DNA of 64,000 bases from Candidatus Nitronereus thalassa (GTDB lineage Bacteria; Nitrospirota; Nitrospiria; Nitrospirales; UBA8639). The translations under genes were made by a program, and so were the position numbers. Below, piece after piece: positions 1-64,000 of this stretch. The stretch spans positions 124,001 to 188,000 of the forward strand of contig NZ_JAQOUE010000001.1 of assembly GCF_032191465.1 (NCBI RefSeq), given 5' to 3'. How positions within the stretch are numbered: the first letter of the stretch is position 1; each line of letters starts with the position of its first letter. The notes under the pieces are model-generated. The model saw only the letters and a program-made list of their open reading frames with translations, did no database searches and was not told the origin of the DNA.

Positions 1-315
1 GCGGAAAAAATCATCGCGGGTGGCGTCACGGAGATGGATCACGCGAGCCTTGCTCAAGAGGTCGCGCACAAAGTTGCGGGCCTCAATGGCCAGGGTTTTT
101 TCGCGCTCGCATTTGCCGCGAATTTCCGGGGCTTGCACGGGCTGGAGACGAATGGGCACTCGCTTGCCGAGCAGAGGATGAACACCAGGAATGGTCATGG
201 TGCAAGTGTCGCCGTCATAACAGGTATGATAGATGACGTTGTCGAAATCAAAGCCGGCCAACGCGGAGGAGGGCAAGAGAAAGATAAAAGCCAACAAAAA
301 TGAGTGAGGTTTCAT
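1..315 (-). CDS. Thermonuclease (SNase)-family exported protein, 3' end cut by the window edge
   Basis: About 105 codons are visible, and the C-terminus lies left of position 1. The start MKPHSFLLAFIFLLPSSALA is a clear signal peptide. The mature part has CYDGDTCTMTIPG, then RVPIRLQPVQAPEIRGKC and EREKTLAIEARNFV. This matches the start of staphylococcal-nuclease-like domains (D-G-D-T metal site, then the conserved R and the E-A segment). It should be a secreted or periplasmic Ca-dependent nuclease. Its ATG overlaps the stop of the upstream gene (ATGA), so it is the fourth gene of the repressor operon and probably expressed in the lysogen. Family assignment is firm; substrate and role are inferred. 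Confidence 0.8.
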   Translation of the reverse strand, partial: MKPHSFLLAFIFLLPSSALAGFDFDNVIYHTCYDGDTCTMTIPGVHPLLGKRVPIRLQPVQAPEIRGKCEREKTLAIEARNFVRDLLSKARVIHLRDATRDDFFR

Positions 316-665
316 GGGCCAAGAATTTCTACCACGCGAATGGTCCAATTGGAAGGGGAATGTACCTTTAAATAAAACTCTCCTCCCACAAATTGCATAA
401 GAAAGCCTCGCTTTCCCTCCTCTTGACTGAATCCAACCATTGGCAAATCTCCAATGCTGGAATGAACAAGCACTTGAAAAATCGGGCCATCGGCCTCCCA
501 GTGAATTCCCCATCCAGACGGGACATGAAAGGTTTCCGTTTGTGTACTGCCTTGCCCTGTGAATTGAATCACCTCACGTTCCGAGGCAAGCCCTGGCCTC
601 GGAAACAATGCGAGCAAGGTCAAGAGGCCAAAAAGTGCAACGAATTTACAGGTCAGCCGTTTCAT
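312..665 (-). CDS. Small exported protein, paralog of its upstream neighbour
   Basis: A 117-residue protein starting MKRLTCKFVALF, with a signal peptide ending near GLASE. I chose the ATG at 665 because it has an AGAGGA ribosome site 5-6 bases upstream; a longer frame starts 14 codons earlier. The mature part shares a pattern with the 677-1003 product: W-x-I-x-WEAD near the start, GGxFYLKV and NWTIRVV near the end. Such short exported domains occur in many bacteria with no assigned function. It overlaps the thermonuclease start by ATGA. It is probably periplasmic or surface cargo of the prophage; the function is unknown. Confidence 0.75.
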   Translation of the reverse strand: MKRLTCKFVALFGLLTLLALFPRPGLASEREVIQFTGQGSTQTETFHVPSGWGIHWEADGPIFQVLVHSSIGDLPMVGFSQEEGKRGFLMQFVGGEFYLKVHSPSNWTIRVVEILGP

Positions 666-676
666 GATTTCCTCTG

Positions 677-1003
677 TCATTGCAATTGAATGACTTTCAC
701 TTTCCAATTTTTGTACCCCTGCATTTCGAGATAAAACTTTCCACCCTTCGGATGGTAGGATGAGCCGGTTTTGGAACCTCCCGCGATATTGGCCAACTTC
801 CCATCCGCACCCATAATATTGATTGAGAGATTATCATCAGCTTCCCATTGGATTTCCCAATTATCCTCAATGGTGAACGGTCTGAGGGTCTGAATCCCTG
901 AGCCAGTATACTCGGTTTGCAGTGTTTCTACGCAGGCCCAGGCGGTGGTTGAGATGATCACCATGGCCAATGCCACAAGTATCATTGATGAGATTTGCTT
1001 CAT
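677..1003 (-). CDS. Small exported protein (first of two tandem paralogs)
   Basis: A 108-residue protein with signal peptide MKQISSMILVALAMVIIS and cleavage near AWAC. The cysteine right after AWA could be a lipid-attachment site, although the preceding residues are not a canonical lipobox. The mature domain carries WEIQWEADD, GGKFYLEM and NWKVKVIQL, matching the downstream paralog. Its ATG overlaps the repressor stop (ATGA), so it is translationally coupled to the repressor and should be made in the lysogen. Local base composition is AT-richer than the phage core, as expected for cargo genes. Function unknown. Confidence 0.75.
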   Translation of the reverse strand: MKQISSMILVALAMVIISTTAWACVETLQTEYTGSGIQTLRPFTIEDNWEIQWEADDNLSINIMGADGKLANIAGGSKTGSSYHPKGGKFYLEMQGYKNWKVKVIQLQ

Positions 1004-1458
1004 TTTTTCCTCCTCTTTTTGGGCGGACTTTTCGAGCCTTTTACTATATCATATTCATGCCGCTTGAGGGTGGCACTCACTACAGCCTGGATCATATCTG
1101 GATCCTCCTCTAGCCGGATCGCCTCAATGCAGTTTTGCGCCAAACTCCGTTTGGTGCCATCGAGATTTTTCCACTCATTCAATAGTTTTTCAAATCCTTC
1201 CATGGCGTGGGTTCCATAGGCCGCCCTCGCCTCCGCCACCGCTTGATCCAAAAACTTCGGACCCTCTCCGGTTTTTAGCCATTCGATGCGGCACTGACTC
1301 TCGTAGGCCACTTTATACAACCACGCCTCAGGGATCTGTGCCCGTTTCAAGGTGGTCGAGATATTCGACGGCGTGGTGCCGAGAGTGGCCGCCAGATCTC
1401 GCTGGCTGGTCACTTTCAGCACCTCCATGATTCGTTTCAAAACCGCCGTATGTTTCAT
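1000..1458 (-). CDS. CI-like prophage repressor
   Basis: A 152-residue protein starting MKHTAVLKRIM. Residues about 5-60 form a CI-type helix-turn-helix (LKVTSQRDLAATLGTTPSNIS, then WLYKVAYESQCRIEWLKTGEGP, the usual end of phage CI DNA-binding domains). The C-terminal half is helical and ends in the basic tail KSPPKKRRKK. I see no LexA-type S24 peptidase signature, so it may not be cleaved by RecA. A longer frame begins 20 codons upstream but would cross the operator. It is divergent from the early operon and transcribed toward the left phage end, as the c gene of Mu is. It probably binds the palindromes at 1467-1503. Confidence 0.85.
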   Translation of the reverse strand: MKHTAVLKRIMEVLKVTSQRDLAATLGTTPSNISTTLKRAQIPEAWLYKVAYESQCRIEWLKTGEGPKFLDQAVAEARAAYGTHAMEGFEKLLNEWKNLDGTKRSLAQNCIEAIRLEEDPDMIQAVVSATLKRHEYDIVKGSKSPPKKRRKK

Positions 1459-1466
1459 AAAAAAAG

Positions 1467-1503
1467 TTCGCAAAAATGTATTGACAAACTTCGCAAATGC
1501 GAA
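1467..1503. promoter_or_regulatory. Probable repressor operator of the early promoter
   Basis: The perfect inverted repeat TTCGCA-AA-TGCGAA lies at 1490-1503, within the spacer of the early promoter. A second partial copy (TTCGCA, then AAAATGTA) begins at 1467 next to the repressor start. This placement would let a bound repressor block the rightward promoter and also control its own gene. Binding is inferred from the symmetry and position. Confidence 0.65.
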
Positions 1504-1509
1504 TATATT
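1481..1509 (+). promoter_or_regulatory. Early promoter (Pe-like) of the lytic operon
   Basis: TTGACA at 1481-1486 and TATATT at 1504-1509 are separated by exactly 17 bases, a near-consensus sigma70 promoter. Transcription should start near 1516, leaving only a few bases before the ATG at 1521, so the first gene may be read from an almost leaderless message. Confidence 0.75.
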
Positions 1510-1520
1510 CCGCTTCACCG

Positions 1521-1748
1521 ATGTTGAGAACTAAAAACCAGCACAGCCTCAGAATCCGCTCGGAACTCACTCGCCGCGGGTGGACTATGGCCGATGTCGC
1601 CAGGCGCGTAGGGTGTCATCGTAGCTTGGTGACACGGACCGTTTCTGGTGAAACCTACTCGCCAAGGGTGGTGCGCCTGCTGGCCAAAATCATCGGCGTG
1701 CCCAAGAAAGAATTGTTTCCTGGTCAGGTGCCGCCACGCTCAACATAG
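1521..1748 (+). CDS. Ner/Cro-like HTH regulator
   Basis: A 75-residue DNA-binding protein. The helix-turn-helix runs through RGWTMADVARRVGCHRSLVTRTVSG, then RVVRLLAKIIGVPKKELFPG, a layout typical of Ner and Cro/XRE proteins. It is the first gene after the early promoter, where Mu carries ner, the regulator that damps early and repressor transcription. The ATG at 1521 is only about 5 bases after the predicted transcription start and has no ribosome site; a start nine codons upstream would lie inside the promoter. Confidence 0.75.
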   Translation: MLRTKNQHSLRIRSELTRRGWTMADVARRVGCHRSLVTRTVSGETYSPRVVRLLAKIIGVPKKELFPGQVPPRST

Positions 1749-1782
1749 GTGAATAAATTATAGGTTTCTCTTTGGCTTGACA

Positions 1783-2217
1783 ATGTCGAATTTTGAAAAA
1801 AAATTTCGTGATGACGTATCCAGGAAAGGGGAGTCCCAGGATGGTTCTTTTGAGGGGGCCTTTTCTTTGATCTCTCGCGATCTGCGTCAGGCGTTGGTGG
1901 GCGCCATTCGGCACTCCAATTTCAGCCGCTATGAAGTGGCGGGCCGGTTGAGTGAATTGTTGGGCCGCGAGGTCTCAAAATACGTCTTGGACCGTTGGCT
2001 TGCGGAATCGGCCGAGGAGTCCCGTATCCCTGCCGAGGCCGTGGCGCCTCTGTGCCAGATTCTTTCTACGATCGAACCCCTGACGATTCTCGCGCGGTCG
2101 CTTCAATGTGTGGTGTTGGAACCAGCGCAAGCCAGGGAAATGCAGATTTTAAAACTGCGGATTCAGCGACAGGAAATCGATCGGCAATTGCAGGCCTTGG
2201 AGGGCGAGGTGAAATGA
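1783..2217 (+). CDS. Early-region protein of unknown function before the transposase
   Basis: A 144-residue helical protein. Residues about 20-75 (SLISRDLRQALVGAIRHS, SRYEVAGRLSELLGREVSKY) look like an HTH-type DNA-binding fold. The C-terminal part (REMQILKLRIQRQEIDRQLQALEG) is a probable coiled coil. Similar proteins sit between the ner-like gene and the transposase in several transposable phages, from memory of that layout rather than a search. The stop overlaps the transposase ATG by ATGA. An in-frame TTG two codons upstream is the alternative start; neither has a clear ribosome site. A regulatory role is inferred. Confidence 0.65.
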   Translation: MSNFEKKFRDDVSRKGESQDGSFEGAFSLISRDLRQALVGAIRHSNFSRYEVAGRLSELLGREVSKYVLDRWLAESAEESRIPAEAVAPLCQILSTIEPLTILARSLQCVVLEPAQAREMQILKLRIQRQEIDRQLQALEGEVK

Positions 2218-4454
2218 ACGGCCCTCACTATCTCACGGTGCAGGAGGCCATGGATTTGTTGGGGATCCAAAAGCGTACGCTGTATGAGCGCATTGAGAGT
2301 GGGTTGTATCAAGTGAAATTTGAAGACGAGAAAGCCGCCAACGGCAAACGGCCCATGAAAATTGTGTTGAGTTCGTTGGGGCCGGCGGACCAGGCGCGGT
2401 GGTGGATGCAGCGCGCACGCGCAGCCGGGGAGGGCGCGAACCATGCCGACGATCCAGCCGTCGAACCTGGCACGGCACAAGAACCGGACGAGACCAGCCC
2501 TCTCAATCTCGCGGAGGTGTCCGACGGTGCGCGTGATGAAGCCTTGCGGCGATTGCCCATCGTGCAAGCCGCCATCGAAATTTTGGAAACGCAGTCACGC
2601 GCGGCCTCCCGCATCAAGGCGCTGGCCACACGCCACGGCCTCGGCCCTGCCACTCTCTATCGCTGGATCAAAGCCTTTCGGGAGGGCGGATATCCGGCGC
2701 TCATTCCGGGATGGGGTAAAAAAAAAGGCACGTTCACTGCCCTCTCAACGGAGCTTCAACTGGTGATCGCGGAGGAATATCTGCAGCCGAGTCGCCCCTC
2801 GCCCACGACCATCTATCGCCGCGTGCTCGACGTCTGCGCGCATCTCGGGCAGCCCGCGCCCTCGTCCAACACCATCAATCGGTTTCTCATGCACATTCCC
2901 CGGTCGGTGCAAACCATGGCCCGGCACGGACACAAAACCTGGCGCGATAAAATGGAACCCAAAACCTTTCGCGATCTCAACGCTCTGGCCCCCAACGAAT
3001 TCTGGTGCGGCGACCACCGCAAGATGGACGTCTTTGTCCGGATCTCCCACGCCCCGGACGCCAAAATTTTCCGCCCCTGGCTCACGGCCTGGATGGATCT
3101 CGGCACGCGCACCTGTGTGGGGTGGCAGGTGGCGCTCGTGCCCAACTCCGACACCATCGCCATGGCCCTGCGCAAAGGCATGCTGCGATTCGGCGCGCCG
3201 CAATCCTTGTATGTGGACAACGGCAAAGACTATCGCAGCGAATATTTGAACGGCAAAGCCGTGGTCTCCGCCAACGTCGGGCTGGATGGACAGACACAAG
3301 AAATCTTTTCCCCCGGCGTGCTCTCGCCGCTGGGCGTCACCGTGCGCCATGCGAATCCGTATCAAGGATGGTCCAAACCCATCGAGCCCTGGTTCGGGCA
3401 CACCTTTCCCGAGTGGGAAAAAACCTTGCCCGGTTGGTGCGGGTCCGACAACAAACAACGTCCCGAAAAACTCGAACGCGAAATCCGCAACGGGTCGCTG
3501 CTCACGCTCCCCGAATTCACCGCGCGCCTGGCCGAACGTATCGACGACTATCATCAGACCGAGCATTCCGTGTTGCAGGCCACGCCCATTTCGCAATGGG
3601 CCGGCGTGAAAATCGAAGTCCCATCGGCGCGCGCGCTGGATCTGCTGCTCATGCGCCACAAACCCGTCAAGGTCTACACGCAAGGGATCAAACTGTTCGG
3701 GGCCGCCGGACGACCGCGATTCTACTGGCACGACGATCTCGCTCTCAAAGTCGGACACACCGTCGACGTGCGATACGACCCCAACGACATCGGCCGGCTG
3801 TATGTGTTCGACCGAGGAAAATTTCTCTGCGAGGCCGAGAATCAAGAGGCGTTGAAGATGGGCGCCTCCCAGGAGGATCTCAAGCACCTGCACCGTCGCA
3901 AACAACAGGCCAAAAAAGCCGTGCAAGGCTATCGCGACGCGCACCGCGACCTCATGAACCAGGAGCACGTGCTGGAAACCCTCGTGGAGGCACGCCAGCA
4001 ACAACAAGTCGTCAACCTCGACGTGCGCCCCTCGGCGCCGGGTCCAGACCCGCATGCTGGCCCGCAACCCGGCACCGTGCACAAACCCGCTCGCACGCCA
4101 TTTGATTTCACCGCCCGCCGCTTGCAGATCTCTCGCGCGACCACTCGCTCGATCTCGCCACCACCGGGATCGATGGCCACCCGGCCAGGCCGCGCGGGGA
4201 GCCCATCGACCTCTGGCTCGACCGAGTCCTGCGGATCCGGGAGTGACGCCCCGGTGCAGCCACTCACCAGCCGACCCAGCCCGACCGGCCCTGGCCTTTC
4301 CCCCAGGCGCCCGTCGGCCTCGATGGACCAGAGCGACGATGTGCTGTCCGAATTGTTGGCCGATGACCGCGAGGCGCCGTCCGATCCGCTGCGCCCTGAC
4401 GCCCTGCCGCCCGAGGACGCCGACCTCACGCTGGAGGATTTGCTCGATGAGTGA
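2214..4454 (+). CDS. MuA-type DDE transposase
   Basis: A 746-residue enzyme that would cut and join phage ends during integration and replicative transposition. The N-terminus has a helix-turn-helix (YLTVQEAMDLLGIQKRTLYE) for end binding, then a second HTH (SRIKALATRHGLGPATLYRW). The catalytic core shows D267 (FWCGDHRKMDVFV), D335 (YVDNGKDY) and E391 (WSKPIEPWFG), nearly the D269-D336-E392 spacing of MuA. The C-terminus is low-complexity, rich in Pro, Ser and Arg, and ends in an acidic segment (ADLTLEDLLDE). The first ATG of the open frame is 73 codons upstream; I chose 2214 because it overlaps the previous stop and precedes the first conserved domain. It works with the MuB ATPase at 5648. 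Confidence 0.95.
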   Translation: MNGPHYLTVQEAMDLLGIQKRTLYERIESGLYQVKFEDEKAANGKRPMKIVLSSLGPADQARWWMQRARAAGEGANHADDPAVEPGTAQEPDETSPLNLAEVSDGARDEALRRLPIVQAAIEILETQSRAASRIKALATRHGLGPATLYRWIKAFREGGYPALIPGWGKKKGTFTALSTELQLVIAEEYLQPSRPSPTTIYRRVLDVCAHLGQPAPSSNTINRFLMHIPRSVQTMARHGHKTWRDKMEPKTFRDLNALAPNEFWCGDHRKMDVFVRISHAPDAKIFRPWLTAWMDLGTRTCVGWQVALVPNSDTIAMALRKGMLRFGAPQSLYVDNGKDYRSEYLNGKAVVSANVGLDGQTQEIFSPGVLSPLGVTVRHANPYQGWSKPIEPWFGHTFPEWEKTLPGWCGSDNKQRPEKLEREIRNGSLLTLPEFTARLAERIDDYHQTEHSVLQATPISQWAGVKIEVPSARALDLLLMRHKPVKVYTQGIKLFGAAGRPRFYWHDDLALKVGHTVDVRYDPNDIGRLYVFDRGKFLCEAENQEALKMGASQEDLKHLHRRKQQAKKAVQGYRDAHRDLMNQEHVLETLVEARQQQQVVNLDVRPSAPGPDPHAGPQPGTVHKPARTPFDFTARRLQISRATTRSISPPPGSMATRPGRAGSPSTSGSTESCGSGSDAPVQPLTSRPSPTGPGLSPRRPSASMDQSDDVLSELLADDREAPSDPLRPDALPPEDADLTLEDLLDE

Positions 4455-4704
4455 CTTGTGGCTGCCCACTGGTGCCGTGCGCGTCATCTGCGACGAGCCA
4501 GATTGCGACGGCGGGTTTCATGAATGCCATGACTGTGGCGGTGACGGCTGGGTGTTGGGTGACTGTTTCGAAGATTGTTGTTGTTGCGCGGACCCGGAAT
4601 CCGAGCACGATTTTCTGAAGTGCGACATCTGTGACGGCGCCGGCGGCTGGCCCTGTCCGGCAGTCCCGGCAGAGCACGACGTCTTGGAAGGAGAATGCCC
4701 ATGA
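4447..4704 (+). CDS. Small zinc-binding protein with DnaJ-like CxxCxGxG motifs
   Basis: An 85-residue acidic, Cys-rich protein. It contains CHDCGGDGW and CDICDGAGGW, which resemble the zinc-binding repeats of DnaJ, plus the cluster CFEDCCCC between them. It overlaps the transposase end by 8 bases and the next gene by ATGA. The next gene product is a paralog with the same GGWPCPA ending. Zinc binding is a strong inference from the spacing; the role in early phage growth is unknown. Confidence 0.7.
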   Translation: MSDLWLPTGAVRVICDEPDCDGGFHECHDCGGDGWVLGDCFEDCCCCADPESEHDFLKCDICDGAGGWPCPAVPAEHDVLEGECP

Positions 4705-4916
4705 ACAAGGTCCAAGAGTTCCATCCGGTGGTGTGCGAGTTGGATGACGCGCAATGCAACGGGCGGTTTCATGACTGTTGGAATTGTGGCGGGGATGGCT
4801 GGGTGGCCAGCGAGGACGGGAATTTTTGGGGAGAGGAATACACCTGCCACCATTGCCACGGCAAGGGCGGCTGGCCCTGCCCGGCAGCCGAGCTGAATGA
4901 AAGGACGTGCGCATGA
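4701..4916 (+). CDS. Small zinc-binding protein, paralog of the upstream gene
   Basis: 71 residues with CWNCGGDGW and CHHCHGKGGWPCPA, the same arrangement as the 85-residue neighbour (fHxCxxCGGDGW ... CxxCxGxGGWPCPA), so the pair arose by tandem duplication. I chose ATG 4701 over ATG 4695 because the GGAGA at 4690-4694 leaves no spacing for 4695. It overlaps both neighbours by ATGA. Function unknown; probable zinc-stabilised fold. Confidence 0.7.
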   Translation: MNKVQEFHPVVCELDDAQCNGRFHDCWNCGGDGWVASEDGNFWGEEYTCHHCHGKGGWPCPAAELNERTCA

Positions 4917-5221
4917 GCCTGCCCCCATATGTCTATGAACTCGGCACGGCCTGGTCCGAGGAGACCTGCCGCCGGCTGGATCAAACATTCGGTCGCGACG
5001 GCTGGACATGGTATTCGCCGTTCAAGGCCGAGCATCGCCTGGGCACGCTCAATGGCGGGCGCTGTTGGTGCTGCGCGGCCATTGCCGCCGCGCGCATTGC
5101 AGTCAACGTCCGCGGCCACGTCGCGGAATACGATATGTGCTGTGTTCATGCCGCGCAATACGACAATAAAACCTGCGACGCGCCAGAGCGTCGTCCTCAA
5201 GAGAAAACGGTGAACGCATGA
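4913..5221 (+). CDS. Hypothetical Cys-containing early protein
   Basis: 102 residues, not recognised. It has a CWCCAA motif near residue 53 and a later DMCCVHAAQYDN segment, so the four close cysteines plus His could hold a metal. No membrane segment is visible. The ATG at 4913 overlaps the upstream stop, and the gene ends in an ATGA overlap with the peptidase-like gene, so it is part of the coupled early operon. Confidence 0.6.
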   Translation: MSLPPYVYELGTAWSEETCRRLDQTFGRDGWTWYSPFKAEHRLGTLNGGRCWCCAAIAAARIAVNVRGHVAEYDMCCVHAAQYDNKTCDAPERRPQEKTVNA

Positions 5222-5481
5222 CGCACAATGAATTTCTCGATCGGTTGATCCTGCTGGACTGCCTCTACAGTTTCAGCGTGACCTCCTACAAACGGAGCGC
5301 CTCACGCAACGCCGCGGTGGGCGGGCATCCACAGTCCCGGCATCGCATGTGGCTGGGGTGTGACGTGGTGTTGGATGATCCCGGCCAGCTCATGAATTTT
5401 CAGACCGAGGCCAAACGCCAGCACTTGCGAGTCCTCGATGAAGGCGACCATCTGCATGTGCAACCGGAGGATCACGCATGA
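5218..5481 (+). CDS. Minimal M15-like peptidase domain protein
   Basis: Only 87 residues, but the ordered motifs of M15-type (VanY/DD-peptidase-like) zinc enzymes are visible. RSASRNAAVGGHPQSRH resembles the family's NAAVGG..SxH; the Asp of GCDVVLD is seven residues after that His; HLHVQP near the end matches the final HxH. The Gly after the first His is replaced by Trp-Leu-Gly-Cys. The family cleaves peptide cross-links in cell-wall peptidoglycan. No signal peptide is seen. It lies in the early operon rather than beside the membrane-protein cassette at 15.8 kb. Activity is inferred. Confidence 0.6.
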   Translation: MTHNEFLDRLILLDCLYSFSVTSYKRSASRNAAVGGHPQSRHRMWLGCDVVLDDPGQLMNFQTEAKRQHLRVLDEGDHLHVQPEDHA

Positions 5482-5651
5482 GCGGTCAAACAGCCAAAGA
5501 TGCGAAGGCGGCGCGAGAATTGCTCTCGGGCAATGGCCGTGAGTGTCGGGTTCCAATTGTGAGGCATCATGGTGTCACCTGTTCTCGATGTGGAATGTTG
5601 GCCATCCTTCACGATGAATGGGAGGACGAAGAATGGACGGACGAATCATGA
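5478..5651 (+). CDS. 57-residue early protein with a CxxC motif
   Basis: The frame starts MSGQTAKDAKAARELLSGNG, contains CRVPIVRHHGVTCSRCGM and ends in the very acidic stretch HDEWEDEEWTDES. One Cys plus CSRC and paired His could form a zinc site. It is joined to both neighbours by ATGA overlaps (5478 and 5648), the main reason to call it a gene. Function unknown. Confidence 0.55.
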   Translation: MSGQTAKDAKAARELLSGNGRECRVPIVRHHGVTCSRCGMLAILHDEWEDEEWTDES

Positions 5652-6586
5652 GCGGCCTGTACACCCCGGAAATTGAACTCGTCCTCGAGCAAGGCCGCAA
5701 GCTGCTCGACCAGCGGAGTGCGGAGGGCCGCGCGCTGTCATATGGCAAGATCGCCAAAGACCTCGGCATGTCCGCCGCATCGGTGTCGAATTTCTTCAAT
5801 CGCAAACAGGTGGGGGACGTCAAAAAACTCGCCGACCTGCTCAAACATTTCATCGAGCGAGAACGCGCGCGCGACGAGGCCTCGCTGCTCACAGTGCCGT
5901 TCACCGACACGCGGCAGGCCAAGAAAATGATGCAGGCCTTGCAGTTCGCGCACCAATATCATCGGCTGGTCGCCGTGGTCTCGCCGCCTGGGACAGGCAA
6001 GTCCACCACCGTGCAGGAGGCACAGCGGCGAGACCCTTCCATCGTGCGCGTGCATGCCGCCAACTTTTTCGGCCCCACGGCCACGTTGCAGGAAATGTGT
6101 GAAGAGCTGCGCGAGCCGCAGACCGGGACCTCCCGCGCGTTGATGAAACGCATTCGCGCCAAACTCAAAGGCACCGGCCGGCTGCTCGTCATCGACGATG
6201 CCCACAAACTGCGGCCCAACGCCCTGGACACCGTGCAAACCGTGTACGACCAGACGGGCATCGGCATTGTGTTGTTCGGCACGCGGGAATTGAAACGCAT
6301 CCTGACGGCCATCGACGAACGCTCCGAGCAAATGGCCTCGCGCGTCGCCGGCCGTATTTGGGAAATCCCCGAGGTGGATCGCAACGACCTCGCGTTGATC
6401 CTGGGTGCCGTCATGCCCGAGGACCACGTGGAGGAGGCGCTGCATCTGTTGGAGGACGACCCGTCCACGCTCACGTCGCCGCGCCGGCTGGGCAACGTCA
6501 TCGAAATCGCCGGACGCCTCGCGCAAAAACACAAAGGCGCGCTGGGCCTCACCCATATTCGTCAAGCCATGAAACTCTCGGCATGA
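5648..6586 (+). CDS. MuB-type transposition ATPase (target-binding AAA+)
   Basis: 312 residues, the same length as MuB. An N-terminal HTH (LSYGKIAKDLGMSAASVSNFF) is followed by a AAA+ domain with Walker A SPPGTGKST, Walker B LLVIDDAH and the sensor-like segment GIVLFGTREL. The C-terminal helical bundle carries LTSPRRLGNVIEIAGRLA. The protein would bind target DNA with ATP and stimulate the transposase. I chose ATG 5648 (overlapping the upstream stop) over ATG 5618. A functional pair with the transposase at 2214. Confidence 0.9.
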   Translation: MSGLYTPEIELVLEQGRKLLDQRSAEGRALSYGKIAKDLGMSAASVSNFFNRKQVGDVKKLADLLKHFIERERARDEASLLTVPFTDTRQAKKMMQALQFAHQYHRLVAVVSPPGTGKSTTVQEAQRRDPSIVRVHAANFFGPTATLQEMCEELREPQTGTSRALMKRIRAKLKGTGRLLVIDDAHKLRPNALDTVQTVYDQTGIGIVLFGTRELKRILTAIDERSEQMASRVAGRIWEIPEVDRNDLALILGAVMPEDHVEEALHLLEDDPSTLTSPRRLGNVIEIAGRLAQKHKGALGLTHIRQAMKLSA

Positions 6587-6593
6587 GGAAACC

Positions 6594-6770
6594 ATGAAGA
6601 CTCCCGACACTGACGCCGGACGCATCACGGAAAAAATCATGGAGGCATTTCATGACGTGCACGGCATTCCCATTGTGAAGCTGTCAGGGACGCCTCAATA
6701 CAATCAGGTGTGGTCGTTTGTCTATCGAGTCCTGGATTCTGAACTGTCAACGCGAAAGGCCAACGGATGA
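6594..6770 (+). CDS. Hypothetical 58-residue early protein
   Basis: The frame MKTPDTDAGRITEKIMEAFH to LSTRKANG has a good AGGAAA ribosome site 4-9 bases before ATG 6594 and overlaps the next gene by ATGA. The sequence looks like a small alpha/beta fold with a central KLSGTPQYNQVWSFVYRVLD. No family recognised. Context and ribosome site are the main support. Confidence 0.5.
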   Translation: MKTPDTDAGRITEKIMEAFHDVHGIPIVKLSGTPQYNQVWSFVYRVLDSELSTRKANG

Positions 6771-7102
6771 CCACGCAACTCTCCATTCTGGATGAATGCC
6801 AACGCCGCACCGAGCAGGCGCTCGAGCGGGTGGACGCCAACGCGGACGAGATTTGGATGGCGCATGCCTTGAAGGTGGTCGAGCGCGTGGCGAAAGCACA
6901 ATATTTGTTTTCCACGAACGATCTCTGGCCCCACCTGGACCAGCCGCGCGAGCCGCGCGCCCTGGGCGCGGTCATGAGCAAAGCGCAGGCCATGAAATGG
7001 ATTTGGGCCACCGCCGGATTCACGGAATCCAATCGCCCCACGCAGCACCGGCAACCCATCCGCCTGTGGCGGTCGTTGATCTTCGTCGAGGAACAATCAT
7101 GA
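6767..7102 (+). CDS. Phage winged-helix-like early protein
   Basis: 111 residues. The central pattern (YLFSTNDLWPHLDQPREPRALGAVMSKAQAMKWI, then ESNRPTQHRQPIRLWRS) recurs in many phage proteins from memory and looks like a small winged helix that might bind nucleic acid. It lies between the MuB-side genes and the MazG-like gene and overlaps both neighbours by ATGA. Exact function unknown. Confidence 0.6.
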   Translation: MTTQLSILDECQRRTEQALERVDANADEIWMAHALKVVERVAKAQYLFSTNDLWPHLDQPREPRALGAVMSKAQAMKWIWATAGFTESNRPTQHRQPIRLWRSLIFVEEQS

Positions 7103-7482
7103 GAGAAACGCAGCCTTCCATTTCAAAGTGGGCGCTCGAAACGTTTGGGGAGGCCGGCAGCAATCTGCGCGTCGCTGTTCGGGCCAATGAAGAAATGGCA
7201 GAGCTGCTGCGTTGTTTGAGTGTCGATGACGAGCATGAACAAGCCGGTGAAGAATTGGCGGATGTGATCATTGTCTTGAATCGTTTGGCCACTCGGCTGG
7301 GTGTCGACGTGGAGGATGTGGTCGACAGAAAAATGGCCATCAATCGAACGAGACGATGGCGAAAGGATGGGTCTGGTCACGGATATCATGTGCGGGGTGG
7401 TGGAACGGTTCCATGCCGGTCTCATACGCCGGAGGTTGCGGGTTCGAGACCCGCCCCCGCAACCACGCAGGAGGACTCATGA
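7099..7482 (+). CDS. MazG-like NTP pyrophosphohydrolase fused at its end to tRNA sequence
   Basis: 127 residues. Residues about 28-90 carry the MazG/dUTPase-like pattern: ANEEMAELL, then AGEELADVIIVLNRLA and KMAINRTRRW, giving the EExxE and ExxD metal sites. Such enzymes hydrolyse NTPs or dNTPs and are frequent in phages. The expected domain ends near HGYHVRG; the last 30 or so residues (GTVPCRSHTPEVAGSRPAP...) are only the in-frame reading of a tRNA gene at 7391-7465. The C-terminus therefore appears to have been replaced or extended by tRNA acquisition. Overlaps the upstream stop by ATGA. Confidence 0.7.
   Translation: MRETQPSISKWALETFGEAGSNLRVAVRANEEMAELLRCLSVDDEHEQAGEELADVIIVLNRLATRLGVDVEDVVDRKMAINRTRRWRKDGSGHGYHVRGGGTVPCRSHTPEVAGSRPAPATTQEDS
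7391..7465 (+). tRNA. tRNA with anticodon CAT (Met or Ile2 type), CCA encoded
   Basis: All four arms fold without mismatch. The acceptor is TGCGGGG (7391-7397) with CCCCGCA (7455-7461). The D stem is GTGG/CCAT with a GG-containing loop. The anticodon stem is CCGGT/GCCGG with loop CTCATAC, giving anticodon CAT at 7423-7425. A 5-base variable loop follows. The T stem is GCGGG/CCCGC with loop TTCGAGA, then discriminator A and encoded CCA at 7463-7465. The acceptor and 3' end resemble bacterial initiator tRNA, but pair 1-72 is T-A and the D stem has T11-A24, as in elongators. Met versus lysidine-modified Ile cannot be decided by eye. It lies inside the 3' end of the MazG-like frame. Confidence 0.9.
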
Positions 7483-7670
7483 TGACACGTTCGCTGTTTG
7501 TGGTCTGCGATGCGTCGGATGAACCCATGCTCGATGGCTTTGCCGACTCGGCGGAGGACGCCGTGAAAAAATTCTGCGTCGCCAATCACCTCACCAAGAT
7601 CGGTTTTGAAGAATATGCCTTTCACGTGCGCCACGCGACCGTCATGCTCGGGGAGGTGTGCCAGCCATGA
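7482..7670 (+). CDS. Hypothetical 62-residue protein downstream of the tRNA
   Basis: The frame MTRSLFVVCDASDEPMLDGF to MLGEVCQP follows the tRNA closely, with an AGGAGG ribosome site at 7469-7474. ATG 7482 is 7 bases from it; ATG 7479, in frame and overlapping the upstream stop, is the alternative. The first six residues, MTRSLF, recur at the start of the exported protein at 9112. The FEEYAFHVRHA segment suggests a small alpha/beta fold. No function recognised. Confidence 0.55.
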   Translation: MTRSLFVVCDASDEPMLDGFADSAEDAVKKFCVANHLTKIGFEEYAFHVRHATVMLGEVCQP

Positions 7671-7960
7671 GACTCGAGGCCGACGTGCATGTGTGCCATG
7701 CCAAAGGCTGCGGCACGCCCATTCCCTCGCGGCTGCTCATGTGCCGCCCGCATTGGGCGCTGGTGCCGCCGCCGCTCAAGCGCCGGGTGCTGGAGGCCTT
7801 CACGCCGGGGCAAGAGCGTGGGCAGGTCCGGCCCAGCCAGGAGTGGACGCAGGCGGCCATGGCCGCCATCAAAGCCGTGGCATTGACCGAGCGGCATCAG
7901 GCGGAGCAGACGGCCGTGCCGGTGTCTGACGAGATGCCCGTGGAGGTGTGGTGGCCATGA
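7667..7960 (+). CDS. Phage zinc-site protein (C-x4-C ... C-x2-H type)
   Basis: 97 residues. The N-terminus has HVCHAKGCGTPIPSRLLMCRPHWALVPPPLKRRV. Spaced Cys and CxxH residues followed by HW..vP..l mark a common small phage protein family that probably binds zinc. From memory it is found in many tailed phages near replication genes, with no proven function. ATGA overlaps at both ends place it in the coupled early operon. Confidence 0.65.
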   Translation: MRLEADVHVCHAKGCGTPIPSRLLMCRPHWALVPPPLKRRVLEAFTPGQERGQVRPSQEWTQAAMAAIKAVALTERHQAEQTAVPVSDEMPVEVWWP

Positions 7961-8406
7961 CCAGCAAGCAATTGGATGCGGCATTGACGCGCACGTTTGA
8001 AGCCGCCCGCTGGGCCGACTCGCACGGCCAGCCCACCTGTCCCAAATGTTTCGACGCCGAGGATGTGCGCGTGGTCACGCAGCCCTCGCGGCCCCAGGTC
8101 TGCCGAGGCGCGGTGCCGTCGTATCACTGCACCTGCTGCCTTCGGTATTTCGCATCCACGTATGACACGCCCTTGCAGCAAACCAAAATCCCGCTGGCCT
8201 GTTGGGCCTGTGTGGTGCTGGCCGGCCGGCCAGGCTCGCTGTACGAGGCGTCCCAGGCCTGGGGCATCACGCGCAAGGCGCTGTATGCCATGCTCCGCAA
8301 ACTTGAACCGGATCATCCGTTCATCGGGCGTTGGCGACAAGCGTTGAAGCGTGCCGGGATCACGGCCGAGCAATGCCACCGCCATGCCGTCAAGGAGGGT
8401 GCCTGA
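7957..8406 (+). CDS. Zinc-ribbon plus HTH DNA-binding protein
   Basis: 149 residues. An N-terminal zinc ribbon (CPKCFDAEDVRV ... YHCTCCLRYFASTYDTPL) is followed by a helix-turn-helix (LYEASQAWGITRKALYAMLRKL). The pairing resembles the N-terminal domains of IS1/ISXO2-type transposases, but no catalytic domain follows. It may be a transcription factor, possibly doing the job of Mor or C in Mu, since no recognisable Mor/C homologue is seen in the window. This role is a guess from position. Confidence 0.6.
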   Translation: MTSKQLDAALTRTFEAARWADSHGQPTCPKCFDAEDVRVVTQPSRPQVCRGAVPSYHCTCCLRYFASTYDTPLQQTKIPLACWACVVLAGRPGSLYEASQAWGITRKALYAMLRKLEPDHPFIGRWRQALKRAGITAEQCHRHAVKEGA

Positions 8407-8594
8407 TGTTGAGACGACGACTCCAACCCTTGAATGAATGTTGTGCCGAGGGCGTCTGGGTGGTGTGGACCGCGTTGGGACCGCGCCGCGCCTGTGAGCG
8501 ATGCCGCTGCCGACGCGGGCCGCATCTCCGCCGGACGAGCGTCCACCGCCGCCGGCAATGGCCATCCCTGAAGACCTTGAAGGAGATCGCATGA
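8406..8594 (+). CDS. Arg- and Cys-rich 62-residue early protein
   Basis: The frame MLRRRLQPLNECCAEGVWVV to SLKTLKEIA contains CERCRCRRG and an Arg-rich second half (HLRRTSVHRRRQWP). It is joined to the upstream gene (ATG 8406 on the stop) and to gam (ATG 8591) by short overlaps. The composition suggests a small basic zinc or nucleic-acid-binding peptide. Arg-rich shadows are common in GC-rich DNA, so support is mostly from overlaps. Confidence 0.45.
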   Translation: MLRRRLQPLNECCAEGVWVVWTALGPRRACERCRCRRGPHLRRTSVHRRRQWPSLKTLKEIA

Positions 8595-9115
8595 AACCCT
8601 TGAAGCCCTTGACCTCGTGGCTGGAGGTGGACGAGGCCATCAAGCAGCTCGGCCGCATTCAGATCGAACGCGACGCCAAAGAGGGCGCGATGAACAAGTC
8701 CATCACCAAACTCAAAGAATCGTATGGGATGAAAATCGATCGGCTCGATGACATGGCCGAGGCGGTCGAGGCGGCCTTGGAAAAATGGTGCGAGGCGCAC
8801 CGCGACGACATGGCCGTGGTCAAAAAATCCGGCGGCCTCACGTGGCGCGGCGCGTTCGGCAAAGTGGCGTTTCGGAAATGTCCGCCGTCGGTGTCGTTCA
8901 CCAAAAAAAATATGGCGGCGATTTTGGCGGCGTTGAAATCCCGCAAGCTGTTCAACTGCATCCGCACGGTCGAGGAGCCCAACAAAGATGCGATGGTGCT
9001 GTTGGACAAACAGACGCTCCGAGAGGTCGGCGCCAAAGTGGGCGCCGAGGAAAAATTCGAAATCAAACCCGACTATACCGTGATTCAATCCACCCCAACC
9101 GGGAGGCCCTCATGA
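8591..9115 (+). CDS. gam: Gam-like host-nuclease inhibitor
   Basis: 174 residues, the length of Mu Gam. The start MKPLKPLTSWLEVDEAIKQL is followed by a long helical hairpin (IQIERDAKEGAMNKSITKLK, DDMAEAVEAALEKWCEAHRD). Next comes a beta part (GLTWRGAFGKVAFRKCPPSV) and KSRKLFNCIRTVEEPNKDAMV, the order seen in the Mu Gam family. Gam binds double-stranded DNA ends and protects them from host exonucleases. GGAG lies upstream of ATG 8591, and the ATG overlaps the previous stop. The open frame begins further upstream, but that extension is Pro/Arg-rich and unlikely to be translated. Confidence 0.9.
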   Translation: MKPLKPLTSWLEVDEAIKQLGRIQIERDAKEGAMNKSITKLKESYGMKIDRLDDMAEAVEAALEKWCEAHRDDMAVVKKSGGLTWRGAFGKVAFRKCPPSVSFTKKNMAAILAALKSRKLFNCIRTVEEPNKDAMVLLDKQTLREVGAKVGAEEKFEIKPDYTVIQSTPTGRPS

Positions 9116-9624
9116 CCCGTTCACTGTTCATTCAATGCCAGTTCACGGCGCTGCGTGCGGCGCTCGATCAAATCTTTCAGGCCATGGCCAATGCGCTGGC
9201 CGCCATCAAGCGCCCCGTCCAATTCTTGTATCTGCTGATGGCCCTGTCCAGTCTGGCTGCGCCGGCCTGGGCCGCCGAGACGGATTTCGATTTGTCACAG
9301 CCCAATGAGTTTCGTGTACTGGGGGATCTCTCCAATGTGCAGAGCCTCACGCTGCGCTGGAGCGAGACCGCCGGCGGCCCCTATACCGAGGTGGACATTC
9401 CCGTGCCTGCCGGCACCGTGGACGAGACGTCGCATGGCATCGCCAGCAAGGGCGAGACATTCACGATCGAATGGCCCGGCCTGCTCGTCAATGGGCAGCC
9501 GTCGACCGTCAAGACCAGCGTCCACGTTGGACGCGCCTCGTTTCGCGTCTATTGGACGATCCGCGTCACCACGGCGGATCAATCGATCATCGACACCCCG
9601 GAGCAATCGCGCGATGTCTTTTAA
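9112..9624 (+). CDS. Exported protein of the early accessory block
   Basis: 170 residues. An unusually long N-terminal part is followed by a hydrophobic stretch (PVQFLYLLMALSSLAAPAWA) with a plausible signal-peptidase site before ETDFD. The remainder is beta-rich (SLTLRWSETAGGPYTEVDIP, RVYWTIRVTTADQS), like a fibronectin or Ig-type domain. It overlaps the next gene. The first gene of the accessory block between gam and gemA. Function unknown; export is inferred. Confidence 0.6.
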   Translation: MTRSLFIQCQFTALRAALDQIFQAMANALAAIKRPVQFLYLLMALSSLAAPAWAAETDFDLSQPNEFRVLGDLSNVQSLTLRWSETAGGPYTEVDIPVPAGTVDETSHGIASKGETFTIEWPGLLVNGQPSTVKTSVHVGRASFRVYWTIRVTTADQSIIDTPEQSRDVF

Positions 9625-10489
9625 ATCCCTGGCCGCCCTGGCCGTGCTGCTCATGTGCCTGGCGCCGGTCGCCCATGCCGCACGGTTTGAAAACATGTGC
9701 CACGGCGTGGAGTGGACCGCTAGTGTGGAGTCCGAGGGCCGCCCGGTGGACGGATATGTGGTTCTGGTCAGGGCGGCGGGATCTCCAGGGTGGAGTGTGG
9801 AGCATGTGCTGCCAGGGCGGATGAATACACATGTGGACTGTACCGCCATCCCGTTTCTGCATCGGCTGGGACGTTTTGAAATTTCTGTGAGAGCCTACAA
9901 CGGAGCCGGTCACAGCCCTGAGGCGCCTGTTGTTGTCAGTGAACACTATCCGCCCGTCCGCTGGGAATATGCCGCGACGCCTGTCCCCGAGCCCACGCCC
10001 GATCCGACACCCGATCCCACGCCCGCGCCGGATCCTGTCCCCACGCCAGACCCGGCCTCGGCTTTGTTGAGTCAACTGACGCTGCATGCCGACTTTGGCG
10101 AGTCTCCGCCCACCATTCAGGCCGACGGTGTGCGCGTGGGGGCCGAGGTGTATTCGGACACCAATCACACGTTCACGGCGGTGCCGGCGGAATATGTCGG
10201 CGCGCCCTATATTCAATTTCCCAACAGCGCACGATTCCATACCGGCGCGCGTGACGTCAGCGTGAGGCTGCACCGAACCGCCCGGGTGTGCATCGCCTAT
10301 GATGCCTTCAAGCGCGACCTGCCGGCCTGGCTGGCGGACTATCATTGGAACACAGTGGACACGATCCAAACCTCCTATACACGCCTGGCGTTGTATTGCC
10401 AGGAGAGGCCCGCCGGGATGGTGGAATTCGGCGGCAACGCCGCCCCGGGCTTTGTCATGTACACCGTCGTGGTGGTGGAGGCCGCCTGA
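9614..10489 (+). CDS. Exported two-domain protein with a Pro-rich linker
   Basis: 291 residues with signal peptide MSFKSLAALAVLLMCLAPVAHA. A fibronectin-like domain (about 24-115) is followed by the linker TPDPTPDPTPAPDPVPTPDP. The C-terminal domain carries ADYHWNTVDTIQ, then LALYCQERPAGMVEFGGN and MYTVVVVEA. From memory, the C-terminal pattern (WL..., lY...aG.v.fGgN, MY.VvV) recurs in secreted carbohydrate-active enzymes and fibre proteins. Export to the cell surface or medium is likely. It overlaps the 3' end of the upstream gene. Confidence 0.6.
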   Translation: MSFKSLAALAVLLMCLAPVAHAARFENMCHGVEWTASVESEGRPVDGYVVLVRAAGSPGWSVEHVLPGRMNTHVDCTAIPFLHRLGRFEISVRAYNGAGHSPEAPVVVSEHYPPVRWEYAATPVPEPTPDPTPDPTPAPDPVPTPDPASALLSQLTLHADFGESPPTIQADGVRVGAEVYSDTNHTFTAVPAEYVGAPYIQFPNSARFHTGARDVSVRLHRTARVCIAYDAFKRDLPAWLADYHWNTVDTIQTSYTRLALYCQERPAGMVEFGGNAAPGFVMYTVVVVEAA

Positions 10490-10511
10490 TGGCAATAGAG
10501 GACTCAAGCAA

Positions 10512-10946
10512 ATGCCCGAGCGAGTGATCGATATCGTCAAACCAGGGAATGCGCGGATCATTGCGGAGTATACCGTGATGGGAACGCGGGCGCAGGAGAT
10601 CAAGCCCGCCGAACTGGCAGAGCCGAAAATTGCCAAGGATGCCGAGCGGCTCGTGGAGATTCAACGGTTGGATGCGCTCCGAATTGAAAGCGCCATGAAG
10701 CCTGTCAAGCGATGGAACCGCCCCGAGGATCGAAAGGGGGCGGCGCAGGAGGATGCCTGGGCAGGCGTGGTGACGATTTTTGTGCGCGGGGTTCGGTATA
10801 CGCTGGATGAATCGTCCAGGACCTCCCGACGGATTCCCAATTTGAGCGTGCTGAATATTGATCTGAATCGAGAAAGTATTCCCTGGGCGTGGAAACTTCT
10901 GTACCACGCGGAAGATCTCGCCTGGCAGGGAAAGGACAAGCGCTGA
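10512..10946 (+). CDS. Hypothetical soluble protein
   Basis: 144 residues with no signal peptide. ATG 10512 has AGAGGA 9-14 bases upstream. The sequence has charged helices (LAEPKIAKDAERLVEIQRLD) and a C-terminal part with VVTIFVRGVRYTLDESSRTS. It ends in a TGATG overlap with the repeat protein, so the two are probably translated together. Not recognised. Confidence 0.5.
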   Translation: MPERVIDIVKPGNARIIAEYTVMGTRAQEIKPAELAEPKIAKDAERLVEIQRLDALRIESAMKPVKRWNRPEDRKGAAQEDAWAGVVTIFVRGVRYTLDESSRTSRRIPNLSVLNIDLNRESIPWAWKLLYHAEDLAWQGKDKR

Positions 10947-12874
10947 TGGTGGTGCTCGAACAGTCCGCGAAAAATAGCAGCCCGGACAATGTGGACTCGA
11001 TTGACGTCACATTGGCCAGCACGGCGACCGCCAATCGCGTCCTCATGGCGCATGGGGTGCGTCGATCGTTTGCCTCCGGCATGACGATGTTGATCGAGGA
11101 TCAAAATGGGGATGGCTTCACCGACGTCGGCGCGGACGCCGATACGTTTCGCGATGAAGGGCAATCGGGATGTTTGGTTGTCTTGCGCTATAAAGTGGCG
11201 GAGGGCGACGAGGACACCATCACCTTTGGCAATACCGGCAGCGATACCAATGAGGAGATTTGCGGATGGGTTGGAGAACATAGCGGCCTTGAAATTGCCT
11301 CCCCAATAGACGGCAGCCCGGTGGCGACCACGGCGATCAACGCGGTGGCTACAGACCTGGCGAATGGTGGGCCGACCACGACGGTGGCCGACACGATCGT
11401 GTTTGCCGCCTATGGGCATGCGCTACAGAATGGTGTGCAGACCGGACAGTCCTGGACCAATTCGTTTGTAGAGCTGGCCATTGAAGATCCCACAGCCGCT
11501 GGCAGCGATTGCTCCCTTCATCTGGCATCGAGGGTGGTCTCTGCAACCGGGACCTATGGCACCACCATGTCGTGGGATGATTCGTGCGCCGCCGGGTCGG
11601 TCATGGCGGCGTTCAAAATCGCGGCCAATGAGATCGAATTTGATGCAGCGGTGACGGTGTCCGTCACGGCGGCCGCCGAGTTGACCACCGCCATTGAGAT
11701 GGAGGCGGCGCCGTCCCTCGCCATCGACACCGCCGGCGCCTTGACCACCGCCATCGAAATGTCCGGCAGCGCCTCGCTGGGCCTCACGGCCACGGCGGAA
11801 TTGCAGACCGGCATCGAGATGACGGCGGCGCCCACACTCGCGATTGACGGCAGCGCCGAATTGACCACGGCCATTGAGATGTCCGGCACGGCCACGCTGG
11901 CCGTCACGCCTGCCGCCGAATTGACCACCGCCATTCCGCTGTCCGGCACGGTGAATCTGTCGCTGGCCACTGCGGGAGAATTGACCACGGCCATCGAGAT
12001 GGCCGCCACCCCCACACTCGCACTTTCAGCATCCGCCGAATTGACCACGGCCATTGAGATGTCCGGCACGGCCACGCTGGCCGTCACGCCTGCCGCCGAG
12101 TTGCAGACGGTGATTGTATTGGAGGGCGCCGTGGCGTTGAGCCTGTCGGCCTCCAGCGAGCTGGTCATCGGCGTCAAGTTCGATGGCGCGGCCCTCATGA
12201 CCATCACCACCACCGGCGAGCTGCTGGTCGTCGATCGATTCGACGCAGCCGTCACGGTGTCGCTGTCGACGGCTGCCGACTTGACCACAGCCATTGAATT
12301 GGCGGCGGCGGCCACGCTCGCGATTGACGGCAGCGCCGACTTGACCACGGCCATTGAGATGTCCGGCACGGCCACGCTTGCGCTGACGCCCGCCGCGGAG
12401 TTGCAGACCGTGATTGCATTGGATGCGGCTGCGGCGTTGTCATTGAACGCGGACGCCGAGTTGACCACCGCCATTGAGATGGCCGGCAGCGCGCTCCTGT
12501 CCGTCACGACCGCCGGCGACCTGTTGACCGAGATCGTGTTTGCCGGGCTCGCCCCGTTGACTGTGCAGGCCACGGGCGAGCTGTTGACCGCCATCACCAT
12601 GGATGGCTCGGCGGTGCTGGAAATTTCCGGCGCGGCCGATCTGGTGCCGGATCTTTCCATTGCCGGCACGGCCACGCTCAACATCACCGCCGTCGGTGAC
12701 ATCGCCACAACCATTGCGCTCGACGGCAACCTGCAGCTCGTCGTCACGGCCACCGCGGACTTGCTCTTGCCGTTCACCATCGTCAACGAGGTGCATGTCA
12801 CCGCCTATTTTGCACACACACTCACGCGCGAGGCGCGCTTTGGCAAAACCCTGACCCGCCTCGCGGAATTTTGA
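10946..12874 (+). CDS. Fibre-like protein with nineteen 20-residue repeats
   Basis: 642 residues. Residues 1-231 form a globular beta-rich domain (LVVLRYKVAEGDEDTITFGN, ADTIVFAAYGHAL, SWDDSCAAGSVMAAFKIA), as seen in phage surface proteins. Residues 233-612 are 19 uninterrupted copies of a 20-residue unit, about sGtAtLavtpaAELtTAIeM, alternating short beta strands with A-x-L-T-T-A turns. The tail is AYFAHTLTREARFGKTLTRL. The exact 60-base period at DNA level suggests expansion by unequal recombination. A filamentous or solenoid fibre is likely. No signal peptide. Placed among early genes. Confidence 0.65.
   Translation: MVVLEQSAKNSSPDNVDSIDVTLASTATANRVLMAHGVRRSFASGMTMLIEDQNGDGFTDVGADADTFRDEGQSGCLVVLRYKVAEGDEDTITFGNTGSDTNEEICGWVGEHSGLEIASPIDGSPVATTAINAVATDLANGGPTTTVADTIVFAAYGHALQNGVQTGQSWTNSFVELAIEDPTAAGSDCSLHLASRVVSATGTYGTTMSWDDSCAAGSVMAAFKIAANEIEFDAAVTVSVTAAAELTTAIEMEAAPSLAIDTAGALTTAIEMSGSASLGLTATAELQTGIEMTAAPTLAIDGSAELTTAIEMSGTATLAVTPAAELTTAIPLSGTVNLSLATAGELTTAIEMAATPTLALSASAELTTAIEMSGTATLAVTPAAELQTVIVLEGAVALSLSASSELVIGVKFDGAALMTITTTGELLVVDRFDAAVTVSLSTAADLTTAIELAAAATLAIDGSADLTTAIEMSGTATLALTPAAELQTVIALDAAAALSLNADAELTTAIEMAGSALLSVTTAGDLLTEIVFAGLAPLTVQATGELLTAITMDGSAVLEISGAADLVPDLSIAGTATLNITAVGDIATTIALDGNLQLVVTATADLLLPFTIVNEVHVTAYFAHTLTREARFGKTLTRLAEF
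11642..12781 (+). repeat. Nineteen tandem 60-bp coding repeats
   Basis: The period is exactly 60 bases without insertions. The core ACCACSGCCATTGARATG recurs at the same position in most units. Some neighbouring and next-but-one units are nearly identical (for example those at 11882, 12062 and 12362), while others have diverged, so duplication has probably been repeated and partly homogenised. Confidence 0.9.
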
Positions 12875-12887
12875 AGGAGGACCGCTC

Positions 12888-13769
12888 ATGTTCAAAGAAA
12901 AATTGCTGGCCATGCCCATTGAAAAACAAAACGCCCTGCCGTATCCCGAACTGTGTGCGCTGCGCTCCGGGGCGTTCACCGAACACGTGGAGGCCATGGC
13001 CGTGCCGCAAGCCCTCAAGGAATGGGCGGCCCTCATGCAGGCGAGGATCGACGGCGGCGTGAAAGTGCACCACGTCGTGTACAAATCCTGGCTCGTGGCG
13101 TTGATGGTGGTGCGATATGGCGAGGCCATCGACCACTGGCCCTCCGCATTCAGCGAGGACGATGTCCGGCGCGCGAAACAATGGATGGAGGGCAAGACGC
13201 CGTATGGGGTGTCGTATCCGGGGCAAGAGGGCGTGAGCGGCATCAAGATGCTCGGCCTCCTCCTGGCCGTGGTCGGCGGCCTGTTGGCGCTGTGGCAAGA
13301 TCCGGCCTGGGCCGTGCTGGCGCTGCCGGTCCTGGGCTCGGCCATGACCAACTATTTGGAAAACAAACTGGCGGACCATGTGTTCCGCACCTCGAGTTTC
13401 ACCAAACCCACGGTGCTGGGCCATGCGCTGTTCACGGCCGCGCCCGGAGAAACCGGCGGAGGCACCGAGGTGTCGGGCGGCTCATACGCGCGTGTGGATC
13501 TGCCGCCGCTCAACACCAATTGGAACGCCACGCAAGGCGGCACCTCCGGCGACTCCTCCGGCACGGGCGGGTTGACCGACAATGCGGTGGACATCACCTT
13601 TCCCGCGCCCAGTGCCAATTGGGGCACCATCACGCACTTTGCGATTTTCGACGCCACCACCGCCGGCAACATGCTGATTTATGGGGCGTTGGGCACGAGC
13701 AAAACCGTCAACGATGGCGATCCCGCGCCGAAATTCCCGGCCGGCGATTTGGATATCACGTTCGCGTAA
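12888..13769 (+). CDS. Membrane-segment protein with a C-terminal tail-fibre-type domain
   Basis: 293 residues with a strong GGAGG before ATG 12888. Residues 1-120 are helical (SEDDVRRAKQWMEGKTP). Two hydrophobic segments follow (IKMLGLLLAVVGGLLALW, AWAVLALPVLGSAM). Residues about 165-293 match a phage tail-fibre or virion domain known from memory: ALFTAAPGETGGGTEVSGGS, then YARV, WGTITHFAIFDATTAGN, GALGTSKTV, FPAGDLDITFA. A membrane protein fused to a fibre domain inside the early region is odd; two genes may have fused near residue 155. Confidence 0.6.
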   Translation: MFKEKLLAMPIEKQNALPYPELCALRSGAFTEHVEAMAVPQALKEWAALMQARIDGGVKVHHVVYKSWLVALMVVRYGEAIDHWPSAFSEDDVRRAKQWMEGKTPYGVSYPGQEGVSGIKMLGLLLAVVGGLLALWQDPAWAVLALPVLGSAMTNYLENKLADHVFRTSSFTKPTVLGHALFTAAPGETGGGTEVSGGSYARVDLPPLNTNWNATQGGTSGDSSGTGGLTDNAVDITFPAPSANWGTITHFAIFDATTAGNMLIYGALGTSKTVNDGDPAPKFPAGDLDITFA

Positions 13770-13774
13770 AAATT

Positions 13775-14089
13775 ATGAGCGCCGAACTCATTTCACTCGA
13801 TACCGGCAGCGTGCTGGTGGTCACGTGCAAGAACAATCAGGACGGCCAGGTGCTGTCCTTGACGGGCGCCACCGTGCGCTTGCGCTACAAAATCGACGGC
13901 GGCGCGGCGCAGACCGTGGTCATGACCATCACCGACGCGGCCAATGGCCTGGTGCAATATCAATTCGGCGACAATGAACTGGCGGTCGGCCTGGTGCTGG
14001 TGGGTGAAACGGAAATCACCGACGGCACCGGCAAGGTCGTGACGCAACTGGAGCCGTTCGTGTTGCCCCTGCGGAGTCGATTGTCATGA
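13775..14089 (+). CDS. BppU-N-like (baseplate upper protein) domain protein
   Basis: 104 residues, all beta. SVLVVTCKNNQDGQVLSLTG, then ATVRLRYKIDGG, ITDAANGLVQYQF and GETEITDGTGKVV match the N-terminal domain of baseplate upper proteins, which pairs fibres to baseplates. Here the domain stands alone. It ends in an ATGA overlap with the next gene. Together with the fibre-type domain upstream it gives the 12.9-14.1 kb stretch a structural flavour, although it lies among early genes. Confidence 0.55.
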   Translation: MSAELISLDTGSVLVVTCKNNQDGQVLSLTGATVRLRYKIDGGAAQTVVMTITDAANGLVQYQFGDNELAVGLVLVGETEITDGTGKVVTQLEPFVLPLRSRLS

Positions 14090-14361
14090 GCGCACGCGCC
14101 CCACGACCGTTGCGCGGCATTCACGGCAACGGCCAGGACCTGCAACGCCTGCGCGAACGATTGGGCCTGCCGCAGCATCAACCTGGCGAGATCGCATGCC
14201 TGCGGTGCGATCGTGAATTCTTCAGCCGCGACATGCGCAAAGAGCGCCTGTGCAAACCATGCAAATGGCAGATTGAAACCAGCCCAACGGAGGAATATGA
14301 ATATAGCGCCGGCCCGGTGCGGCACCAGCTTGACTCACACGAGGACAGCCATGCCGCGTGA
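14086..14361 (+). CDS. Small zinc-finger protein
   Basis: 91 residues. The centre has ACLRCDREFFSRDMRKERLC, then KPCK, a four-Cys zinc ribbon. The N-terminus is basic (SARAPRPLRGIHGNGQD) and the C-terminus acidic. Probably DNA- or RNA-binding. It overlaps both the gene before (ATGA) and the gene after (11 bases). Function unknown. Confidence 0.6.
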   Translation: MSARAPRPLRGIHGNGQDLQRLRERLGLPQHQPGEIACLRCDREFFSRDMRKERLCKPCKWQIETSPTEEYEYSAGPVRHQLDSHEDSHAA

Positions 14362-14830
14362 GGGCGTGACACGCACCGTCCGGCAGGGCACGCTGTTCAT
14401 CGGCGATCGTCCCGTGGGGCAGGTGGTGATTTCCTTGGACCCTGCGTCGGGGCCAGACCGGATGGGCCGTGTGCGCATTCCTGTCCCTCGGATATCGTGG
14501 GGCACCGTGATCGGCCGCGTGGTCCGCGAGCACCGTCCGCCGCATCGGCCCATTGCGCGCTTGTATTCCGGCAACGCCGATCTATCAAACCTGTTGGCCT
14601 TGAGCCAGATGGCCATGGGCGTGCCCGAGGATCACGTGCGGGGCGATGTGGCCGACGGCTGGTTCAAAGTTCGTGAGACGTATGCGCGCTGGGTGCGCGA
14701 ATGCGGGATCGCGATCGAGTATGACATGGTGAAGCCCTTCGCGCCCGAGGCCGACGACGAGGATCTCGCGCCGTCTCACGTCATGACACGTCATGCCATG
14801 GCCTTCTGCGGCCGCGTGGAGGATGTATGA
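14351..14830 (+). CDS. Hypothetical early protein upstream of gemA
   Basis: 159 residues starting MPREGVTRTVRQGTLFIGDR. An N-terminal beta part is followed by a helical part (LSNLLALSQMAMGVPEDHVR, DGWFKVRETYARWVRECGIA). It overlaps the GemA-like gene by ATGA. Not recognised; a role in early or middle gene control is possible from position only. Confidence 0.5.
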   Translation: MPREGVTRTVRQGTLFIGDRPVGQVVISLDPASGPDRMGRVRIPVPRISWGTVIGRVVREHRPPHRPIARLYSGNADLSNLLALSQMAMGVPEDHVRGDVADGWFKVRETYARWVRECGIAIEYDMVKPFAPEADDEDLAPSHVMTRHAMAFCGRVEDV

Positions 14831-15345
14831 CGTCCCCTGTGACCACCAAACAGCTCAAAGCCATTCATGCCTGCAAGCGCGAGCGCGGCTTGAGCGACGA
14901 CGACTATCGGGATTTTCTGCGCACGCGGTGCCGCGTCGACAGCGCCAAAGATCTCACGCGGCAACAGGCATCCGCGTTGCTGCGATATTGGAATGGCGGC
15001 CATCAGCCGGAATCCTCTCGTCCCCGGCGACGCCCGGGCCGCGACGAACGCCTGCCCCATGCGCTCGTCACCGAAGAAATGAGCGCCAAAATTCAAGAGC
15101 TGTTGCTGGGGCTTGGATATGACCACAATACTGGTACACTACAGGCCAGGCCGCTGCTCAAAAAAATCTGCGGGCAGCCCTGGCCGCAAACGCGCGCGCA
15201 GGCCAACCAATGTATCGAAGGCTTGAAGGCCATGCACGCCCGCGGCTGGCGCTGCACGATGACCATGGAGACACATGACCAGTTGTCCACCCCGAATGAC
15301 CTTGAGTACAATCGCGGGCCTGTTCAACCATCAACCCGCCCATGA
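14827..15345 (+). CDS. gemA: GemA/gp16-like regulatory protein (DUF1018 type)
   Basis: 172 residues. TTKQLKAIHACKRERGLSDD, then DYRDFLRTRCRVDSAKDLTR and QQASALLRYW is the signature of the Mu gp16/GemA family. The second conserved block is IQELLLGLGYDHNTG, ARPLLKKICG and QANQCIEGLKAMHARG. In Mu this early protein modulates host gene expression and DNA supercoiling. It starts by ATGA overlap with the upstream gene. Confidence 0.85.
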   Translation: MTSPVTTKQLKAIHACKRERGLSDDDYRDFLRTRCRVDSAKDLTRQQASALLRYWNGGHQPESSRPRRRPGRDERLPHALVTEEMSAKIQELLLGLGYDHNTGTLQARPLLKKICGQPWPQTRAQANQCIEGLKAMHARGWRCTMTMETHDQLSTPNDLEYNRGPVQPSTRP

Positions 15346-15429
15346 GGGGATGATTGTTGACCCGTGCGCCGCAGGGGTCGGCGCCAGGGCCGGCACGACG
15401 AAAGGACGTCGTCAGTCAAAGGAGCCAGC

Positions 15430-15657
15430 ATGACGTGCGGCGAGCGGGACGCATCGGCCATGGACGAGGGGAGCGAGCACCAGAACTCGGCCATCACCGA
15501 GGAGGAGGTCTTGTTGATGTTGCGGCAGGTGAAAGCCCACGGCCATGGCAAATTGTTGGTGCACGTGCAGGATCATCTCTATATCCAGGTGGACCCCACG
15601 ATGCACATTCGGAAACCAGTGAAGAAAAAGTCGCGGCTGGATAGAGTGAAATTCTAG
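15430..15657 (+). CDS. Last early-operon small protein
   Basis: 75 residues starting MTCGERDASAMDEGSEHQNS, with AAAGGAG 6-12 bases before ATG 15430. The conserved-looking part is ITEEEVLLMLRQVKAHGHGK, then LLVHVQDHLYIQVDP, followed by a basic tail. It is the last gene before the terminator at 15714. Function unknown. Confidence 0.5.
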   Translation: MTCGERDASAMDEGSEHQNSAITEEEVLLMLRQVKAHGHGKLLVHVQDHLYIQVDPTMHIRKPVKKKSRLDRVKF

Positions 15658-15713
15658 CGCGGCCTGACGCGCCGCGCGCATCGCACAATTGAAGCGGGTG
15701 ACCAGTCAACTGG

Positions 15714-15760
15714 AGCCCCATTGAATGATCGTTCAACGGTCAATCAATGGGGCTTTTTTT
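15714..15760 (+). terminator. Rho-independent terminator closing the early region
   Basis: AGCCCCATTGA (15714-15724) pairs perfectly with TCAATGGGGCT (15744-15754), an 11-bp stem with a 19-base loop, followed directly by seven T. The loop contains the small palindrome CGTTCAACG, which also occurs at 37972-37980. Confidence 0.9.
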
Positions 15761-15783
15761 ATGGTGTTTGAACGGATGGGTTG

Positions 15784-15963
15784 ATGACGAACGGAGCAGA
15801 CATGCAGGCCACGCCACAGACCGACACCTGGTGCGCACGGCATGGCGAGGACCTTTTTCTCGCGGTGGGATTGGCTGTGCTCCTGGCGCTCGCGTTGGCG
15901 CAGGCCTGTCACCCGCAGCCCGCCCCCGCGTTCCCCCATGCCATCGCCGGAGTGCGCGGATGA
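15784..15963 (+). CDS. Small membrane protein (holin or spanin candidate)
   Basis: 59 residues. After a polar start there is one hydrophobic segment (LFLAVGLAVLLALALAQACH) followed by PQPAPAFPHAIAGVRG. The Cys after the segment with the Pro-rich tail resembles small Rz1-type outer-membrane lipoproteins, but a lipobox is not clear. It overlaps the next open frame by ATGA. No good ribosome site before ATG 15784. Confidence 0.45.
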   Translation: MTNGADMQATPQTDTWCARHGEDLFLAVGLAVLLALALAQACHPQPAPAFPHAIAGVRG

Positions 15964-15983
15964 ACGAACGAAAGGAGCCCGAG

Positions 15984-16352
15984 ATGACCCCCATCGATCG
16001 ACCATCGTTTGTGTTTGAAATCATCATCGCGGCCTGTGTGTTGGTGGCGGTGCTCGCCTTTGCCTGTTTGTCTCATGCGCAAACCATGGTCGGCTGGGAG
16101 CCGCAGGCCAACGGGATGATGGCCATCTATTGGGACCGCAACCACGACGGGTCGCAAGATTTTCTCACCTGGCACGTCATTCGCTGGCATGGGCATTCCG
16201 CGCTGCCGTTGACCGTGCTGGTCGATCAGGCCCGCCGCGATGACGTGTATCTGTTTTGGCTGGAGGAGGAGCGCGATCACTATTGTTATGAAGTGGACAA
16301 GCGCCCGCTGTTTCCTGTGGGCAACCGGGCGCAGAACAGGAGGGTGCCATGA
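15984..16352 (+). CDS. Exported or membrane-anchored small protein
   Basis: 122 residues from ATG 15984, which has AAAGGAG 6 bases upstream; the in-frame ATG 15960 overlaps the previous stop and is the alternative. A hydrophobic segment (FVFEIIIAACVLVAVLAFAC) precedes a soluble part with WEPQANGMMAIYWDRNHDGS, then WHVIRWHG and YLFWLEEERDHYCYEVDKRP. The same region in transposable phages often holds lysis genes. Function not recognised. Confidence 0.5.
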   Translation: MTPIDRPSFVFEIIIAACVLVAVLAFACLSHAQTMVGWEPQANGMMAIYWDRNHDGSQDFLTWHVIRWHGHSALPLTVLVDQARRDDVYLFWLEEERDHYCYEVDKRPLFPVGNRAQNRRVP

Positions 16353-16519
16353 AGGGCTGGAAAACCTGGGTCGCCACCATTGGCTTTGGGCTGTGTGAAG
16401 CCTTGAAAGCGTTTTTCCCCGAGCAGACGGCCGGCTTGAGCGCGCTGCAACATTCCGTGTTCATGCCGCTCGGCGTCGTCGGGCTCGGACACAAACTGGA
16501 GAAAGTCACGCGCGCATGA
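16349..16519 (+). CDS. 56-residue membrane-associated protein, holin-like
   Basis: The frame MKGWKTWVATIGFGLCEALK, then AFFPEQTAGLSALQHS, ending VGLGHKLEKVTRA, has AGGAGGG shortly before ATG 16349 and overlaps both neighbours by ATGA. Two amphipathic or hydrophobic helices joined by a polar turn suggest a pinholin or holin-type peptide, as in many Mu-like phages at this place. Function inferred from size and neighbours. Confidence 0.5.
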   Translation: MKGWKTWVATIGFGLCEALKAFFPEQTAGLSALQHSVFMPLGVVGLGHKLEKVTRA

Positions 16520-16908
16520 CGCCATCGGACCTGGATGCCTGGATCAAATTGGGCGGGCTGGTGGCCAACATCGGCATCGGCGGCATGGTGTTTCTCATCT
16601 GGTATTTCGGCCAGCGCCGCCTCGTGACCACCGAATCGTTGATCGAACAATATCGCGGCCTCGCGCTCCAGCATTTGGAAATCTTCAAGAGCATGGAGGC
16701 TCGGCACAACGCGCAATATCAGGACATGGTCAAAAACAATCTCGAGGCGTTCCGCGCCATTGATGCGAAAAACGCCGACCTGTTTCGCGAGCAATGGAAC
16801 ATGCTGCGGCAGATGAACAAGGACTCCCAAGAAACCATGCTGTTGAACGTGCAGATCCAGGCTCGCCTGGTGGAAAAACTCGAACGAATGGAGCGAGGCA
16901 ATGTCTAG
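16516..16908 (+). CDS. Membrane-anchored coiled-coil protein
   Basis: 130 residues. One N-terminal membrane segment (LVANIGIGGMVFLIWYFGQR) is followed by about 100 residues of coiled coil ending NVQIQARLVEKLERMERG. This is the layout of an i-spanin (Rz-like) or of the small membrane proteins upstream of the gp27-like gene in Mu-type phages. It overlaps the next gene by 8 bases. Confidence 0.55.
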   Translation: MTPSDLDAWIKLGGLVANIGIGGMVFLIWYFGQRRLVTTESLIEQYRGLALQHLEIFKSMEARHNAQYQDMVKNNLEAFRAIDAKNADLFREQWNMLRQMNKDSQETMLLNVQIQARLVEKLERMERGNV

Positions 16909-17152
16909 TCCCGAGCGTCTGATGAATGTGGGCCGCCTCAAGGAGGCGGAACAAAAGGCCAAAACCCTGGCCATCAAAATTCATGGGCTGCGCGAAACCC
17001 TGCGCACCCACACCGATCGCCACCGGCCGGTCGAGTCCATCGACACGGAGGTGCTGGCCGTCACGTTGAAAGATCTGGTCGAGGCCAAAACGGAGTTTGA
17101 AGTCGTGACCGACCAAATCCGGGCCTTGAAAGAGGATTTGGGCGAGGCATGA
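16901..17152 (+). CDS. Small helical protein upstream of the small terminase
   Basis: 83 residues, helical throughout (VGRLKEAEQKAKTLAIKIHG, then LVEAKTEFEVVTDQIRALKE). In Mu, gp25 and gp26 are small proteins at this position; this may be an analogue. It overlaps the terminase small subunit gene by ATGA. Confidence 0.5.
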   Translation: MSSPERLMNVGRLKEAEQKAKTLAIKIHGLRETLRTHTDRHRPVESIDTEVLAVTLKDLVEAKTEFEVVTDQIRALKEDLGEA

Positions 17153-17718
17153 CGGCAAGCCCCCGCAAATCGCGCTCGTCCATCGAGGCGCTCGGCGTCA
17201 AGGAGCTGGTGGAAAATCTGCTGGAGGCCAATGCCACATATGCGGAGATTCAACAGACCGTGTTCGAGCAGACCGCGCAGAAGATTTCCCTCGCGGCGAT
17301 CTCGCGCTTTCGCGCCAAATGGAGCGGCGCGCAGGAGCGGCTCGCGCGTGCCGGGGCCGAGGCGCAGGCGTTGGTGGCCGTGCTCACGGAACATCCCAGC
17401 GCCGACCTGGTGGATGCGGGCATGGGCCTCTTGCTCGGCAAACTGGTCAAGAAATTTTCGGACGCGGAAGAAAGTTTCGACAAGGCCGATCTGGTGGAGC
17501 TGGGCTTTTTGTTGAATCGCACCGCGCGCACCGACCATCTCGGCAAAGCGTTGAAGCTGCAAGAGGAGCGTCTCGCGCTGCTCAAGAAAAAAGTGGAGGA
17601 CGTGGCGGACAAAGTCATGGACACGGTGAAAGGCAAAGGCATCGATCCCGAGACGTTGAAGAAAATCCGCGAAGAAATTTATGGGCTCGTGCCCGAGGCC
17701 GAGGAGGCTGCCGCCTGA
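17149..17718 (+). CDS. Small terminase-type protein (DUF3486, Mu gp27-like)
   Basis: 189 residues. The N-terminal RKSRSSIEALGVKELVENLL, then ANATYAEIQQTVFEQ and ISLAAISRFRAKW form the HTH typical of DUF3486. The C-terminal part is helical and acidic. This family lies directly before the large terminase in Mu-like phages and is thought to recognise DNA for packaging. It overlaps the large subunit by one base (TGATG). Confidence 0.8.
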   Translation: MTASPRKSRSSIEALGVKELVENLLEANATYAEIQQTVFEQTAQKISLAAISRFRAKWSGAQERLARAGAEAQALVAVLTEHPSADLVDAGMGLLLGKLVKKFSDAEESFDKADLVELGFLLNRTARTDHLGKALKLQEERLALLKKKVEDVADKVMDTVKGKGIDPETLKKIREEIYGLVPEAEEAAA

Positions 17719-19217
17719 TGGCTGTCGTTGAACTCACGGAATATCAAAAGCGATCGCAGCGCCGGCGCGTGCGCTTCAAACTGAAACGCTGGTCGCGGCA
17801 GACCGGCAAGACGTTCGACGACACGTTGGAGATCGCCGACGACTGTCACGCGCGCCGGACCGAGTGGGTGATTCTCTCGCGCGGGGAGCGGCAATCCAAA
17901 AAGAACATCGAACAAACCGCCGTGCATTGCCGCGCGTATGGCGCCGCCGCCGAGGTGATCGACGGCGAGTGGGAGAGCGACGACAAAAAATACAAGGCCC
18001 TCGAAATCAATTTGCCCAACGGCTCGCGCATCACCGGGCTGCCCGCCAATCCCGACACCGCGCGCGGCCATTCCGCCAACGTGTATCTCGACGAGTTCGC
18101 CTTTCACAAAGACTCCCGAAAAATTTGGGCCGCGTTGTTTCCCGTCATCACGCGCGGATATCGCCTGCGCATCAGCTCCACGCCGCAGGGCAAACAGAAC
18201 AAGTTTTATGAACTCGACACGGCCTGGTCGAAAAAAGACGACCCGCACTATTCCACCGACAAACTCGATATCTATGACGCCGTCGCCGGCGGCCTGAAAC
18301 TCATGAATGAAGAGGGCCAGCCCGCCACGCCTGAAGAATTGAAAGAGGCGCTCGGCGATGACGACGCCTGGGACCAGGAATATCTGGTGCTGTATCTCGA
18401 CGAGGCCACCGCGTTTTTGTCGCACGACCTCATCGCCAGTTGCGAGGACGACAGCCTCAACCCGGAGCCGCTCTGGCTGCCGGGCCTGCTGTACACCGCC
18501 AACGAGATGCACGAGTTGTTTTTGAAGACCAAAATCAATCCGCCCTCGTATGAAGTGCTCGACCCCGCCCTCATCAATGCCGAGCGGCTCTTTCTCGGGA
18601 TGGACATCGGGCGCAAGCGCGACCTCTCCGTGATCTGGTTGACCGCGGAGCAAGACGGCCTGCATCGCACCGTGGCCGTGATCCGGCTGCGCCGCGTGCC
18701 GTTCTTCATTCAACGGGTCGTCCTGTTTTCGTTGCTCGCGCATCCGTCGGTCGTGCGCGGCTGCATCGATCAAACCGGCCTCGGGCTGCAACTGGCCGAG
18801 GAGGCCATGGCGCGATTCGGGGCGACGAAAGTGGAGGGCATCGATTTCACCGCGGCCCACAAAGAGCTGCTCGCCGTGACGTTGAAAAACCGGATGGACG
18901 ATCGCCGCGTGCTCCTCCCCGCCGAGGTGGCCATCCGAAATTCCTTGCACTCGGTCCGGCGATACAACACCGGCACCGGCCATTTCCGATTCGACGCCGA
19001 ACGCACCGAGCAAACCGGCCATGCCGATGATTTTTGGGCGCTGGCCCTGGCCACCCATGCCGACTCGAATGCCGGGCCGCCGGCGGCGGCAGCCATCTCG
19101 GACCAGACGCCGGACAATTGGAAAGAGCGGCGCACCGGACTGCTGGCGTCCCCGGGTGCACGCGAGCGCATGGGATTCGGCAACCGCCTGGCCGACGCGA
19201 GGCAGGTGCGACGATGA
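17718..19217 (+). CDS. Terminase large subunit (Mu gp28-like)
   Basis: 499 residues. The ATPase has a Walker A-like RQTGKTF at 27-33, then WVILSRGERQSK and Walker B VYLDEFAF, with the coupling segment ISSTPQGKQNKFYEL. The nuclease domain has FLGMDIGRKRDLSVIW, GCIDQTGLG and a final HADDFWALALA, giving the acidic triad of RNase H-like terminase nucleases. It pumps DNA into the prohead and cuts it. The start at 17718 is set by the overlap with the small subunit. Confidence 0.9.
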   Translation: MAVVELTEYQKRSQRRRVRFKLKRWSRQTGKTFDDTLEIADDCHARRTEWVILSRGERQSKKNIEQTAVHCRAYGAAAEVIDGEWESDDKKYKALEINLPNGSRITGLPANPDTARGHSANVYLDEFAFHKDSRKIWAALFPVITRGYRLRISSTPQGKQNKFYELDTAWSKKDDPHYSTDKLDIYDAVAGGLKLMNEEGQPATPEELKEALGDDDAWDQEYLVLYLDEATAFLSHDLIASCEDDSLNPEPLWLPGLLYTANEMHELFLKTKINPPSYEVLDPALINAERLFLGMDIGRKRDLSVIWLTAEQDGLHRTVAVIRLRRVPFFIQRVVLFSLLAHPSVVRGCIDQTGLGLQLAEEAMARFGATKVEGIDFTAAHKELLAVTLKNRMDDRRVLLPAEVAIRNSLHSVRRYNTGTGHFRFDAERTEQTGHADDFWALALATHADSNAGPPAAAAISDQTPDNWKERRTGLLASPGARERMGFGNRLADARQVRR

Positions 19218-19300
19218 GAAATTTCCACGCAAGGTCCAAAAGTGGAAAAGTTTCCAAAACGTGGTTTGTGGCTCGAAAAAAAGAAAGGACGACCATATGA
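19214..19300 (+). CDS. Possible 28-residue basic peptide
   Basis: The frame MRNFHARSKSGKVSKTWFVA, then RKKERTTI overlaps the terminase stop at its start and the next start at its end, both as ATGA. It may be a leader that couples translation of the zinc protein rather than a functional peptide. Very short, so low confidence. Confidence 0.3.
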   Translation: MRNFHARSKSGKVSKTWFVARKKERTTI

Positions 19301-19830
19301 ACGGGAATGATGGCGAACGGCAGCCAGAAGGGCAGCGGAAACTCTGTACAGAGTTAAAGTGTGAATGGTGTGGCGAGGCTCTGACTCCAAAGAATCGAAA
19401 CGGAGTCCCGGCGCGATTTCATAAAGAATGCTCGGTGAAGTTTCACAACAATCAAAAAATCAAAGCCGTCGCAATGATGAACAAGCGATCTGCTCGGGCT
19501 CAACAGCGAAAATCTCGCCGCGGCCAGCCGGTCTGGAACAACCAGACCACGCAGCGGCTGTGCCTGGATCTCATCCCGGCGGAGGACCGCCCGGCGCTCC
19601 TCGCCCAGGCCGCCAAAAATTTAAACCTCACGGAGTCCCCGGTGTTGACCGTGGCGCGCCAGGTCGGTCGCATCTGCGACATGACCATCAAGCAGGGCCA
19701 GCCCTCGCCGTTTTTTTCGCCGGAGGAAATTCGCGTGAAGGCCGCACTCGCCACCGACCCCGAGGAGCAATTGAAACTCGAAGCCATGCTCGGCGTCCTC
19801 GAGGCCAGCCTGCAGGAGGTGGCCGCGTGA
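19297..19830 (+). CDS. Zinc-finger protein between terminase and portal
   Basis: 177 residues. CEWCGEALTPKNRNGVPARF, then HKECSVKFHNN forms a CxxC...HxxC treble-clef-like zinc site. This is followed by a basic segment (KRSARAQQRKSRRGQP) and a helical acidic C-terminus (LATDPEEQLKLEAMLGVLEA). AAAGGA precedes ATG 19297 by about 8 bases. It may bind nucleic acid. Overlaps the ASCH gene by GTGA. Confidence 0.6.
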   Translation: MNGNDGERQPEGQRKLCTELKCEWCGEALTPKNRNGVPARFHKECSVKFHNNQKIKAVAMMNKRSARAQQRKSRRGQPVWNNQTTQRLCLDLIPAEDRPALLAQAAKNLNLTESPVLTVARQVGRICDMTIKQGQPSPFFSPEEIRVKAALATDPEEQLKLEAMLGVLEASLQEVAA

Positions 19831-20246
19831 AGGCATTGACCGTCCATCAGCCCTGGGCACAATTGCTCGCGCTGGGCGTGAAACAATTCGAGACGCGCTC
19901 GTGGTACACGCATTTTCGTGGCCCGCTGGCCATTCATGCCAGCAAGCAACAGGCCTCTTTTGTGTCGGCGATCGTGTTGCAGCGATTGGGCAAGGTTCTT
20001 TTTCCATATGGATTTCGAGCCTTGCAGGACCTGCCGTTCGGCTGTGTGGTGGGCGTGGGGATGTTGGAGGATGTGCAGCCGGCAGAATTGATTTCTGCCC
20101 AGGCCATCGCGGGCGAAAAAGATTTCGGCGATTTCCGGCCCGGCCGATTCGCCTGGAAGTTTTCGCAGGTGCGCGTGTTGGAGAAACCCATCCCAGCCTG
20201 CGGGCATCAAGGCATCTGGAATCTGCCAGAGGAGTTGATTTTATGA
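19827..20246 (+). CDS. ASCH-domain protein
   Basis: 139 residues starting at GTG 19827, with AGGAGGT 6 bases upstream. KALTVHQPWAQLLALGVKQF, then ETRSWYTHFRGPLAIHASK is the hallmark of ASCH domains, which are RNA-binding or modified-nucleoside-processing beta barrels. The end GHQGIWNLPEEL also fits. ASCH proteins are common phage accessories. It lies between the zinc protein and the portal, so it is probably made late. Confidence 0.8.
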   Translation: MKALTVHQPWAQLLALGVKQFETRSWYTHFRGPLAIHASKQQASFVSAIVLQRLGKVLFPYGFRALQDLPFGCVVGVGMLEDVQPAELISAQAIAGEKDFGDFRPGRFAWKFSQVRVLEKPIPACGHQGIWNLPEELIL

Positions 20247-21718
20247 ACTGGTCCACCGTCAAAACGCGGATCGTCGACATGCTGTTCCATGACGTGGTGC
20301 AGGCCAAAGTCCAACAGGCCGTCGGCCCGTTGTCGTTGACGCTGGATCCGAGCAACGCCGGATTCCGCCGCCTCACGGACAAAACCTCGCCGCGCGATCT
20401 GCCCATTCCCACGCAGGAGCGCATGCAGGAGATCGCCTATTTTCTCTGGCTCACGAATCCCATGGCCAAATGGCTGTTGAACATGCAGGTGGCCTATATC
20501 GTGGGCGAGGGTGTCGAAATGCAGGCCGAGGACGAGGCGGTCAAAGCCATCATCGAGACCTGGTGGACCGACGGCGTCAATCAATGGCCGTTGAAGCTGC
20601 CCAAAAAGGTGCGTGAACTGGCCATGTTCGGCGAGCAATGTTGGCCGGCATTCGTGGCGCCGGGCACGGGCCGCGTGCGACTCGGATATTTGGATCTCTC
20701 GCAGATTGAAGAGGTGGTGCTGGACCCGGACAACGCCGAGCAGCCCGTGGGCGTCATCACCAAAGAGCAGCACGGCCATGTGCGCGTGCCGCAGCGCCGA
20801 TACAGCGTGATCCTGCCGGTGGGCGAGGAGGAGTTGACGCCCATCACGCAGCAGCTCCGCCAGCAATTCACCGACGGCCCCTGTTTTTATTTTGCCATCA
20901 ACAATGTGTCCAACGGCTCGCGCGGCATTTCCGATTTGTTCGACCGCGCCGACTGGCTCGACGGATACGATCAAATGCTGTTCCAACGGCTCGAGCGGTC
21001 CGACCTGGCCAATCGCATCGTGTACGATCTGACGTTGAACGGGTACACGCAAGATCAAGTCACCGAGTTCATGAAGCACTTTCAGTTGCCCAAACCCGGC
21101 GGCGTGCACGGCCACAATGAAAAAGTCACGCTCGAGGCCAAATCGCCCACCATGAATTCGGACGACGCCTGGACCGATGCGCGCATGTTCAAACATCAAA
21201 GCCTGGCGCCATTCCCCGAGCATTGGTTTGGCGGCGGCGGCGACGTCAATCGCGCGACCGCCAGCGAAATGGACGAGCCCACGTTCAAGCTGCTCGGCGA
21301 GCGGCAAAAACTGTGGAAAGCCATTCTCGAGCAGGTCGCGGGATATTCCATTCGACAGGCCAAAATGGCCGGCCATCTCGCACAGACCGCCGAGGAGACC
21401 GTCACCGCCGTCTTTCCTGAAATGGTCACGGCGGACCTGGCCGGCCTCGGGCAGACCGTGCAGTCGGTCTCGCAAGCCGTGGCCACGCTGCTCGCGCAAG
21501 AGATCATCACCAAACCCGAGGCGCGGCGCATGGTCTCCGTCATCGTCAAATCGTTCGGCGTCGAGTTGGAAGATTTGAGCGAGGAGGATCTGGAAAAAAT
21601 GTTCAACGAAAACGAATTGACCGAGTCGCAACGCGACGTCGTCCGCACCGCGCGCACGCGAGGCGCGGAGCCCAGCGACGAGCCCCGAGCCCCGAGCGAC
21701 AAGGAGCAAGCCTCATGA
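20243..21718 (+). CDS. Portal protein with a repeat-derived C-terminus
   Basis: 491 residues, about the usual length for portals. AYFLWLTNPMAKWLLNMQVA, then YIVGEGVEMQAEDEAV, QWPLKLPKKVRELAMFGEQC and RGISDLFDRADWLDGY are typical portal segments. The C-terminal part is helical. The final residues TRGAEPSDEPRAPSDKEQAS are read from DNA of the same AGCGACGAGCCCCGAGC family that fills the following junctions, so the C-terminus seems to have been rewritten by that element. Portals form the dodecameric gate for packaging. Start 20243 is supported by AGAGGAG. Confidence 0.8.
   Translation: MNWSTVKTRIVDMLFHDVVQAKVQQAVGPLSLTLDPSNAGFRRLTDKTSPRDLPIPTQERMQEIAYFLWLTNPMAKWLLNMQVAYIVGEGVEMQAEDEAVKAIIETWWTDGVNQWPLKLPKKVRELAMFGEQCWPAFVAPGTGRVRLGYLDLSQIEEVVLDPDNAEQPVGVITKEQHGHVRVPQRRYSVILPVGEEELTPITQQLRQQFTDGPCFYFAINNVSNGSRGISDLFDRADWLDGYDQMLFQRLERSDLANRIVYDLTLNGYTQDQVTEFMKHFQLPKPGGVHGHNEKVTLEAKSPTMNSDDAWTDARMFKHQSLAPFPEHWFGGGGDVNRATASEMDEPTFKLLGERQKLWKAILEQVAGYSIRQAKMAGHLAQTAEETVTAVFPEMVTADLAGLGQTVQSVSQAVATLLAQEIITKPEARRMVSVIVKSFGVELEDLSEEDLEKMFNENELTESQRDVVRTARTRGAEPSDEPRAPSDKEQAS
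21667..21710 (+). repeat. Head-module repeat sequence inside the portal 3' end
   Basis: The unit AGCGACGAGCCCCGAGCC, repeated with CCGAGCGAC, is the same word family as the right arms of the junction elements downstream. Here it is translated as SDEPRAPSD. Confidence 0.6.
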
Positions 21719-22497
21719 ACGGCACCATCATTCTTTCCAAATGGCTGGGCGGCAAGTCGCGCATCTGCAAACAGCTCATCGAGCTGTTGCCCGAGCATCA
21801 TTGTTATGTCGAGCCGTTTGGGGGCATGGCCTCGGTGTTGTTGAACAAACCGGCGTCGGCCGTCGAGGTGTACAACGATCTGAATGGCCAGATCGCGACT
21901 CTGTTCATGGTGCTCAAATTTCATCCCGACGAACTGGCGCGCGAGCTGCAGGGGCTGGTCATCAGCCGCCAGCTCTTCGAGCACTTCAAGTCCCACGCGG
22001 GCCTGACAGACATCCAACGGGCGGCGCGGCTGTTGTATGCGCTGGAATATGGGTTCGGCGGACAGGGCCAGCACTTTGGCACCTCCACGCACAAGAGCGC
22101 CATCTCGGTGCAGGCCGTGATCGGACGCGCGGATCTCGTGGCGACGCGCTTCACCCGCGTGGTGGTGGAAAATCTGGATTGGGAGGACTGCCTGGCGCGA
22201 TACGATTCTCCGCAGACGGTATTCTTTTGCGATCCGCCATATTGGGGGACGGCCGGATATGCCGTGCCCTTTTCCGAACGCGATCAAATCGTGTTGGCCG
22301 ATCGGTTGCGGGCCATTCAAGGAAAATTTGTGATGACCAACAGCGATGCGCGATTCGTCCGCGGCCTCTATCGCGGGCTGCCCATGCGCACCCTCAAAAG
22401 CAAGTTGACGGCCGGATCCTCCAACAGCTCCACGCTCTCCCATTTGGTGGTGACGAATTTTGACCACCGGGCAGGCAGCGTGCGGGGGGGGGGGTGA
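21715..22497 (+). CDS. DNA adenine methyltransferase, D12 class (Dam-like)
   Basis: 260 residues. An N-terminal SAM site (WLGGKSRICKQLIELLP, with YVEPFGGMASVLLNKP as the FxGxG motif) is followed by the catalytic DPPYWGTAGY. This is the alpha-class m6A methylase layout of Dam and D12 enzymes. It could protect phage DNA from host restriction, the role played by Mom in Mu. The last codons run through eleven consecutive G (22484-22494) just before TGA, so slippage would change the C-terminus. ATG overlaps the portal stop. Confidence 0.85.
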   Translation: MNGTIILSKWLGGKSRICKQLIELLPEHHCYVEPFGGMASVLLNKPASAVEVYNDLNGQIATLFMVLKFHPDELARELQGLVISRQLFEHFKSHAGLTDIQRAARLLYALEYGFGGQGQHFGTSTHKSAISVQAVIGRADLVATRFTRVVVENLDWEDCLARYDSPQTVFFCDPPYWGTAGYAVPFSERDQIVLADRLRAIQGKFVMTNSDARFVRGLYRGLPMRTLKSKLTAGSSNSSTLSHLVVTNFDHRAGSVRGGG

Positions 22498-22520
22498 TCG
22501 CCGCATGACCAGCAAGCGCC

Positions 22521-22609
22521 AACGAGCGACCAGCCCCGAGCCCCGAGCCACGAGCGACGAGATGCGAAATACGAAATACGAGCGACGAAATCCGAGCGAC
22601 GAGGCACGA
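22521..22609. repeat. Head-module junction element 1 (methylase/MuF)
   Basis: About 90 bases of ACGAGCGAC, CCCCGAGCC and CGAAATACGA words fill the junction before the MuF start. Only the right-arm orientation is present, so no long hairpin forms within this copy. Confidence 0.7.
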
Positions 22610-22613
22610 ATTC

Positions 22614-23501
22614 ATGAGTGAACGCGAGGACGTGCGGATCTTTCAAGAGCAGATTCGGCAGCAGCGCAAGCAGGTCGTTGAAGACGGCCAGCTCCGGGTG
22701 CGCCGGCTGTTGCAGCGCACGCACCGCGAGATCATCGGCACGCTCGCCGTCACGGACTGGCAGAAAGCCTTTCTGCCCCGCATGCAGCTCGCGATCGAGG
22801 ACGCGCTGGCGCGCATCGAGGGGCAGGTCTCCAGCGACCTGACCGAGTTGCAACAGGCCAACTGGCTGCTGGGCGACACCATGACCACCGGCACGGTGCA
22901 GGCCATGCGCATCGGCGTGGCCCTGCCCGACCTGCCCACGTCCTTGTTGCAGGCGCTGCAGCAACGCGCGGGCGAGACCGTCAAGGGTCTCCTGCGCATC
23001 GGCAAAGTGAAAATCGATCGAGCCGTCACCGGCGCGCTGCTCGGCGGCCAGACGCGCGAGGAGGCCATCAAGGCCATCGGCCAGGCGTTGGAATTTTCCG
23101 AGCGCGGCGTCAAGCCTCAGGGCATTTTCCCCTCGGTGGACCGGCGCGCGCGCTTCATTTTTCAGCATGAGGCCGGGCAGGCGTTTTCCACCGCGCAGGC
23201 GCTGCGGCGCGATGCCGTGGTGTCATACGCGCCGGATCTCCAAAAGGTGTGGGTGCACGACGGCCATCCGCTCGTGCCGCGCGGCGACCACGTGGCCATG
23301 CACGGCACGCGCATCAAGAATGACGAGGCCTTTGTCAATCCGTTCACCGGCCACGCGCTGCGCTTTCCGCGCGACGGCCAGGCGCCCATTGAAGAGACGG
23401 CGAATTGCACCTGCGACGTCATGCTGTATCGCCCGGCATATGGCGACGTCGAATCGTTCATCGGCCTGCCCACCGGCACGCCCATCGAGGAGGCGGCGTG
23501 A
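22614..23501 (+). CDS. Phage head morphogenesis protein (MuF/gp30-like)
   Basis: 295 residues. The helical N-terminal half is followed by a MuF-type domain. ERGVKPQGIFPSVDRRARFI, then RDAVVSYAPDLQKVWVHDGH and GDHVAMHGTRIKNDEAFVNP lead into LRFPRDGQAPIEETANCTCD, the conserved NCxC ending. MuF proteins are minor head proteins next to the portal that travel with or stabilise the DNA. ATG 22614 follows junction element 1 directly and has no strong ribosome site, so initiation may depend on a read-through or coupled message. Confidence 0.85.
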   Translation: MSEREDVRIFQEQIRQQRKQVVEDGQLRVRRLLQRTHREIIGTLAVTDWQKAFLPRMQLAIEDALARIEGQVSSDLTELQQANWLLGDTMTTGTVQAMRIGVALPDLPTSLLQALQQRAGETVKGLLRIGKVKIDRAVTGALLGGQTREEAIKAIGQALEFSERGVKPQGIFPSVDRRARFIFQHEAGQAFSTAQALRRDAVVSYAPDLQKVWVHDGHPLVPRGDHVAMHGTRIKNDEAFVNPFTGHALRFPRDGQAPIEETANCTCDVMLYRPAYGDVESFIGLPTGTPIEEAA

Positions 23502-23512
23502 AGAATACCAAC

Positions 23513-23590
23513 GTCGCTCGTATTTCGTCGCTCGTATCTCGTCAAACAAACGAGTCCCGAGCGACGAGCGACGAGTCCCGAGCGACGAGC
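23513..23590. repeat. Head-module junction element 2 (hairpin)
   Basis: The left arm, two GTCGCTCGT units and ATCTCGTC (23513-23543), and an A-rich loop AAACAAA are followed by right-arm units ACGAGCGACGAG and TCCCGAGC (23551-23590). The arms can pair as a long imperfect hairpin. A ribosome site GAAGGAGG follows before the next ATG. Confidence 0.8.
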
Positions 23591-23633
23591 CCCTGGTCCC
23601 GAGCCACATTTTTCATCATAGAAGGAGGACAGC

Positions 23634-23903
23634 ATGACTGAACAGATTCCCGAGGTCGGACGCATCGTGCGATATGTGTTGCCGGAGGGCCGGAACAAGG
23701 GCCAGCACCGGCCGGCCATCATTGTGAAGGTGTGGGATGCGCCCACAAGCATGGTCAACCTGGACGTGTTCATGGATGGCCTGAATGATGAACAGCAGCA
23801 CCCTGTGCAATGGCGGCATTCCGTCCATTTTGACATGCAACGCACCCCCGGCTCCTGGCATTGGCCGGGCATCGAGGCGCCCGAGCCCGAACTCGCGGCG
23901 TGA
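23634..23903 (+). CDS. Small structural-region protein
   Basis: 89 residues with a strong GAAGGAGG before ATG 23634. VGRIVRYVLPEGRNKGQHRP, then AIIVKVWD and VNLDVFMDGLND suggest a small beta barrel. HFDMQRTPGSWHWPGIEAPE closes the protein. Similar small proteins occur beside capsid genes in phages; no function recognised. Confidence 0.6.
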   Translation: MTEQIPEVGRIVRYVLPEGRNKGQHRPAIIVKVWDAPTSMVNLDVFMDGLNDEQQHPVQWRHSVHFDMQRTPGSWHWPGIEAPEPELAA

Positions 23904-23913
23904 AGAATACCAA

Positions 23914-24035
23914 CGTCGCTCGTGGCTGGTCGCTCGTCAAAAAAAAGAGCCACGAGTCCCGAGCGACGAGTCCCGAGTCCCGAGCGACGAGCGACGAGCG
24001 ACGAGCGACGAGTCCTGAGTTTCAAGCGACGAGCA
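23914..24035. repeat. Head-module junction element 3 (hairpin)
   Basis: GTCGCTCGTGGCTGGTCGCT and an A8 loop are followed by a long right arm with four successive GAGCGAC units. It shares its first 29 bases with element 2, beginning in the last codons of the upstream gene (GCGGCGTGAAGAATACCAAC...), and also the trailing ACATTTTTCAT, so elements 2 and 3 are recent copies of one another. Confidence 0.8.
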
Positions 24036-24065
24036 ACATTTTTCATTCAACCAATGGAGGACACC

Positions 24066-24455
24066 ATGGCCAATCACACTGATGAACACAAAGCTGCCGC
24101 ACAACAAGCCGAGGCCGACAAAAAAGCTGCCGAGGACAAAGCCGCCGAGGACAAAGCCGCCGCACAAAAAGCTGCGGTCACGCCGCCGGTCGGCCCGACG
24201 CCGGATGCCAAACCACCCATCCCGCTGTCGCGGGCGGTCAAGGGGTTTGAATATCAAGATCACAAGGAGGTCCCGGCGCGCGACGACCAGGGCCAGGTCA
24301 TCAAGCGAGGCGACCAGACGGTGATGAAACGCATGCCCATGATGCGGCCGCTCGAGGAGGGCGACCTCATGAGCTGGAACGTGGTCGGCGACGTGTTGAT
24401 CCTGTGCACGCGCGATGGCCGCAAACACCGCGTGAGCCTCAACGGCAGCCGGTGA
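24066..24455 (+). CDS. Ala/Lys-rich structural-region protein
   Basis: 129 residues with GGAGG before ATG 24066. The N-terminal 40 residues are a low-complexity helix (AAAQQAEADKKAAEDKAAED), then the Pro-rich PPVGPTPDAKPPIPLS. The C-terminal domain has VKGFEYQDHKEVPARDDQGQ and VVGDVLILCTRDGRKHRVSL, a small beta fold. It may be a decoration or head-assembly protein; not recognised. Confidence 0.55.
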   Translation: MANHTDEHKAAAQQAEADKKAAEDKAAEDKAAAQKAAVTPPVGPTPDAKPPIPLSRAVKGFEYQDHKEVPARDDQGQVIKRGDQTVMKRMPMMRPLEEGDLMSWNVVGDVLILCTRDGRKHRVSLNGSR

Positions 24456-24464
24456 AGAAATGCA

Positions 24465-24580
24465 CGTCGTTCGTCGCTCGCACCTCGTCGCTCGTCAAAT
24501 ACACACGAGTCCCGAGTCCCGAGTCCCGGGCGACGAGCGACGAGTCCCGGGCGACGAGCCCCGAGCGACGAGCCCCGAGC
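24465..24580. repeat. Head-module junction element 4 (hairpin)
   Basis: GTCGTTCGTCGCTCGCACCT and CGTCGCTCGTC, loop AAATACACA, then three CGAGTCCC units and GGGCGACGAGCGACGAGTCC. A GAAAGGAG ribosome site follows. Confidence 0.8.
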
Positions 24581-24603
24581 CACTATTTTGAAAGGAGCCA
24601 TCG

Positions 24604-27081
24604 ATGGCCACAAGACTGAAGACCAAAACCCAGCAGGCCGAGATCCCGGACACCTTGAGCCTCGATCGGCTCCGTGAGTCGTTGCGCGAGGCGATCAAGG
24701 CCACGTTGCTCGTGCCGGACGGCGAGTTTCCCAATTTTTTCATCGAGTCGATCTTTGCCAATCGCGTGATCATTCGCGACGACAACGGCCAGCTCTGGCA
24801 ATACGCATACACCGTGGCCGCCGACAGCGCCATCACGCTCGGCGACCGCACCGCCGTCGAGGTCGATTTCAAACCCGTGCAGCAGGCCTGGACCGGCCAG
24901 GGCGATGTGCGCATCACGCAGGCGCTCAATGCCGAGGGCACCGAATGGGAGGTGCACGTCCTGCGGGCGGGGCTCGGGGCGAATCGCCAGTTTTTCCCGG
25001 AGGCGACGCTGCGCCAATGCGCCGGCGTGTTCGAAGGCGCGCGCGTGTTTTGTCTGGACGACGGCCAGCATTCCAAAACCGGCGACAAGTCCGCCAAACA
25101 AATCGTCGGCTGGATTCACCAGTCGGCGTTCACGGAGGGCGTGGGCATCACCGGCCGGCTGCAGATTCTGCAGACCGCCGACTGGCTCCGCCAAAACCTG
25201 CTCGATTCGCATGCCAAAGGCAAGCCCGATTTGTACGGCCTCTCGGTGGATGCGCCCGGACACGCCACCACCCGGCAGATTCAACAAAGCGGCCAGCCCA
25301 TGGCCGTGCAATATTTCACCAAAATCACCGCGCCCGCGACCGTGGATGTTGTCTGGAATCCCGGCACGCCTGGCGGGTTTCAACGCGCCTTGAACGCCCA
25401 GGGCGCGCAACCAGAGGAGGAGCTGCTCATGCTCGACAAGTTGCTGAAAATTTTACAAGCCAAACGGCCGGAGGTGTATGCCACCCTCGACCAGAACAAC
25501 ATCACCGAGGACCGGGTCCTGCAGCTCATCGAGCATGGCATGGACCCCGCACAGGCCCAACAGGCGACCGATGCCCCCGCGCCGACAGGCCCTGGTCATG
25601 CGCCGGGCAAGACGGCCCCGGAGTCTTCCGCGAGCCCATTGTCTGACGAGGACCGCGCCCTGATTCGGCAGGCCACCATCACCGGCTGGAACGGCCAGGT
25701 GCGCGAGGCGCTCGCCGAATCGAAATTGCCCGAGGTCATGCAGGCGCAGGTGCGCAAACGGTTCATGGATCATCCGGGCGATCTCGCCCAGGTGCAACAG
25801 GCCATCACCGAGCACAAGGAGACGCTCGATGCTTTGAGTCCCGCCGGCAAAGTCACAGGCATGGGCCACGTGCACCAGGTCACGGTGGAAAGCGAGATCG
25901 AACAAATCCAACAGGCCATGGACAAAATGATGGGCATCCGGGATGTGCCCGGCGATGTCCCCGCGTTCCGTGGGTTGAAACATGCATATCGCGTGATCAC
26001 CGGCGACCAGGAGATGCAGGGCGACCGCTCCGCGTATGACGCCACCAAACTGTCGCGCATGTTGCAGGCCGCGACGTTGTACACCCGCGAGGGCGTCGAT
26101 CAGGAAAAACCCGGATATGTCCGCGCGCAGCAGGCGCAGCTCGCCAGCTCCTGGCCGTTGATCCTGGGCAACACGCTCTATCGCCGGTTGATTCAGGAAT
26201 ATGCCGCGGTGGAATACGGCGAGAATTTCTTGATCTCCAATCGCCGGCGCGCCACGGATTTCCGCACCATTGAAGCCAACAACCTCGGCTATTTTGCCGA
26301 CCTGCCCACCGTCGACACCGAACAGGCCGACTATACGGAGGCCGCCGAACTCGGTGAAGAGGGCGTGGGCTATACCGTGGGCACCCGCGGAGTGCTCGTC
26401 ACGGTGACGCGCAAGACCATGTTGAACGACGACCTCGGTGCGGTCACGCAAATTCCCACACGGCTCGGCCGTGCGGCCCGGCGCACGCTGGCCCGGTTTC
26501 TCTGGAATTTCTGGATCGCCAACAGCACGTATGACGGCGACGCCACCGCCTGGTTCCATGCCAATCACAGCAATCTCGGCTCCACGGCCTTGACGGCCAA
26601 TGCCGCCGGGGTGGCGGCCGTGGTGGCCGCGTTGGATCGGCTGGCGGCACAAACCGAGCCCGGCTCGGCTGAACGGCTGGCCGGTGCCTGGTGGTTGATG
26701 CAACCCGTGCTGGTGGTGCCCGGCGCCCTGGCCGGCATTGCCAAACAGTTGAATCAATCGGGCGGCATTCCGGGCGCGGCCAACAACGGCGACAATTCGG
26801 TCGCCGGGCTGTTCGGCGATGCCATGAAGCCCGAGCGCATCTTTGTCAATCCGTTGCTCACGGATGCCACCGACTGGGGCTTGCTCCGCAACCCCAGCGA
26901 GATCGGCATCCTCGAGGTGGCGTTCTTGAACGGCCAGGAGCAGCCCGAATTGTTCCTCGCCGACAGTCCGACCGTCGGGCAAATGTTCCTGGCGGACAAG
27001 CTGCAATACAAGATCCGCCACGAATATGGCGCCGAGATTGTCGATTTCCGCGGTGCCGACAAATCGGTGGTCGCAGGATAA
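24604..27081 (+). CDS. Prohead protease / major capsid protein fusion
   Basis: 825 residues. Residues about 95-275 look like a prohead-protease domain (FFPEATLRQCAGVFEGARVF, IVGWIHQSAFTEGVGITGRL). Residues 276-450 are helical and scaffold-like (MLDKLLKILQAKRPEVYATL, ATDAPAPTGPGHAPG). The rest fits a major capsid protein (FRTIEANNLGYFADLPTVDT, VGTRGVLVTVTRKTMLNDDL, WFHANHSNLG, KYKIRHEYGAEIVDF-like end). An in-frame ATG at 25429 has GAGGAGGAG 8 bases upstream and could give a separate scaffold-capsid product. Fusions of protease and capsid are known in some phages. Confidence 0.75.
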   Translation: MATRLKTKTQQAEIPDTLSLDRLRESLREAIKATLLVPDGEFPNFFIESIFANRVIIRDDNGQLWQYAYTVAADSAITLGDRTAVEVDFKPVQQAWTGQGDVRITQALNAEGTEWEVHVLRAGLGANRQFFPEATLRQCAGVFEGARVFCLDDGQHSKTGDKSAKQIVGWIHQSAFTEGVGITGRLQILQTADWLRQNLLDSHAKGKPDLYGLSVDAPGHATTRQIQQSGQPMAVQYFTKITAPATVDVVWNPGTPGGFQRALNAQGAQPEEELLMLDKLLKILQAKRPEVYATLDQNNITEDRVLQLIEHGMDPAQAQQATDAPAPTGPGHAPGKTAPESSASPLSDEDRALIRQATITGWNGQVREALAESKLPEVMQAQVRKRFMDHPGDLAQVQQAITEHKETLDALSPAGKVTGMGHVHQVTVESEIEQIQQAMDKMMGIRDVPGDVPAFRGLKHAYRVITGDQEMQGDRSAYDATKLSRMLQAATLYTREGVDQEKPGYVRAQQAQLASSWPLILGNTLYRRLIQEYAAVEYGENFLISNRRRATDFRTIEANNLGYFADLPTVDTEQADYTEAAELGEEGVGYTVGTRGVLVTVTRKTMLNDDLGAVTQIPTRLGRAARRTLARFLWNFWIANSTYDGDATAWFHANHSNLGSTALTANAAGVAAVVAALDRLAAQTEPGSAERLAGAWWLMQPVLVVPGALAGIAKQLNQSGGIPGAANNGDNSVAGLFGDAMKPERIFVNPLLTDATDWGLLRNPSEIGILEVAFLNGQEQPELFLADSPTVGQMFLADKLQYKIRHEYGAEIVDFRGADKSVVAG

Positions 27082-27087
27082 AAAAAC

Positions 27088-27166
27088 GTCGCTCGTATTT
27101 CGTCGCTCGTCGCTCGCAAGAGTGCCGGGCGACGGGGGACGAGCCACGAGCAACCAGCAACGAGCC
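27088..27166. repeat. Head-module junction element 5
   Basis: GTCGCTCGTATTTCGTCGCT and CGTCGCTCGC, loop AAGAGTG, then CCGGGCGACGGGGGACGAGC and ACGAGCAACCAGCAACGAGC. The right arm is more diverged than in the other copies. ACTATTTT follows it, as after element 4. Confidence 0.75.
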
Positions 27167-27195
27167 ACTATTTTCACACGGACAAGGAGGTCCCC

Positions 27196-27789
27196 ATGAA
27201 TATCAGATCACGATCAACAACCACGCGAGTGCTCATGGTCATGACGGCGATGGCCGTGCTGGCGGTGATGCCGATGGCGCCGACGGTCGTGCCCGACCGC
27301 GCCGACGTCGCATCGCACGACATGGATCTCGCGCCATCACCATCGGTCGCCTCCATGGCGCCGGCCTTCGACGGCGCACTGCTCCGGGCGCTCGGATTCG
27401 AGAATGCCGCATATGCGGCCACGGACAATCCCAGTACGGGCAGCGCCGGATACATTCTGCAAACGTTTCAATACCAGGGGCAGCTCTCCTCGAGCGTGGC
27501 CAACAAGTCCACCTGGAAAGCGCCCTGGCCCATGCGGCTGATCGACATCAAATGCTCGATCCGCGATCTCGACCTGACGACCACGGATGAAACGTACACG
27601 TTCACGTTGCAAGAGGGCGCGGGCACCGTGGCCACCTGCGCGCCGACGGCGGATGCCACGGAGGTCTCGGGGACCATCACCGCGGCCGACGTGGCCGACG
27701 AGGCCGTGTTGACCATCGATTATGCGGGCGGCGGCACCACGCCACTGGCCGACGACGTGACCATCATTCTCGTGTGGAAACGACAATAA
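27196..27789 (+). CDS. Structural-region protein with an N-terminal hydrophobic segment
   Basis: 197 residues with AAGGAGG before ATG 27196. The N-terminus has VLMVMTAMAVLAVMPMAPTV, which looks like a signal or membrane segment, unusual for a virion protein. After a variable stretch a beta domain follows (ILQTFQYQGQLSSSVANKST, WKAPWPMRLIDIKCSIRDLD, DDVTIILVWKRQ). It lies right after the capsid gene, where head decoration proteins often are. Function unknown. Confidence 0.55.
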   Translation: MNIRSRSTTTRVLMVMTAMAVLAVMPMAPTVVPDRADVASHDMDLAPSPSVASMAPAFDGALLRALGFENAAYAATDNPSTGSAGYILQTFQYQGQLSSSVANKSTWKAPWPMRLIDIKCSIRDLDLTTTDETYTFTLQEGAGTVATCAPTADATEVSGTITAADVADEAVLTIDYAGGGTTPLADDVTIILVWKRQ

Positions 27790-27797
27790 AAACCCAG

Positions 27798-27878
27798 TTG
27801 CTCGTGGCTCGTCGCTGGTCGCTCGTCAAAAAACCGAGCCCCAGCCCACGAGCCACGAGCGACGAGATGCGAGCGACG
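27798..27878. repeat. Head-module junction element 6 (hairpin)
   Basis: GTTGCTCGTGGCTCGTCGCT and GGTCGCTCGTC, loop with A6, then CCGAGCCCCAGCCCACGAGC and CACGAGCGACGAG. It ends within 10 bases of the next ATG. Confidence 0.75.
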
Positions 27879-27886
27879 GAAATTCT

Positions 27887-28573
27887 ATGAGCACGATTCA
27901 AACCTTTGAACTCTTGATGAACGATCGGCTGCGCGACGCCAAGGGCCTCATCGAGCAGGACGACAAGCACAAGGCCATTCAACAGGCGTTGAAAGCCTAC
28001 AACAAAGAGCGCCCGCGCGAGCTGGTGCAGGACTATTCGGGCGACGGCGCCACGTTCGATCTGACGCTGCCCGCGAGCTGGGCGGCGGAGTTTTCGCTGG
28101 TGCGGTCGATTGAATATCCCGTGGGCCAGCGCGAGCCGGTGCTGTTGGAGCGGACGGATTGGGCGGTGTATCGCACGCCGAGCGGGCAGGTCTTGCGCCT
28201 GCAGGTCACGCCGCAGACCGGCGAGACCGCGCGCGTGACGTATACGGCCCCGCATGCCGTGGATTTTTCCTCGTCCACCGTGTTCGCGCAGGACGAGGAG
28301 GCGGTGGCGGATCTGGCGGCCTCGATCGGACTGCGAGATCTCGCGACGATTTTTGCGAGCAAGCAGGATGCGACGATCGCCGCCGACAGCGTCGACCATC
28401 AATCCAAGGCGCGCGAATTTTTGAAGCTGGCCGACGTGCTAGAGACACGCTATCGCGAGCATGTAGGCATCGGCATGACCACGCCGGTGCAGGCGGCCAG
28501 CACGTTTGTGGACGTCGACCAGCAAGGTCCCGGCCAGGGCGACAAACTCACGCACCCGAATCGCTATCGATGA
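27887..28573 (+). CDS. Head-tail adaptor type protein
   Basis: 228 residues. An N-terminal helical part (FELLMNDRLRDAKGLIEQDD, KHKAIQQALKAYNKERPREL) is followed by a beta part (SWAAEFSLVRSIEYPVGQRE) and a helical C-terminus (SVDHQSKAREFLKLADVLET). The layout and position, two genes after the capsid, suit a head-completion or adaptor protein. The start at 27887 immediately follows element 6, with no clear ribosome site. Confidence 0.6.
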   Translation: MSTIQTFELLMNDRLRDAKGLIEQDDKHKAIQQALKAYNKERPRELVQDYSGDGATFDLTLPASWAAEFSLVRSIEYPVGQREPVLLERTDWAVYRTPSGQVLRLQVTPQTGETARVTYTAPHAVDFSSSTVFAQDEEAVADLAASIGLRDLATIFASKQDATIAADSVDHQSKAREFLKLADVLETRYREHVGIGMTTPVQAASTFVDVDQQGPGQGDKLTHPNRYR

Positions 28574-28580
28574 GGGGGCG

Positions 28581-28687
28581 TTGCTCGTCGCTCGTATCTC
28601 GTCGCTCGTAAAAAAAAAGAGCCAGCGACGAGTCCCGAGCGACGAGCAACGAGTCCCGAGCAACGAGCAACGAGCAACGAGCAACGA
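28581..28687. repeat. Head-module junction element 7 (hairpin)
   Basis: GTTGCTCGTCGCTCGTATCT and CGTCGCTCGT, an A9 loop, then GCGACGAGTCCCGAGCGACG and five AGCAACG units. It abuts the next start, leaving only AATTTT before the ATG. Confidence 0.8.
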
Positions 28688-28692
28688 ATTTT

Positions 28693-29187
28693 ATGCCACA
28701 AGCCATCACCATCACGGTCTCCACATTGAGGATCAAGCCCGAGGCGTTGACGCGCGGAATCAAGGCGGCACTGGCCGAGAGCGGCCCGGCGGTGGAGAGC
28801 CGAGTCCGGCAACACACGCCGGAGGGAGTGGGCGGCTCGCAGAGCGGCATCCGGGGCAGCCTGTTTTCGGAGTTGCGCGAGACGGGTCCCATCTTTGCCG
28901 AGGTGATCGGGTCGAGTCTCCCCTATGCCGCGCCCGTGGAGTTTGGCACCAAAGCGCCGCGGCGCATGCCGCCGGTGTCGGCGCTGCTGCCGTGGGTGGA
29001 ACGGTTTGTGGCCACCGACGACCCCGAGGGCGTGGCCTTTCTCATTGCGCGATCCATCGGGCGGCGCGGCACGAAAGGCGCGTTCATGTTTCAGCAGGGG
29101 CTCGAGGACAGCGTGCCATTGATTGAAAAAATTTTCGACGTGCACGTGGGCGAGGCGACCGTGCGCCTGATTGAGGAGGGTCGATGA
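28693..29187 (+). CDS. HK97 gp10-like head-tail joining protein
   Basis: 164 residues. SSLPYAAPVEFGTKAPRRMP, then PVSALLPWVERFV and AFLIARSIGRRGTKGAFMFQ are the typical blocks of the gp10/Mu gpG-like neck proteins (PYA..vEfGt.p..MPP, W...). It overlaps the next gene by ATGA. It should act at the connector or upper tail. Confidence 0.75.
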   Translation: MPQAITITVSTLRIKPEALTRGIKAALAESGPAVESRVRQHTPEGVGGSQSGIRGSLFSELRETGPIFAEVIGSSLPYAAPVEFGTKAPRRMPPVSALLPWVERFVATDDPEGVAFLIARSIGRRGTKGAFMFQQGLEDSVPLIEKIFDVHVGEATVRLIEEGR

Positions 29188-29666
29188 GTCTGCCGCAGAT
29201 TCGCAGCGCGATTCAATCGATCTTGCAAGCCGTGGACCCGGACAGCCAGATCCATGATTTCGAACGCTGGGAGGATGACGCCGACAACATCGCGGCGCTG
29301 TTTCAACGCAACAGCGGCGACCCGTTTCGCGGCTGGGTGTTCAAGCCGGTCTCGCGCGAGGAGTTCATGCTGTCTCACACCTCCACGCGCATTGCGTATG
29401 TGTTCGAGCTGCGCTTTCTGCGTTCGGTGGAGGATGCCCAGGGCTCGGAGAAACTCGTGTGGGATGTGCATTTGGAGCCCGCGATCGCGGCGTTCAAACA
29501 AAGCGTGGATCTGGATGGCGCGGCCTGGTCCACCGGCCCGGTGGGCGGCGGCAGCGAATATGCGCTCCAGGTTGACAGCGTGCTCTATACGAAAGCCGGC
29601 GGGGTGCTCTGCCATTTCGCCAAATGTCATTTGACTGTTCACGTGCAAGCCAGCCTCCCGGCCTGA
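29184..29666 (+). CDS. Tail terminator-like protein
   Basis: 160 residues. An alpha/beta protein with IRSAIQSILQAVDPDSQIHD at the start, RIAYVFELRFLRSVEDAQGS in the middle and LQVDSVLYTKAGGVLCHFAK near the end. Size, order after the gp10-like gene and the strand pattern fit tail-terminator (gpU-like) proteins that cap the tail tube. Assigned mainly on gene order. Confidence 0.6.
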   Translation: MSLPQIRSAIQSILQAVDPDSQIHDFERWEDDADNIAALFQRNSGDPFRGWVFKPVSREEFMLSHTSTRIAYVFELRFLRSVEDAQGSEKLVWDVHLEPAIAAFKQSVDLDGAAWSTGPVGGGSEYALQVDSVLYTKAGGVLCHFAKCHLTVHVQASLPA

Positions 29667-29692
29667 CGCCGGGAGCATGAAGGAGGAGTCCC

Positions 29693-30052
29693 ATGCCCAG
29701 AACCGCCATTCCCGTGCAGGAGATTGAAGGCAATGCGAATGAAGAGATCGTCTATACCGCCGGTGATGCCGCCAACGACATGCTGTTTCAAAACAACGGA
29801 CGCACGCTGCTCATCTGCAAAAACGGCAGCGTCGGCGCGATTCAACTCACGATCGTCTCGGTGCCGGATCCGGTCCTGGGCCGAACCGAGGACATCGTCC
29901 AGTCCATTCCGGCGGGGGATGATTTCATTGTGGGCTTTTTGAAGCCCTCCGGCTGGAATCAAAAGAGTGGCGCTGATGCCGGCAAAGTGTATGTGAATCT
30001 GGATGACGACACCTCGGTGTCGGTGGCGGCCCTGTCGATCAAAGGGGCGTGA
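29693..30052 (+). CDS. Structural-region beta protein
   Basis: 119 residues with AAGGAGG before ATG 29693. ANDMLFQNNGRTLLICKNGS, then VPDPVLGRTEDIVQSIPAGD and GKVYVNLDDDTSVSVAALSI resemble a small all-beta virion protein family seen between head and tail genes. It could be a decoration protein or tail component. It overlaps the next small gene (TGATG). Confidence 0.6.
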   Translation: MPRTAIPVQEIEGNANEEIVYTAGDAANDMLFQNNGRTLLICKNGSVGAIQLTIVSVPDPVLGRTEDIVQSIPAGDDFIVGFLKPSGWNQKSGADAGKVYVNLDDDTSVSVAALSIKGA

Positions 30053-30210
30053 TGCGCGAGTCCACCTACAATTTTTGGATCAATTTCTTGCGCCTGGTGC
30101 GCGGCCTGACGCAGGTCGGCGAGCGGCTGGTGAAAGATCGCAAGACCGAGGATGACACACCGGCGCCGCCTGCCGAATCGCGCGGCGCGGAAACCATCAA
30201 ACGATCATGA
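30052..30210 (+). CDS. 52-residue protein upstream of the tail tube
   Basis: The frame MRESTYNFWINFLRLVRGLT, then QVGERLVKDRKTEDD and a Pro/Glu tail is short, basic then acidic, and joined by overlaps to both sides (TGATG at its start, ATGA at its end). Not recognised. Confidence 0.5.
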   Translation: MRESTYNFWINFLRLVRGLTQVGERLVKDRKTEDDTPAPPAESRGAETIKRS

Positions 30211-30352
30211 CCACCATTTTCTTTTTTCCATGTGTCGAGCAGGTGATCAATTCCGTGGGCATGCCCGGGGCCGTTGACGTGCAACGTGCGGCCACTCCGA
30301 TGCCCGTCCTGGGTTGGCAAGACGCTCCTCGATGGTTCGAGGGAGACGTTCT
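30207..30352 (+). other. Possible DUF2635-like frame without a proper stop
   Basis: ATG 30207 overlaps the previous stop and reads MTTIFFFPCVEQVINSVGMP, then GAVDVQRAATPMPVLGWQDA, PRWFEGDVLWQ. The W.....EGDV ending recalls small DUF2635-type proteins (Mu gp38 area). The frame does not stop before the tail tube gene and would continue inside it to 30860 in another register. Either the stop was lost by a frameshift or the reading is chance. Confidence 0.3.
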
Positions 30353-30778
30353 ATGGCAACGCAAGCGATTGCGGGATTCAAGGGCCAGGTGCTGCTGTCC
30401 ACCGACGGCGGCACGGCCTACAACAAAGTGGCGGAGTTGCGTGAAGTCACGCTCACGGTGGAGGCCGACACCATCGACGCCAGCAGCCATGCGGCCAATG
30501 GCTGGAAAGAAAACATCAACGGCCTCAAGCAATGGAGTGCCAGCGCCGAGGCGCTGTTCGTCAATGACGACACGTATCTGCAGTCGCTGTTCGATGCCCT
30601 GCTCAACGAGACCACGCTCAAGTTCCGATTCGTGGCCGAAGAAAGCGCGGGCCAAAAAAAATGGGAGGGCGATGGCATTGTCACCTCGTTTGAATTTTCC
30701 ATGCCGCAGGACGATGCCGTGGGCGCGTCCTTTGAAATTTTGGGCAGCGGCGCCCTCACGCAAGGCACGCAATCCTGA
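30353..30778 (+). CDS. Major tail tube protein
   Basis: 141 residues. ATQAIAGFKGQVLLSTDGGT, then VAELREVTLTVEADTIDASS, WKENINGLKQWSASAEALFV and GDGIVTSFEFSMPQDDAVGA follow the TP901-1/lambda gpV-like tube fold (phage_tail_2 family). GGGAG lies before ATG 30353. It would polymerise as hexamer rings of the siphovirus tail. Confidence 0.85.
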   Translation: MATQAIAGFKGQVLLSTDGGTAYNKVAELREVTLTVEADTIDASSHAANGWKENINGLKQWSASAEALFVNDDTYLQSLFDALLNETTLKFRFVAEESAGQKKWEGDGIVTSFEFSMPQDDAVGASFEILGSGALTQGTQS

Positions 30779-30856
30779 TCGGTGTGACCCTGAGACCCTC
30801 GTCTCTCGCGGGGTGCACACTGTTGACCATCGCGAGGGACGAGACCAGGAGACCAC

Positions 30857-31210
30857 ATGACCGAATCACGAGGAGTGAAGTTTGAACTGGAGCTGGATCG
30901 CCCGCGCACGTTCACGTTGACGATGGGCAACATCTACAGGACCGAGAAATTGTCCGGGCAATCCTTTTTTCGCGGCCAGATCGGGCTGACGGATCTGGTG
31001 CCGCTGTTGTTTGCCTGCCAAAACCCCGGCGGCCCACGGCTCAAGATGGAGGCCATCCCGGACCTGATTGCCCATGCCGGCATGGCCAAAGTGTTTGGGG
31101 TGGTGGCGGATGCCATCAGCGACTTTTTGGGCGAGGAGGCCGAGGTCGGCGCGGGGGAGTCTGCTGGGGCGACGGCGACGGCTCCGACCCCGGACGGCCA
31201 GGATCATTAA
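30857..31210 (+). CDS. Tail assembly chaperone G-like
   Basis: 117 residues. VKFELELDRPRTFTLTMGNI and YRTEKLSGQSFF, then the helical IGLTDLVPLLFACQNPGGP and an acidic, Ala/Thr-rich tail. In siphoviruses the G protein lies between tube and tape measure and is extended by a -1 frameshift to GT. Here the following frame (see 31237-31638) is open in the -1 register well upstream, which supports the same arrangement. Confidence 0.75.
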   Translation: MTESRGVKFELELDRPRTFTLTMGNIYRTEKLSGQSFFRGQIGLTDLVPLLFACQNPGGPRLKMEAIPDLIAHAGMAKVFGVVADAISDFLGEEAEVGAGESAGATATAPTPDGQDH

Positions 31211-31236
31211 AACCACGCGGCTTTGATTGGCCGGAG

Positions 31237-31638
31237 TTGCGCAAGATCGCATACGGCCCGCTGGCGTTGAAGCCGTGGGAGTTCGAGGCGCTCACGTATG
31301 CCGAGTTTCACCAGATGATCAAAGGCTATTTATGGCGCGTTGAAGACGAGGATCTTCGGCTCGACGAGCGCGACAGTTGGCGCATCGCCCATCTGACGGC
31401 GCCCCATGTGAAACGGAAACCGAATGTCAAGAAATTGTTCGAGGAGCGACGCAAACGCCATGACCAGAAACCCGACCATTCGCCGCGCGATGCCGAGGCC
31501 AAACTGGAGGCGGCCTTGAGCAGCGCCGGATCCAAACGGATGAGCCCGGCCGACCGCGCCCGCGAGCTGGACAAAATCAAAGCCGCGCTCGCGCGCCGCC
31601 GGCAAACACCATCACCCAGCACGGCACCGAAAGACTGA
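31237..31638 (+). CDS. T extension of the GT tail chaperone, reached by -1 frameshift
   Basis: The frame is in the -1 register relative to the G gene and has no good start; its open part extends upstream of 31120. FDWPELRKIAYGPLALKPWE, FEALTYAEFHQMIKGYLWR is the classic T-domain pattern. The remainder is basic and helical. Candidate slip sites are the T5 run at 31124-31128 and the G5 run at 31153-31157. A TTG at 31237 is the only start-like codon, so frameshifting is the likelier route. Confidence 0.7.
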   Translation: MRKIAYGPLALKPWEFEALTYAEFHQMIKGYLWRVEDEDLRLDERDSWRIAHLTAPHVKRKPNVKKLFEERRKRHDQKPDHSPRDAEAKLEAALSSAGSKRMSPADRARELDKIKAALARRRQTPSPSTAPKD

Positions 31639-31639
31639 C

Positions 31640-34258
31640 ATGGCCACGACGAAAGAAATTTTCATCCGCATCGGCTCGGAGTTTTCGGAGGTCTTTGGCG
31701 ACCTCGACAAACTCCAGAACAAGCTGAAGCGAAACGGCGAGCAGTTGACCTCGATCGGCAAGAAAATGTCGGTGGGCATCACGCTGCCGTTGGCCGCCAT
31801 GGGCGCGGGGGCGCTCGCCATGTCCACCGATTTCAATGCGGCCATGGCGAACGTGGCGACGTTGATCCCCGGCAACATCGAGCGCGTGCAGGAGTTGAAA
31901 TCCACGGTGCAGGACATGGCCGTGGGCGTGGGCAAAAGCACGGACGATCTGGCGGGCGGCTTGTTTCAGGTGATCTCGGCGTTTGGGGATTCGGCGGAGA
32001 CCGCCCAGGTGTTGCAGATCAATGCCGAGGCCGCGGCCGCGGGGCTCGCCACGACCACGGACGCGATCAATCTCACCAGTGCGGTCACGAAAGCCTATGG
32101 CGACACGAGTGCCGAGGCGGTGCAACGGGTGGCCGATCTCGCCTTTCAAACCAACAAACTCGGACAGACCACGTTCCCGGAGATGGCCGCCACCATGGGG
32201 CGCGTGGTGCCGCTGGCCAAAGCCTTGAACGTGACCCAGGAGGAGCTGTTCGGCTCCATGGCCACGCTCACGGGCGTCACAGGCAACACGGCGGAGGTGA
32301 CGACACAGCTCCGCGCCACGTATCAGGCGATTCTCAAACCCACCAAAGATATGTCGGGGGCGATCCTGCGAATTTCGGAGGGCATGATTGAAAGCGGCGA
32401 ATTGACCGGGCCGCTGGTGGATCAACTCAATGAATTGAAGCGGGAGTTTGTCGCGGTCAATACGGAGCTGGATGCGGCATTCGCGGCGGGGGACAAGGGG
32501 GCCGCCAAGGAGCTGGAAAAGCAGCTCGGGGATATCTCCAAACAAATGAATGAAGTGTCCGGCGGGATGGGGGCCGGGATTGTGCAGGCCAAAGGTTTTC
32601 AGGAGACGTTGAAGCTCATCGCGGCGGAGGCGGATGGCAACAGCAACAAGTTGGGGCAGTTGTTTGGGTCGGTGGAGGCCATCGGGGCGGTGCTCGCGTT
32701 GACCGGATCGCAGGCCGACAATCTGGCCACCAAAACCGCCGCCATGTCCGAGGTCTCGGGCGCGGCCGGCGAGGCATTCAAAGAACAATCCGAGGGCATC
32801 AACAAAACCGGGTTTGCCATGGCGCAGGCGCAGCAAAAACTCGCGGTGCTCACGCAGGGCCTGGGGGATGAATTGGCGCCGGTGATGTTGTCGGTCGTCA
32901 ATGCGGTCGCACCGTTGATCCAGGGCCTGCGCAATGTCCTGACGTGGTTTGCCAGTTTGGATGAGGGCGTGAAACAGACGGTCATCATTTTCACCGGCGC
33001 GTTTGCGGCCTCCGGCCCCATCCTGGTGGCGGTGGGCACGTTGATGACGTTGCTCGCCGGCATCACCGCGCCGATTTTGGTGGGCGGCGCGATCATCGTG
33101 GGCATTGCCGCGGGCGTGGCGGCGATCGTCGCCAATTGGGACCGGATCAAACAGATTCCGGCCGTCGTGCAAAAGATGGTGGAGGACGTGAAAACGTGGA
33201 TGGTCGACAAACTCCAATCCCTCATCGTGCAGCCGGTGAAAGAGAAAATCGAGGCGGTGACGGGCTTTTTCAAAACCATGTTTGACAAGGTCGTGGGCGG
33301 GTCGTTTGTGCCGGACATGGTGCGCGGCATTGGGCAATGGATGGGGCCGGGGTTGCAGCAGAACATGGTGCAGCCGGCCATGCAGGCCACCGGGCAGACG
33401 TCGTTGCTGTTTCAGCAGATGACGGTGACGACGGCCGAGGCGTTGCGAGGCTTGCAGGAATCGGCGGTGTTCACGTTCGGGGCGATCCGCACGAATTTTG
33501 TGAACACGCTCGTCGGCATGATCGCGGGCACGACGACGTTCGTGGAATTTTTAAACCAGCTCTGGCAGACGATTCTGGCGGGGGCGCTCAATGTGATTTT
33601 GTCCATCGGTCTGCAATGGGCGTTGGGGCAGTTGCTCCAGCAGCAACAGGCGGCAGAGACCCTCGGCGTGTTCACCGCCGTGGAGGCGGCGAAGACGGCG
33701 ATCTTTGGGGCGGAAGAGACGGCACGGCTTGGCATCATGCTGGCCACGAATCAGGCCATGCTGGCGGCGGTGTTTGCCACCATTGGCGGCATGACGGCGG
33801 TGGGCAATGCGGCCCTGGGCATTTTGGCAGCGGCGCTGGCCGCGGTGGTGAGTTTTCTGTTGGCGGTGGCCTCGGCGGTGGCGGGCATTCCGATTGTGGG
33901 ACAAGTGCTGGCTGGCATTCTCATTGTGGGCGCCGGGGTGGCGGCCTTTCAGGGCGCGGCGGCCATTGCCGTGGGCGCGGCTGGCGTGCAGGCGGCGGCG
34001 GGCACGGCCATTGTGTCGGCCTCCACGGCGTTGTCCGGCATTCCGGTGTTTGACTCGGGCGGGATCACGACCGGGCCGACGTTGGCGATGCTCTCCAAGA
34101 ATCGCCGGAAAGAGGCGGTGATTCCGCTCGACCGGCTGGAATCCTTTGCGGGCGGTGGGGAGACCACCATCATCGTGGAAATGGATGGCCGGACGATCAT
34201 GAAACAGATCATGAAACATTTGCCGGGCGTGGTGCGGGTGCAGGGGGTGCCGCTCTGA
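31640..34258 (+). CDS. Tail tape measure protein
   Basis: 872 residues. The N-terminal coiled part (LDKLQNKLKRNGEQLTSIGK) is followed by a TP901-type core (FNAAMANVATLIPGNIERVQ, DLAGGLFQVISAFGDSAETA, FPEMAATMGRVVPLAKALNV, ATLTGVTGNTAEVTTQLRAT). Two long hydrophobic regions follow (GTLMTLLAGITAPILVGGAI; AVVSFLLAVASAVAGIPIVG). The C-terminal end has GPTLAMLSKNRRKEAVIPLD, common in tape measures. The length implies a tail of roughly 130 nm by the usual 1.5 angstrom per residue rule. Confidence 0.9.
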   Translation: MATTKEIFIRIGSEFSEVFGDLDKLQNKLKRNGEQLTSIGKKMSVGITLPLAAMGAGALAMSTDFNAAMANVATLIPGNIERVQELKSTVQDMAVGVGKSTDDLAGGLFQVISAFGDSAETAQVLQINAEAAAAGLATTTDAINLTSAVTKAYGDTSAEAVQRVADLAFQTNKLGQTTFPEMAATMGRVVPLAKALNVTQEELFGSMATLTGVTGNTAEVTTQLRATYQAILKPTKDMSGAILRISEGMIESGELTGPLVDQLNELKREFVAVNTELDAAFAAGDKGAAKELEKQLGDISKQMNEVSGGMGAGIVQAKGFQETLKLIAAEADGNSNKLGQLFGSVEAIGAVLALTGSQADNLATKTAAMSEVSGAAGEAFKEQSEGINKTGFAMAQAQQKLAVLTQGLGDELAPVMLSVVNAVAPLIQGLRNVLTWFASLDEGVKQTVIIFTGAFAASGPILVAVGTLMTLLAGITAPILVGGAIIVGIAAGVAAIVANWDRIKQIPAVVQKMVEDVKTWMVDKLQSLIVQPVKEKIEAVTGFFKTMFDKVVGGSFVPDMVRGIGQWMGPGLQQNMVQPAMQATGQTSLLFQQMTVTTAEALRGLQESAVFTFGAIRTNFVNTLVGMIAGTTTFVEFLNQLWQTILAGALNVILSIGLQWALGQLLQQQQAAETLGVFTAVEAAKTAIFGAEETARLGIMLATNQAMLAAVFATIGGMTAVGNAALGILAAALAAVVSFLLAVASAVAGIPIVGQVLAGILIVGAGVAAFQGAAAIAVGAAGVQAAAGTAIVSASTALSGIPVFDSGGITTGPTLAMLSKNRRKEAVIPLDRLESFAGGGETTIIVEMDGRTIMKQIMKHLPGVVRVQGVPL

Positions 34259-35700
34259 TGGCGCTGTCCCTGTTGATCGATGCGGTGGAACGATTCGGCC
34301 TGGTGCGGCCGGGCACGTTGACCTATACGGACGAGCTGCACACGCGCAGCAATCTGCAATGCCAGCTTGCGGTGACGAAAAGCGGCGGGGTGTATTGGCG
34401 GCCGGCGGTGGGCGAGCCGGTGACGCTGCTCGATGGGGCCACGAAAATTTTCGGCGGGTCGATCGAGCGCATCCGCCTCGACCAGCCGCCGGGGGTGGAC
34501 ACGCGATTGTTCATCACCGTGGAATGCGTGAGCTGGGATCAGATTGCCGATCGTCGGCTGGTGTCCAAAGACTATACGCAGGAGACGGTGCGCGACATTG
34601 TGCTGGATCTCATGACCGAGCACCTGGTGGACGAGGGCGTTTCCGAGGCGTCGATCGATGTGGGGCCGGTCATCGAGCGGCTGCCGTTCAATTTTAAATC
34701 CGTGACGGAGGCGTTCAACGAGATTGCGGAGCTGGTGGGGTTTGAATGGTGGATCGATGCGGACAAGGGCTTGCATTTTGTGGCCTGCGGCACGGAGCCG
34801 GCGCCGTCGAGTTTCACGAGCCGGGCGCAGTATCAAACCTTTCAGGTGACGAGCGAGCGCGCGGACTATCGCAACCGGCAATTCGTGCGCGCGGGACAGG
34901 ACAAAACGGAGGATCGCACCGAGGAGTTTGTGGGCGACAGCAAACGCCGCACGTTCAATCTGTCGTTTCCGGTGGCGGAAAAACCATCCAGTCTGAAAAT
35001 CAATGCCGGGGCGGAGCAGACGCTCGGGGTGCGCGGGATCGAGGGCGAGAGCACGGCGCAATGGTTCTATCAAATTGGCGCGACGGAGTTGAATCATTCG
35101 CAAAGCGAGACGGTGTTGACGGCCAGCGACACGGTGACGGTCATCTATAAAGGGTTTTTTCCGCTGCTGATTTTGAGCGAGGACCAGATTGAGATCACGG
35201 CGCGGGCGGCGGTCGAGGGTGGCACGGGCGTGTATGAGGCCATCGAGGACAAACAGGAGATTGATTCGGCCATTTTCGCGCTCGACCTGGGCGCGGGGCT
35301 GTTGCGCCGCAAGGGCTTGATTCCGCAGACGGTCTTGCTGTCGACCCTGACGGCGGGGTTTCGTGCGGGGCAGCTCGTGACCATCACGAATGCGGATTTC
35401 GGGGTGAACGGCGATTTTTTGATTGCGCGCGTGGAGTTTGGGTTGTTGGCCTCGGAGCCGCCGATCTTTGGGTATCGGTTGGAATGTTTGAGCGGCGAGG
35501 CGGTGGGCGGCTGGGCGGAGTTTTGGATGCGCATTGCCAATGCCGGCCGCAAGTTCGTGGTGCGCGAGAACGAGGTGCTGGGGCCGTTGATTTTCAATCA
35601 GGAGCCGTTGGATGCGACGGAGGATTTCACGGTGCAGTCGCAGGCGGCGGCCTGTGGGGAGGTGGACGTGGATGAAATCGGGATGGCGGAGGTGTGTTGA
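34258..35700 (+). CDS. Tail hub/baseplate protein
   Basis: 480 residues, overlapping the tape measure stop (TGATG). GVYWRPAVGEPVTLLDGATK, then FGGSIERIRLD and WDQIADRRLVSKDYTQETVR are like the barrel domains of gp27-type hub proteins. EAFNEIAELVGFEWWIDADK, then GLHFVACG continues this pattern. The C-terminal part includes LRRKGLIPQTVLLSTLTAGF. It should form the ring at the tail tip that holds fibres. Confidence 0.7.
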   Translation: MALSLLIDAVERFGLVRPGTLTYTDELHTRSNLQCQLAVTKSGGVYWRPAVGEPVTLLDGATKIFGGSIERIRLDQPPGVDTRLFITVECVSWDQIADRRLVSKDYTQETVRDIVLDLMTEHLVDEGVSEASIDVGPVIERLPFNFKSVTEAFNEIAELVGFEWWIDADKGLHFVACGTEPAPSSFTSRAQYQTFQVTSERADYRNRQFVRAGQDKTEDRTEEFVGDSKRRTFNLSFPVAEKPSSLKINAGAEQTLGVRGIEGESTAQWFYQIGATELNHSQSETVLTASDTVTVIYKGFFPLLILSEDQIEITARAAVEGGTGVYEAIEDKQEIDSAIFALDLGAGLLRRKGLIPQTVLLSTLTAGFRAGQLVTITNADFGVNGDFLIARVEFGLLASEPPIFGYRLECLSGEAVGGWAEFWMRIANAGRKFVVRENEVLGPLIFNQEPLDATEDFTVQSQAAACGEVDVDEIGMAEVC

Positions 35701-36260
35701 TGCGAAATTGTCCGCAATGTGCGCGGCGTCTGGAGGTGCCGGTGACGCGCGAGCGGCTGGTGCCCATCGGGCGGGTGTCTATGGAAATTGTGGAGGCGGC
35801 GCCGTTGCTGGCGCTGGCACGCGCGCAGGGGGTTTCTGAATGCGAGGCGTTCGATCAATTGCTGGGCGCCGGGCGGCTGCCGCTGGTCGACTCTTTGTTT
35901 TCGTACAACAAGGTGGTGGCCAAAGGGCGTCGCTATATCGGCGATTGTTTGCGCGGGGTGCCGCCGCCCACGCATGTGGCGGTGGGCACGGACAACACGG
36001 CGCCGGTGGATGGCGACACGGCCCTGGTGGCCGAGGTGTTTCGGGACGTGATCACGCAGCGCCTGGCGGTGACGGATGGCGCGCGGCTCCGGTTTTTTCT
36101 GCCCAGCACGGCGGCCAACGGCAACACGCTGCGCGAGGCCGCGGTGTTTGGTCCGCAGCCGGGCTCGACGATCCTGTCGCGCGTGACGTATTCGGACATT
36201 GTGAAGAATTCCACGATTGCCGTGAACTATACCTGGGAAATTGTGTTTTCCGAACCGTGA
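35700..36260 (+). CDS. Distal tail/virion protein with N-terminal CxxC
   Basis: 186 residues beginning MRNCPQCARRLEVPVTRERL. The C-terminal domain has HVAVGTDNTAPVDGDTALVA, then EVFRDVITQRLAVTDG, RLRFFLPSTAANGNTLREAA and VTYSDIVKNSTIAVNYTWEI, a pattern seen from memory in phage tail or fibre-associated proteins (aVGtg...p...D..L..E..R). It starts on the stop of the hub gene. Role inferred. Confidence 0.6.
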   Translation: MRNCPQCARRLEVPVTRERLVPIGRVSMEIVEAAPLLALARAQGVSECEAFDQLLGAGRLPLVDSLFSYNKVVAKGRRYIGDCLRGVPPPTHVAVGTDNTAPVDGDTALVAEVFRDVITQRLAVTDGARLRFFLPSTAANGNTLREAAVFGPQPGSTILSRVTYSDIVKNSTIAVNYTWEIVFSEP

Positions 36261-36308
36261 GGCCTGCGGCGCCGCACGGCGGCGCCGCCTGACATACAAG
36301 GAGAGTCC

Positions 36309-37544
36309 ATGGGAACGATTGTCTGGCCGAGTGCGAATGATGTGGGCGTGGTCGCCGGCGCTGGCGTGAAACTGTGGGAGCGACGGCTCTGCGAGCAGGT
36401 GCGGACGTTGCTCGATCGCGATTTCATTGTCTCCGGGTTCACGCTGCCCAGCTCGGATGCGGATTTGACGATCGACGTGGCGGCGGGGCTGGCGCACATC
36501 GATGGGCACATTGTCGATATTGATACGGCCACGGCGGTGGTGTGTACGGCCAGTCAAACCAATCATATTTTTCTGAAGCTCACGAAAGACATGGCGGGCA
36601 ATGTGTTGACGGCGGAGTTTGAGGTCAACACCACGGGCACGGCGCCGGCGGACAGTGTGAAGATCGGCACGGCCACCACCAGCGGCTCGGCGGTGACGTC
36701 CACGGTCGACTTGCGGGTGTTGAGCCCGTTCGGCCTGTCGTCCACGCCGCGCGCCACGGGTGCCGGCAGCACGCAGGCCCATGAGGGCACGGTGGTGATT
36801 TCGTCGAACACCAATCTGAGCGGAGTGCATTTTTACAACAATTTGACGGTGAATGCCGGCGTGACCATCACGGTGCCGGCGGGTGGGCTGCGCCTGGTGT
36901 TGATCGCCTCAGAATCCATCACTCTCAATGGGAAAATTAATGCAAAAGGCGCGGGTGGCGCGGGTGGTGCCCCTTCGACGACCAATGGCAACCCAGGGCA
37001 ACCCGGGACAGATCAGGCTGGTGGTGGCGGTGGTGGCGGGCATCTGCAAGGACAAGCCGGGAATGGTGGAGCATCTATTTGTCATAACTTTACCAAACGG
37101 GCCGGAGGGGCCGGAGGGGGTGTTTCCACAGATGGGACGGCCGCGACTTCATTGACGGGAAGTCAGGCTCTAGTCGGGTTCGACCCATTCTTTCTCTTTG
37201 GCGGCGCGGGTGGTGGTGGTGGTGGTGCTTCTTCAGGGTCCGCTTGCGCTGGTGGCGGGAATGGCGGAGGAAGTGTTGTTTTAATTGCTCCCTCAATCAT
37301 CTTTGGCGCTAGTTCCGAAATAGATAGTAGCGGAAACAATGGTCCCAATGGCGGCACTGCATCTACAAACTCTGGTGGTGGTGGAGGGGGCGGTGCGGGA
37401 AATATCTATATCATTGCCAAAGCCATTGCGGACAGTGGGATGACCTTTACTATGAATGGTGGGGCTGGCGGGGCTGAAGGGTCACCGTCTCCCGGGAATG
37501 GCGCAGCCGGCGCAAACGGATTTCGCCAAATTAACATTTCTTGA
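36309..37544 (+). CDS. Receptor-binding tail fibre with glycine-rich tip
   Basis: 411 residues, with AAGGAGA before ATG 36309. Residues 1-160 form a virion-binding part (SDADLTIDVAAGLAHIDGHI, VDIDTATAVVCTASQTNHIF). From about 200 on there are five or more glycine-rich stretches (GAGGAGGAPSTTNGNPGQPG, GGGGGGGHLQGQAGNGG, GGAGGGGGGASSGSACAGGG, NSGGGGGGGAGNIYIIAKAI). Such runs in phage adhesins like gp38 of T-even phage S16 form polyglycine II sandwiches that carry the receptor loops. Base composition and codon use drop to lower GC from about 36.9 kb, pointing to exchange of the tip. Confidence 0.75.
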   Translation: MGTIVWPSANDVGVVAGAGVKLWERRLCEQVRTLLDRDFIVSGFTLPSSDADLTIDVAAGLAHIDGHIVDIDTATAVVCTASQTNHIFLKLTKDMAGNVLTAEFEVNTTGTAPADSVKIGTATTSGSAVTSTVDLRVLSPFGLSSTPRATGAGSTQAHEGTVVISSNTNLSGVHFYNNLTVNAGVTITVPAGGLRLVLIASESITLNGKINAKGAGGAGGAPSTTNGNPGQPGTDQAGGGGGGGHLQGQAGNGGASICHNFTKRAGGAGGGVSTDGTAATSLTGSQALVGFDPFFLFGGAGGGGGGASSGSACAGGGNGGGSVVLIAPSIIFGASSEIDSSGNNGPNGGTASTNSGGGGGGGAGNIYIIAKAIADSGMTFTMNGGAGGAEGSPSPGNGAAGANGFRQINIS

Positions 37545-37549
37545 GGCCT

Positions 37550-37846
37550 ATGACATTTAAAATTCGCAATATCAAGAGCCCGTTGTATACGCGGATGGTG
37601 GAGTCCGAGGACGGTGTGCGCTTTTTCGTGCCGCACCCCAACGCGCCAGATGTGGAGCTGGCCTATCCCAAACGTGCCTGGGAGCGTATGCCGGCCGTGG
37701 CGCTGGAGGATGTCACCGCCGACACGGTGTTCGACAAGGGCCGGTTTGTGTGGCAAGGGCGCACCATCACGGAGAAAGATTTGGTTTCGGGCGCGTTCCA
37801 GGTGGTGGCTGATGCGGGCGGCTTTAAAATTTTGCGGAAGGTATAG
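37550..37846 (+). CDS. Small fibre-linked protein
   Basis: 98 residues. MTFKIRNIKSPLYTRMVESE, then DGVRFFVPHPNAPDVELAYP, KRAWERMPAV and FQVVADAGGFKIL. It follows the fibre gene after a 5-base gap and may be a chaperone or capping protein of the fibre. Not recognised. Confidence 0.5.
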   Translation: MTFKIRNIKSPLYTRMVESEDGVRFFVPHPNAPDVELAYPKRAWERMPAVALEDVTADTVFDKGRFVWQGRTITEKDLVSGAFQVVADAGGFKILRKV

Positions 37847-37850
37847 ACGG

Positions 37851-37943
37851 ATGGGCGGTCACCCTTTGCCGCCAGGTCTCACGTTTGGCCTGTTTCTTTT
37901 TGTCCTCATCAGCCTGTTGTATCTGTTTGGTGTGCTCGAGTGA
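37851..37943 (+). CDS. Possible 30-residue membrane peptide
   Basis: The frame MGGHPLPPGLTFGLFLFVLI, then SLLYLFGVLE contains one clear membrane helix. It is the last frame before the right phage end. GGAAGG is about 15 bases upstream of ATG 37851. Small size keeps confidence low. Confidence 0.35.
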   Translation: MGGHPLPPGLTFGLFLFVLISLLYLFGVLE

Positions 37944-38309
37944 GGGCACGGTCATGGCCAGTTAAATGGCCGTTCAACGACCCGTCAATGTCTCCATACA
38001 ATGGCGTATGGGGCCGAGGCTGAAAAGTTTCGCAGGGTCGGATGGATCTTTGAAATAGCCTGACCAGCGACGTTCAGGAACCCGCCACAGGGCGATGAGG
38101 GAAAGGGCTTTGAGTTCTTGCCCTTTTGGTGCGTCTGGACGACAGATCAGCAAAAATGGCCGGTAGTCATTCTCAAATTATATGGAAAAATTTCTCAAAT
38201 TATTTGGCGCGCTATAATTATGTAGGGAAATACGTTGAATTGTATCTGATTGGATACGCGCTTTTATCTAAAAAGATACTACTTTTTGCTAAAGCGGAAG
38301 GCGGAACCG
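37944..38309. other. Right phage end and junction to host DNA
   Basis: No gene. At 37956-37980 lie GGCCAGTTAAATGGCC and CGTTCAACG, small palindromes of which the second recurs in the terminator at 15714. GC content falls sharply after about 38.13 kb. Two direct repeats (next entry) may be transposase sites. The exact phage end and the target duplication cannot be fixed without the left end. Confidence 0.6.
38170..38207 (+). repeat. Direct repeats with 22-bp period, possible transposase-binding sites
   Basis: TTCTCAAATTATATGG (38170-38185) and TTCTCAAATTATTTGG (38192-38207) differ at one base and lie 22 bases apart. In Mu the end sites R1 and R2 are 22-bp units in tandem, so spacing and place fit. 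Binding is inferred. Confidence 0.5.
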
Positions 38310-39845
38310 TTATGTGAATTGGTAAACCTCTTGCATTTTTTCTGTGAGAGTTTGGAGGAAAGGTTCGGCGCTGAGAGTTTTCCCTGTGACCCGTTTGATC
38401 AGTTCTTCGGAAGTATATTGTCGTCCATGACGATGAATGCGATCATTCAGCCATTCTTTCAAGGCTAGAAGATTTCCCTGAGCAATGTGGGATTCGAGTT
38501 CTGGTACGTCAGTCTTGGCTTGTGTGAAGAGCATGGCCGCGTAAAGATTGCCAAGGGTGTAGGTGGGGAAATACCCAAATGCGCCGAAGGACCAATGTAC
38601 GTCTTGAAGCACGCCGTCCGCATCACGTTCGGGTACGATACCTAGGTAATCTTTCATTTTGGTCCGCCAAAGATCTGGAAGGTCCTTGACGCTCACCCAT
38701 TGTCCAATGACATCTTGTTCGATTTCAAATCGGACCATGACATGGAGATTGTAGGTTACCTCATCAGCTTCGACACGGATCAGGGATGGCTTCACCGTAT
38801 TCATTGCCGCGTAAAAGCCTTCCACACTTGTGTATTTAAGCTGGTTAGGAAACCGGTTTTTTAATAAGGGAAAAAAGTATTCCCAAAATGTACGGGACCG
38901 TCCCACGCAGTTTTCCCATAAACGAGATTGACTTTCATGAATGCCTAAAGAGAGGGCTTCGCCCAAGGGGGTACCATGATGTTCTGGGGGCAACCCTTGT
39001 TCATACAATCCATGCCCTCCCTCATGAATACAACTCGATAAGCATGAGGGTAAATCTTTTTCAAAGACGCGGGTAGTGACGCGCACGTCTGTTGGATGAA
39101 AGGAGGTCGTAAAGGGATGGGCGGACACATCTAATCGTCCTCGCGTAAAGTCATAGCCCATTTTAGTGAGGACCAACTTGCCGAATTCGAGTTGCTGATC
39201 ATGATCGTAGGACTGGTACAAGATGCGATCATCTGGGTGCGCTGGGGCATTTCGGATATTCTCAAGCAGTGAGACAAGACCTTCACGAAGCCTCAAGAAC
39301 AGAGGGTTAAGTTGAGCGACGGTGGAACCTGGCTCGTATGTGTCAAGCAATGTGTTGTATGGTGAATCGATGTAGCCAATGTAGTCTACTTCTTCAAATT
39401 TTAAATCTATGATGGTTTGAAGATTGGGAGCAAATTTCGAGAAATTGTTTTCTTGGCGGGCCTCGGCCCAAACTTGTTGTGCGAGGGAGCATTCACGTCC
39501 AAGTTTGGTGACAAAATCCGAGGGGAGTTTTTTTGCCCGGCTAAAATCGCGCCAGGTTTCTCGAAGCAGGGCTTTTGATGCGTCATCGAGTCCCGAGGCT
39601 TTGTCGTTGGCCAACCCAGTGGTTGGATCAATATAAGGCGTGAGGAGATTTTCTATGTCGGCGGATACAAACTTGTCATGGGCCAAAGTTTGCAATAAAG
39701 CAATTTGCTCGGCACGCGCTGGTCCGCCGCCTGAAGGCATATAGGTTTCCTGATCCCAAGACAGTACGGCGGAAGCATCCCGTAAATGTTGAATCTCACG
39801 AAGCTTGGTGTTGAGTAATGCGAATCCGTTGGTGGTGTCCGACAT
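38310..39845 (-). CDS. Carboxypeptidase Taq (M32) metallopeptidase
   Basis: 511 residues, the normal length. CIHEGGHGLYEQG holds the zinc-binding HExxH (HEGGH). Other blocks typical of M32 are VLSWDQETYMPSGGGPARAE, HESQSRLWENCVGRSRTFWE and GAFGYFPTYTLGNLYAAMLF. It removes C-terminal residues from peptides in the cytoplasm. AGAGGA precedes ATG 39845. The first host gene to the right of the phage; its 3' end faces the junction and appears intact. Confidence 0.95.
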   Translation of the reverse strand: MSDTTNGFALLNTKLREIQHLRDASAVLSWDQETYMPSGGGPARAEQIALLQTLAHDKFVSADIENLLTPYIDPTTGLANDKASGLDDASKALLRETWRDFSRAKKLPSDFVTKLGRECSLAQQVWAEARQENNFSKFAPNLQTIIDLKFEEVDYIGYIDSPYNTLLDTYEPGSTVAQLNPLFLRLREGLVSLLENIRNAPAHPDDRILYQSYDHDQQLEFGKLVLTKMGYDFTRGRLDVSAHPFTTSFHPTDVRVTTRVFEKDLPSCLSSCIHEGGHGLYEQGLPPEHHGTPLGEALSLGIHESQSRLWENCVGRSRTFWEYFFPLLKNRFPNQLKYTSVEGFYAAMNTVKPSLIRVEADEVTYNLHVMVRFEIEQDVIGQWVSVKDLPDLWRTKMKDYLGIVPERDADGVLQDVHWSFGAFGYFPTYTLGNLYAAMLFTQAKTDVPELESHIAQGNLLALKEWLNDRIHRHGRQYTSEELIKRVTGKTLSAEPFLQTLTEKMQEVYQFT

Positions 39846-40011
39846 AAAAGGGTCCTCTTTTGGCGCAAGTATGCATTGTGATCAAATTGTTCGATGTGGA
39901 CTCTACAAAGAGATTCAGCGGATTGCAATGTTCCCAGAAAAGCCTTCACAATGGCCGCGCTGTCAATGGGGTCTCCAGCAACTGAGGTATGAAAAATTTT
40001 CAGAGGTGTAA

Positions 40012-40656
40012 ATGAAAAATCTTATTGCGCCTGAAATCGATGCCTATGCGGAAGCGCATTCCACTCAGGAGTCCGATGTCTGCCGGCGATTACGCGAAGA
40101 AACCTATCGATCGGTTGAACTTCCTCAAATGGTGGTTGGGCCATTAGAGGGCGCGTTTCTCAAAATGATGACGCAAGTAGTTAGCGCAAAGCGAGTCTTA
40201 GAAATTGGGACGTTTACCGGATACAGTGCCTTATGTTTTGCCGAGGCGCTACCAGCTGAAGGGCAAGTCATCACATGCGATATTGATCCGGAGACGTCGG
40301 AATTTGCGCAAAAATTTTGGGATCAAAGCACGATGGGAAGAAAAATTCACGCGCATGTCGCTCCAGCGCTAGAGACAATGAAGCAACTCTCAGGCCATTT
40401 CGATGTCATATTTATTGACGCGGATAAGATCAATTATGTGAATTACTACCAGCGTGGTTTGGAACTGTTGGCTGCCACAGGCATCATGCTTATCGATAAT
40501 GTGTTGTGGAATGGGGATGTCATCCTGCATCCGCCCCTTGACAATTCTACCGGGGCCATTCAGGAACTGAATCGGGTCGTAGCTGCAGACCCACGGGTGA
40601 CCTCGGTCTTAGTCACGATTCGAGATGGAGTCTTGGTTGTTCGACGGGCTGGATAA
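40012..40656 (+). CDS. SAM-dependent O-methyltransferase (caffeoyl-CoA/MT-3 type)
   Basis: 214 residues. The SAM-binding motif is VLEIGTFTGYSALCFAEALP, then GQVITCDIDPE. The metal-site region FDVIFIDADKINYVNYYQRG and IDNVLWNGDV also match cation-dependent O-methyltransferases. The acceptor is unknown. Divergent from the M32 gene across a 166-base intergenic region. AGAGGTG precedes ATG 40012. Confidence 0.9.
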   Translation: MKNLIAPEIDAYAEAHSTQESDVCRRLREETYRSVELPQMVVGPLEGAFLKMMTQVVSAKRVLEIGTFTGYSALCFAEALPAEGQVITCDIDPETSEFAQKFWDQSTMGRKIHAHVAPALETMKQLSGHFDVIFIDADKINYVNYYQRGLELLAATGIMLIDNVLWNGDVILHPPLDNSTGAIQELNRVVAADPRVTSVLVTIRDGVLVVRRAG

Positions 40657-40719
40657 GTTGTAGGGTAGGCGGTCTTACTAACCAAACAGTACAAAAGAAA
40701 TTGTATCGGTATACGCGTG

Positions 40720-41415
40720 ATGGATGATCTCATTCTAAGTTCCCTATTTCTTGGATTTTTACTCGGCCTTTCGCATGCGTTAGATGCCGATCATGTTGTG
40801 GCGGTGGGCACGTTGGCTGCCGAAACAGAGAGTCTAAAACGGTCATCCCTACTTGGAATTTGTTGGGGCATTGGTCATACACTGACTCTCACGGTGATTG
40901 GTAGCCTCGTGTTGAGTCTCAAATGGCAAATTCCCGAGATTGTGGCGACTAGTATGGAAGTGTTGGTGGCCGGAATGATCGTTGGGCTGGGGGCGCTTTT
41001 GCTGTGGCGCGCAAGACGGCCCCTCACCCTTCATGCTCACACTCATTCACACGATGACAGTACTCATACTCATGTGCATGTTCACGTCCAGAATCAAGAA
41101 GTGCATTCGCACCATCATGTCAGAAACTCTCTGCAAAAGGCGTTTGGCGTGGGGCTGGTCCATGGCATAGCCGGAAGCGCGGCCTTAACCCTCACGGTAA
41201 TGGCGACGATGCCTTCAATTGTTCTTGGACTGATGTACATCGTCGTGTTTGGCACAGGCACCATTCTGGGCATGTTTGTGATGAGTACCTTCATCAGCAT
41301 GCCATTTATTTTCTTGGCCCAACGAGCTATCCATTGGCACATGCCCATAAAGGTCTGTGCTGGTGTCTTTGCCATGGGCTTTGGTAGTGTTCTCGCCTGG
41401 TCCCTGCTAACTTAA
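40720..41415 (+). CDS. Nickel/cobalt-type membrane transporter
   Basis: 231 residues with about six membrane segments. The first segment has LSHALDADHVVAVGTL, the H-x4-D-H nickel/cobalt permease signature. A His-rich loop (LHAHTHSHDDSTHTHVHVHV, then HSHHHVRNS) lies between segments three and four, and GVGLVHGIAGSAALTLTVMA follows. It probably moves Ni or Co across the inner membrane, useful for hydrogenase, urease or B12 enzymes. GTG 40717 is an in-frame alternative start. Confidence 0.8.
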   Translation: MDDLILSSLFLGFLLGLSHALDADHVVAVGTLAAETESLKRSSLLGICWGIGHTLTLTVIGSLVLSLKWQIPEIVATSMEVLVAGMIVGLGALLLWRARRPLTLHAHTHSHDDSTHTHVHVHVQNQEVHSHHHVRNSLQKAFGVGLVHGIAGSAALTLTVMATMPSIVLGLMYIVVFGTGTILGMFVMSTFISMPFIFLAQRAIHWHMPIKVCAGVFAMGFGSVLAWSLLT

Positions 41416-41464
41416 ATTTGCTCAGCGAATAATCTTCTGCCCTAACGTCTTTTCAATTCGCTGT

Positions 41465-42502
41465 GTGATACAGAAGTATTCCTTCCTTAGTCTGCATCAA
41501 ATTTACGGGGCCTCCAAGAATAATCTGAATGGAACTTCGGATGAAACACTAGCCACCACGGGTAGGCCCAGCAGTCTTTTTTCGGAGTGGGGAGTGGGAA
41601 ATCTGTCAAAAAATCTGTTAGGCATTGCGGCAATGATGACTTTGTTCCTGATGGGTCATGGCTGGTTCATGCCGTCCTCGGTGTTGGCGGTAACTCCGCC
41701 CTCCTTGGCATTTGAATTCCCTACAACGCTGCAGCCAATTGCTCAACGATTGCAGCAGGTTGATCCCAAGCATTTATTGGCCATTATGGATCTTGCGGGG
41801 TTGGAACAACCAGGTCCTCCTATTCATGTCATTCTTGCCCCGAATGAGTCAGATTTAGCCAAGCGAGTCCCGGAGTGGGTGGTCGGGTACGCTGTAGGTC
41901 ACACGTCGTTAGTGGTTCTGCTTCCCGATCGGGTTCCCAACTATCCCTATGATTCACTTGAAGGTGTGTTGCTCCATGAAATAGGTCATATACTGACTCA
42001 TCGGGCCGCAGGGGGCCATGCTCTCCCGAGATGGTTTGATGAAGGGCTGGCCATGATCGCCGATCGTACTTGGAATATCGAAGATCGCGCGAGGTTAGTA
42101 TGGGCTATGGTTTCTGGTCACCAAATGTCGCTCGAAGATTTGACGCAGGCATTTGTGGTCGATAGCTCTTCAGCGCGGAGAGCCTATATCATTGCCCATG
42201 CGCTGACCTTGGATTTAATCGAGCGGACTTCACCAGATTTTCCCAAACGGTTGCTCGCCAAGGTAAGATTTGGAATCCCATTTCAAGAGGCTTTTGCACA
42301 AACAAGCCTAATGACACTCGACCAAGCCGAAGCCAAATTTTGGAATCAGCAAACCTTGTGGAATCGATGGATCCCTGTGGCCACGAGTTCAGGGATGATA
42401 TGGCTAATGATTACGGCCTTGGTGTTTTATGCTGCCAGAAAGCAGCGAAAGCGAGCCGCTGCCATCAAAAAACGCTGGGAGGATGAAGACTTAGATTTCT
42501 AA
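41465..42502 (+). CDS. Membrane-anchored zinc metallopeptidase (HExxH)
   Basis: 345 residues from GTG 41465; the start is uncertain. A hydrophobic segment at about 55-75 (LLGIAAMMTLFLMGHGWFM) acts as signal or anchor. The catalytic region is EGVLLHEIGHILTHRAAGGH, then LPRWFDEGLAMIADR with the downstream Glu of a gluzincin-like MA peptidase. A second membrane helix near the C-terminus (GMIWLMITALVFYAA) precedes a basic tail. The protease domain would lie in the periplasm. Substrate unknown. Confidence 0.8.
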   Translation: MIQKYSFLSLHQIYGASKNNLNGTSDETLATTGRPSSLFSEWGVGNLSKNLLGIAAMMTLFLMGHGWFMPSSVLAVTPPSLAFEFPTTLQPIAQRLQQVDPKHLLAIMDLAGLEQPGPPIHVILAPNESDLAKRVPEWVVGYAVGHTSLVVLLPDRVPNYPYDSLEGVLLHEIGHILTHRAAGGHALPRWFDEGLAMIADRTWNIEDRARLVWAMVSGHQMSLEDLTQAFVVDSSSARRAYIIAHALTLDLIERTSPDFPKRLLAKVRFGIPFQEAFAQTSLMTLDQAEAKFWNQQTLWNRWIPVATSSGMIWLMITALVFYAARKQRKRAAAIKKRWEDEDLDF

Positions 42503-42898
42503 CTTAGAATAAACTTCTACGCCTGTTTTAATCATCCTAGAGTTGGTCGAAAATGGACAGGAACGAAGTTCGGAGGCATCGGTTTTGGTAAAGATACCGC
42601 CTTGCCGGAGCCTCAAAAAAAACTTCATATCTGCCCTCTACGTATCCTCACTCAAGGGTCTTTCCCACCATGGATTTTGTGGTGTAAATAATGTGGCCAC
42701 AATGCCTAAAAAATGTGCAAGTAGGTAAAAACAGCCTCCCATCTTGATCATTTTTAGTTGTGAGAACCTTATTCACAAGTTTGTCCCCATTTTCAGTGGA
42801 CGACAAAAATGTTTGTTTTAAAAGTACAATAATTCAATTAGTTACACGAATTTTTATAAGTAGAATGCAATACGTATCTGTGCATAAATGGTGGACGA
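42503..42898. other. Convergent intergenic region
   Basis: It separates the ends of two convergent genes. AT-rich toward the right. A 61-codon frame at 42543-42728 has no ribosome site or recognisable features. I see no clear terminator hairpin or RNA gene. Confidence 0.5.
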
Positions 42899-44797
42899 CT
42901 ACTTTTTGTGACTGACATGAGGGAGGATGAGTTGCGACGGATATTGGTGACTGCGATATATGCTCAAAGTGGGGGGAGGCCCAGGTAAAATCAGAAAATG
43001 ATCCTTGTCTACCCCGGCGATGGCCAAGCGAATTCGGTTCCCTTTTTTGAACAGATATGAGGTGGGGAGGAGGTTAAAAGAGAGGGTGGCGACTTCTCCA
43101 GGAATCATTGGCGCACCATCAGCACGTCGGTAGCTTCGGTAGGGAATTGGATCGCGGTAAGGAGCTCTCGCCCCGTTGAATTGTCGGTGAAGTCCTCGGA
43201 GCATGCCTTCTGTCACGTATGAGACTTTTCCTTCGTCGCTCACATCTTCAAGATAAACAAAGATTGTGGCGTCCGTACTTGAAGTGCTGAGATGCAAAGT
43301 TGTGGAGGGGTGACCGGTAATTTCTATATCTTCTATTAAAGGGGTGGAGGTGTAAACCAGCAATTTTTCATCTTGTTCAGAGCGGTCTGGATAGGGGTTA
43401 TTAATGGGTAATCCAACGAGTGTATGCCAGCGAGACTCAGGACCTGTCCCGGCAGTGGTATCCACTGAATAGATATCTTTTGCCTGTTCCTCCGTCGCGG
43501 ATTCTTTTTGTAATTCATACTGTGGCGCAAGGTGCAATGTCAGCGGGGTCGTCATTGGTGGCCACATGTTGGTGGCTTTCCATTGTTCCTCCCCCATGGT
43601 GAAGTAATGGATCGGTGCTTCTTGGTCAATTCCCGTGTGGAGTGATTTTAGATGGTAATCAAAGAACTTCAGCAGTTCACCAACATGATCGAACTGTGCT
43701 GGCCCAAGGCTATACGGGCTGATTTGTCGGCGTCCTCCATGGTCCCATGGGCCAATAATTAATTTGTTTTGGGGATTGGTGAGTGTTAAATGGCGGCGGA
43801 TTGCGGCATGTTGATACCCGCCATCAAACCATCCCGTAAAGCTGTAGACGGCGGCTCCTGAACGGTCGATTGTATCTTGATACCACATGGGCCCCAAGGC
43901 ATCGATGTTGGGTAAATCATGATTCGAAGGTGGGGTATCGTCGCGAAAGGTAATACCCAGAGCTTCCTTATGGGGTTTCCAATTTAAGCGATGGGAGGCA
44001 ATTGCTTTAGAGAGCATAGTTTCGTTGGGATCTTCGTCAACGGGGTGAACACCAATGATGGACAAGTTCGCAAGCCATCCTCCAAAGGGCAAAGTGTTTT
44101 GATCTAAACTATCCGTGATTTGTTGCCAGGTGTTGGTAAACCAAGTCAGGTGAATCCCGCCTGGAAACGCGATTTCCGGATAGAGATCAAATCCCGAAAA
44201 CATGGGGGCAACGGCCTTCACCGCTGGGTGCTGGTTCACAAGAAGTAATTCGGCGGAGGCGCCTGAGTAGGAAATGCCCAACGAGCCAACCTGCCCATTC
44301 GACCATGGTTGTTGCAGTATCCAATCGACAATATGTCCGCCATCGCTGATTTCTTCCGGGGCATGTGAGTAACGGCGATGACCAAAGGAGGCGCCCGATC
44401 CGCGAACGTCGACACTCATCCATGCATATCCATTCGCCAAAAAACGTTTGGCATAGTGACCCATCAGCCCACGGGGGAGAGATTCCTTGAAGGCGCTTAG
44501 GGGCCATCGGTAGGCCATGGCTCGCCAATATCGCGTTTGATGAAGAATGGTCGGCATCCGTTGCCCGGGATGCCAGGTGGAAGGCAAATACACATCGACC
44601 GCAAGTTTGATTCCATCCGGCATCGTGAGATATCTCGACGTTTTGGTAAAAGACAAATCTTCATGTAAAGGCTGGCCTGGGTAGGGACGCGGGTGGGATC
44701 TAACGGTGTCTGATCCGTGGGCCAGAATCGGCACTGCCAGAAAGCTTAGGATTACCAAAACTCTATGGAAGACCATGATAGGACATTGGTGGGGCAT
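42899..44797 (-). CDS. Exported S15/CocE-type alpha/beta hydrolase
   Basis: 632 residues with a signal peptide (FHRVLVILSFLAVPILAHG); the second ATG at 44776 is an alternative start. The serine hydrolase triad is visible: Ser in GSLGISYSGASAE, Asp in FTGWFDGGYQ, His in IGPWDHGGRR. The start of the domain (MPDGIKLAVDVYLP) and the C-terminal jelly roll (STTLHLSTSSTDATIFVYLE) are typical for X-Pro dipeptidyl peptidase/cocaine-esterase relatives. It should act in the periplasm or outside on peptide or ester substrates. Confidence 0.9.
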   Translation of the reverse strand: MPHQCPIMVFHRVLVILSFLAVPILAHGSDTVRSHPRPYPGQPLHEDLSFTKTSRYLTMPDGIKLAVDVYLPSTWHPGQRMPTILHQTRYWRAMAYRWPLSAFKESLPRGLMGHYAKRFLANGYAWMSVDVRGSGASFGHRRYSHAPEEISDGGHIVDWILQQPWSNGQVGSLGISYSGASAELLLVNQHPAVKAVAPMFSGFDLYPEIAFPGGIHLTWFTNTWQQITDSLDQNTLPFGGWLANLSIIGVHPVDEDPNETMLSKAIASHRLNWKPHKEALGITFRDDTPPSNHDLPNIDALGPMWYQDTIDRSGAAVYSFTGWFDGGYQHAAIRRHLTLTNPQNKLIIGPWDHGGRRQISPYSLGPAQFDHVGELLKFFDYHLKSLHTGIDQEAPIHYFTMGEEQWKATNMWPPMTTPLTLHLAPQYELQKESATEEQAKDIYSVDTTAGTGPESRWHTLVGLPINNPYPDRSEQDEKLLVYTSTPLIEDIEITGHPSTTLHLSTSSTDATIFVYLEDVSDEGKVSYVTEGMLRGLHRQFNGARAPYRDPIPYRSYRRADGAPMIPGEVATLSFNLLPTSYLFKKGNRIRLAIAGVDKDHFLILPGPPPTLSIYRSHQYPSQLILPHVSHKK

Positions 44798-44946
44798 GCG
44801 GGGAATCTTGAGGGTTATTCAAGCCGAGGTGGTTATGGATGGGAATTCACTGAGTAACATTCTTATTGCGTTTTGGACTTATTTTTTCTTTCTACCATGT
44901 CGAGAATGTTCACGCACGAGGAATTTGTTACCGGTGCAATAATCTT

Positions 44947-45510
44947 ATGGCTTCTTGGTTAACCCATGCTTTTGTAGCTGGTGCCTTGGGAAAGGCGCAA
45001 GTTCCCCATGTTCGAACCGTGCGTTTTTGGATGTGGTCGGTTCTCTGTTCGGTGTTGCCAGATGTGGATGTTCTTGGATTGTTTATGGGCATTGACTATG
45101 GGCATGCGTTGGGCCATCGGGGCTTCATGCATTCACTGAGTTTTTCCTTTGGAGTGGGGCTCGTGACGGTTATGGTAGGATTTTCCCATGTCGTTCGTGG
45201 TTCAACATTGTGGTGGATCCTCATCTTCCATTTTACGGTGGTGACCGCATCTCATGGAGTATTGGATGCCATGACGAACGGGGGGCTAGGCGTCGCGTTT
45301 TTTGCTCCGTTTGATAATACTCGGTATTTTCTTCCTTGGACTCCGATCCTGGTTTCGCCCATTGGGGCAGAGTTTTTCGGATGGCGAGGGTTGGAGGTCA
45401 TTGCTAGTGAAATCTTCTACGTCTGGATTCCTATTCTGGTTATCGCGTCGGGTGTGGCGGTGATACGCAAAACACTGGCCGACGGGAATTCCGCAGAGTT
45501 GGAAAAATGA
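44947..45510 (+). CDS. Membrane-bound metal-dependent hydrolase (DUF457/YdjM-like)
   Basis: 187 residues with four membrane segments. SWLTHAFVAGALG, then LPDVDVLGLFMG, GHRGFMHSLSFSFGVG and SHGVLDAMTNGGLGVAFFAP show the H, DxD, H-R-G-x-x-H-S and H-x-x-x-D motifs of the YdjM family. The exact reaction is not known for most members. Divergent from the S15 gene. ATG 44947 lacks a strong ribosome site. Confidence 0.85.
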   Translation: MASWLTHAFVAGALGKAQVPHVRTVRFWMWSVLCSVLPDVDVLGLFMGIDYGHALGHRGFMHSLSFSFGVGLVTVMVGFSHVVRGSTLWWILIFHFTVVTASHGVLDAMTNGGLGVAFFAPFDNTRYFLPWTPILVSPIGAEFFGWRGLEVIASEIFYVWIPILVIASGVAVIRKTLADGNSAELEK

Positions 45511-45577
45511 GGAGGGTAGAAAAAAAGAGACTCCTAACCGGTTGCCCACCAAAACAGAGGAACGAACGAAGGTAGAG

Positions 45578-45829
45578 TTACAATTCCATGTGCGGGTGTG
45601 GAAGTCGGTATTCTCCGGAAAGAATAGGAAGTTGGTAATCCAAGAGTTTTCGTAATTCAAACTCCGCCCCTTCACGAAATCGTTCGGCATCTTGCTCTGC
45701 CAGAAAGGGACCATAAATGCGGGGTTCGAATAAATTGCACGAGATTCTTACAAACCACTGTTCCCCGAGTTTTGGTTTTCGTTTTTTGAAGATAGTTTCC
45801 TCTCGTTCAATAATCATCTGACTCGCCAT
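45578..45829 (-). CDS. Conserved-looking 83-residue protein of unknown function
   Basis: AAAGGAGG lies 6-7 bases before the ATG at 45829 (MASQMIIEREETIFKKRKPK), which is preferred over a start 14 codons upstream. The sequence has KLGEQWFVRISCNLFEPRIY, then GPFLAEQDAERFREG, a small beta-alpha fold. No family recognised. Confidence 0.6.
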   Translation of the reverse strand: MASQMIIEREETIFKKRKPKLGEQWFVRISCNLFEPRIYGPFLAEQDAERFREGAEFELRKLLDYQLPILSGEYRLPHPHMEL

Positions 45830-46157
45830 ACCTTGCCTCCTTTCAGTATTTGATTCGATCCTTGAATCCATGTCGAGAGTGCATTATCTCGGGTTGTCGA
45901 AGTGCCAAAATCCTAAGATTTACGCCAATTTTTCACATTTCAAAAGCACATATCCTGTGGGTATTAATTATAGGTGCTACTATATATTGATGTTTTTTTT
46001 ATTTTTGTCAAGATCTTTTATTAAAAAAATATACTGATGTGGTTAACCCTAGGTAGTAAAGCGCATGGTTTCTAATGAAACACTTCGGCAATGAGGTGGC
46101 TTAATCCTACATTCTGAGTGTGGTGTCGTGAGGCTTGGGTGGGGGGGGCAACAAAAA
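45830..46157. other. AT-rich intergenic region
   Basis: It contains long T and A runs near 46.0 kb and a G8 run near 46.14 kb. The promoter of the leftward small gene probably lies here. I see no RNA gene or clear hairpin. Confidence 0.5.
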
Positions 46158-46730
46158 TTATGCGAGTTCTTTATAGCGATAACAATCGATGGTATGGTCG
46201 TTTACCATACCGGTGGCTTGCATGAAGGCGTAGCAAATCGTGGTGCCGACGAAGGAGAATCCTCGTCGTTTGAGGTCCTTGCTCATCGCATCGGATTCCT
46301 TGGTAGAGCACGGGATGTCTTGGTGAGTTTTCCAACGATTCTTGATGGGCTTCTTCTGGACGAATTGCCAAATGTATTCATCAAAAGAGCCAAATTCCTT
46401 TCGGAGGGCCAAGTATGCCTGCGCGTTGCTGATGGCCGAATTGATTTTCAGTCGGTTGCGAATGATGCCAGCATTCTTGAGCAGTTGTTGAATTTTTGGA
46501 TTGGTGTACTTCGCGATACGAGTGGGGTCGAATTGGTCAAAAGCCTCACGAAAGGCTTCCCGCTTTTGCAAGATCGTGTGCCAACTGAGCCCAGCTTGCG
46601 CGCCTTCGAGAATTAAAAATTCGAATAGTCGGCGGTCGTCATGAAGAGGAATGCCCCACTCCGTGTCATGGTAGAGAATCAGTCGTTCATTCTTGGCCCA
46701 AGCGCATCTGGTGGCCTGGCGGTCTGACAT
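46158..46730 (-). CDS. tag: DNA-3-methyladenine glycosylase I
   Basis: 190 residues. RCAWAKNERLILYHDTEWGI, then PLHDDRRLFEFLILEGAQAG and LSWHTILQKREAFR are the defining blocks of Tag. The end has GFSFVGTTICYAFMQATGMV, then NDHTIDC, with Cys/His residues of the zinc site. It removes 3-methyladenine in base-excision repair. The gene lies 7 bases downstream of the end of the EEP protein gene in the same direction. Confidence 0.95.
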   Translation of the reverse strand: MSDRQATRCAWAKNERLILYHDTEWGIPLHDDRRLFEFLILEGAQAGLSWHTILQKREAFREAFDQFDPTRIAKYTNPKIQQLLKNAGIIRNRLKINSAISNAQAYLALRKEFGSFDEYIWQFVQKKPIKNRWKTHQDIPCSTKESDAMSKDLKRRGFSFVGTTICYAFMQATGMVNDHTIDCYRYKELA

Positions 46731-46737
46731 GGTCGCC

Positions 46738-48087
46738 TTAATCCTGATCTTGGTTGTGAATGTCGATGACCACCGGGCAATGGTCGGATAGCCGTTGATA
46801 GGCTAAGGGATAGTCTCCCGCAATTCGTTCACATCCGGCAATGGCGCAATATCCGGTGACCCGGGCCGATCGTGTGCGGACTTCCTCCATTCCATGATTG
46901 ACCAATACATGATCGAGCCATCCACCACGTCCTCGAAAATAATGGGAACATTGCGGCACTAACGGGAGATCCTGGAACCCAGGCATTTCTTTGGATACCA
47001 TTCGCCGGACATATTTTAATTCCGAAAGTCGGGAGGCATTGTCTCCTGCCCCCATGGTGTTGAAATCTCCAAGAATGATGACATCTTGATCTTTTTCTAG
47101 AAAGGAACTGACTGTTCGGTCAATCCGGTTGAGAGCTTTCTGTCGATCTTCCACGGCGAAAACCGTTGGTCCAGATTTCAAATGAAGCGCAATGAGATGG
47201 AAGTCGGCTCCCGGCTGTGGTTGTGCTTGGACATACGCATAATGTCCTGGGCGAAGTCCCCCTTCACAGGGTTTGCCATTTGAGGGGGCTTTGACGTTGA
47301 AGGTCCACAGACTTTTGGGCAAGGTCAAATCCACACGTTTGGTATTCCAGAGATACCCGATCTTATGGCTCTCCGGCTCTCCGCACCGTTGAAGGATCCA
47401 CCGCCAGGAATTTCCAGTGGTGTTTTCCAGAGAGGCTAAAACGGTCTTCCACGTTTTAATGGCCTTTGAAGTGTCGAGACTTTCTTGTACGGCTAGAATA
47501 TCCACGTTCATCCATTCGATCGTGCAGATGATCCAAGGCACATCGGTTTCTTCTGCCTCCTTGCCTTTTTGGGCAGGAGGATGGCCATAGGGAAACCAGC
47601 GAATATTCCATGTCCCTACCCGAAGGGTTTCAGGGGAGGATATAGCCATACGTCCGCCATCTTGTACCACTTGCTGGCAGCCTTCCCGTGAGCCCCACAC
47701 TAATGCTTCCTCTTCTTTGGAACTGGTATGGAACTTTGTGGATGATATGGATTGCGACTCTGGCTGGGGTATGGGCTGTGATTCTTGCTGTGGTGGTGCC
47801 GAATTGGTTTGAATAAACTTGGGTTTCACCCAGGCATTTTCTCCAGATGAAAATTTGATGAAGATCCACTTGTGATCCTCGCTCAATTTTTGCACGATCC
47901 CTCGTGATCCGTTTGGGATGTGTTTCCAATAGCTGGGCGTGGGTTTCTGGTGAAGAGGCACACCGATGGTTTTGGGGGAGTTCAGCTTGACCGATTGCCC
48001 GACCTGGAATTCTAGGGCCAATGTCCACGACGGGAGGAAAAAGAGGATAAGAAAAAGCGTTTTTATCATGTAATGGGTCATAAGCAT
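46738..48087 (-). CDS. Exported endonuclease/exonuclease/phosphatase-family protein
   Basis: 449 residues. A signal peptide (MIKTLFLILFFLPSWTLA, starting at 48069) is followed by an SH3-like domain (EDHKWIFIKFSSGENAWVKP), a Gln/Pro/Ser linker and an EEP domain. The EEP motifs are RVGTWNIRWFPYG, DILAVQESLD, IALHLKSGP, VIILGDFNTMG and RLSDHCPVV. The enzyme would cleave phosphodiesters in the periplasm or outside. The preferred start is 48069; the longer frame adds MLMTHY. Confidence 0.85.
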   Translation of the reverse strand: MLMTHYMIKTLFLILFFLPSWTLALEFQVGQSVKLNSPKTIGVPLHQKPTPSYWKHIPNGSRGIVQKLSEDHKWIFIKFSSGENAWVKPKFIQTNSAPPQQESQPIPQPESQSISSTKFHTSSKEEEALVWGSREGCQQVVQDGGRMAISSPETLRVGTWNIRWFPYGHPPAQKGKEAEETDVPWIICTIEWMNVDILAVQESLDTSKAIKTWKTVLASLENTTGNSWRWILQRCGEPESHKIGYLWNTKRVDLTLPKSLWTFNVKAPSNGKPCEGGLRPGHYAYVQAQPQPGADFHLIALHLKSGPTVFAVEDRQKALNRIDRTVSSFLEKDQDVIILGDFNTMGAGDNASRLSELKYVRRMVSKEMPGFQDLPLVPQCSHYFRGRGGWLDHVLVNHGMEEVRTRSARVTGYCAIAGCERIAGDYPLAYQRLSDHCPVVIDIHNQDQD

Positions 48088-48276
48088 GAAGCTTTCTTAG
48101 CAAAAGGGTATTGAAATACCAAGTCTGTAATTATGTCCGGTGTTCTAGAGGATGGAACAGTCTATTCAAGCATCTTTGAGGGAGTTGGTTCTGTATCATA
48201 GATCACGATACAATGCATGCCCCAGCTCTAATGTTATCATGTTTAGTAAATGAATGAAGGGAAGTGCGAAAAACTT

Positions 48277-49959
48277 ATGGCTGTTCCACTCAGTAATATT
48301 GAAATTGCCAATTGTGCGAAATTATGGCCGATTGGCGACGTTGCCGAAAAAAAACTTGGGTTGTCAGTCAAGGATTTAGAGCCCTTTGGATGGTATAAAG
48401 CCAAAGTGCCGCTAGCCTTTATCAAAAAGCTCCCTTATCGTCCTTCCAGTAAATTGATCCTTATGACAGCCATGACCCCAACAATGGCTGGCGAGGGAAA
48501 GACTACGACATCCGTAGGCCTTGTGGATGGGCTCAACTGCATCGGAAAAAAAGCGATGGCTGCCTTGCGTGAGCCAAGCCTGGGGCCGTGTTTTGGGATG
48601 AAGGGAGGAGCCTGCGGGGGAGGGTATGCGCAGGTGGTTCCAATGAGTGATATCAACCTGCATTTCACCGGCGATTTCCATGCTATCACTTCAGCCCATA
48701 ATTTATTAGCCGCGATGGTCGATAACCATCTGTATTGGGGACATTCCCCCATGTTGGACGCAAGGCGAATCACCTGGCGGCGTACCATGGACATGAATGA
48801 TCGCTCGCTTCGAAGTATTGTGACGGGAATCGGATCTGTGACTAATGGGTTTGCGCGGGAGGGAAAGTTTGATATTACCGCGGCCTCGGAAGTGATGGCC
48901 ATTTTGTGTCTGGCGACGGATTTACACGATCTACAACGCCGTTTGGGAAATATCAAGGTTGGACGCACTGCGAAGAAAGAGTTTGTGTTTGCCAAAGATA
49001 TCAAGGCCGAAGGGGCGATGACCGCCTTATTAAAGGATGCCTTAAATCCCAACCTTGTTCAGACGCTGGAGCATAACCCAGCTTTTGTGCATGGGGGACC
49101 ATTTGGGAATATCGCGCATGGGTGTAACTCGGTGGTCGCAACCAACGCGGCCTTAAAATTGGCGGACTATGTGGTGACGGAGGCCGGGTTCGGCGCAGAT
49201 CTAGGAGCTGAAAAATTTTTGAACATCAAATGTCGACGAGCTGGTTTTGAGCCCGCCTGTGCCGTGGTGGTGGCGACGGTGAAAGCTTTAAAACTCCATG
49301 GAGGAGTTAATCCCAAAGAGCTGGGAACAGAAAATCTCGAAGCCGTGAATCGGGGACTGCCGAATTTAGTGCGGCACCTCGACAATCTTAAAAAGTTTGG
49401 CGTGCCAGTGCTGGTGGCAATTAATCAATTTGCGAGTGATACAAAAGCGGAGCTGGACCTAGTACATGAAATTTGTGCGGGTCGGGGGGTGAAGGTTGCC
49501 TTATCCAATCATTGGGCACACGGGGGGGAAGGGGCCAGGGCCTTGGCGGAGTTAGTCGTGAAAACGATCGAAAACGAGCCATCAAAATTTCATACCTTGT
49601 ACCCCGACGAAATGTCGCTGGCCGAAAAAGTGAGAACCGTATCCCGAGAAATTTATGGGGCCGATGATGCCGATATTCCCTATGCCGTGCTTAAACGTTT
49701 TGAAGAGCTAGAGAACGCCGGCTATGGGCATTACCCGGTTTGTATGGCGAAGACTCAATACAGTTTTTCAACGGATCCTTCGAAGAAAGGGGCGCCAACA
49801 GGGTTTACCATTCCTATACGAGAAGTGCGACTTTCACTCGGAGCTGAATTCATCGTGGTGTTAACTGGGGACATCATGACCATGCCGGGTCTTCCCCAAG
49901 TGCCAGCAGCGGAAGTCGTGGGAGTAGATTCCAAGGGTGACATCTTGGGGTTGTTTTAG
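48277..49959 (+). CDS. fhs: Formate-tetrahydrofolate ligase
   Basis: 560 residues from ATG 48277 ([20 protein letters not shown]); an ATG at 48250 adds nine residues the family does not need. The ATP-binding loop is [16 protein letters not shown]. Other family blocks are [40 protein letters not shown] and [13 protein letters not shown]. It makes 10-formyl-THF from formate and ATP. In Nitrospirota the step can serve one-carbon supply from formate. No riboswitch is visible upstream. Confidence 0.95.
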
Positions 49960-50008
49960 TTGAGGGAGAAGGGCCTCATGCCCTCGATTGTCGTGAGGCT
50001 CAACGGTG

Positions 50009-50713
50009 TTATTGGAGTGTGTGCCCAGTGAGGACATAGTAGGCCTTGTCGAGGGTACTCACTGGAGAAACTTGCATCATAAAAGGTGTTTGCCATTCGT
50101 CATCCCTCAAGTCGCGTTCCTCAGGAATCACGATCCGATCCATATGCTCTGCATAGGCGGCTTCGACTTTATAGGGAATACCGCCAACTGCGCCGATGTG
50201 CCCATCTTCAGTGATGGTCCCGGTAATGGCCCGTCCAAAAATTACCATGTCTCCTTTTGCCATGGCGACGACGCTTAATCCCACCATGGCGGATAAACTA
50301 TCTCCATACATCGTCAATCCCTGATAAGGAAAGGTCAGATAGATCGTCCAGGAGTCAAGCCGAAGATGGGCGGCTTGGCAGGCTCGAGCGATGGCTTGGG
50401 TAACGGCATGTTGTGCATATGGAGAGAATCGACCGGGATCAATTCGGAAGCGGAGCTGTAATCCATTGTGGTCGGGTCGTTGTTCGAAGTAGATGACGAC
50501 ATGGGTGACAATCCCCATGGGTTGGTGTTCTTGGTTGAGTGTGACCCCAAGAATCGGAACGGCCAATTGTTGATATTTCAGCGGAGTAGGATTTGGCGCC
50601 CCGCGAGCCGGCATACTAGAAAGCAAGATCCCGGCACTCAGCAAGGAAAGGAGGAGAAATCTGTGAGCGCTTGACTCGGTGGAACGCTTGGTGAAACCTG
50701 AGTGATGAGGCAT
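50009..50713 (-). CDS. Exported Lon-protease-domain protein
   Basis: 234 residues with a hydrophobic N-terminal segment (HRFLLLSLLSAGILLSSMPA). The C-terminal half is a Lon (S16) protease domain. GDSLSAMVGLSVVAMAKGDM holds the catalytic Ser; GRAITGTITEDGHIGAVGGI, then PYKVEAAYAEHMDRIVIPEE holds the Lys (K of PYK). There is no ATPase domain, so it must degrade or process peptides without unfolding. Probably periplasmic. The GDSLS serine site differs from the usual GPSAG. Confidence 0.8.
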   Translation of the reverse strand: MPHHSGFTKRSTESSAHRFLLLSLLSAGILLSSMPARGAPNPTPLKYQQLAVPILGVTLNQEHQPMGIVTHVVIYFEQRPDHNGLQLRFRIDPGRFSPYAQHAVTQAIARACQAAHLRLDSWTIYLTFPYQGLTMYGDSLSAMVGLSVVAMAKGDMVIFGRAITGTITEDGHIGAVGGIPYKVEAAYAEHMDRIVIPEERDLRDDEWQTPFMMQVSPVSTLDKAYYVLTGHTLQ

Positions 50714-51117
50714 AACTACCTCCCTTGGTTTCTGTTGCTTTCCTTATATTTCTTTCATCGGCAACTTTATTGAGAAAAATTAAGCAATCCAGATGCCAAC
50801 ACGGATTTTTCCAAAATGTTTTATTCATGACAAAACTGAAAATGAAATAATGAGGTTGTTTCTAACCTATTAATTACAAAGGGAAAATAAGCCATGATTT
50901 TCTGGCCTGGGTATGGGTGCTGGAAATGGAAGTCCTAAACAGCCAGAACTCTTGGTGAAGGGGAATTGCCGAGTTGCCATGGGGAATTTGTCAAAAATGT
51001 GGACATGGTCAAGAATTTGTCACTCGATTGACGGCTGCATTTTTTTGGAGGGATCCTGGTAGGGTAATCTGGAAGGGCTTTATATAATTTCGGAAGAATA
51101 GGGATTCAAGATAACGA
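50714..51117. other. Divergent intergenic region upstream of uvrB
   Basis: It holds the promoters of two divergent genes. A TATAAT at 51083-51088 is a good -10 for uvrB; no matching -35 is obvious. I do not recognise a LexA box by eye. Confidence 0.5.
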
Positions 51118-53133
51118 ATGGCGAAGTTCAATTTACAGTCGGAATTTTCTCCCAAAGGCGATCAGGGGCAGGCGATTGCATCACTGACACAGGGGGTTCG
51201 AGAGAACAAGAAACACCAGGTGCTTCTAGGGGTCACGGGGTCGGGCAAGACATTTACCATGGCAAATGTCATTGCCAACGTTCAGAAACCGACGTTGGTC
51301 GTGGTGCATAACAAAACCTTGGCTGCGCAATTGTATCAGGAATTTAAAAGTTTTTTCCCCGACAATGCGGTGGAGTATTTCGTTAGTTATTACGACTACT
51401 ATCAGCCCGAAGCATACATTCCGACGACGGATACCTACATTGCCAAAGACTCGGCAATTAATGACACCATCGATCAGATGCGACATGCGGCAACTTCCGC
51501 ACTCTTGGAACGGGACGACATTATTATTGTCGCGTCGGTGTCCTGTATCTATGGGTTGGGATCTCCAGAGGTCTACCATGAAATGTTGTTGTTTCTGGAA
51601 GAAGGCATGGAAATTCGCCGGGAAGCAATATTGGCAAAACTGGTGGATATTCAATACTCCCGCAATGATCTGGAGTTGCAACGTGGAATGTTTCGTGCGC
51701 GCGGCGATGTGATTGAAATTTTTCCAGCTGCCTCGGATTCCAACACCATTCGTGTGGAATTGTTTGGCGATACCGTGGATTCGATTTCAGAGATCGATCC
51801 GCTCACTGGCCAGTCGTTGAAACGCTTGTCAAAAATACCCATTTATCCCAAAAGCCATTACGTCATTGCGCCGGATCGGTATGAAGGTGCATTGAAGGGG
51901 ATTGAAGAAGAGTTGGAGGAAAGGATTGCGTATTTCAGTAAAAATAACCAACTTCTTGAAGCGCAACGCATTGAACAGCGGACGCGGTTTGATCTGGAAA
52001 TGATTCGGGCGATGGGCTATTGCCATGGAATCGAAAACTATTCTCGCCATTTGAGTGGTCGAGCGCCAGGTGAACCCCCTCCGACCCTGCTAGATTATTT
52101 TCCCAAAGATTATCTCCTGGTGGTGGATGAAGCGCATGTGACCATTCCGCAATTTGGAGGGATGTATGAGGGCGATCGCTCTCGCAAGAAGACGTTGGTG
52201 GAATATGGCTTTCGGCTTCCCTCTGCTTTGGATAATCGACCGCTGACGTTTCAAGAGTTTGGGGGGTTTGTCAATCAGGCAGTGTATGTCTCGGCCACTC
52301 CAGGTCCCTATGAATTAAAACATGCGGGAAAAGAAGTCGTGGAGCAAATAATTCGCCCCACGGGATTAATGGATCCTGTGGTAGAAGTGATTCCTGCCAA
52401 GGGGCAAGTGGAGCATTTACTCGGCGAGGTGAAAGGCACCATTAAGCAAGGTTTTCGCGTATTGGTTACGACGCTGACCAAACGTATGGCCGAAGATCTT
52501 TCGGAGTATTACCATGAACAGGGCTTGAAAGTGCGGTATCTGCATTCGGATATTAAGACCCTCGAACGGGCCGACATTATTCGGGATCTTCGTCGAGGCA
52601 AGTTTGATGTACTCGTCGGCATTAACCTCTTACGCGAGGGTTTGGATTTGCCCGAGGTCGCTTTGGTGGGGGTGTTGGATGCGGATAAGGAAGGTTTTCT
52701 CCGCGGGCATCGTGCGCTGATTCAAACCGCAGGGCGGGCGGCGCGGAATAGTGAAGGTCGGGTCATTCTTTATGGCGATATCATTACTGACTCCATGAGG
52801 ACGACCATTGACGAGACGGCCCGCCGGCGTACCATCCAAGCTGAATATAATGCTGTTCATGGAATAACGCCGGCGACGATCAAAAAGCGAATTCATGATC
52901 TGGAATATCAGATAGCTGAGGCGGATTATCTTGATCTTGGAGTCGCCGCGGAAAAAGAGGTGGTGTATGGGGATGAATCAGAAATAGAAAAAACGATTGA
53001 GGCGTTGAACAAGGAAATGAAAGTTGCAGCCAAGGCTCTAGAGTTTGAACGCGCGGCGAAGTTGCGCGACAAAATCCGTGGATTGCGACAACAAGAGTTA
53101 CAGTTGGGTGGAACGCTTTCTGAAAATACTTGA
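51118..53133 (+). CDS. uvrB: Excinuclease ABC subunit B
   Basis: 671 residues. Walker A is [18 protein letters not shown] (residues about 37-54). The beta-hairpin that locks on DNA carries [20 protein letters not shown]. The helicase motif [11 protein letters not shown] and motif VI region [20 protein letters not shown] are present. The C-terminal UvrC-binding helices ([35 protein letters not shown]) complete the protein. It verifies lesions in nucleotide excision repair. No defect seen. Confidence 0.98.
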
Positions 53134-53205
53134 GGGAGTAGTCACGGGATCTTGTTTTGGCAAATCTCAAAATTATTGAATTACCAAATCCAAATCAGGA
53201 CGGAA

Positions 53206-53466
53206 TTAGATATTTTTGTACAGGTAAATTCCTAAGAAAATTCCCAGCAACGTGAGAAGATTGATTTTGAGAATAAACCCAAGCGTGATTTTGAGAAGAA
53301 CCAAATCAACTGTGAAGGGAGGGTCCAACCCAGGAGAAACGGAACGGGCAAAAATATTTTGAACGGTGCCGGATGGCGTGAATACCCGAAGAATTTCCCC
53401 AAGAACTCCGCCCAACAACCCACCAATAAAAATGAACCCGAGTAAGGTCCATCCAGATTTTTTCAC
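53206..53466 (-). CDS. Small membrane protein (DUF4321 type)
   Basis: 86 residues with two membrane helices (WTLLGFIFIGGLLGGVLGEI and TLLGIFLGIYLY). The glycine-rich first helix and the FTVDLVLLKITLGFILKIN segment match DUF4321, small proteins common in Nitrospirota, Firmicutes and other phyla. Function unknown. It is convergent with uvrB and divergent from ffh. Confidence 0.75.
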   Translation of the reverse strand: MKKSGWTLLGFIFIGGLLGGVLGEILRVFTPSGTVQNIFARSVSPGLDPPFTVDLVLLKITLGFILKINLLTLLGIFLGIYLYKNI

Positions 53467-53586
53467 AGTTACTCCTTTATGTCAGTAATTTTGAGATGTC
53501 AGGATTGAAAAATATAAGGGTAAACTACTAAGAAAATTACGGCAATATAGGCTTTAAGTCAAGGAAGGAATCCCCTAAGTGAAACC

Positions 53587-53616
53587 TTGACAGAGTGTTA
53601 GGTGGTTGTCTAGACT
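53587..53616 (+). promoter_or_regulatory. Probable ffh promoter
   Basis: TTGACA at 53587-53592 and TAGACT at 53611-53616 with an 18-base spacer, about 50 bases upstream of the ffh ATG. Confidence 0.5.
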
Positions 53617-53662
53617 TCAGCGAAATTTTCCAAATTTTTCGTATGGTTAGGAGCCTCGATTC

Positions 53663-55051
53663 ATGTTTTCCGCACTCACCGAAAAAATTGATTCTGTCCT
53701 CAAAAAGATCAGAGGGCCAGGTGTCTTGCGTGAGCAGGATGTCACCGAGGCACTAAAGGAAGTTCGTCTCGCCCTCTTAGAGGCAGATGTCAATTTCAAG
53801 ATCGTCAAGGACTTCATTGCCCGCGTTCAAGAAAAGGCGGTGGGCAAAGAAATCCTAGAAAGCCTGAATCCAGGCCAACAAGTCGTCAAAGTGGTCTGGG
53901 AAGAATTGCGGGACCTGATGGGGTCCGAGCATGCAGGCCTGTCCCTCTCCTCACAGCCACCTACCGTGGTGATGATGGTGGGGTTGCAAGGTGCAGGTAA
54001 AACCACGAGCTGCGGGAAGCTGGCCTATCAATTCAAAAAACAGAGTAAACGAGTTTTGATGATTGCGGCTGACCCTAGGCGTCCCGCGGCAGCAGATCAA
54101 TTAGCCTCTCTTGGCTCGGACTTAGACATTCCGGTCCACCGTGCCGACCAAGTATTATCCGGCCGGGCGCAGGTGACTCAGTTCTGTAAAGAGGGCGTTG
54201 CCCGAGGTCGCGAACATGGCTATGACGTGGTGGTGTTGGACACTGGCGGCCGTTTACAAGTTGATCAAGATTTAATGCAGGAGTTGGTGGATATAAAGGC
54301 CGCCGTCATGCCGCAGGAAATCCTTTTGGTTGCGGACTCCATGACTGGGCAGGAAGCCGTAAACGTGGCCGAGCAGTTTGACCAGCAGGTCGGGATCACC
54401 GGGGTGATTTTGACGAAAATCGAGGGAGATGCCCGAGGTGGGGCGGTTCTTTCCATTCGTGCCGCCACGGGAAAGCCCATTAAATACCTTGGTGTCGGGG
54501 AGAAATCCGATGCCTTGGAACCCTTTCATCCTGATCGCATGGCCTCCCGTATTTTGGGGATGGGTGACGTATTGTCCCTCATTGAAAAAGCCCAGGATGC
54601 AATTTCCAAGGAGGAAGCCGAGTCCCTTCAGCGCAAGATGACGAGCAATACCTTGACCCTGGAGGATTTTCGGGATCAAATCAAGCAGGTCAATAAACTT
54701 GGGTCCATGGAGCAAATCATGGGCATGCTCCCTGGGGGGGAGAAGCTGAAGGCCATGGTCAGTGGGGCCTCAAACCAAGGGTTGCCGGAAAAAGAAATGA
54801 GCCGGGTGGTGGCTATCATTGATTCCATGACCCCCAAAGAGCGAAGGGATCATACGATTATCAATGGGAGCCGAAAGAAGCGCATCGCTAAAGGCAGTGG
54901 TACGTCGGTACAGGAGATTAACCGGCTGATCAAGCAATTTTTAGGCGCTAGGACCATGATGAAATCCTTGGTCGGGGGGAAGGGCAAACCCGGAAAGCTG
55001 GGGAAGTTGAAAAGGCGGGGAAAACTTATTCGAGCCCTTCACTCTCCTTGA
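53663..55051 (+). CDS. ffh: Signal recognition particle protein Ffh
   Basis: 462 residues. The N domain (ALKEVRLALLEADVNFKIVK) is followed by the G domain: GLQGAGKTTSCGKLA (G1, from about 107), AADPRRPAAADQL, LDTGGRLQVD (usually DTAGR) and TKIEGDARGGA. The M domain has a Met-rich C-terminal part (MEQIMGMLPGGEKLKAMV, then RRDHTIINGSRKKRIAKGSG). It delivers nascent membrane proteins to FtsY with 4.5S RNA. First gene of the translation/secretion cluster. Confidence 0.98.
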   Translation: MFSALTEKIDSVLKKIRGPGVLREQDVTEALKEVRLALLEADVNFKIVKDFIARVQEKAVGKEILESLNPGQQVVKVVWEELRDLMGSEHAGLSLSSQPPTVVMMVGLQGAGKTTSCGKLAYQFKKQSKRVLMIAADPRRPAAADQLASLGSDLDIPVHRADQVLSGRAQVTQFCKEGVARGREHGYDVVVLDTGGRLQVDQDLMQELVDIKAAVMPQEILLVADSMTGQEAVNVAEQFDQQVGITGVILTKIEGDARGGAVLSIRAATGKPIKYLGVGEKSDALEPFHPDRMASRILGMGDVLSLIEKAQDAISKEEAESLQRKMTSNTLTLEDFRDQIKQVNKLGSMEQIMGMLPGGEKLKAMVSGASNQGLPEKEMSRVVAIIDSMTPKERRDHTIINGSRKKRIAKGSGTSVQEINRLIKQFLGARTMMKSLVGGKGKPGKLGKLKRRGKLIRALHSP

Positions 55052-55137
55052 GTATATTTTTTCATTTCATTTAGAGTATAATGATCACCTTTTGTGAAGA
55101 ATTGTCTACATTTATACATTGAAGGAGGAGTCAGCGC

Positions 55138-55410
55138 GTGGCGGTTCATTTACGGTTAAGTCGGGTGGGGAGACACAAGCGGCCATTTTATAGAGTCGTG
55201 GCTGTTGATTCGAGAATGCGACGGGATGGACGGGCTCTTGAAGTCCTTGGGACTCATGACCCTTTAAAAGAGCCAACAGTGACTGAATTAAAGTCAGAAC
55301 GGGTATTGGATTGGCTGCAAAAAGGGGCCCAACCCTCTGTCACAGTTCGTACGCTATTACGACGGTCTGGTATTTGGAAGACTTTTGAAGATTCTCGAAA
55401 AAAATCATAG
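55138..55410 (+). CDS. rpsP: Ribosomal protein bS16
   Basis: 90 residues from GTG 55138, with GAAGGAGGAG upstream. AVHLRLSRVGRHKRPFYRVV, then AVDSRMRRDGRALEVLG and RVLDWLQKGAQPSVTVRTLL are the bS16 hallmarks. It helps assemble the 30S subunit. The KH-domain gene often found next to rpsP is absent here. Confidence 0.97.
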   Translation: MAVHLRLSRVGRHKRPFYRVVAVDSRMRRDGRALEVLGTHDPLKEPTVTELKSERVLDWLQKGAQPSVTVRTLLRRSGIWKTFEDSRKKS

Positions 55411-55494
55411 CATCCTTCCGTTCGTTTAGGTTTTCCTTCCCACAATGTTGGGAGTCCCTTATGATAAGGAGGCAACCCAACCTACACGGAATTC

Positions 55495-56055
55495 ATGGAA
55501 TCCCACTATATTGTAGATGGTGATGTGATGCCTGAAACAGAATTCGTGACTATCGGGAAGATCGTGAAGCCTTTTGGTGTTCGAGGGCAGGTTCGTGTGC
55601 TCTCTCTTACCGATGTGCCTGGGCGATTGGAAAACTTGGACGAAGTGAGGATTGAAACAGCATCGGGAGAATCTTTGGTCACCAAAGTCAGCGATGTTCA
55701 TTCCGATGGGCGGTCCTACTTGTTTCGGTTTCAGGCATTTTCTTCGCCTGAGGAAGTGGCTGCCTTTCGAGGGGCATGGTTAAAAGTTCCCCTAAATACG
55801 GTTCCTCCAGCACCTGAAGGACACCATTATCAATTCGAATTGATCGGCCTCACGGTCAAAGAGGAATCTGGGAAGGTTTTGGGAGTGCTGGAGGAAGTGA
55901 TTGAAACTCCGGCTCAGCACTTATTCGTCATACGGGGGCAGGATGGGGAGCTACTTTTGCCGGCGTTTAAAAAATGGATTCAGAAAGTTGATATTCCCGG
56001 CCAAGAGATGATCGTATTTCCAAAAGAAGAATGGTCTGGTGATTATGCAGTGTGA
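55495..56055 (+). CDS. rimM: 16S rRNA processing protein RimM
   Basis: 186 residues. TIGKIVKPFGVRGQVRVLSL opens the RimM N-terminal barrel. HHYQFELIGLTVKEESGKVL and the PRC-barrel-like ELLLPAFKKWIQKVDIPGQE close it. It aids 30S head maturation through uS19. A GGAGG is 24 bases before ATG 55495, rather far; ATG 55528 (MPETEFVTIG) is a possible shorter start. Confidence 0.95.
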   Translation: MESHYIVDGDVMPETEFVTIGKIVKPFGVRGQVRVLSLTDVPGRLENLDEVRIETASGESLVTKVSDVHSDGRSYLFRFQAFSSPEEVAAFRGAWLKVPLNTVPPAPEGHHYQFELIGLTVKEESGKVLGVLEEVIETPAQHLFVIRGQDGELLLPAFKKWIQKVDIPGQEMIVFPKEEWSGDYAV

Positions 56056-56788
56056 CGTTCTTACCTTATTCCCGGAGTTGATTGAAGGTATTGCGGCTCA
56101 GAGTATGTTGAAGCGTGCCCAAGAAAGTGGTCGGGTCTGCATCCGATCCCATAATATTCGGGACTATATAAAAGATCGGCATCGCATTGCGGATGATGCC
56201 CCTTATGGGGGTGGGTGTGGAATGGTCATGAAGGCCGAACCAATTTTTCGTGCGATTGATGCGTTACAGGATGAGGGACAAGAGTTGCGCTTGATCTTTC
56301 CTTCGCCACAAGGCATTCCCTTTTCGCATCAATTGGCGATGGACTTGAGTCGTGAATCGAGGCGGCTGGTCTGGATCTGTGGCCATTATGAGGGTATTGA
56401 TGAGCGGGTGCTGACTCGATTGGAACCTGAGGAAATTTCCATTGGAGATTACGTGCTGACAGGTGGAGAATTACCAGCCATGGTCATGATTGATGCGGCT
56501 GCTCGGTTGGTTCCTGGAGTGGTGGGAGATCCCGGATCGGTGGAACAAGATTCTTTTGCGGATGTATTGCTTGATTATCCCCATTATACTCGGCCCGAAG
56601 GAGTTCGTGGGTATGGGGTACCCGATGTGTTGTTGTCCGGCAATCATGCGGCCATTCGTCTTTGGCGGCGAAAAGAATCTTTGCGCAATACCTACTGGAA
56701 ACGTCCCGATGTTTTGCATGATGAATGCTTAACAGAAGAAGATCGACGATTATTAAGAGAAATATCTCAAGAATGTGAACAAGTTTAA
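56045..56788 (+). CDS. trmD: tRNA (guanine-N1)-methyltransferase
   Basis: 247 residues from ATG 56045, overlapping the rimM end; GTG 56039 is in frame. DDAPYGGGCGMVMKAEPIF, WICGHYEGIDERVL and ISIGDYVLTGGELPAMVMID form the trefoil-knot SAM site. VEQDSFADVLLDYPHYTRP and the C-terminal helices complete the enzyme, which makes m1G37 in tRNA and prevents frameshifting. Confidence 0.97.
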   Translation: MQCDVLTLFPELIEGIAAQSMLKRAQESGRVCIRSHNIRDYIKDRHRIADDAPYGGGCGMVMKAEPIFRAIDALQDEGQELRLIFPSPQGIPFSHQLAMDLSRESRRLVWICGHYEGIDERVLTRLEPEEISIGDYVLTGGELPAMVMIDAAARLVPGVVGDPGSVEQDSFADVLLDYPHYTRPEGVRGYGVPDVLLSGNHAAIRLWRRKESLRNTYWKRPDVLHDECLTEEDRRLLREISQECEQV

Positions 56789-56816
56789 TCAGTGAGTGAC
56801 TGGGAGGAATAAGATC

Positions 56817-57248
56817 ATGAATCGGTTGCAGCGACTTGAGCAGACGTTTCCAACAAACACCCTGCCGGATTTTGAGATTGGCGATACCGTTCGGGTGCAT
56901 GTCAAGGTCATTGAGGGAGAAAAAGAGCGGGTCCAGGTGTTTGAAGGTCTGGTCATTGCTCGCAAAGGGAAAAAAGTGAGCGAGACCTTCACGGTAAGAA
57001 AGATTTCTTATAGTGTGGGGGTGGAACGCGTGTTCCCTGTCAATTCTCCGAATATTGCGAAGGTGGAGGTGATCCGAAAAGGAAAGGTTCGACGCGCAAA
57101 ACTTTATTACCTTCGCGATAAAATAGGAAAATATGCCAAGGTCGCTGAGCGGGAATATTCTCGGATTAAGAAAGTGACTCCGACCGCTACAGTGGCTGAG
57201 TCGACTCCTCTAAAAGAACCAGCAACAGAGACGACATCCTCGGACTAA
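56817..57248 (+). CDS. rplS: Ribosomal protein bL19
   Basis: 143 residues from ATG 56817, with GGGAGGA 8 bases upstream. [20 protein letters not shown], then [34 protein letters not shown] and [20 protein letters not shown] are bL19. It has a Thr/Glu-rich C-terminal extension of about 25 residues beyond the usual end. An upstream in-frame start (56796) would place the ribosome site inside the gene. Confidence 0.97.
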
Positions 57249-57263
57249 TCTGCAAGGTGTTCA

Positions 57264-57941
57264 ATGGGTTGTGAGGGGCTCCCCGTGGAACAAGAGTCAG
57301 TTGCCTGGGGCCAGGATAGCCCCACCCTGTTGTTTGAAGAAGAAGCTCGGGCCTGTGGTTACCGACGAGTGGCAGGGTTGGATGAGGCCGGACGAGGACC
57401 TCTTGCCGGTCCAGTGGTGGGCGCGGCAGTTATTCTTCCGCGGCGATTTGCTTTAGAGGGGTTGAATGATTCTAAGGAAGTCAATCCTGAAAAGCGTGAG
57501 GTATTGTTTTTCGAAATTGCACAGCAAGCCATTGCTTGGGCCATAGGAATTGCTACAGAGCTGGAAATTGATCACCACAATATTCTCGGAGCCACTCGAC
57601 TGGCTTGGAGGCGCGCACTTGAACAACTTCCCCTATCCCCGGACTTTTTGCTTATTGATGCCACCACCTTACCGGGAGAATCTATTCCTCAACGAGCGGT
57701 GGTGAAGGGGGACCAATTATCTCTTTCAATCGCCGCGGCCTCCATCCTTGCAAAAGTGTATCGTGATCGGTTGATGGAGGACTATCATCATCAATATCCG
57801 AATTACCAATTTCATATCCATAAAGGCTATCCGACCCCAACGCATCTTCGGTTAATTCAAGAGTTTGGACCAAGTCCAGTCCACCGGCGGAGTTTTCAGC
57901 CAATCAAAACATTACTTCAATCGCATCAGGAGGATGTGTGA
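57264..57941 (+). CDS. rnhB: Ribonuclease HII
   Basis: 225 residues. RVAGLDEAGRGPLAGPVVGA carries the first acidic residues. LNDSKEVNPEKRE, FLLIDATTLP and KGDQLSLSIAAASILAKVYR follow. The C-terminal HIHKGYPTPTHLRLIQEFGP closes the fold. It nicks RNA in RNA-DNA hybrids and removes misincorporated ribonucleotides. It overlaps yraN by GTGA. Confidence 0.97.
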   Translation: MGCEGLPVEQESVAWGQDSPTLLFEEEARACGYRRVAGLDEAGRGPLAGPVVGAAVILPRRFALEGLNDSKEVNPEKREVLFFEIAQQAIAWAIGIATELEIDHHNILGATRLAWRRALEQLPLSPDFLLIDATTLPGESIPQRAVVKGDQLSLSIAAASILAKVYRDRLMEDYHHQYPNYQFHIHKGYPTPTHLRLIQEFGPSPVHRRSFQPIKTLLQSHQEDV

Positions 57942-58324
57942 CGTCCAATTCTCAGGTCTTTGGCAAGGACGCCGAAGTCGCTGCTGAGCAATATCTTCGT
58001 CAATTGGGATATCGAATTTTAGGACGTAATGTTCGATTGTCCAATGGGGAGTTGGATCTTGTTGCGCAGCACCAGGACACCATTGTTTTTGTGGAAGTGA
58101 AGGCCAGGCGCACGGCGCAATTTGGGGGAGCCAAGTATTCTGTTACGTCTCAAAAGCAGAAACGTTTGATCAATCTTGCGGCACAATACCTCTCTCAGCA
58201 TGAGTTATCTCAACGACTATCTAGGTTTGATGTCATTTTGTATCAGTGCGACGACAAACAGGTCGGTCATTTGGAGCATCTGGCAAATGCCTTCGAACTT
58301 GAAGGGAATGACGGACGCTGGTAG
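57938..58324 (+). CDS. yraN: YraN/UPF0102 endonuclease-like protein
   Basis: 128 residues from GTG 57938. GKDAEVAAEQYLRQLGYRIL, then NGELDLVAQHQDTIVFVEVK and AR show the GExDL...FVEVK motif of the family, which has a Holliday-resolvase-like nuclease fold. The biological role is not settled. It is translationally coupled to rnhB, as in many bacteria. Confidence 0.92.
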   Translation: MTSNSQVFGKDAEVAAEQYLRQLGYRILGRNVRLSNGELDLVAQHQDTIVFVEVKARRTAQFGGAKYSVTSQKQKRLINLAAQYLSQHELSQRLSRFDVILYQCDDKQVGHLEHLANAFELEGNDGRW

Positions 58325-58480
58325 CCAATCGACCGCTTGAGTGAGATTCACTCTGGCTCTGGAAGTGGTTCGACGAAATGTCCTTGGCTCGAAGTTGGTA
58401 GGGAAGGAATTTTTACAAAACAGGCCAGAAGCAGTGCAGCGGCAATAAACGCAAGATGGATGAGGTCGCACACCACCCTG

Positions 58481-59149
58481 ATGATTCAACTGTTCCACGT
58501 GTCGAAATTTTATGAGCGTTGCACCGCACTTCAGGATGTGTCGTTGCGAATCGAAAAGGGTGAGTGTGTGTTACTTACCGGTCCCAGCGGAGCGGGAAAA
58601 ACCACTCTCTTAAAATTAATTTTTGGAGCAGAAATTCCTGATGAGGGTCAGATTCTGGTTCAAAATCGCAATGTGGCCAGAATGCGAGAGGGGGATATTC
58701 CCTATTTGCGTCGAACCATGGGATTTGTCTTGCAGAACTTCAAATTGCTGCCCAAGAAAACCGTCTTTGAGAATGTGGCGCTCCCTCTTATTATTCAAGG
58801 TGTCGCGCGGTCGGAATCCAAGCGAAAAGTCGGTGAGGCCATCAAGGCAGTGGGGATGGGACACAAGCATAAAAGTCAAACCGGGGTTTTGTCGGCCGGG
58901 GAACAGCAGCGGGTATGTATTGCACGAGCGATTGTCAATAATCCGATAATCTTATTAGCTGATGAACCCACGGGAAATTTAGATACGGCACTGACTGCGG
59001 AGATTGTGGAATTGTTTAAAATCATTAATGCCAGAGGAACCACGGTGCTGTTAGCCACCCATAATCAGAGTGTGGTGGAAAACATGAATGGGCGGGTCTT
59101 GCATTTACAGGCTGGTCGGCTCGTGTCTGATAAAGGCCCAGGCGGATGA
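58481..59149 (+). CDS. ftsE: Cell-division ABC ATPase FtsE
   Basis: 222 residues from ATG 58481 (MIQLFHVSKFYERCTALQDV), the normal FtsE length; the open frame extends 48 codons upstream without family features. Walker A is LLTGPSGAGKTTLLKLIFGA, the signature is LSAGEQQRVCIARA (Ala replaces Gly) and Walker B is IILLADEPTGNLD. It pairs with FtsX and recruits peptidoglycan hydrolases through EnvC, whose relative is encoded two genes downstream. Confidence 0.95.
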   Translation: MIQLFHVSKFYERCTALQDVSLRIEKGECVLLTGPSGAGKTTLLKLIFGAEIPDEGQILVQNRNVARMREGDIPYLRRTMGFVLQNFKLLPKKTVFENVALPLIIQGVARSESKRKVGEAIKAVGMGHKHKSQTGVLSAGEQQRVCIARAIVNNPIILLADEPTGNLDTALTAEIVELFKIINARGTTVLLATHNQSVVENMNGRVLHLQAGRLVSDKGPGG

Positions 59150-60054
59150 GGCGGCCTCTCTATCTTATTCAAGAAGCCTTTGTGAATCTTCACCTGAACC
59201 GGACGAGTGTGTCCATTGGTATCATCACAACCGCGTTTACTATTTCTTGTTTCGGTGTCTTCGCGTTGCTCTATGGAAATTTGAAGCAACTCGCAGGGAC
59301 GCTTCAACAGGATGTTGAGGTGGTGGCCTATGTTCAGCCTGACGCCCCATCCAAGATCGTGGAGGGGATTCGTCAACGGTTGGATAGCGAACAGGCAGTC
59401 AGTGAGTTGTCCTTCGTGTCAAAAGAAGAGGCGTTGAAGGAATTCCAACGGCAATTTCCTGACGAATCGCGATTGTTGGATGGGATGGAAGAAAATCCCC
59501 TTCCGGCTTCATTTGTGATTCAGGTTACTCCACGGTTTCAGGAGGCCGACTCTATCGAAGCGTTTGCGGAACGAGTAAAACAATTTCCTGGCGTTGACCA
59601 AGTTCGCTATAGTCAGGATTGGATTGATACGCTGGCCTTATTCGTCAGTTACTTTGAGTTTGGGGCAATTATTATCGGCGTGATCCTTGCGGTTGCCACA
59701 ATTACCATTATTGCGAACACTGTGCGATTGTCCTTTTATTCCCGAAAAGAGGAAATTGAAATATTACGGCTCATCGGGGCAACTGGGGCCTTTATTGCCA
59801 CGCCCTATGTGATCGAAGGAGCCATTTTGGGCATGTGTGGCGGAGTATTAGCGTTAGGGCTACTTAAAGGAGTCTTTGAATTTTTCCGCTTTGAATTGAA
59901 TGCTTCGGGATGGTTTAGTGGACTGGAATCTGTATTGACCTTTTTCCCCCATCAAACGTCTCTTTTTTTAATTTTAGCTGGGATGCTGTTAGGATGTGGA
60001 AGTAGTTTGTTGTCGGTATTTGGATTAATGAAAGTCCGAAATAATGCGGCCTAG
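59146..60054 (+). CDS. ftsX: Cell-division membrane protein FtsX
   Basis: 302 residues with four membrane segments. An N-terminal TM (VSIGIITTAFTISCFGVFAL) precedes a periplasmic domain (VVAYVQPDAPSKIVEGIRQR, VDQVRYSQDWIDTLALFVSY). The FtsX core follows (VILAVATITIIANTVRLSFY, RKEEIEILRLIGATGAFIAT, PYVIEGAILGMCGGVLALGL). It overlaps ftsE by ATGA and envC by 11 bases. It passes ATP-driven changes to periplasmic activators. Confidence 0.95.
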   Translation: MRRPLYLIQEAFVNLHLNRTSVSIGIITTAFTISCFGVFALLYGNLKQLAGTLQQDVEVVAYVQPDAPSKIVEGIRQRLDSEQAVSELSFVSKEEALKEFQRQFPDESRLLDGMEENPLPASFVIQVTPRFQEADSIEAFAERVKQFPGVDQVRYSQDWIDTLALFVSYFEFGAIIIGVILAVATITIIANTVRLSFYSRKEEIEILRLIGATGAFIATPYVIEGAILGMCGGVLALGLLKGVFEFFRFELNASGWFSGLESVLTFFPHQTSLFLILAGMLLGCGSSLLSVFGLMKVRNNAA

Positions 60055-61234
60055 TGTAATTTTTCTCATCAGCCTGACTCTGTGTTGTGTGTGGGTAGGA
60101 AATGATCCTGCGTTTGTATGGGCGGAAAAGGCTTCGCTCAAAGAGAAAATTCTACGAGAGCGTAGTAACCTGGAACAGCTAAAGCAGGAAATCAACGAAA
60201 CCAGAAAACAGCATGAGCAAACTCAACGACAACATGATACAGTGCTTCAGTCCATTGAGAATCTTGACCGGGAGTTGCATGAAAAGCGGAAAGAGTATGG
60301 TGTCATTAGCCGTGAAATTCGAAAGACCGACCGGGAATTGGAAAAGTTGGACCAAAAAGCCAGCCAACTAGAGGCCAGTTTAGAGCAACGATCCAAGGCT
60401 GTGAAAACCCGATTGCGTCGGATATACATGGAAGGACAGGGAGCATGGTTTCGCCCCTTATTATCTTCGAACTCCTACTCGCAATTTCAACGTCGCCTAA
60501 CCTATCTGTCTTCAATGGCCAACTGGGAACAAGAATTGTTGTCACGATATCAAGCTGATATGGAGCAGTTTGCGAAGCTAAAGGAACAACAGGCCCGGGT
60601 GCGTCAAACGCTACTTCGCAATAAGCAGCGCACCGAAAAAAATCTCCAAGTGATGAAAGGTATCAAAGGAAAAAAACAAGTCGTGTTGGCCAGTCTTGAT
60701 CGCCAGACCAGAACTCATGAGAAAACTCTCTCAACCCTGCAGCGTGCGGAAGAACGTAAAGAGACCTTGCTTGATAATTTGCTCAAAAGTAGCAAGAAGG
60801 ATGATACGGGGAAAACCAAGCAGGCAGTCAGTATGTTGAAGAAAGGTGGATTGTTATGGCCGGCGGATGGCCAAGTGGTCGCGTCGTTTGGTCGGCAGAA
60901 GCATCCTATCTTTAATACCTTTATCAACAAAAAAGGAATTGAAATTGAAACGCAAGAAGGAAGCGCCATAAAGGCCGTGTTTGGGGGAAATGTCGTCTAT
61001 GCTGATTGGCTAAAAGGGTATGGGTTGGTTGTTATTTTGGATCATGACAATGGATTTTTTTCTTTTTATGCTCATGCTTCAAAGCTCCTGGTGGCGCAGG
61101 GCGATGATGTGGTCAGTGGCGAAGAGATTGGACATGCTGGAGCATCTGGTCTCACGGACAAAACTATCTTATACTTTGAATTGCGCAAGGGAACCCAACC
61201 TGTGGATCCACAGCAGTGGTTGGTTCAGCGTTAG
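60044..61234 (+). CDS. EnvC-like murein hydrolase activator (degenerate LytM)
   Basis: 396 residues with an N-terminal signal region (VIFLISLTLCCVWVGND). About 230 residues of coiled coil (KQEINETRKQHEQTQRQHDT, REIRKTDRELEKLDQKASQL) precede a C-terminal LytM/M23 domain (GLLWPADGQVVASFGRQKHP, FNTFINKKGIEIETQEGSAI, SFYAHASKLLVAQGDDVVSG). The zinc ligands look missing: KKGIEI stands where active enzymes have HxGxD, and YFELR where they have HFEIR. This is the state of EnvC, which activates amidases rather than cutting. Confidence 0.9.
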   Translation: MRPSVIFLISLTLCCVWVGNDPAFVWAEKASLKEKILRERSNLEQLKQEINETRKQHEQTQRQHDTVLQSIENLDRELHEKRKEYGVISREIRKTDRELEKLDQKASQLEASLEQRSKAVKTRLRRIYMEGQGAWFRPLLSSNSYSQFQRRLTYLSSMANWEQELLSRYQADMEQFAKLKEQQARVRQTLLRNKQRTEKNLQVMKGIKGKKQVVLASLDRQTRTHEKTLSTLQRAEERKETLLDNLLKSSKKDDTGKTKQAVSMLKKGGLLWPADGQVVASFGRQKHPIFNTFINKKGIEIETQEGSAIKAVFGGNVVYADWLKGYGLVVILDHDNGFFSFYAHASKLLVAQGDDVVSGEEIGHAGASGLTDKTILYFELRKGTQPVDPQQWLVQR

Positions 61235-61264
61235 TCGGTCATTTTAAACCAATAGGAAGTGAAT

Positions 61265-62590
61265 ATGATGGGAAATGGACGGTTCTCGAAAGTTTGGTTG
61301 ATAGGTTTCGTCGTGACGGCAACGCTGGTCTTGGGTGTGGTAATCGGAAAAGGTTGGGAAAAGACCGGCCATGCTAGCGAATCGTATGAAGAACTGAAAG
61401 CCTTCGCTGAAGTGTTGACGCAAGTCAAAAAACACTATGTGGAGGAAACTCCCACAAAAGACTTGGTCCATGGGGCTGTCCGTGGAATGTTAGCAACTTT
61501 GGATCCGCATTCCTCCTATATGACGCCTGACATGTACAAGGAAATGCAAGTAGAAACTCGTGGCGAGTTTGGGGGATTGGGGATTCAAATCGGTGTGAAG
61601 AATCATCGGATTACTGTGATTGCCCCGATTGAAGATACCCCCGCTTTTTCCGCAGGCATCGAATCTGGGGATGTCATAACCAAAGTGGATGACACTCCGA
61701 CCAAGGATCTGACCTTGATGGAAGCCGTCCAAAAAATGCGAGGACATAAAGGCACCAAAGTCACCTTGACGGTTGAGCGCGAAGGGACGACGGCGCCTCT
61801 GCAATTCACCCTGATTCGAGACACGATTAAAATTCAAAGTGTGCGGTCCAGGGTGCTGGAAGAGCGAATTGGTTATGTGCGTATTTCCCAATTCCAAGAA
61901 GCCACGGCGGACGATTTAAATGGCAAGCTGAACGAGTTGAAAGAGAAAAACATTCAGGGCCTGATTTTGGATTTGAGAAATAATCCTGGAGGATTATTGT
62001 CGGCCGCGGTGGGTGTGTCCGAGCAATTCCTTGAGTCAGATAAATTGGTTGTATCGATTAAGGGTCGAGATGGACGTAAGGATGAATATCGTGCTCGGCT
62101 ACAATCCGACCATTATGAATATCCAATGATCATTTTGGTGAATCAAGGATCCGCGAGTGCTTCGGAAATCGTGGCGGCCGCCATGCAAGATTGGGGAAAG
62201 GCTGTGATAATCGGAAAAACCACTTTTGGGAAAGGTTCCGTGCAGACGATTCTTCCTCTCTCTGACGGTTCCGGACTCCGATTAACCACCGCCAAATATT
62301 ATACCCCTCGTGGGGAGTCCATCCATAATGTTGGTGTGAAGCCAGATATCGAGGTGGAACCTAAACCAATTACGGTGGCGCAAACCCCTCCTTCTACGCC
62401 AGGAAAACCCGGGGATGATGCGGCGGCTGTCTCTACACCGAAAGGAAATGGTGATGCCCAAGCTACCGAAGAAGACAAAAAGAGTTTAGAGGAAAGAGAA
62501 GCGGAGTTTATGAAAAAAGATGTGCAACTTCAAAAGGCGATAGAATTGTTGAAAACGTGGAAAGTCTTTAAAGAATTACGGTCGCTTTAG
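61265..62590 (+). CDS. ctpA: C-terminal processing protease (S41)
   Basis: 441 residues from ATG 61265, with AGGAA upstream; GTG 61259 is in frame. A signal/anchor helix (VWLIGFVVTATLVLGVVIGK) is followed by a PDZ domain (GGLGIQIGVKNHRITVIAPI, AFSAGIESGDVITKVDDTPT) and a protease domain with Ser in VNQGSASASEIVAAAMQDWG and Lys in IIGKTTFGKGSVQTILPL. The C-terminal tail is Pro/Lys-rich and charged. It trims periplasmic proteins; next to envC it may help control wall enzymes. Confidence 0.93.
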   Translation: MMGNGRFSKVWLIGFVVTATLVLGVVIGKGWEKTGHASESYEELKAFAEVLTQVKKHYVEETPTKDLVHGAVRGMLATLDPHSSYMTPDMYKEMQVETRGEFGGLGIQIGVKNHRITVIAPIEDTPAFSAGIESGDVITKVDDTPTKDLTLMEAVQKMRGHKGTKVTLTVEREGTTAPLQFTLIRDTIKIQSVRSRVLEERIGYVRISQFQEATADDLNGKLNELKEKNIQGLILDLRNNPGGLLSAAVGVSEQFLESDKLVVSIKGRDGRKDEYRARLQSDHYEYPMIILVNQGSASASEIVAAAMQDWGKAVIIGKTTFGKGSVQTILPLSDGSGLRLTTAKYYTPRGESIHNVGVKPDIEVEPKPITVAQTPPSTPGKPGDDAAAVSTPKGNGDAQATEEDKKSLEEREAEFMKKDVQLQKAIELLKTWKVFKELRSL

Positions 62591-62601
62591 GCAGATTGTT
62601 C

Positions 62602-62838
62602 TTAACGTTTTAAGATGACTGAGGTCGTGGTTTTTCGGACGCCATCGACACTTCGGATTTGTGACAATACCGACTCATCTAATTCCTCTAAGGTATCCGC
62701 TTCGATATCCACAATGAGGTCATAAGGGCCAGTGACCGAATACAAGTTTTTTACTCCTGGAAGGCGAGTAATCGTTTTAAATGCACTTTTCGTATGATCC
62801 CCAATCACATCAACAAAAACAAATGCTGAAATTGCCAT
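62602..62838 (-). CDS. Lrp/AsnC ligand-binding-domain protein (no HTH)
   Basis: 78 residues from ATG 62838, with AAAGGATG upstream. AISAFVFVDVIGDHTKSAFK, then TITRLPGVKNLYSVTGPYDL and IVDIEADTLEELDESVLSQI form the RAM domain of Lrp/AsnC proteins. No DNA-binding domain is present. Such stand-alone RAM proteins may sense amino acids; function is not established. Convergent with ctpA. Confidence 0.85.
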   Translation of the reverse strand: MAISAFVFVDVIGDHTKSAFKTITRLPGVKNLYSVTGPYDLIVDIEADTLEELDESVLSQIRSVDGVRKTTTSVILKR

Positions 62839-62926
62839 ACGTTCTTCATCCTTTTCTGTCGCCGGCCTAAACATTTCCAAGAATCATTAAATCAAACTCA
62901 AACCTAACAAAGACCTCCCTGGAGGG

Positions 62927-63400
62927 TCAATTAGTCTTGGATTGCTTCCGTAGGGCGCGAATAGCACTGAGCAGTTCCTCCGTAGAGGCGGTAACGCCAG
63001 GGCGCGTTCGTAATAAGTGGGAAGAGGCCAAAGTTTCAAGATCATCGAGTGAGCGAATTCCCAAGCGAAAGTATAAGTCATTGACAATGGGTTCTGAAAA
63101 CCCGGGAAGGTGCAGCCATTGTTTGGTGAAATCAGGTAGAGGAGTGTGAAGGTCCATATAGGCTTGAATGGTTCCGGTATCCAGATATTCTCGAATTTTG
63201 GCGCCTAGGTCCTTTCCAATACCTGGCAAGGAATCCAAATCTCCTCGTTGAGCGATGACGGCAATATCTTCTTGGCAATCATTCACTGTTGCAGCGGCTC
63301 GTCGGTAAGCACGAACGCGATATGGATTGGCTCCCTCTTTTTGTAAGAGTTCTGCCATGGTGAGAAAGAGATTGGCGATGGCGACATTTGTCTGAGACAT
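62927..63400 (-). CDS. Helix-hairpin-helix protein related to the PolX N-terminal domain
   Basis: 157 residues from ATG 63400 (MSQTNVAIANLFLTMAELLQ). EGANPYRVRAYRRAAATVND is the 8-kDa domain core of DNA polymerase beta/X. DLDSLPGIGKDLGAKIREYL is the HhH motif. A second helical part (HLPGFSEPIVNDLYFRLGIR) follows. The polymerase domain is absent, so this may be a stand-alone DNA-end-binding or lyase-type protein. The longer frame to 63436 lacks support. Confidence 0.85.
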   Translation of the reverse strand: MSQTNVAIANLFLTMAELLQKEGANPYRVRAYRRAAATVNDCQEDIAVIAQRGDLDSLPGIGKDLGAKIREYLDTGTIQAYMDLHTPLPDFTKQWLHLPGFSEPIVNDLYFRLGIRSLDDLETLASSHLLRTRPGVTASTEELLSAIRALRKQSKTN

Positions 63401-63517
63401 GTGGATGAAAGGGCGAAATGAAGAATGTATAGGCAAATTATAAACTGCGTCTAGGAAAAATTGCTATGGCTACTTCTATTTGAATTTGAAAGCGGGAGTT
63501 GCCTCTATTGGCTTGGA

Positions 63518-63547
63518 TTGACAAGCATTTCTGGTGTCTCGTAGGAT
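63518..63547 (+). promoter_or_regulatory. Probable thiS promoter
   Basis: TTGACA at 63518-63523 and TAGGAT at 63542-63547, spacer 18 bases, about 70 bases before the thiS ATG. I see no TPP riboswitch motif in the short leader. Confidence 0.45.
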
Positions 63548-63616
63548 GTTGTGTGGTTACCTTGGGCATTTTGCATGGTGCCCTTTGAGATGTAAGAATT
63601 TGACATTGTTGCAAGA

Positions 63617-63817
63617 ATGAATATTCAGGTAAATGGGGAATCTCGGGAAATTCAAGAAGGCATGTCCGTAGCTAGTCTCTTGCGGCACCTGGAAATTCGT
63701 GGAGAGCAAGTGGCAGTTGAAGTGAATAGAGAAATCTTGGATAAGCAAGGTTTTGATACCAGGTTATTGCAAGCCGGAGACCAAGTCGAAATCCTGAGTT
63801 TTATCGGAGGCGGATAA
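63617..63817 (+). CDS. thiS: Sulfur carrier protein ThiS
   Basis: 66 residues. MNIQVNGESREIQEGMSVAS, then LLRHLEIRGEQVAVEVNREI and the ending DQVEILSFIGGG. The final Gly-Gly is the thiocarboxylate site that carries sulfur to the thiazole of thiamin. Followed by thiG 93 bases downstream. Confidence 0.95.
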   Translation: MNIQVNGESREIQEGMSVASLLRHLEIRGEQVAVEVNREILDKQGFDTRLLQAGDQVEILSFIGGG

Positions 63818-63910
63818 TCTGGGATCACTTTTCTGGGCGTGATGCTTAATAAAATTCAAGTCACCCATTAGGGTGATGGTTTTCATTGATTAAGTGAGAT
63901 CGAGAATATT

Positions 63911-64000
63911 ATGAGTAATGATCGTTTGACAATTGCTGGCCGTGAATTCCGTTCTCGTTTGTGGGTAGGAACTGGGAAATATAAAGATTTTGTGGAAACA
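63911..64000 (+). CDS. thiG: Thiazole synthase ThiG, 5' end only
   Basis: The visible 30 codons read [20 protein letters not shown], then [10 protein letters not shown], which is the conserved start of ThiG (aGreF.SRL.vGTGKY). It builds the thiazole phosphate with ThiS. The gene runs off the right edge. Confidence 0.9.

Follow-up and report, generated by a model that had tools for sequence, protein, structure and literature searches.

What kind of element fills seven successive gene junctions in the head module of a prophage of Candidatus Nitronereus thalassa, and does it serve the phage there? An earlier note on a window of 64,000 nucleotides (the whole stretch of DNA analysed) had placed variants of one inverted repeat at these junctions, and all seven positions proved correct (Table 1). 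Between 22.5 and 28.7 kb, the junctions are filled with arrays of the same degenerate CGAGNNN heptad, confirming that a single element is involved. The unit is exactly 7 nt long and appears as CGAG or CGAA plus NNN in right-hand runs and as the reverse complement in left-hand runs; the 12-mer words of the junction elements are heptads joined end to end. Windows with 27 of 35 matches at lag 7 number five in 64 kb, all of them inside head-module junctions, and zero windows reach this level at lags 5, 6 or 8-11 anywhere in the 64 kb. Against an expectation of 0.02, the sequence CGAGCGACGAG was counted 18 times. In six of the seven copies, a left arm of reverse-complement heptads is separated by an A-rich loop from a right arm, which is the longer of the two in five of these six; copy 1 has right-arm words only, as previously described. 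A length of 80-120 bases for each element did not hold: the head-module spacers measure 97-162 nt and the elements about 85-126 nt.

Table 1. Heptad arrays and genes of the prophage head module, in window coordinates.
Feature	Position	Strand	Details
Copy 0	21672..21710	+	CCAGCGA CGAGCCC CGAGCCC CGAGCGA ...; array scan and translation
D12-class adenine methylase gene	21715..22497	+	PF02086
38-aa ORF	22505..22621	+	Consists of copy 1
Copy 1	22520..22613	+	13 units, right-arm heptads only
MuF-like head morphogenesis gene	22614..23501	+	PHROG 2468, E 3e-19; PF04233 at its cut-off
Copy 2	23510..23608	+	Arms 23510-23543 (left) and 23551-23608 (right); loop about AAACAAA
89-aa gene	23634..23903	+	PHROG 2293, function unknown
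Copy 3	23912..24037	+	Arms 23912-23938 (left) and 12-13 units ending at 24037 (right); A8 loop
g24, small head-module gene, 129 aa	24066..24455	+	Homologues in G169, G159, L288-L290
Copy 4	24462..24586	+	Arms 24462-24496 (left) and 24505-24584 (right, 11 units); loop AAATACAC
Protease and major capsid fusion gene	24604..27081	+	PF25209; PHROG 4523 'major head and protease protein'
Copy 5	27085..27169	+	3' of capsid gene
Decoration-position gene	27196..27789	+	Homologues in G169, G159, L288, L289
Copy 6	27794..27879	+	3' of decoration-position gene
g278, head-tail region gene	27887..28573	+	Homologues in G169, L288, L289
Copy 7	28579..28691	+	Arms 28579-28609 (left) and 10 units (right); A9 loop

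The earlier note had restricted the element to junctions of one functional module. The prophage is indeed very dense in it, with 28 of the 41 strict genome matches within 7 kb (host counts derived from pattern searches), but an eighth run, copy 0, lies within the 3' end of the portal gene and encodes, in frame, the C-terminal residues of its product. Copy 1 is likewise an open frame, whose stop overlaps the start of the MuF-like gene. Open frames at copies 0 and 1 would fit remnants of decayed genes, an alternative that had been named at the outset. However, array frames are open only because heptad units seldom contain stops, and G169, a syntenic relative, has bare MuF/g24 and g24/MCP junctions of 18-23 nt, devoid of extra coding sequence. 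We consider gene decay extremely improbable and rejected it.

Some copies are related by copying, as had been suspected. Copies 2 and 3 share their left 29 bases (GCGGCGTGAAGAATACCAACGTCGCTCGT), which start in the last codons of the preceding genes and comprise two Ala codons, the stop and the element, and their right ends have a further 11 nt (ACATTTTTCAT) in common. The arrays flanking the D12 methylase gene (copies 0 and 1) are near identical across 26 nt. Loops of several phage copies also resemble each other (TCAAAAAA..GAGCC). Both extra genes of the module are bracketed by heptad runs: the methylase gene is missing at the corresponding place in close relatives and the 89-aa gene had no counterpart in the relatives searched. 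This arrangement suggests recombination linkers, that is, homology patches which let cargo genes into the head module, a role that had been put forward before. Yet every block junction has an array, making bracketing unavoidable, so that the two extra genes are not independent evidence for linkers; moreover, the roughly 6-kb extra segment of G169 at g278/g286 came without a strong heptad array called there. We therefore regard a linker function as doubtful.

Long imperfect hairpins had been proposed for the element, and the prediction was upheld for six copies, with folding energies of -43 to -61 kcal/mol and z-scores of -5.8 (copy 2), -3.6 (copy 3), -5.7 (copy 4), -4.8 (copy 5), -6.0 (copy 6) and -6.6 (copy 7). 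Neither copy 1 (z +0.1) nor copy 0 (z -0.06) gave a predicted hairpin. Permuting the heptad order within the arms did not make folding significantly worse (mean z -0.34, p 0.10). As the real unit order pairs no better than a permuted one, the result supports neither copying of one arm from the other as template nor strong selection for the details of the stem. A terminator scan of the plus strand, allowing loops of at most 8, called none of the six hairpins; in copies 2-5 an ATTTT or ATTTTT lies a few bases from the array end, not from the predicted main stem. Rfam returned sub-threshold matches only, those on the elements being to microRNA-type models; with none above the gathering score, no known RNA family was recognised.

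With strong hairpins predicted between head genes that run in the same direction, and T-rich DNA just beyond most right ends, the element might stabilise or partly terminate the upstream message at every junction and so set head-protein ratios. Relatives of the phage bear on this role of mRNA stabiliser or attenuator. A single-protein scan of viral contigs for capsid relatives gave none, and a three-sequence alignment gave 43. Relatives were scored in 100-nt windows past the stop, which may take in coding sequence. Of 42 relatives, 45% had a structured site after the capsid gene (p 8e-9); for the site after the decoration gene the share was 56% among 16 (p 4e-7). The hairpins found there are usually of unrelated sequence. 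The gene preceding the latter site is probably a decoration gene, assigned by position alone and without a family match. After the portal, MuF, g278 and g286 genes only 4-10% of the relatives were structured, against 5% within the capsid gene, and the copy 7 site is mostly unstructured in them. The tendency towards structure is limited to two sites, and the other five junctions are without it. Two relatives, L288 and L299, do have unit-repeat hairpins at several junctions, those of L288 in other dialects (7- and 9-nt units). The comparison thus favours an RNA role at two junctions but not at the other five; copy 1 is unfolded, no terminator was called, and the same design is found within bacterial coding genes. 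Control at every junction appears unlikely.

The element is not specific to the phage. Heptad palindromes are scattered through chromosomes of the host genus and of another genus in the family, and the same hairpin pattern was found in many phyla, with unit dialects that differ across them. Polarity is almost absolute: 79 matches across 49 genomes of the family were convergent and 2 reversed, and the fetched loci gave 34 versus 3; beyond the fetched matches, other phyla offered a single pair, too few to be informative on polarity. The arrays vary, spanning about 60-135 bp with arms that differ in units and length, and part of the dispersed chromosomal copies have the loop core TAARAAACTGAAGGACTTTTCCC in common. 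The host dialect (CGAGATA 32 and CGAAATA 31 among 140 units) differs from that of the prophage (CGAGCGA 25 and CGAGTCC 11 among 69 units), and CGAGTCCCGAGCGACGAG was absent from all other genomes among 396 Nitrospirota and from the viral contigs. Recent copying from the present host was rejected because the dialects differ and this phage word is missing from the other genomes searched. Among 2.9 million viral contigs, the same hairpin pattern occurred in 3, all short and chance-like. Within this design, which is dispersed in the host genus, the phage copies form a GC-rich dialect of their own.

A small mobile repeat, also suggested previously, fits the chromosomal family. A miniature element of REPIN or RPE type, hopping from junction to junction by means of a trans-acting transposase, would agree with chromosomal copies that are 73-93% identical over 50-70 bp only in unrelated flanks, with the defined polarity, with in-frame occurrence as known for RPEs, and with one site at which, between species, the whole spacer is present in L336 versus spacers of 20-24 nt in G013 and G006. 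However, the analysis identified no enzyme that would mobilise it. A search for the Y1 (RAYT-type) transposase domain (PF01797) found no match in the host genome, on which ground a REPIN/RAYT system was rejected; genomes that do have the domain, G007 and G009 among them, contain few heptad palindromes or none. No constant terminal inverted repeats, target-site duplication or clean empty site were seen, and the phage copies vary in length and units, with flanks common to copies 2 and 3 only. Transposition seems rather improbable to us. Independent expansion of a simple repeat at each junction, without common descent among the copies or with the chromosomal family, would be consistent with the differing dialects of relatives and phyla and with the over-representation of heptamers in many bacteria recorded in PMC4692102. 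Slippage alone, however, does not explain a convergent inverted pair of such constant polarity, and several phage loops are alike and copies 2 and 3 agree at both ends. We likewise give this explanation little credence.

The closest known systems are the heptamers GGGNATC of Xanthomonas and GGGGA(C/T)T of Nostoc. According to the available sections of Rehm et al. 2015 (PMC4692102), these are degenerate 7-nt tandem units dispersed genome-wide, mostly located between genes a short distance past the upstream one, variable in length between species, with about 70 convergent inverted pairs capable of forming stem-loops; the units are G-rich and quadruplex-forming and were absent from the plasmids examined. 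The phage elements share the exact 7-nt tandem unit, a partly conserved core and the convergent pairs, but their CGAGNNN units lack G-tracts and seven copies lie within one phage module; neither phage copies nor in-frame protein inserts are described in those sections. The phage elements work like Xanthomonas-type heptamer inverted repeats, outside that sequence family. Other likenesses are more partial. The P6b hairpin of the Nostoc trnL intron also has arms of 7-nt motifs and their complement, with whole-unit indels and class replacement, but is one site in a self-splicing intron and not a dispersed junction element (PMC4476775). REPINs are dispersed intergenic hairpins from an inverted doublet, but have conserved REP words and are linked to RAYT transposases (PMC3116915), whereas heptad palindromes have no constant word beyond a 3-4-nt core and no Y1 match in the host. 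Rickettsia palindromic elements occur both between genes and in frame within them; in contrast to the variable heptad arrays, they form defined families that have a conserved peptide and a length of about 150 bp (reviewed in PMC10969869). Geobacter metallireducens (PMC2700814) and Beggiatoaceae (TAACTGA; PMC4679880) have tandem 7-nt units of unknown function at many loci; the parts of these reports available to us describe mostly direct repeats of one fixed word and no phage junction set.

Heptad repeats also occur in frame within bacterial genes, namely in receiver-domain loops and prepilin leaders. Receiver loops of 27-42 aa are encoded by period-7 DNA in a sampling biased towards heptad loci.

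We favour, at slightly better than even confidence, the view that the phage copies are a passenger repeat in permissive junctions, with a likely RNA-hairpin role at two sites only. The junction elements are heptad palindromes, convergent degenerate CGAGNNN arms around an A-rich loop, whose arrays may grow and shrink by whole units, presumably through slippage, and are sometimes copied along with their flanks, as seen for copies 2 and 3. They would persist in tolerant DNA, both between genes and at their ends, as well as in flexible loops of bacterial proteins, and in mRNA they are predicted to form strong hairpins. Copies 5 and 6 most likely act as, or replaced, an RNA hairpin kept by relatives, and at the other five junctions the element is most likely a passenger. 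Against passengers, seven tolerated spacers in a row are unusual for a compact phage genome, five of the six hairpins have their longer arm on the right, and the L288 hairpins in other dialects could reflect selection for hairpins instead of tolerance. A wider reading, which we advance tentatively, is a cross-phylum class of heptad palindromes with convergent ACGAGNN arms, which would spread within genomes without a known transposase, take on a genome-dependent dialect and occupy junctions and, in frame, protein loops; phages would carry and locally amplify the repeats, which could supplant functional RNA hairpins.

Heptamer repeats between genes have been described in a few bacteria. A phage with seven copies in successive spacers, together with a relative that is bare at several of them, makes a small test system which could address repeat growth, copying and effects on expression. 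Copies read in frame within receiver loops and pilin leaders indicate that heptad repeats reshape proteins too, which is relevant to repeat-driven protein evolution.

All seven junctions between prophage head genes at which inverted repeats had been described in the earlier note contain these elements (copies 1 to 7). The arm words proposed there are present, but they are joined heptads and not the repeat unit itself. The arrays are composed of a 7-nt unit consisting of CGAG (or CGAA) and three variable letters. The right side of each element is formed by CGAGNNN units, the left side by NNNCTCG, their reverse complement; an A-rich loop separates the two. A strict-threshold lag scan of the 64-kb window revealed five clusters of period-7 windows, all inside these junctions, and no windows at lags 5, 6 and 8 to 11. 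CGAGCGACGAG occurred 18 times compared to 0.02 expected. The predicted folding into hairpins held for copies 2 to 7, which scored far beyond dinucleotide shuffles (z = -5.8, -3.6, -5.7, -4.8, -6.0 and -6.6, respectively), whereas copy 1 folded no better than its shuffles (z = +0.1). In five of the six hairpins, the right arm is the longer one. The junction feature is real and well-defined.

Copy 1 is a 38-aa open frame (MTSKRQRATSPEPRATSDEMRNTKYERRNPSDEARIHE) with a stop that overlaps the MuF-like gene start. An eighth heptad run (copy 0) was detected at the end of the portal gene, and the D12 methylase gene between the portal and MuF-like genes is therefore flanked on both sides by heptad runs, which are nearly identical across 26 nt. 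Copies 2 and 3 indeed have 29 nt in common at the left, starting in the last two alanine codons of the preceding genes, and also share ACATTTTTCAT at the right. Neither the methylase gene nor the 89-aa gene between copies 2 and 3 has a counterpart at the same place in the relatives examined; one weak D12 match lies elsewhere, in locus L315. The methylase frame ends just past a stretch of at least ten G (22484-22494), a possible slippage or frameshift site. Shine-Dalgarno sites are present for the genes after copies 2 to 5, while those at 22614, 27887 and 28693 (after copies 1, 6 and 7) display no clear one beyond the array letters.

The heptad design is not restricted to the phage. The strict pattern CGAGNNNCGAGNNNCGAG matched 41 times in the host genome (4.01 Mb), 28 times in 7 kb of prophage and 13 times elsewhere, and a looser pattern added about twenty chromosomal places. 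The heptad family is common in the host genus and in a second genus of the family (g5) and rare in the others. The g5 genome G019 is apparently that of Nitrospirales bacterium NPIRA01: contig C13 and its element match record BQIU01000013. Long perfect CGAGAGC runs occur in genome G005 of another genus (contigs C9 and C10; L040 and L059). Across 49 family genomes, TCGTNNNTCGT-loop-ACGANNNACGA gave 79 matches, including some overlaps inside one element, versus 2 in reversed order. In loci fetched earlier, the numbers were 34 versus 3; another repeat or overlaps account for these three. As the order of the arms is unchanged by reverse complementing, the fixed polarity belongs to the element and not to the strand.

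The loop core TAARAAACTGAAGGACTTTTCCC is common to nine of 42 chromosomal elements, which was equalled by none of 200 shuffles. Pairwise comparison of their surroundings placed most pairs at unrelated sites, with identity limited to 50-70 bp; some represent true orthologues or local duplications. One dispersed core element has at least 13 partial copies in genome G016. At one site, the element-bearing spacer measures ~300 nt in G016; G013 and G006 have a spacer of 20-24 nt there, and G019 and G022 unrelated sequence. The difference between G016 and G013/G006 is one of presence and absence, although the site is not cleanly empty. Beside one heptad palindrome lies a dispersed repeat of another kind (L336 1176-1275; query 577-676), ~100 nt long and found in many copies in g5 genomes.

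Several chromosomal copies sit within genes. In hybrid histidine kinases, the receiver-domain loop before PIIAMTANAM mostly comprises 6-15 aa. Loops of 27-42 aa were found in 10 of 26 sampled receivers, a fraction that is biased because many of the loci were fetched for their heptads; nine of the ten are encoded by period-7 DNA without a stop (e.g. KRESLLVARDSSLGDQEISGASDERRATSDQRR). Stops are rare in heptad arrays in whichever frame, which may explain why the arrays are tolerated.

Coordinates of heptad runs, in-frame arrays and 9-nt-unit hairpins
Feature	Position	Remarks
Eighth heptad run	21672-21710	portal gene 3' end, in-frame reading
In-frame heptad arrays, receiver loops of hybrid histidine kinases	L062 8195-8310, 11800-11890; L075 5645-5690; L077 6180-6215	33-42 aa loops, no stop
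In-frame heptad N-terminal leaders	L063 6995-7120, 9060-9225; L070 7680-7830; L072 7885-7950	directly before prepilin-like GFxLLE
Junction hairpins of 9-nt units, viral contig	L288 2822-2868, 5725-5850, 7656-7709	

The hairpin pattern CTCGTNNCTCGT-loop-ACGAGNNACGAG was present in at least 116 stretches, the matches listed including Acidobacteriota, Planctomycetota, several proteobacterial groups, Verrucomicrobiota, Omnitrophota, Peregrinibacteria, Chloroflexi and Nitrospirota. Many of the listed cross-phylum stretches carry further units in a dialect (set of preferred units) particular to each genome, that of Bryobacterales being almost solely CGAGAAA among the matches listed; some short stretches may be due to chance. 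Viral contigs contained three short matches to this pattern.

The prophage module comprises genes for portal, MuF-like protein, protease-capsid fusion and tape measure. A syntenic prophage in genome G169 (identity of portal 53%, MuF 42% and capsid 55%) has bare spacers of 18 and 23 nt at MuF/g24 and g24/capsid. In its capsid/decoration spacer, a GC hairpin is accompanied by a short heptad run of another dialect (CGAGCGA CGCTTCA CGAACGA CGAACGA CGAACCA), and CGTGAAA/CGTCAAA heptads are found at the end of its portal gene. At g278/g286, this prophage also contains a ~6-kb set of additional genes (L086 2100-8004, reverse strand); the leading one overlaps the stop of g278, and its N-terminus is Tat-like. 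Unit arrays are absent from most of 43 more capsid relatives in viral contigs. Contig L288 (capsid identity 61%) exhibits junction hairpins of 9-nt (GACCAGACA, GACGCAATA) and of 7-nt units, and L299 exhibits those of 7-nt units (GGGTCAT, GTTACGA). With structure defined as z below -2 in the 100 nt after a stop, 45% of 42 relatives were structured after the capsid gene versus 5% of capsid-internal windows (p = 8e-9), and 56% of 16 relatives after the decoration-position gene, named for its place behind the capsid gene, versus the same 5% (p = 4e-7). After portal, MuF, g278 and g286 the values were 9, 9, 10 and 4%. At two of the seven junctions, but not at the other five, the phage group tends to retain an RNA hairpin, whatever its sequence.

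Convergent heptamer pairs are already known, and the one described here has its own sequence. Such pairs are formed in Xanthomonas (PMC4692102) and in the P6b stem of the Nostoc trnL intron (PMC4476775), and heptamer elements also exist in Geobacter (PMC2700814) and Beggiatoaceae (PMC4679880). The junction element works like these, but its sequence differs from theirs. A search of the open-access literature for the core words returned unrelated papers only. The element is not a REPIN, as no Y1 transposase match exists in the host genome and its arms lack a constant word (PMC3116915). Like Rickettsia palindromic elements, heptad copies lie in-frame within genes, but they do not have the defined families of the former (PMC10969869).

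The unit dialects of prophage and host differ, and one phage word was absent from the other 395 genomes searched, so that the copies were probably not recently acquired from this host chromosome. They are most simply explained by a repeat that expands by units, presumably through slippage, is occasionally copied together with its flanks and is probably tolerated as a passenger in spacers, gene ends and loops. At the junctions following the capsid and the decoration-position genes, it has probably been adopted as, or has replaced, an RNA hairpin.
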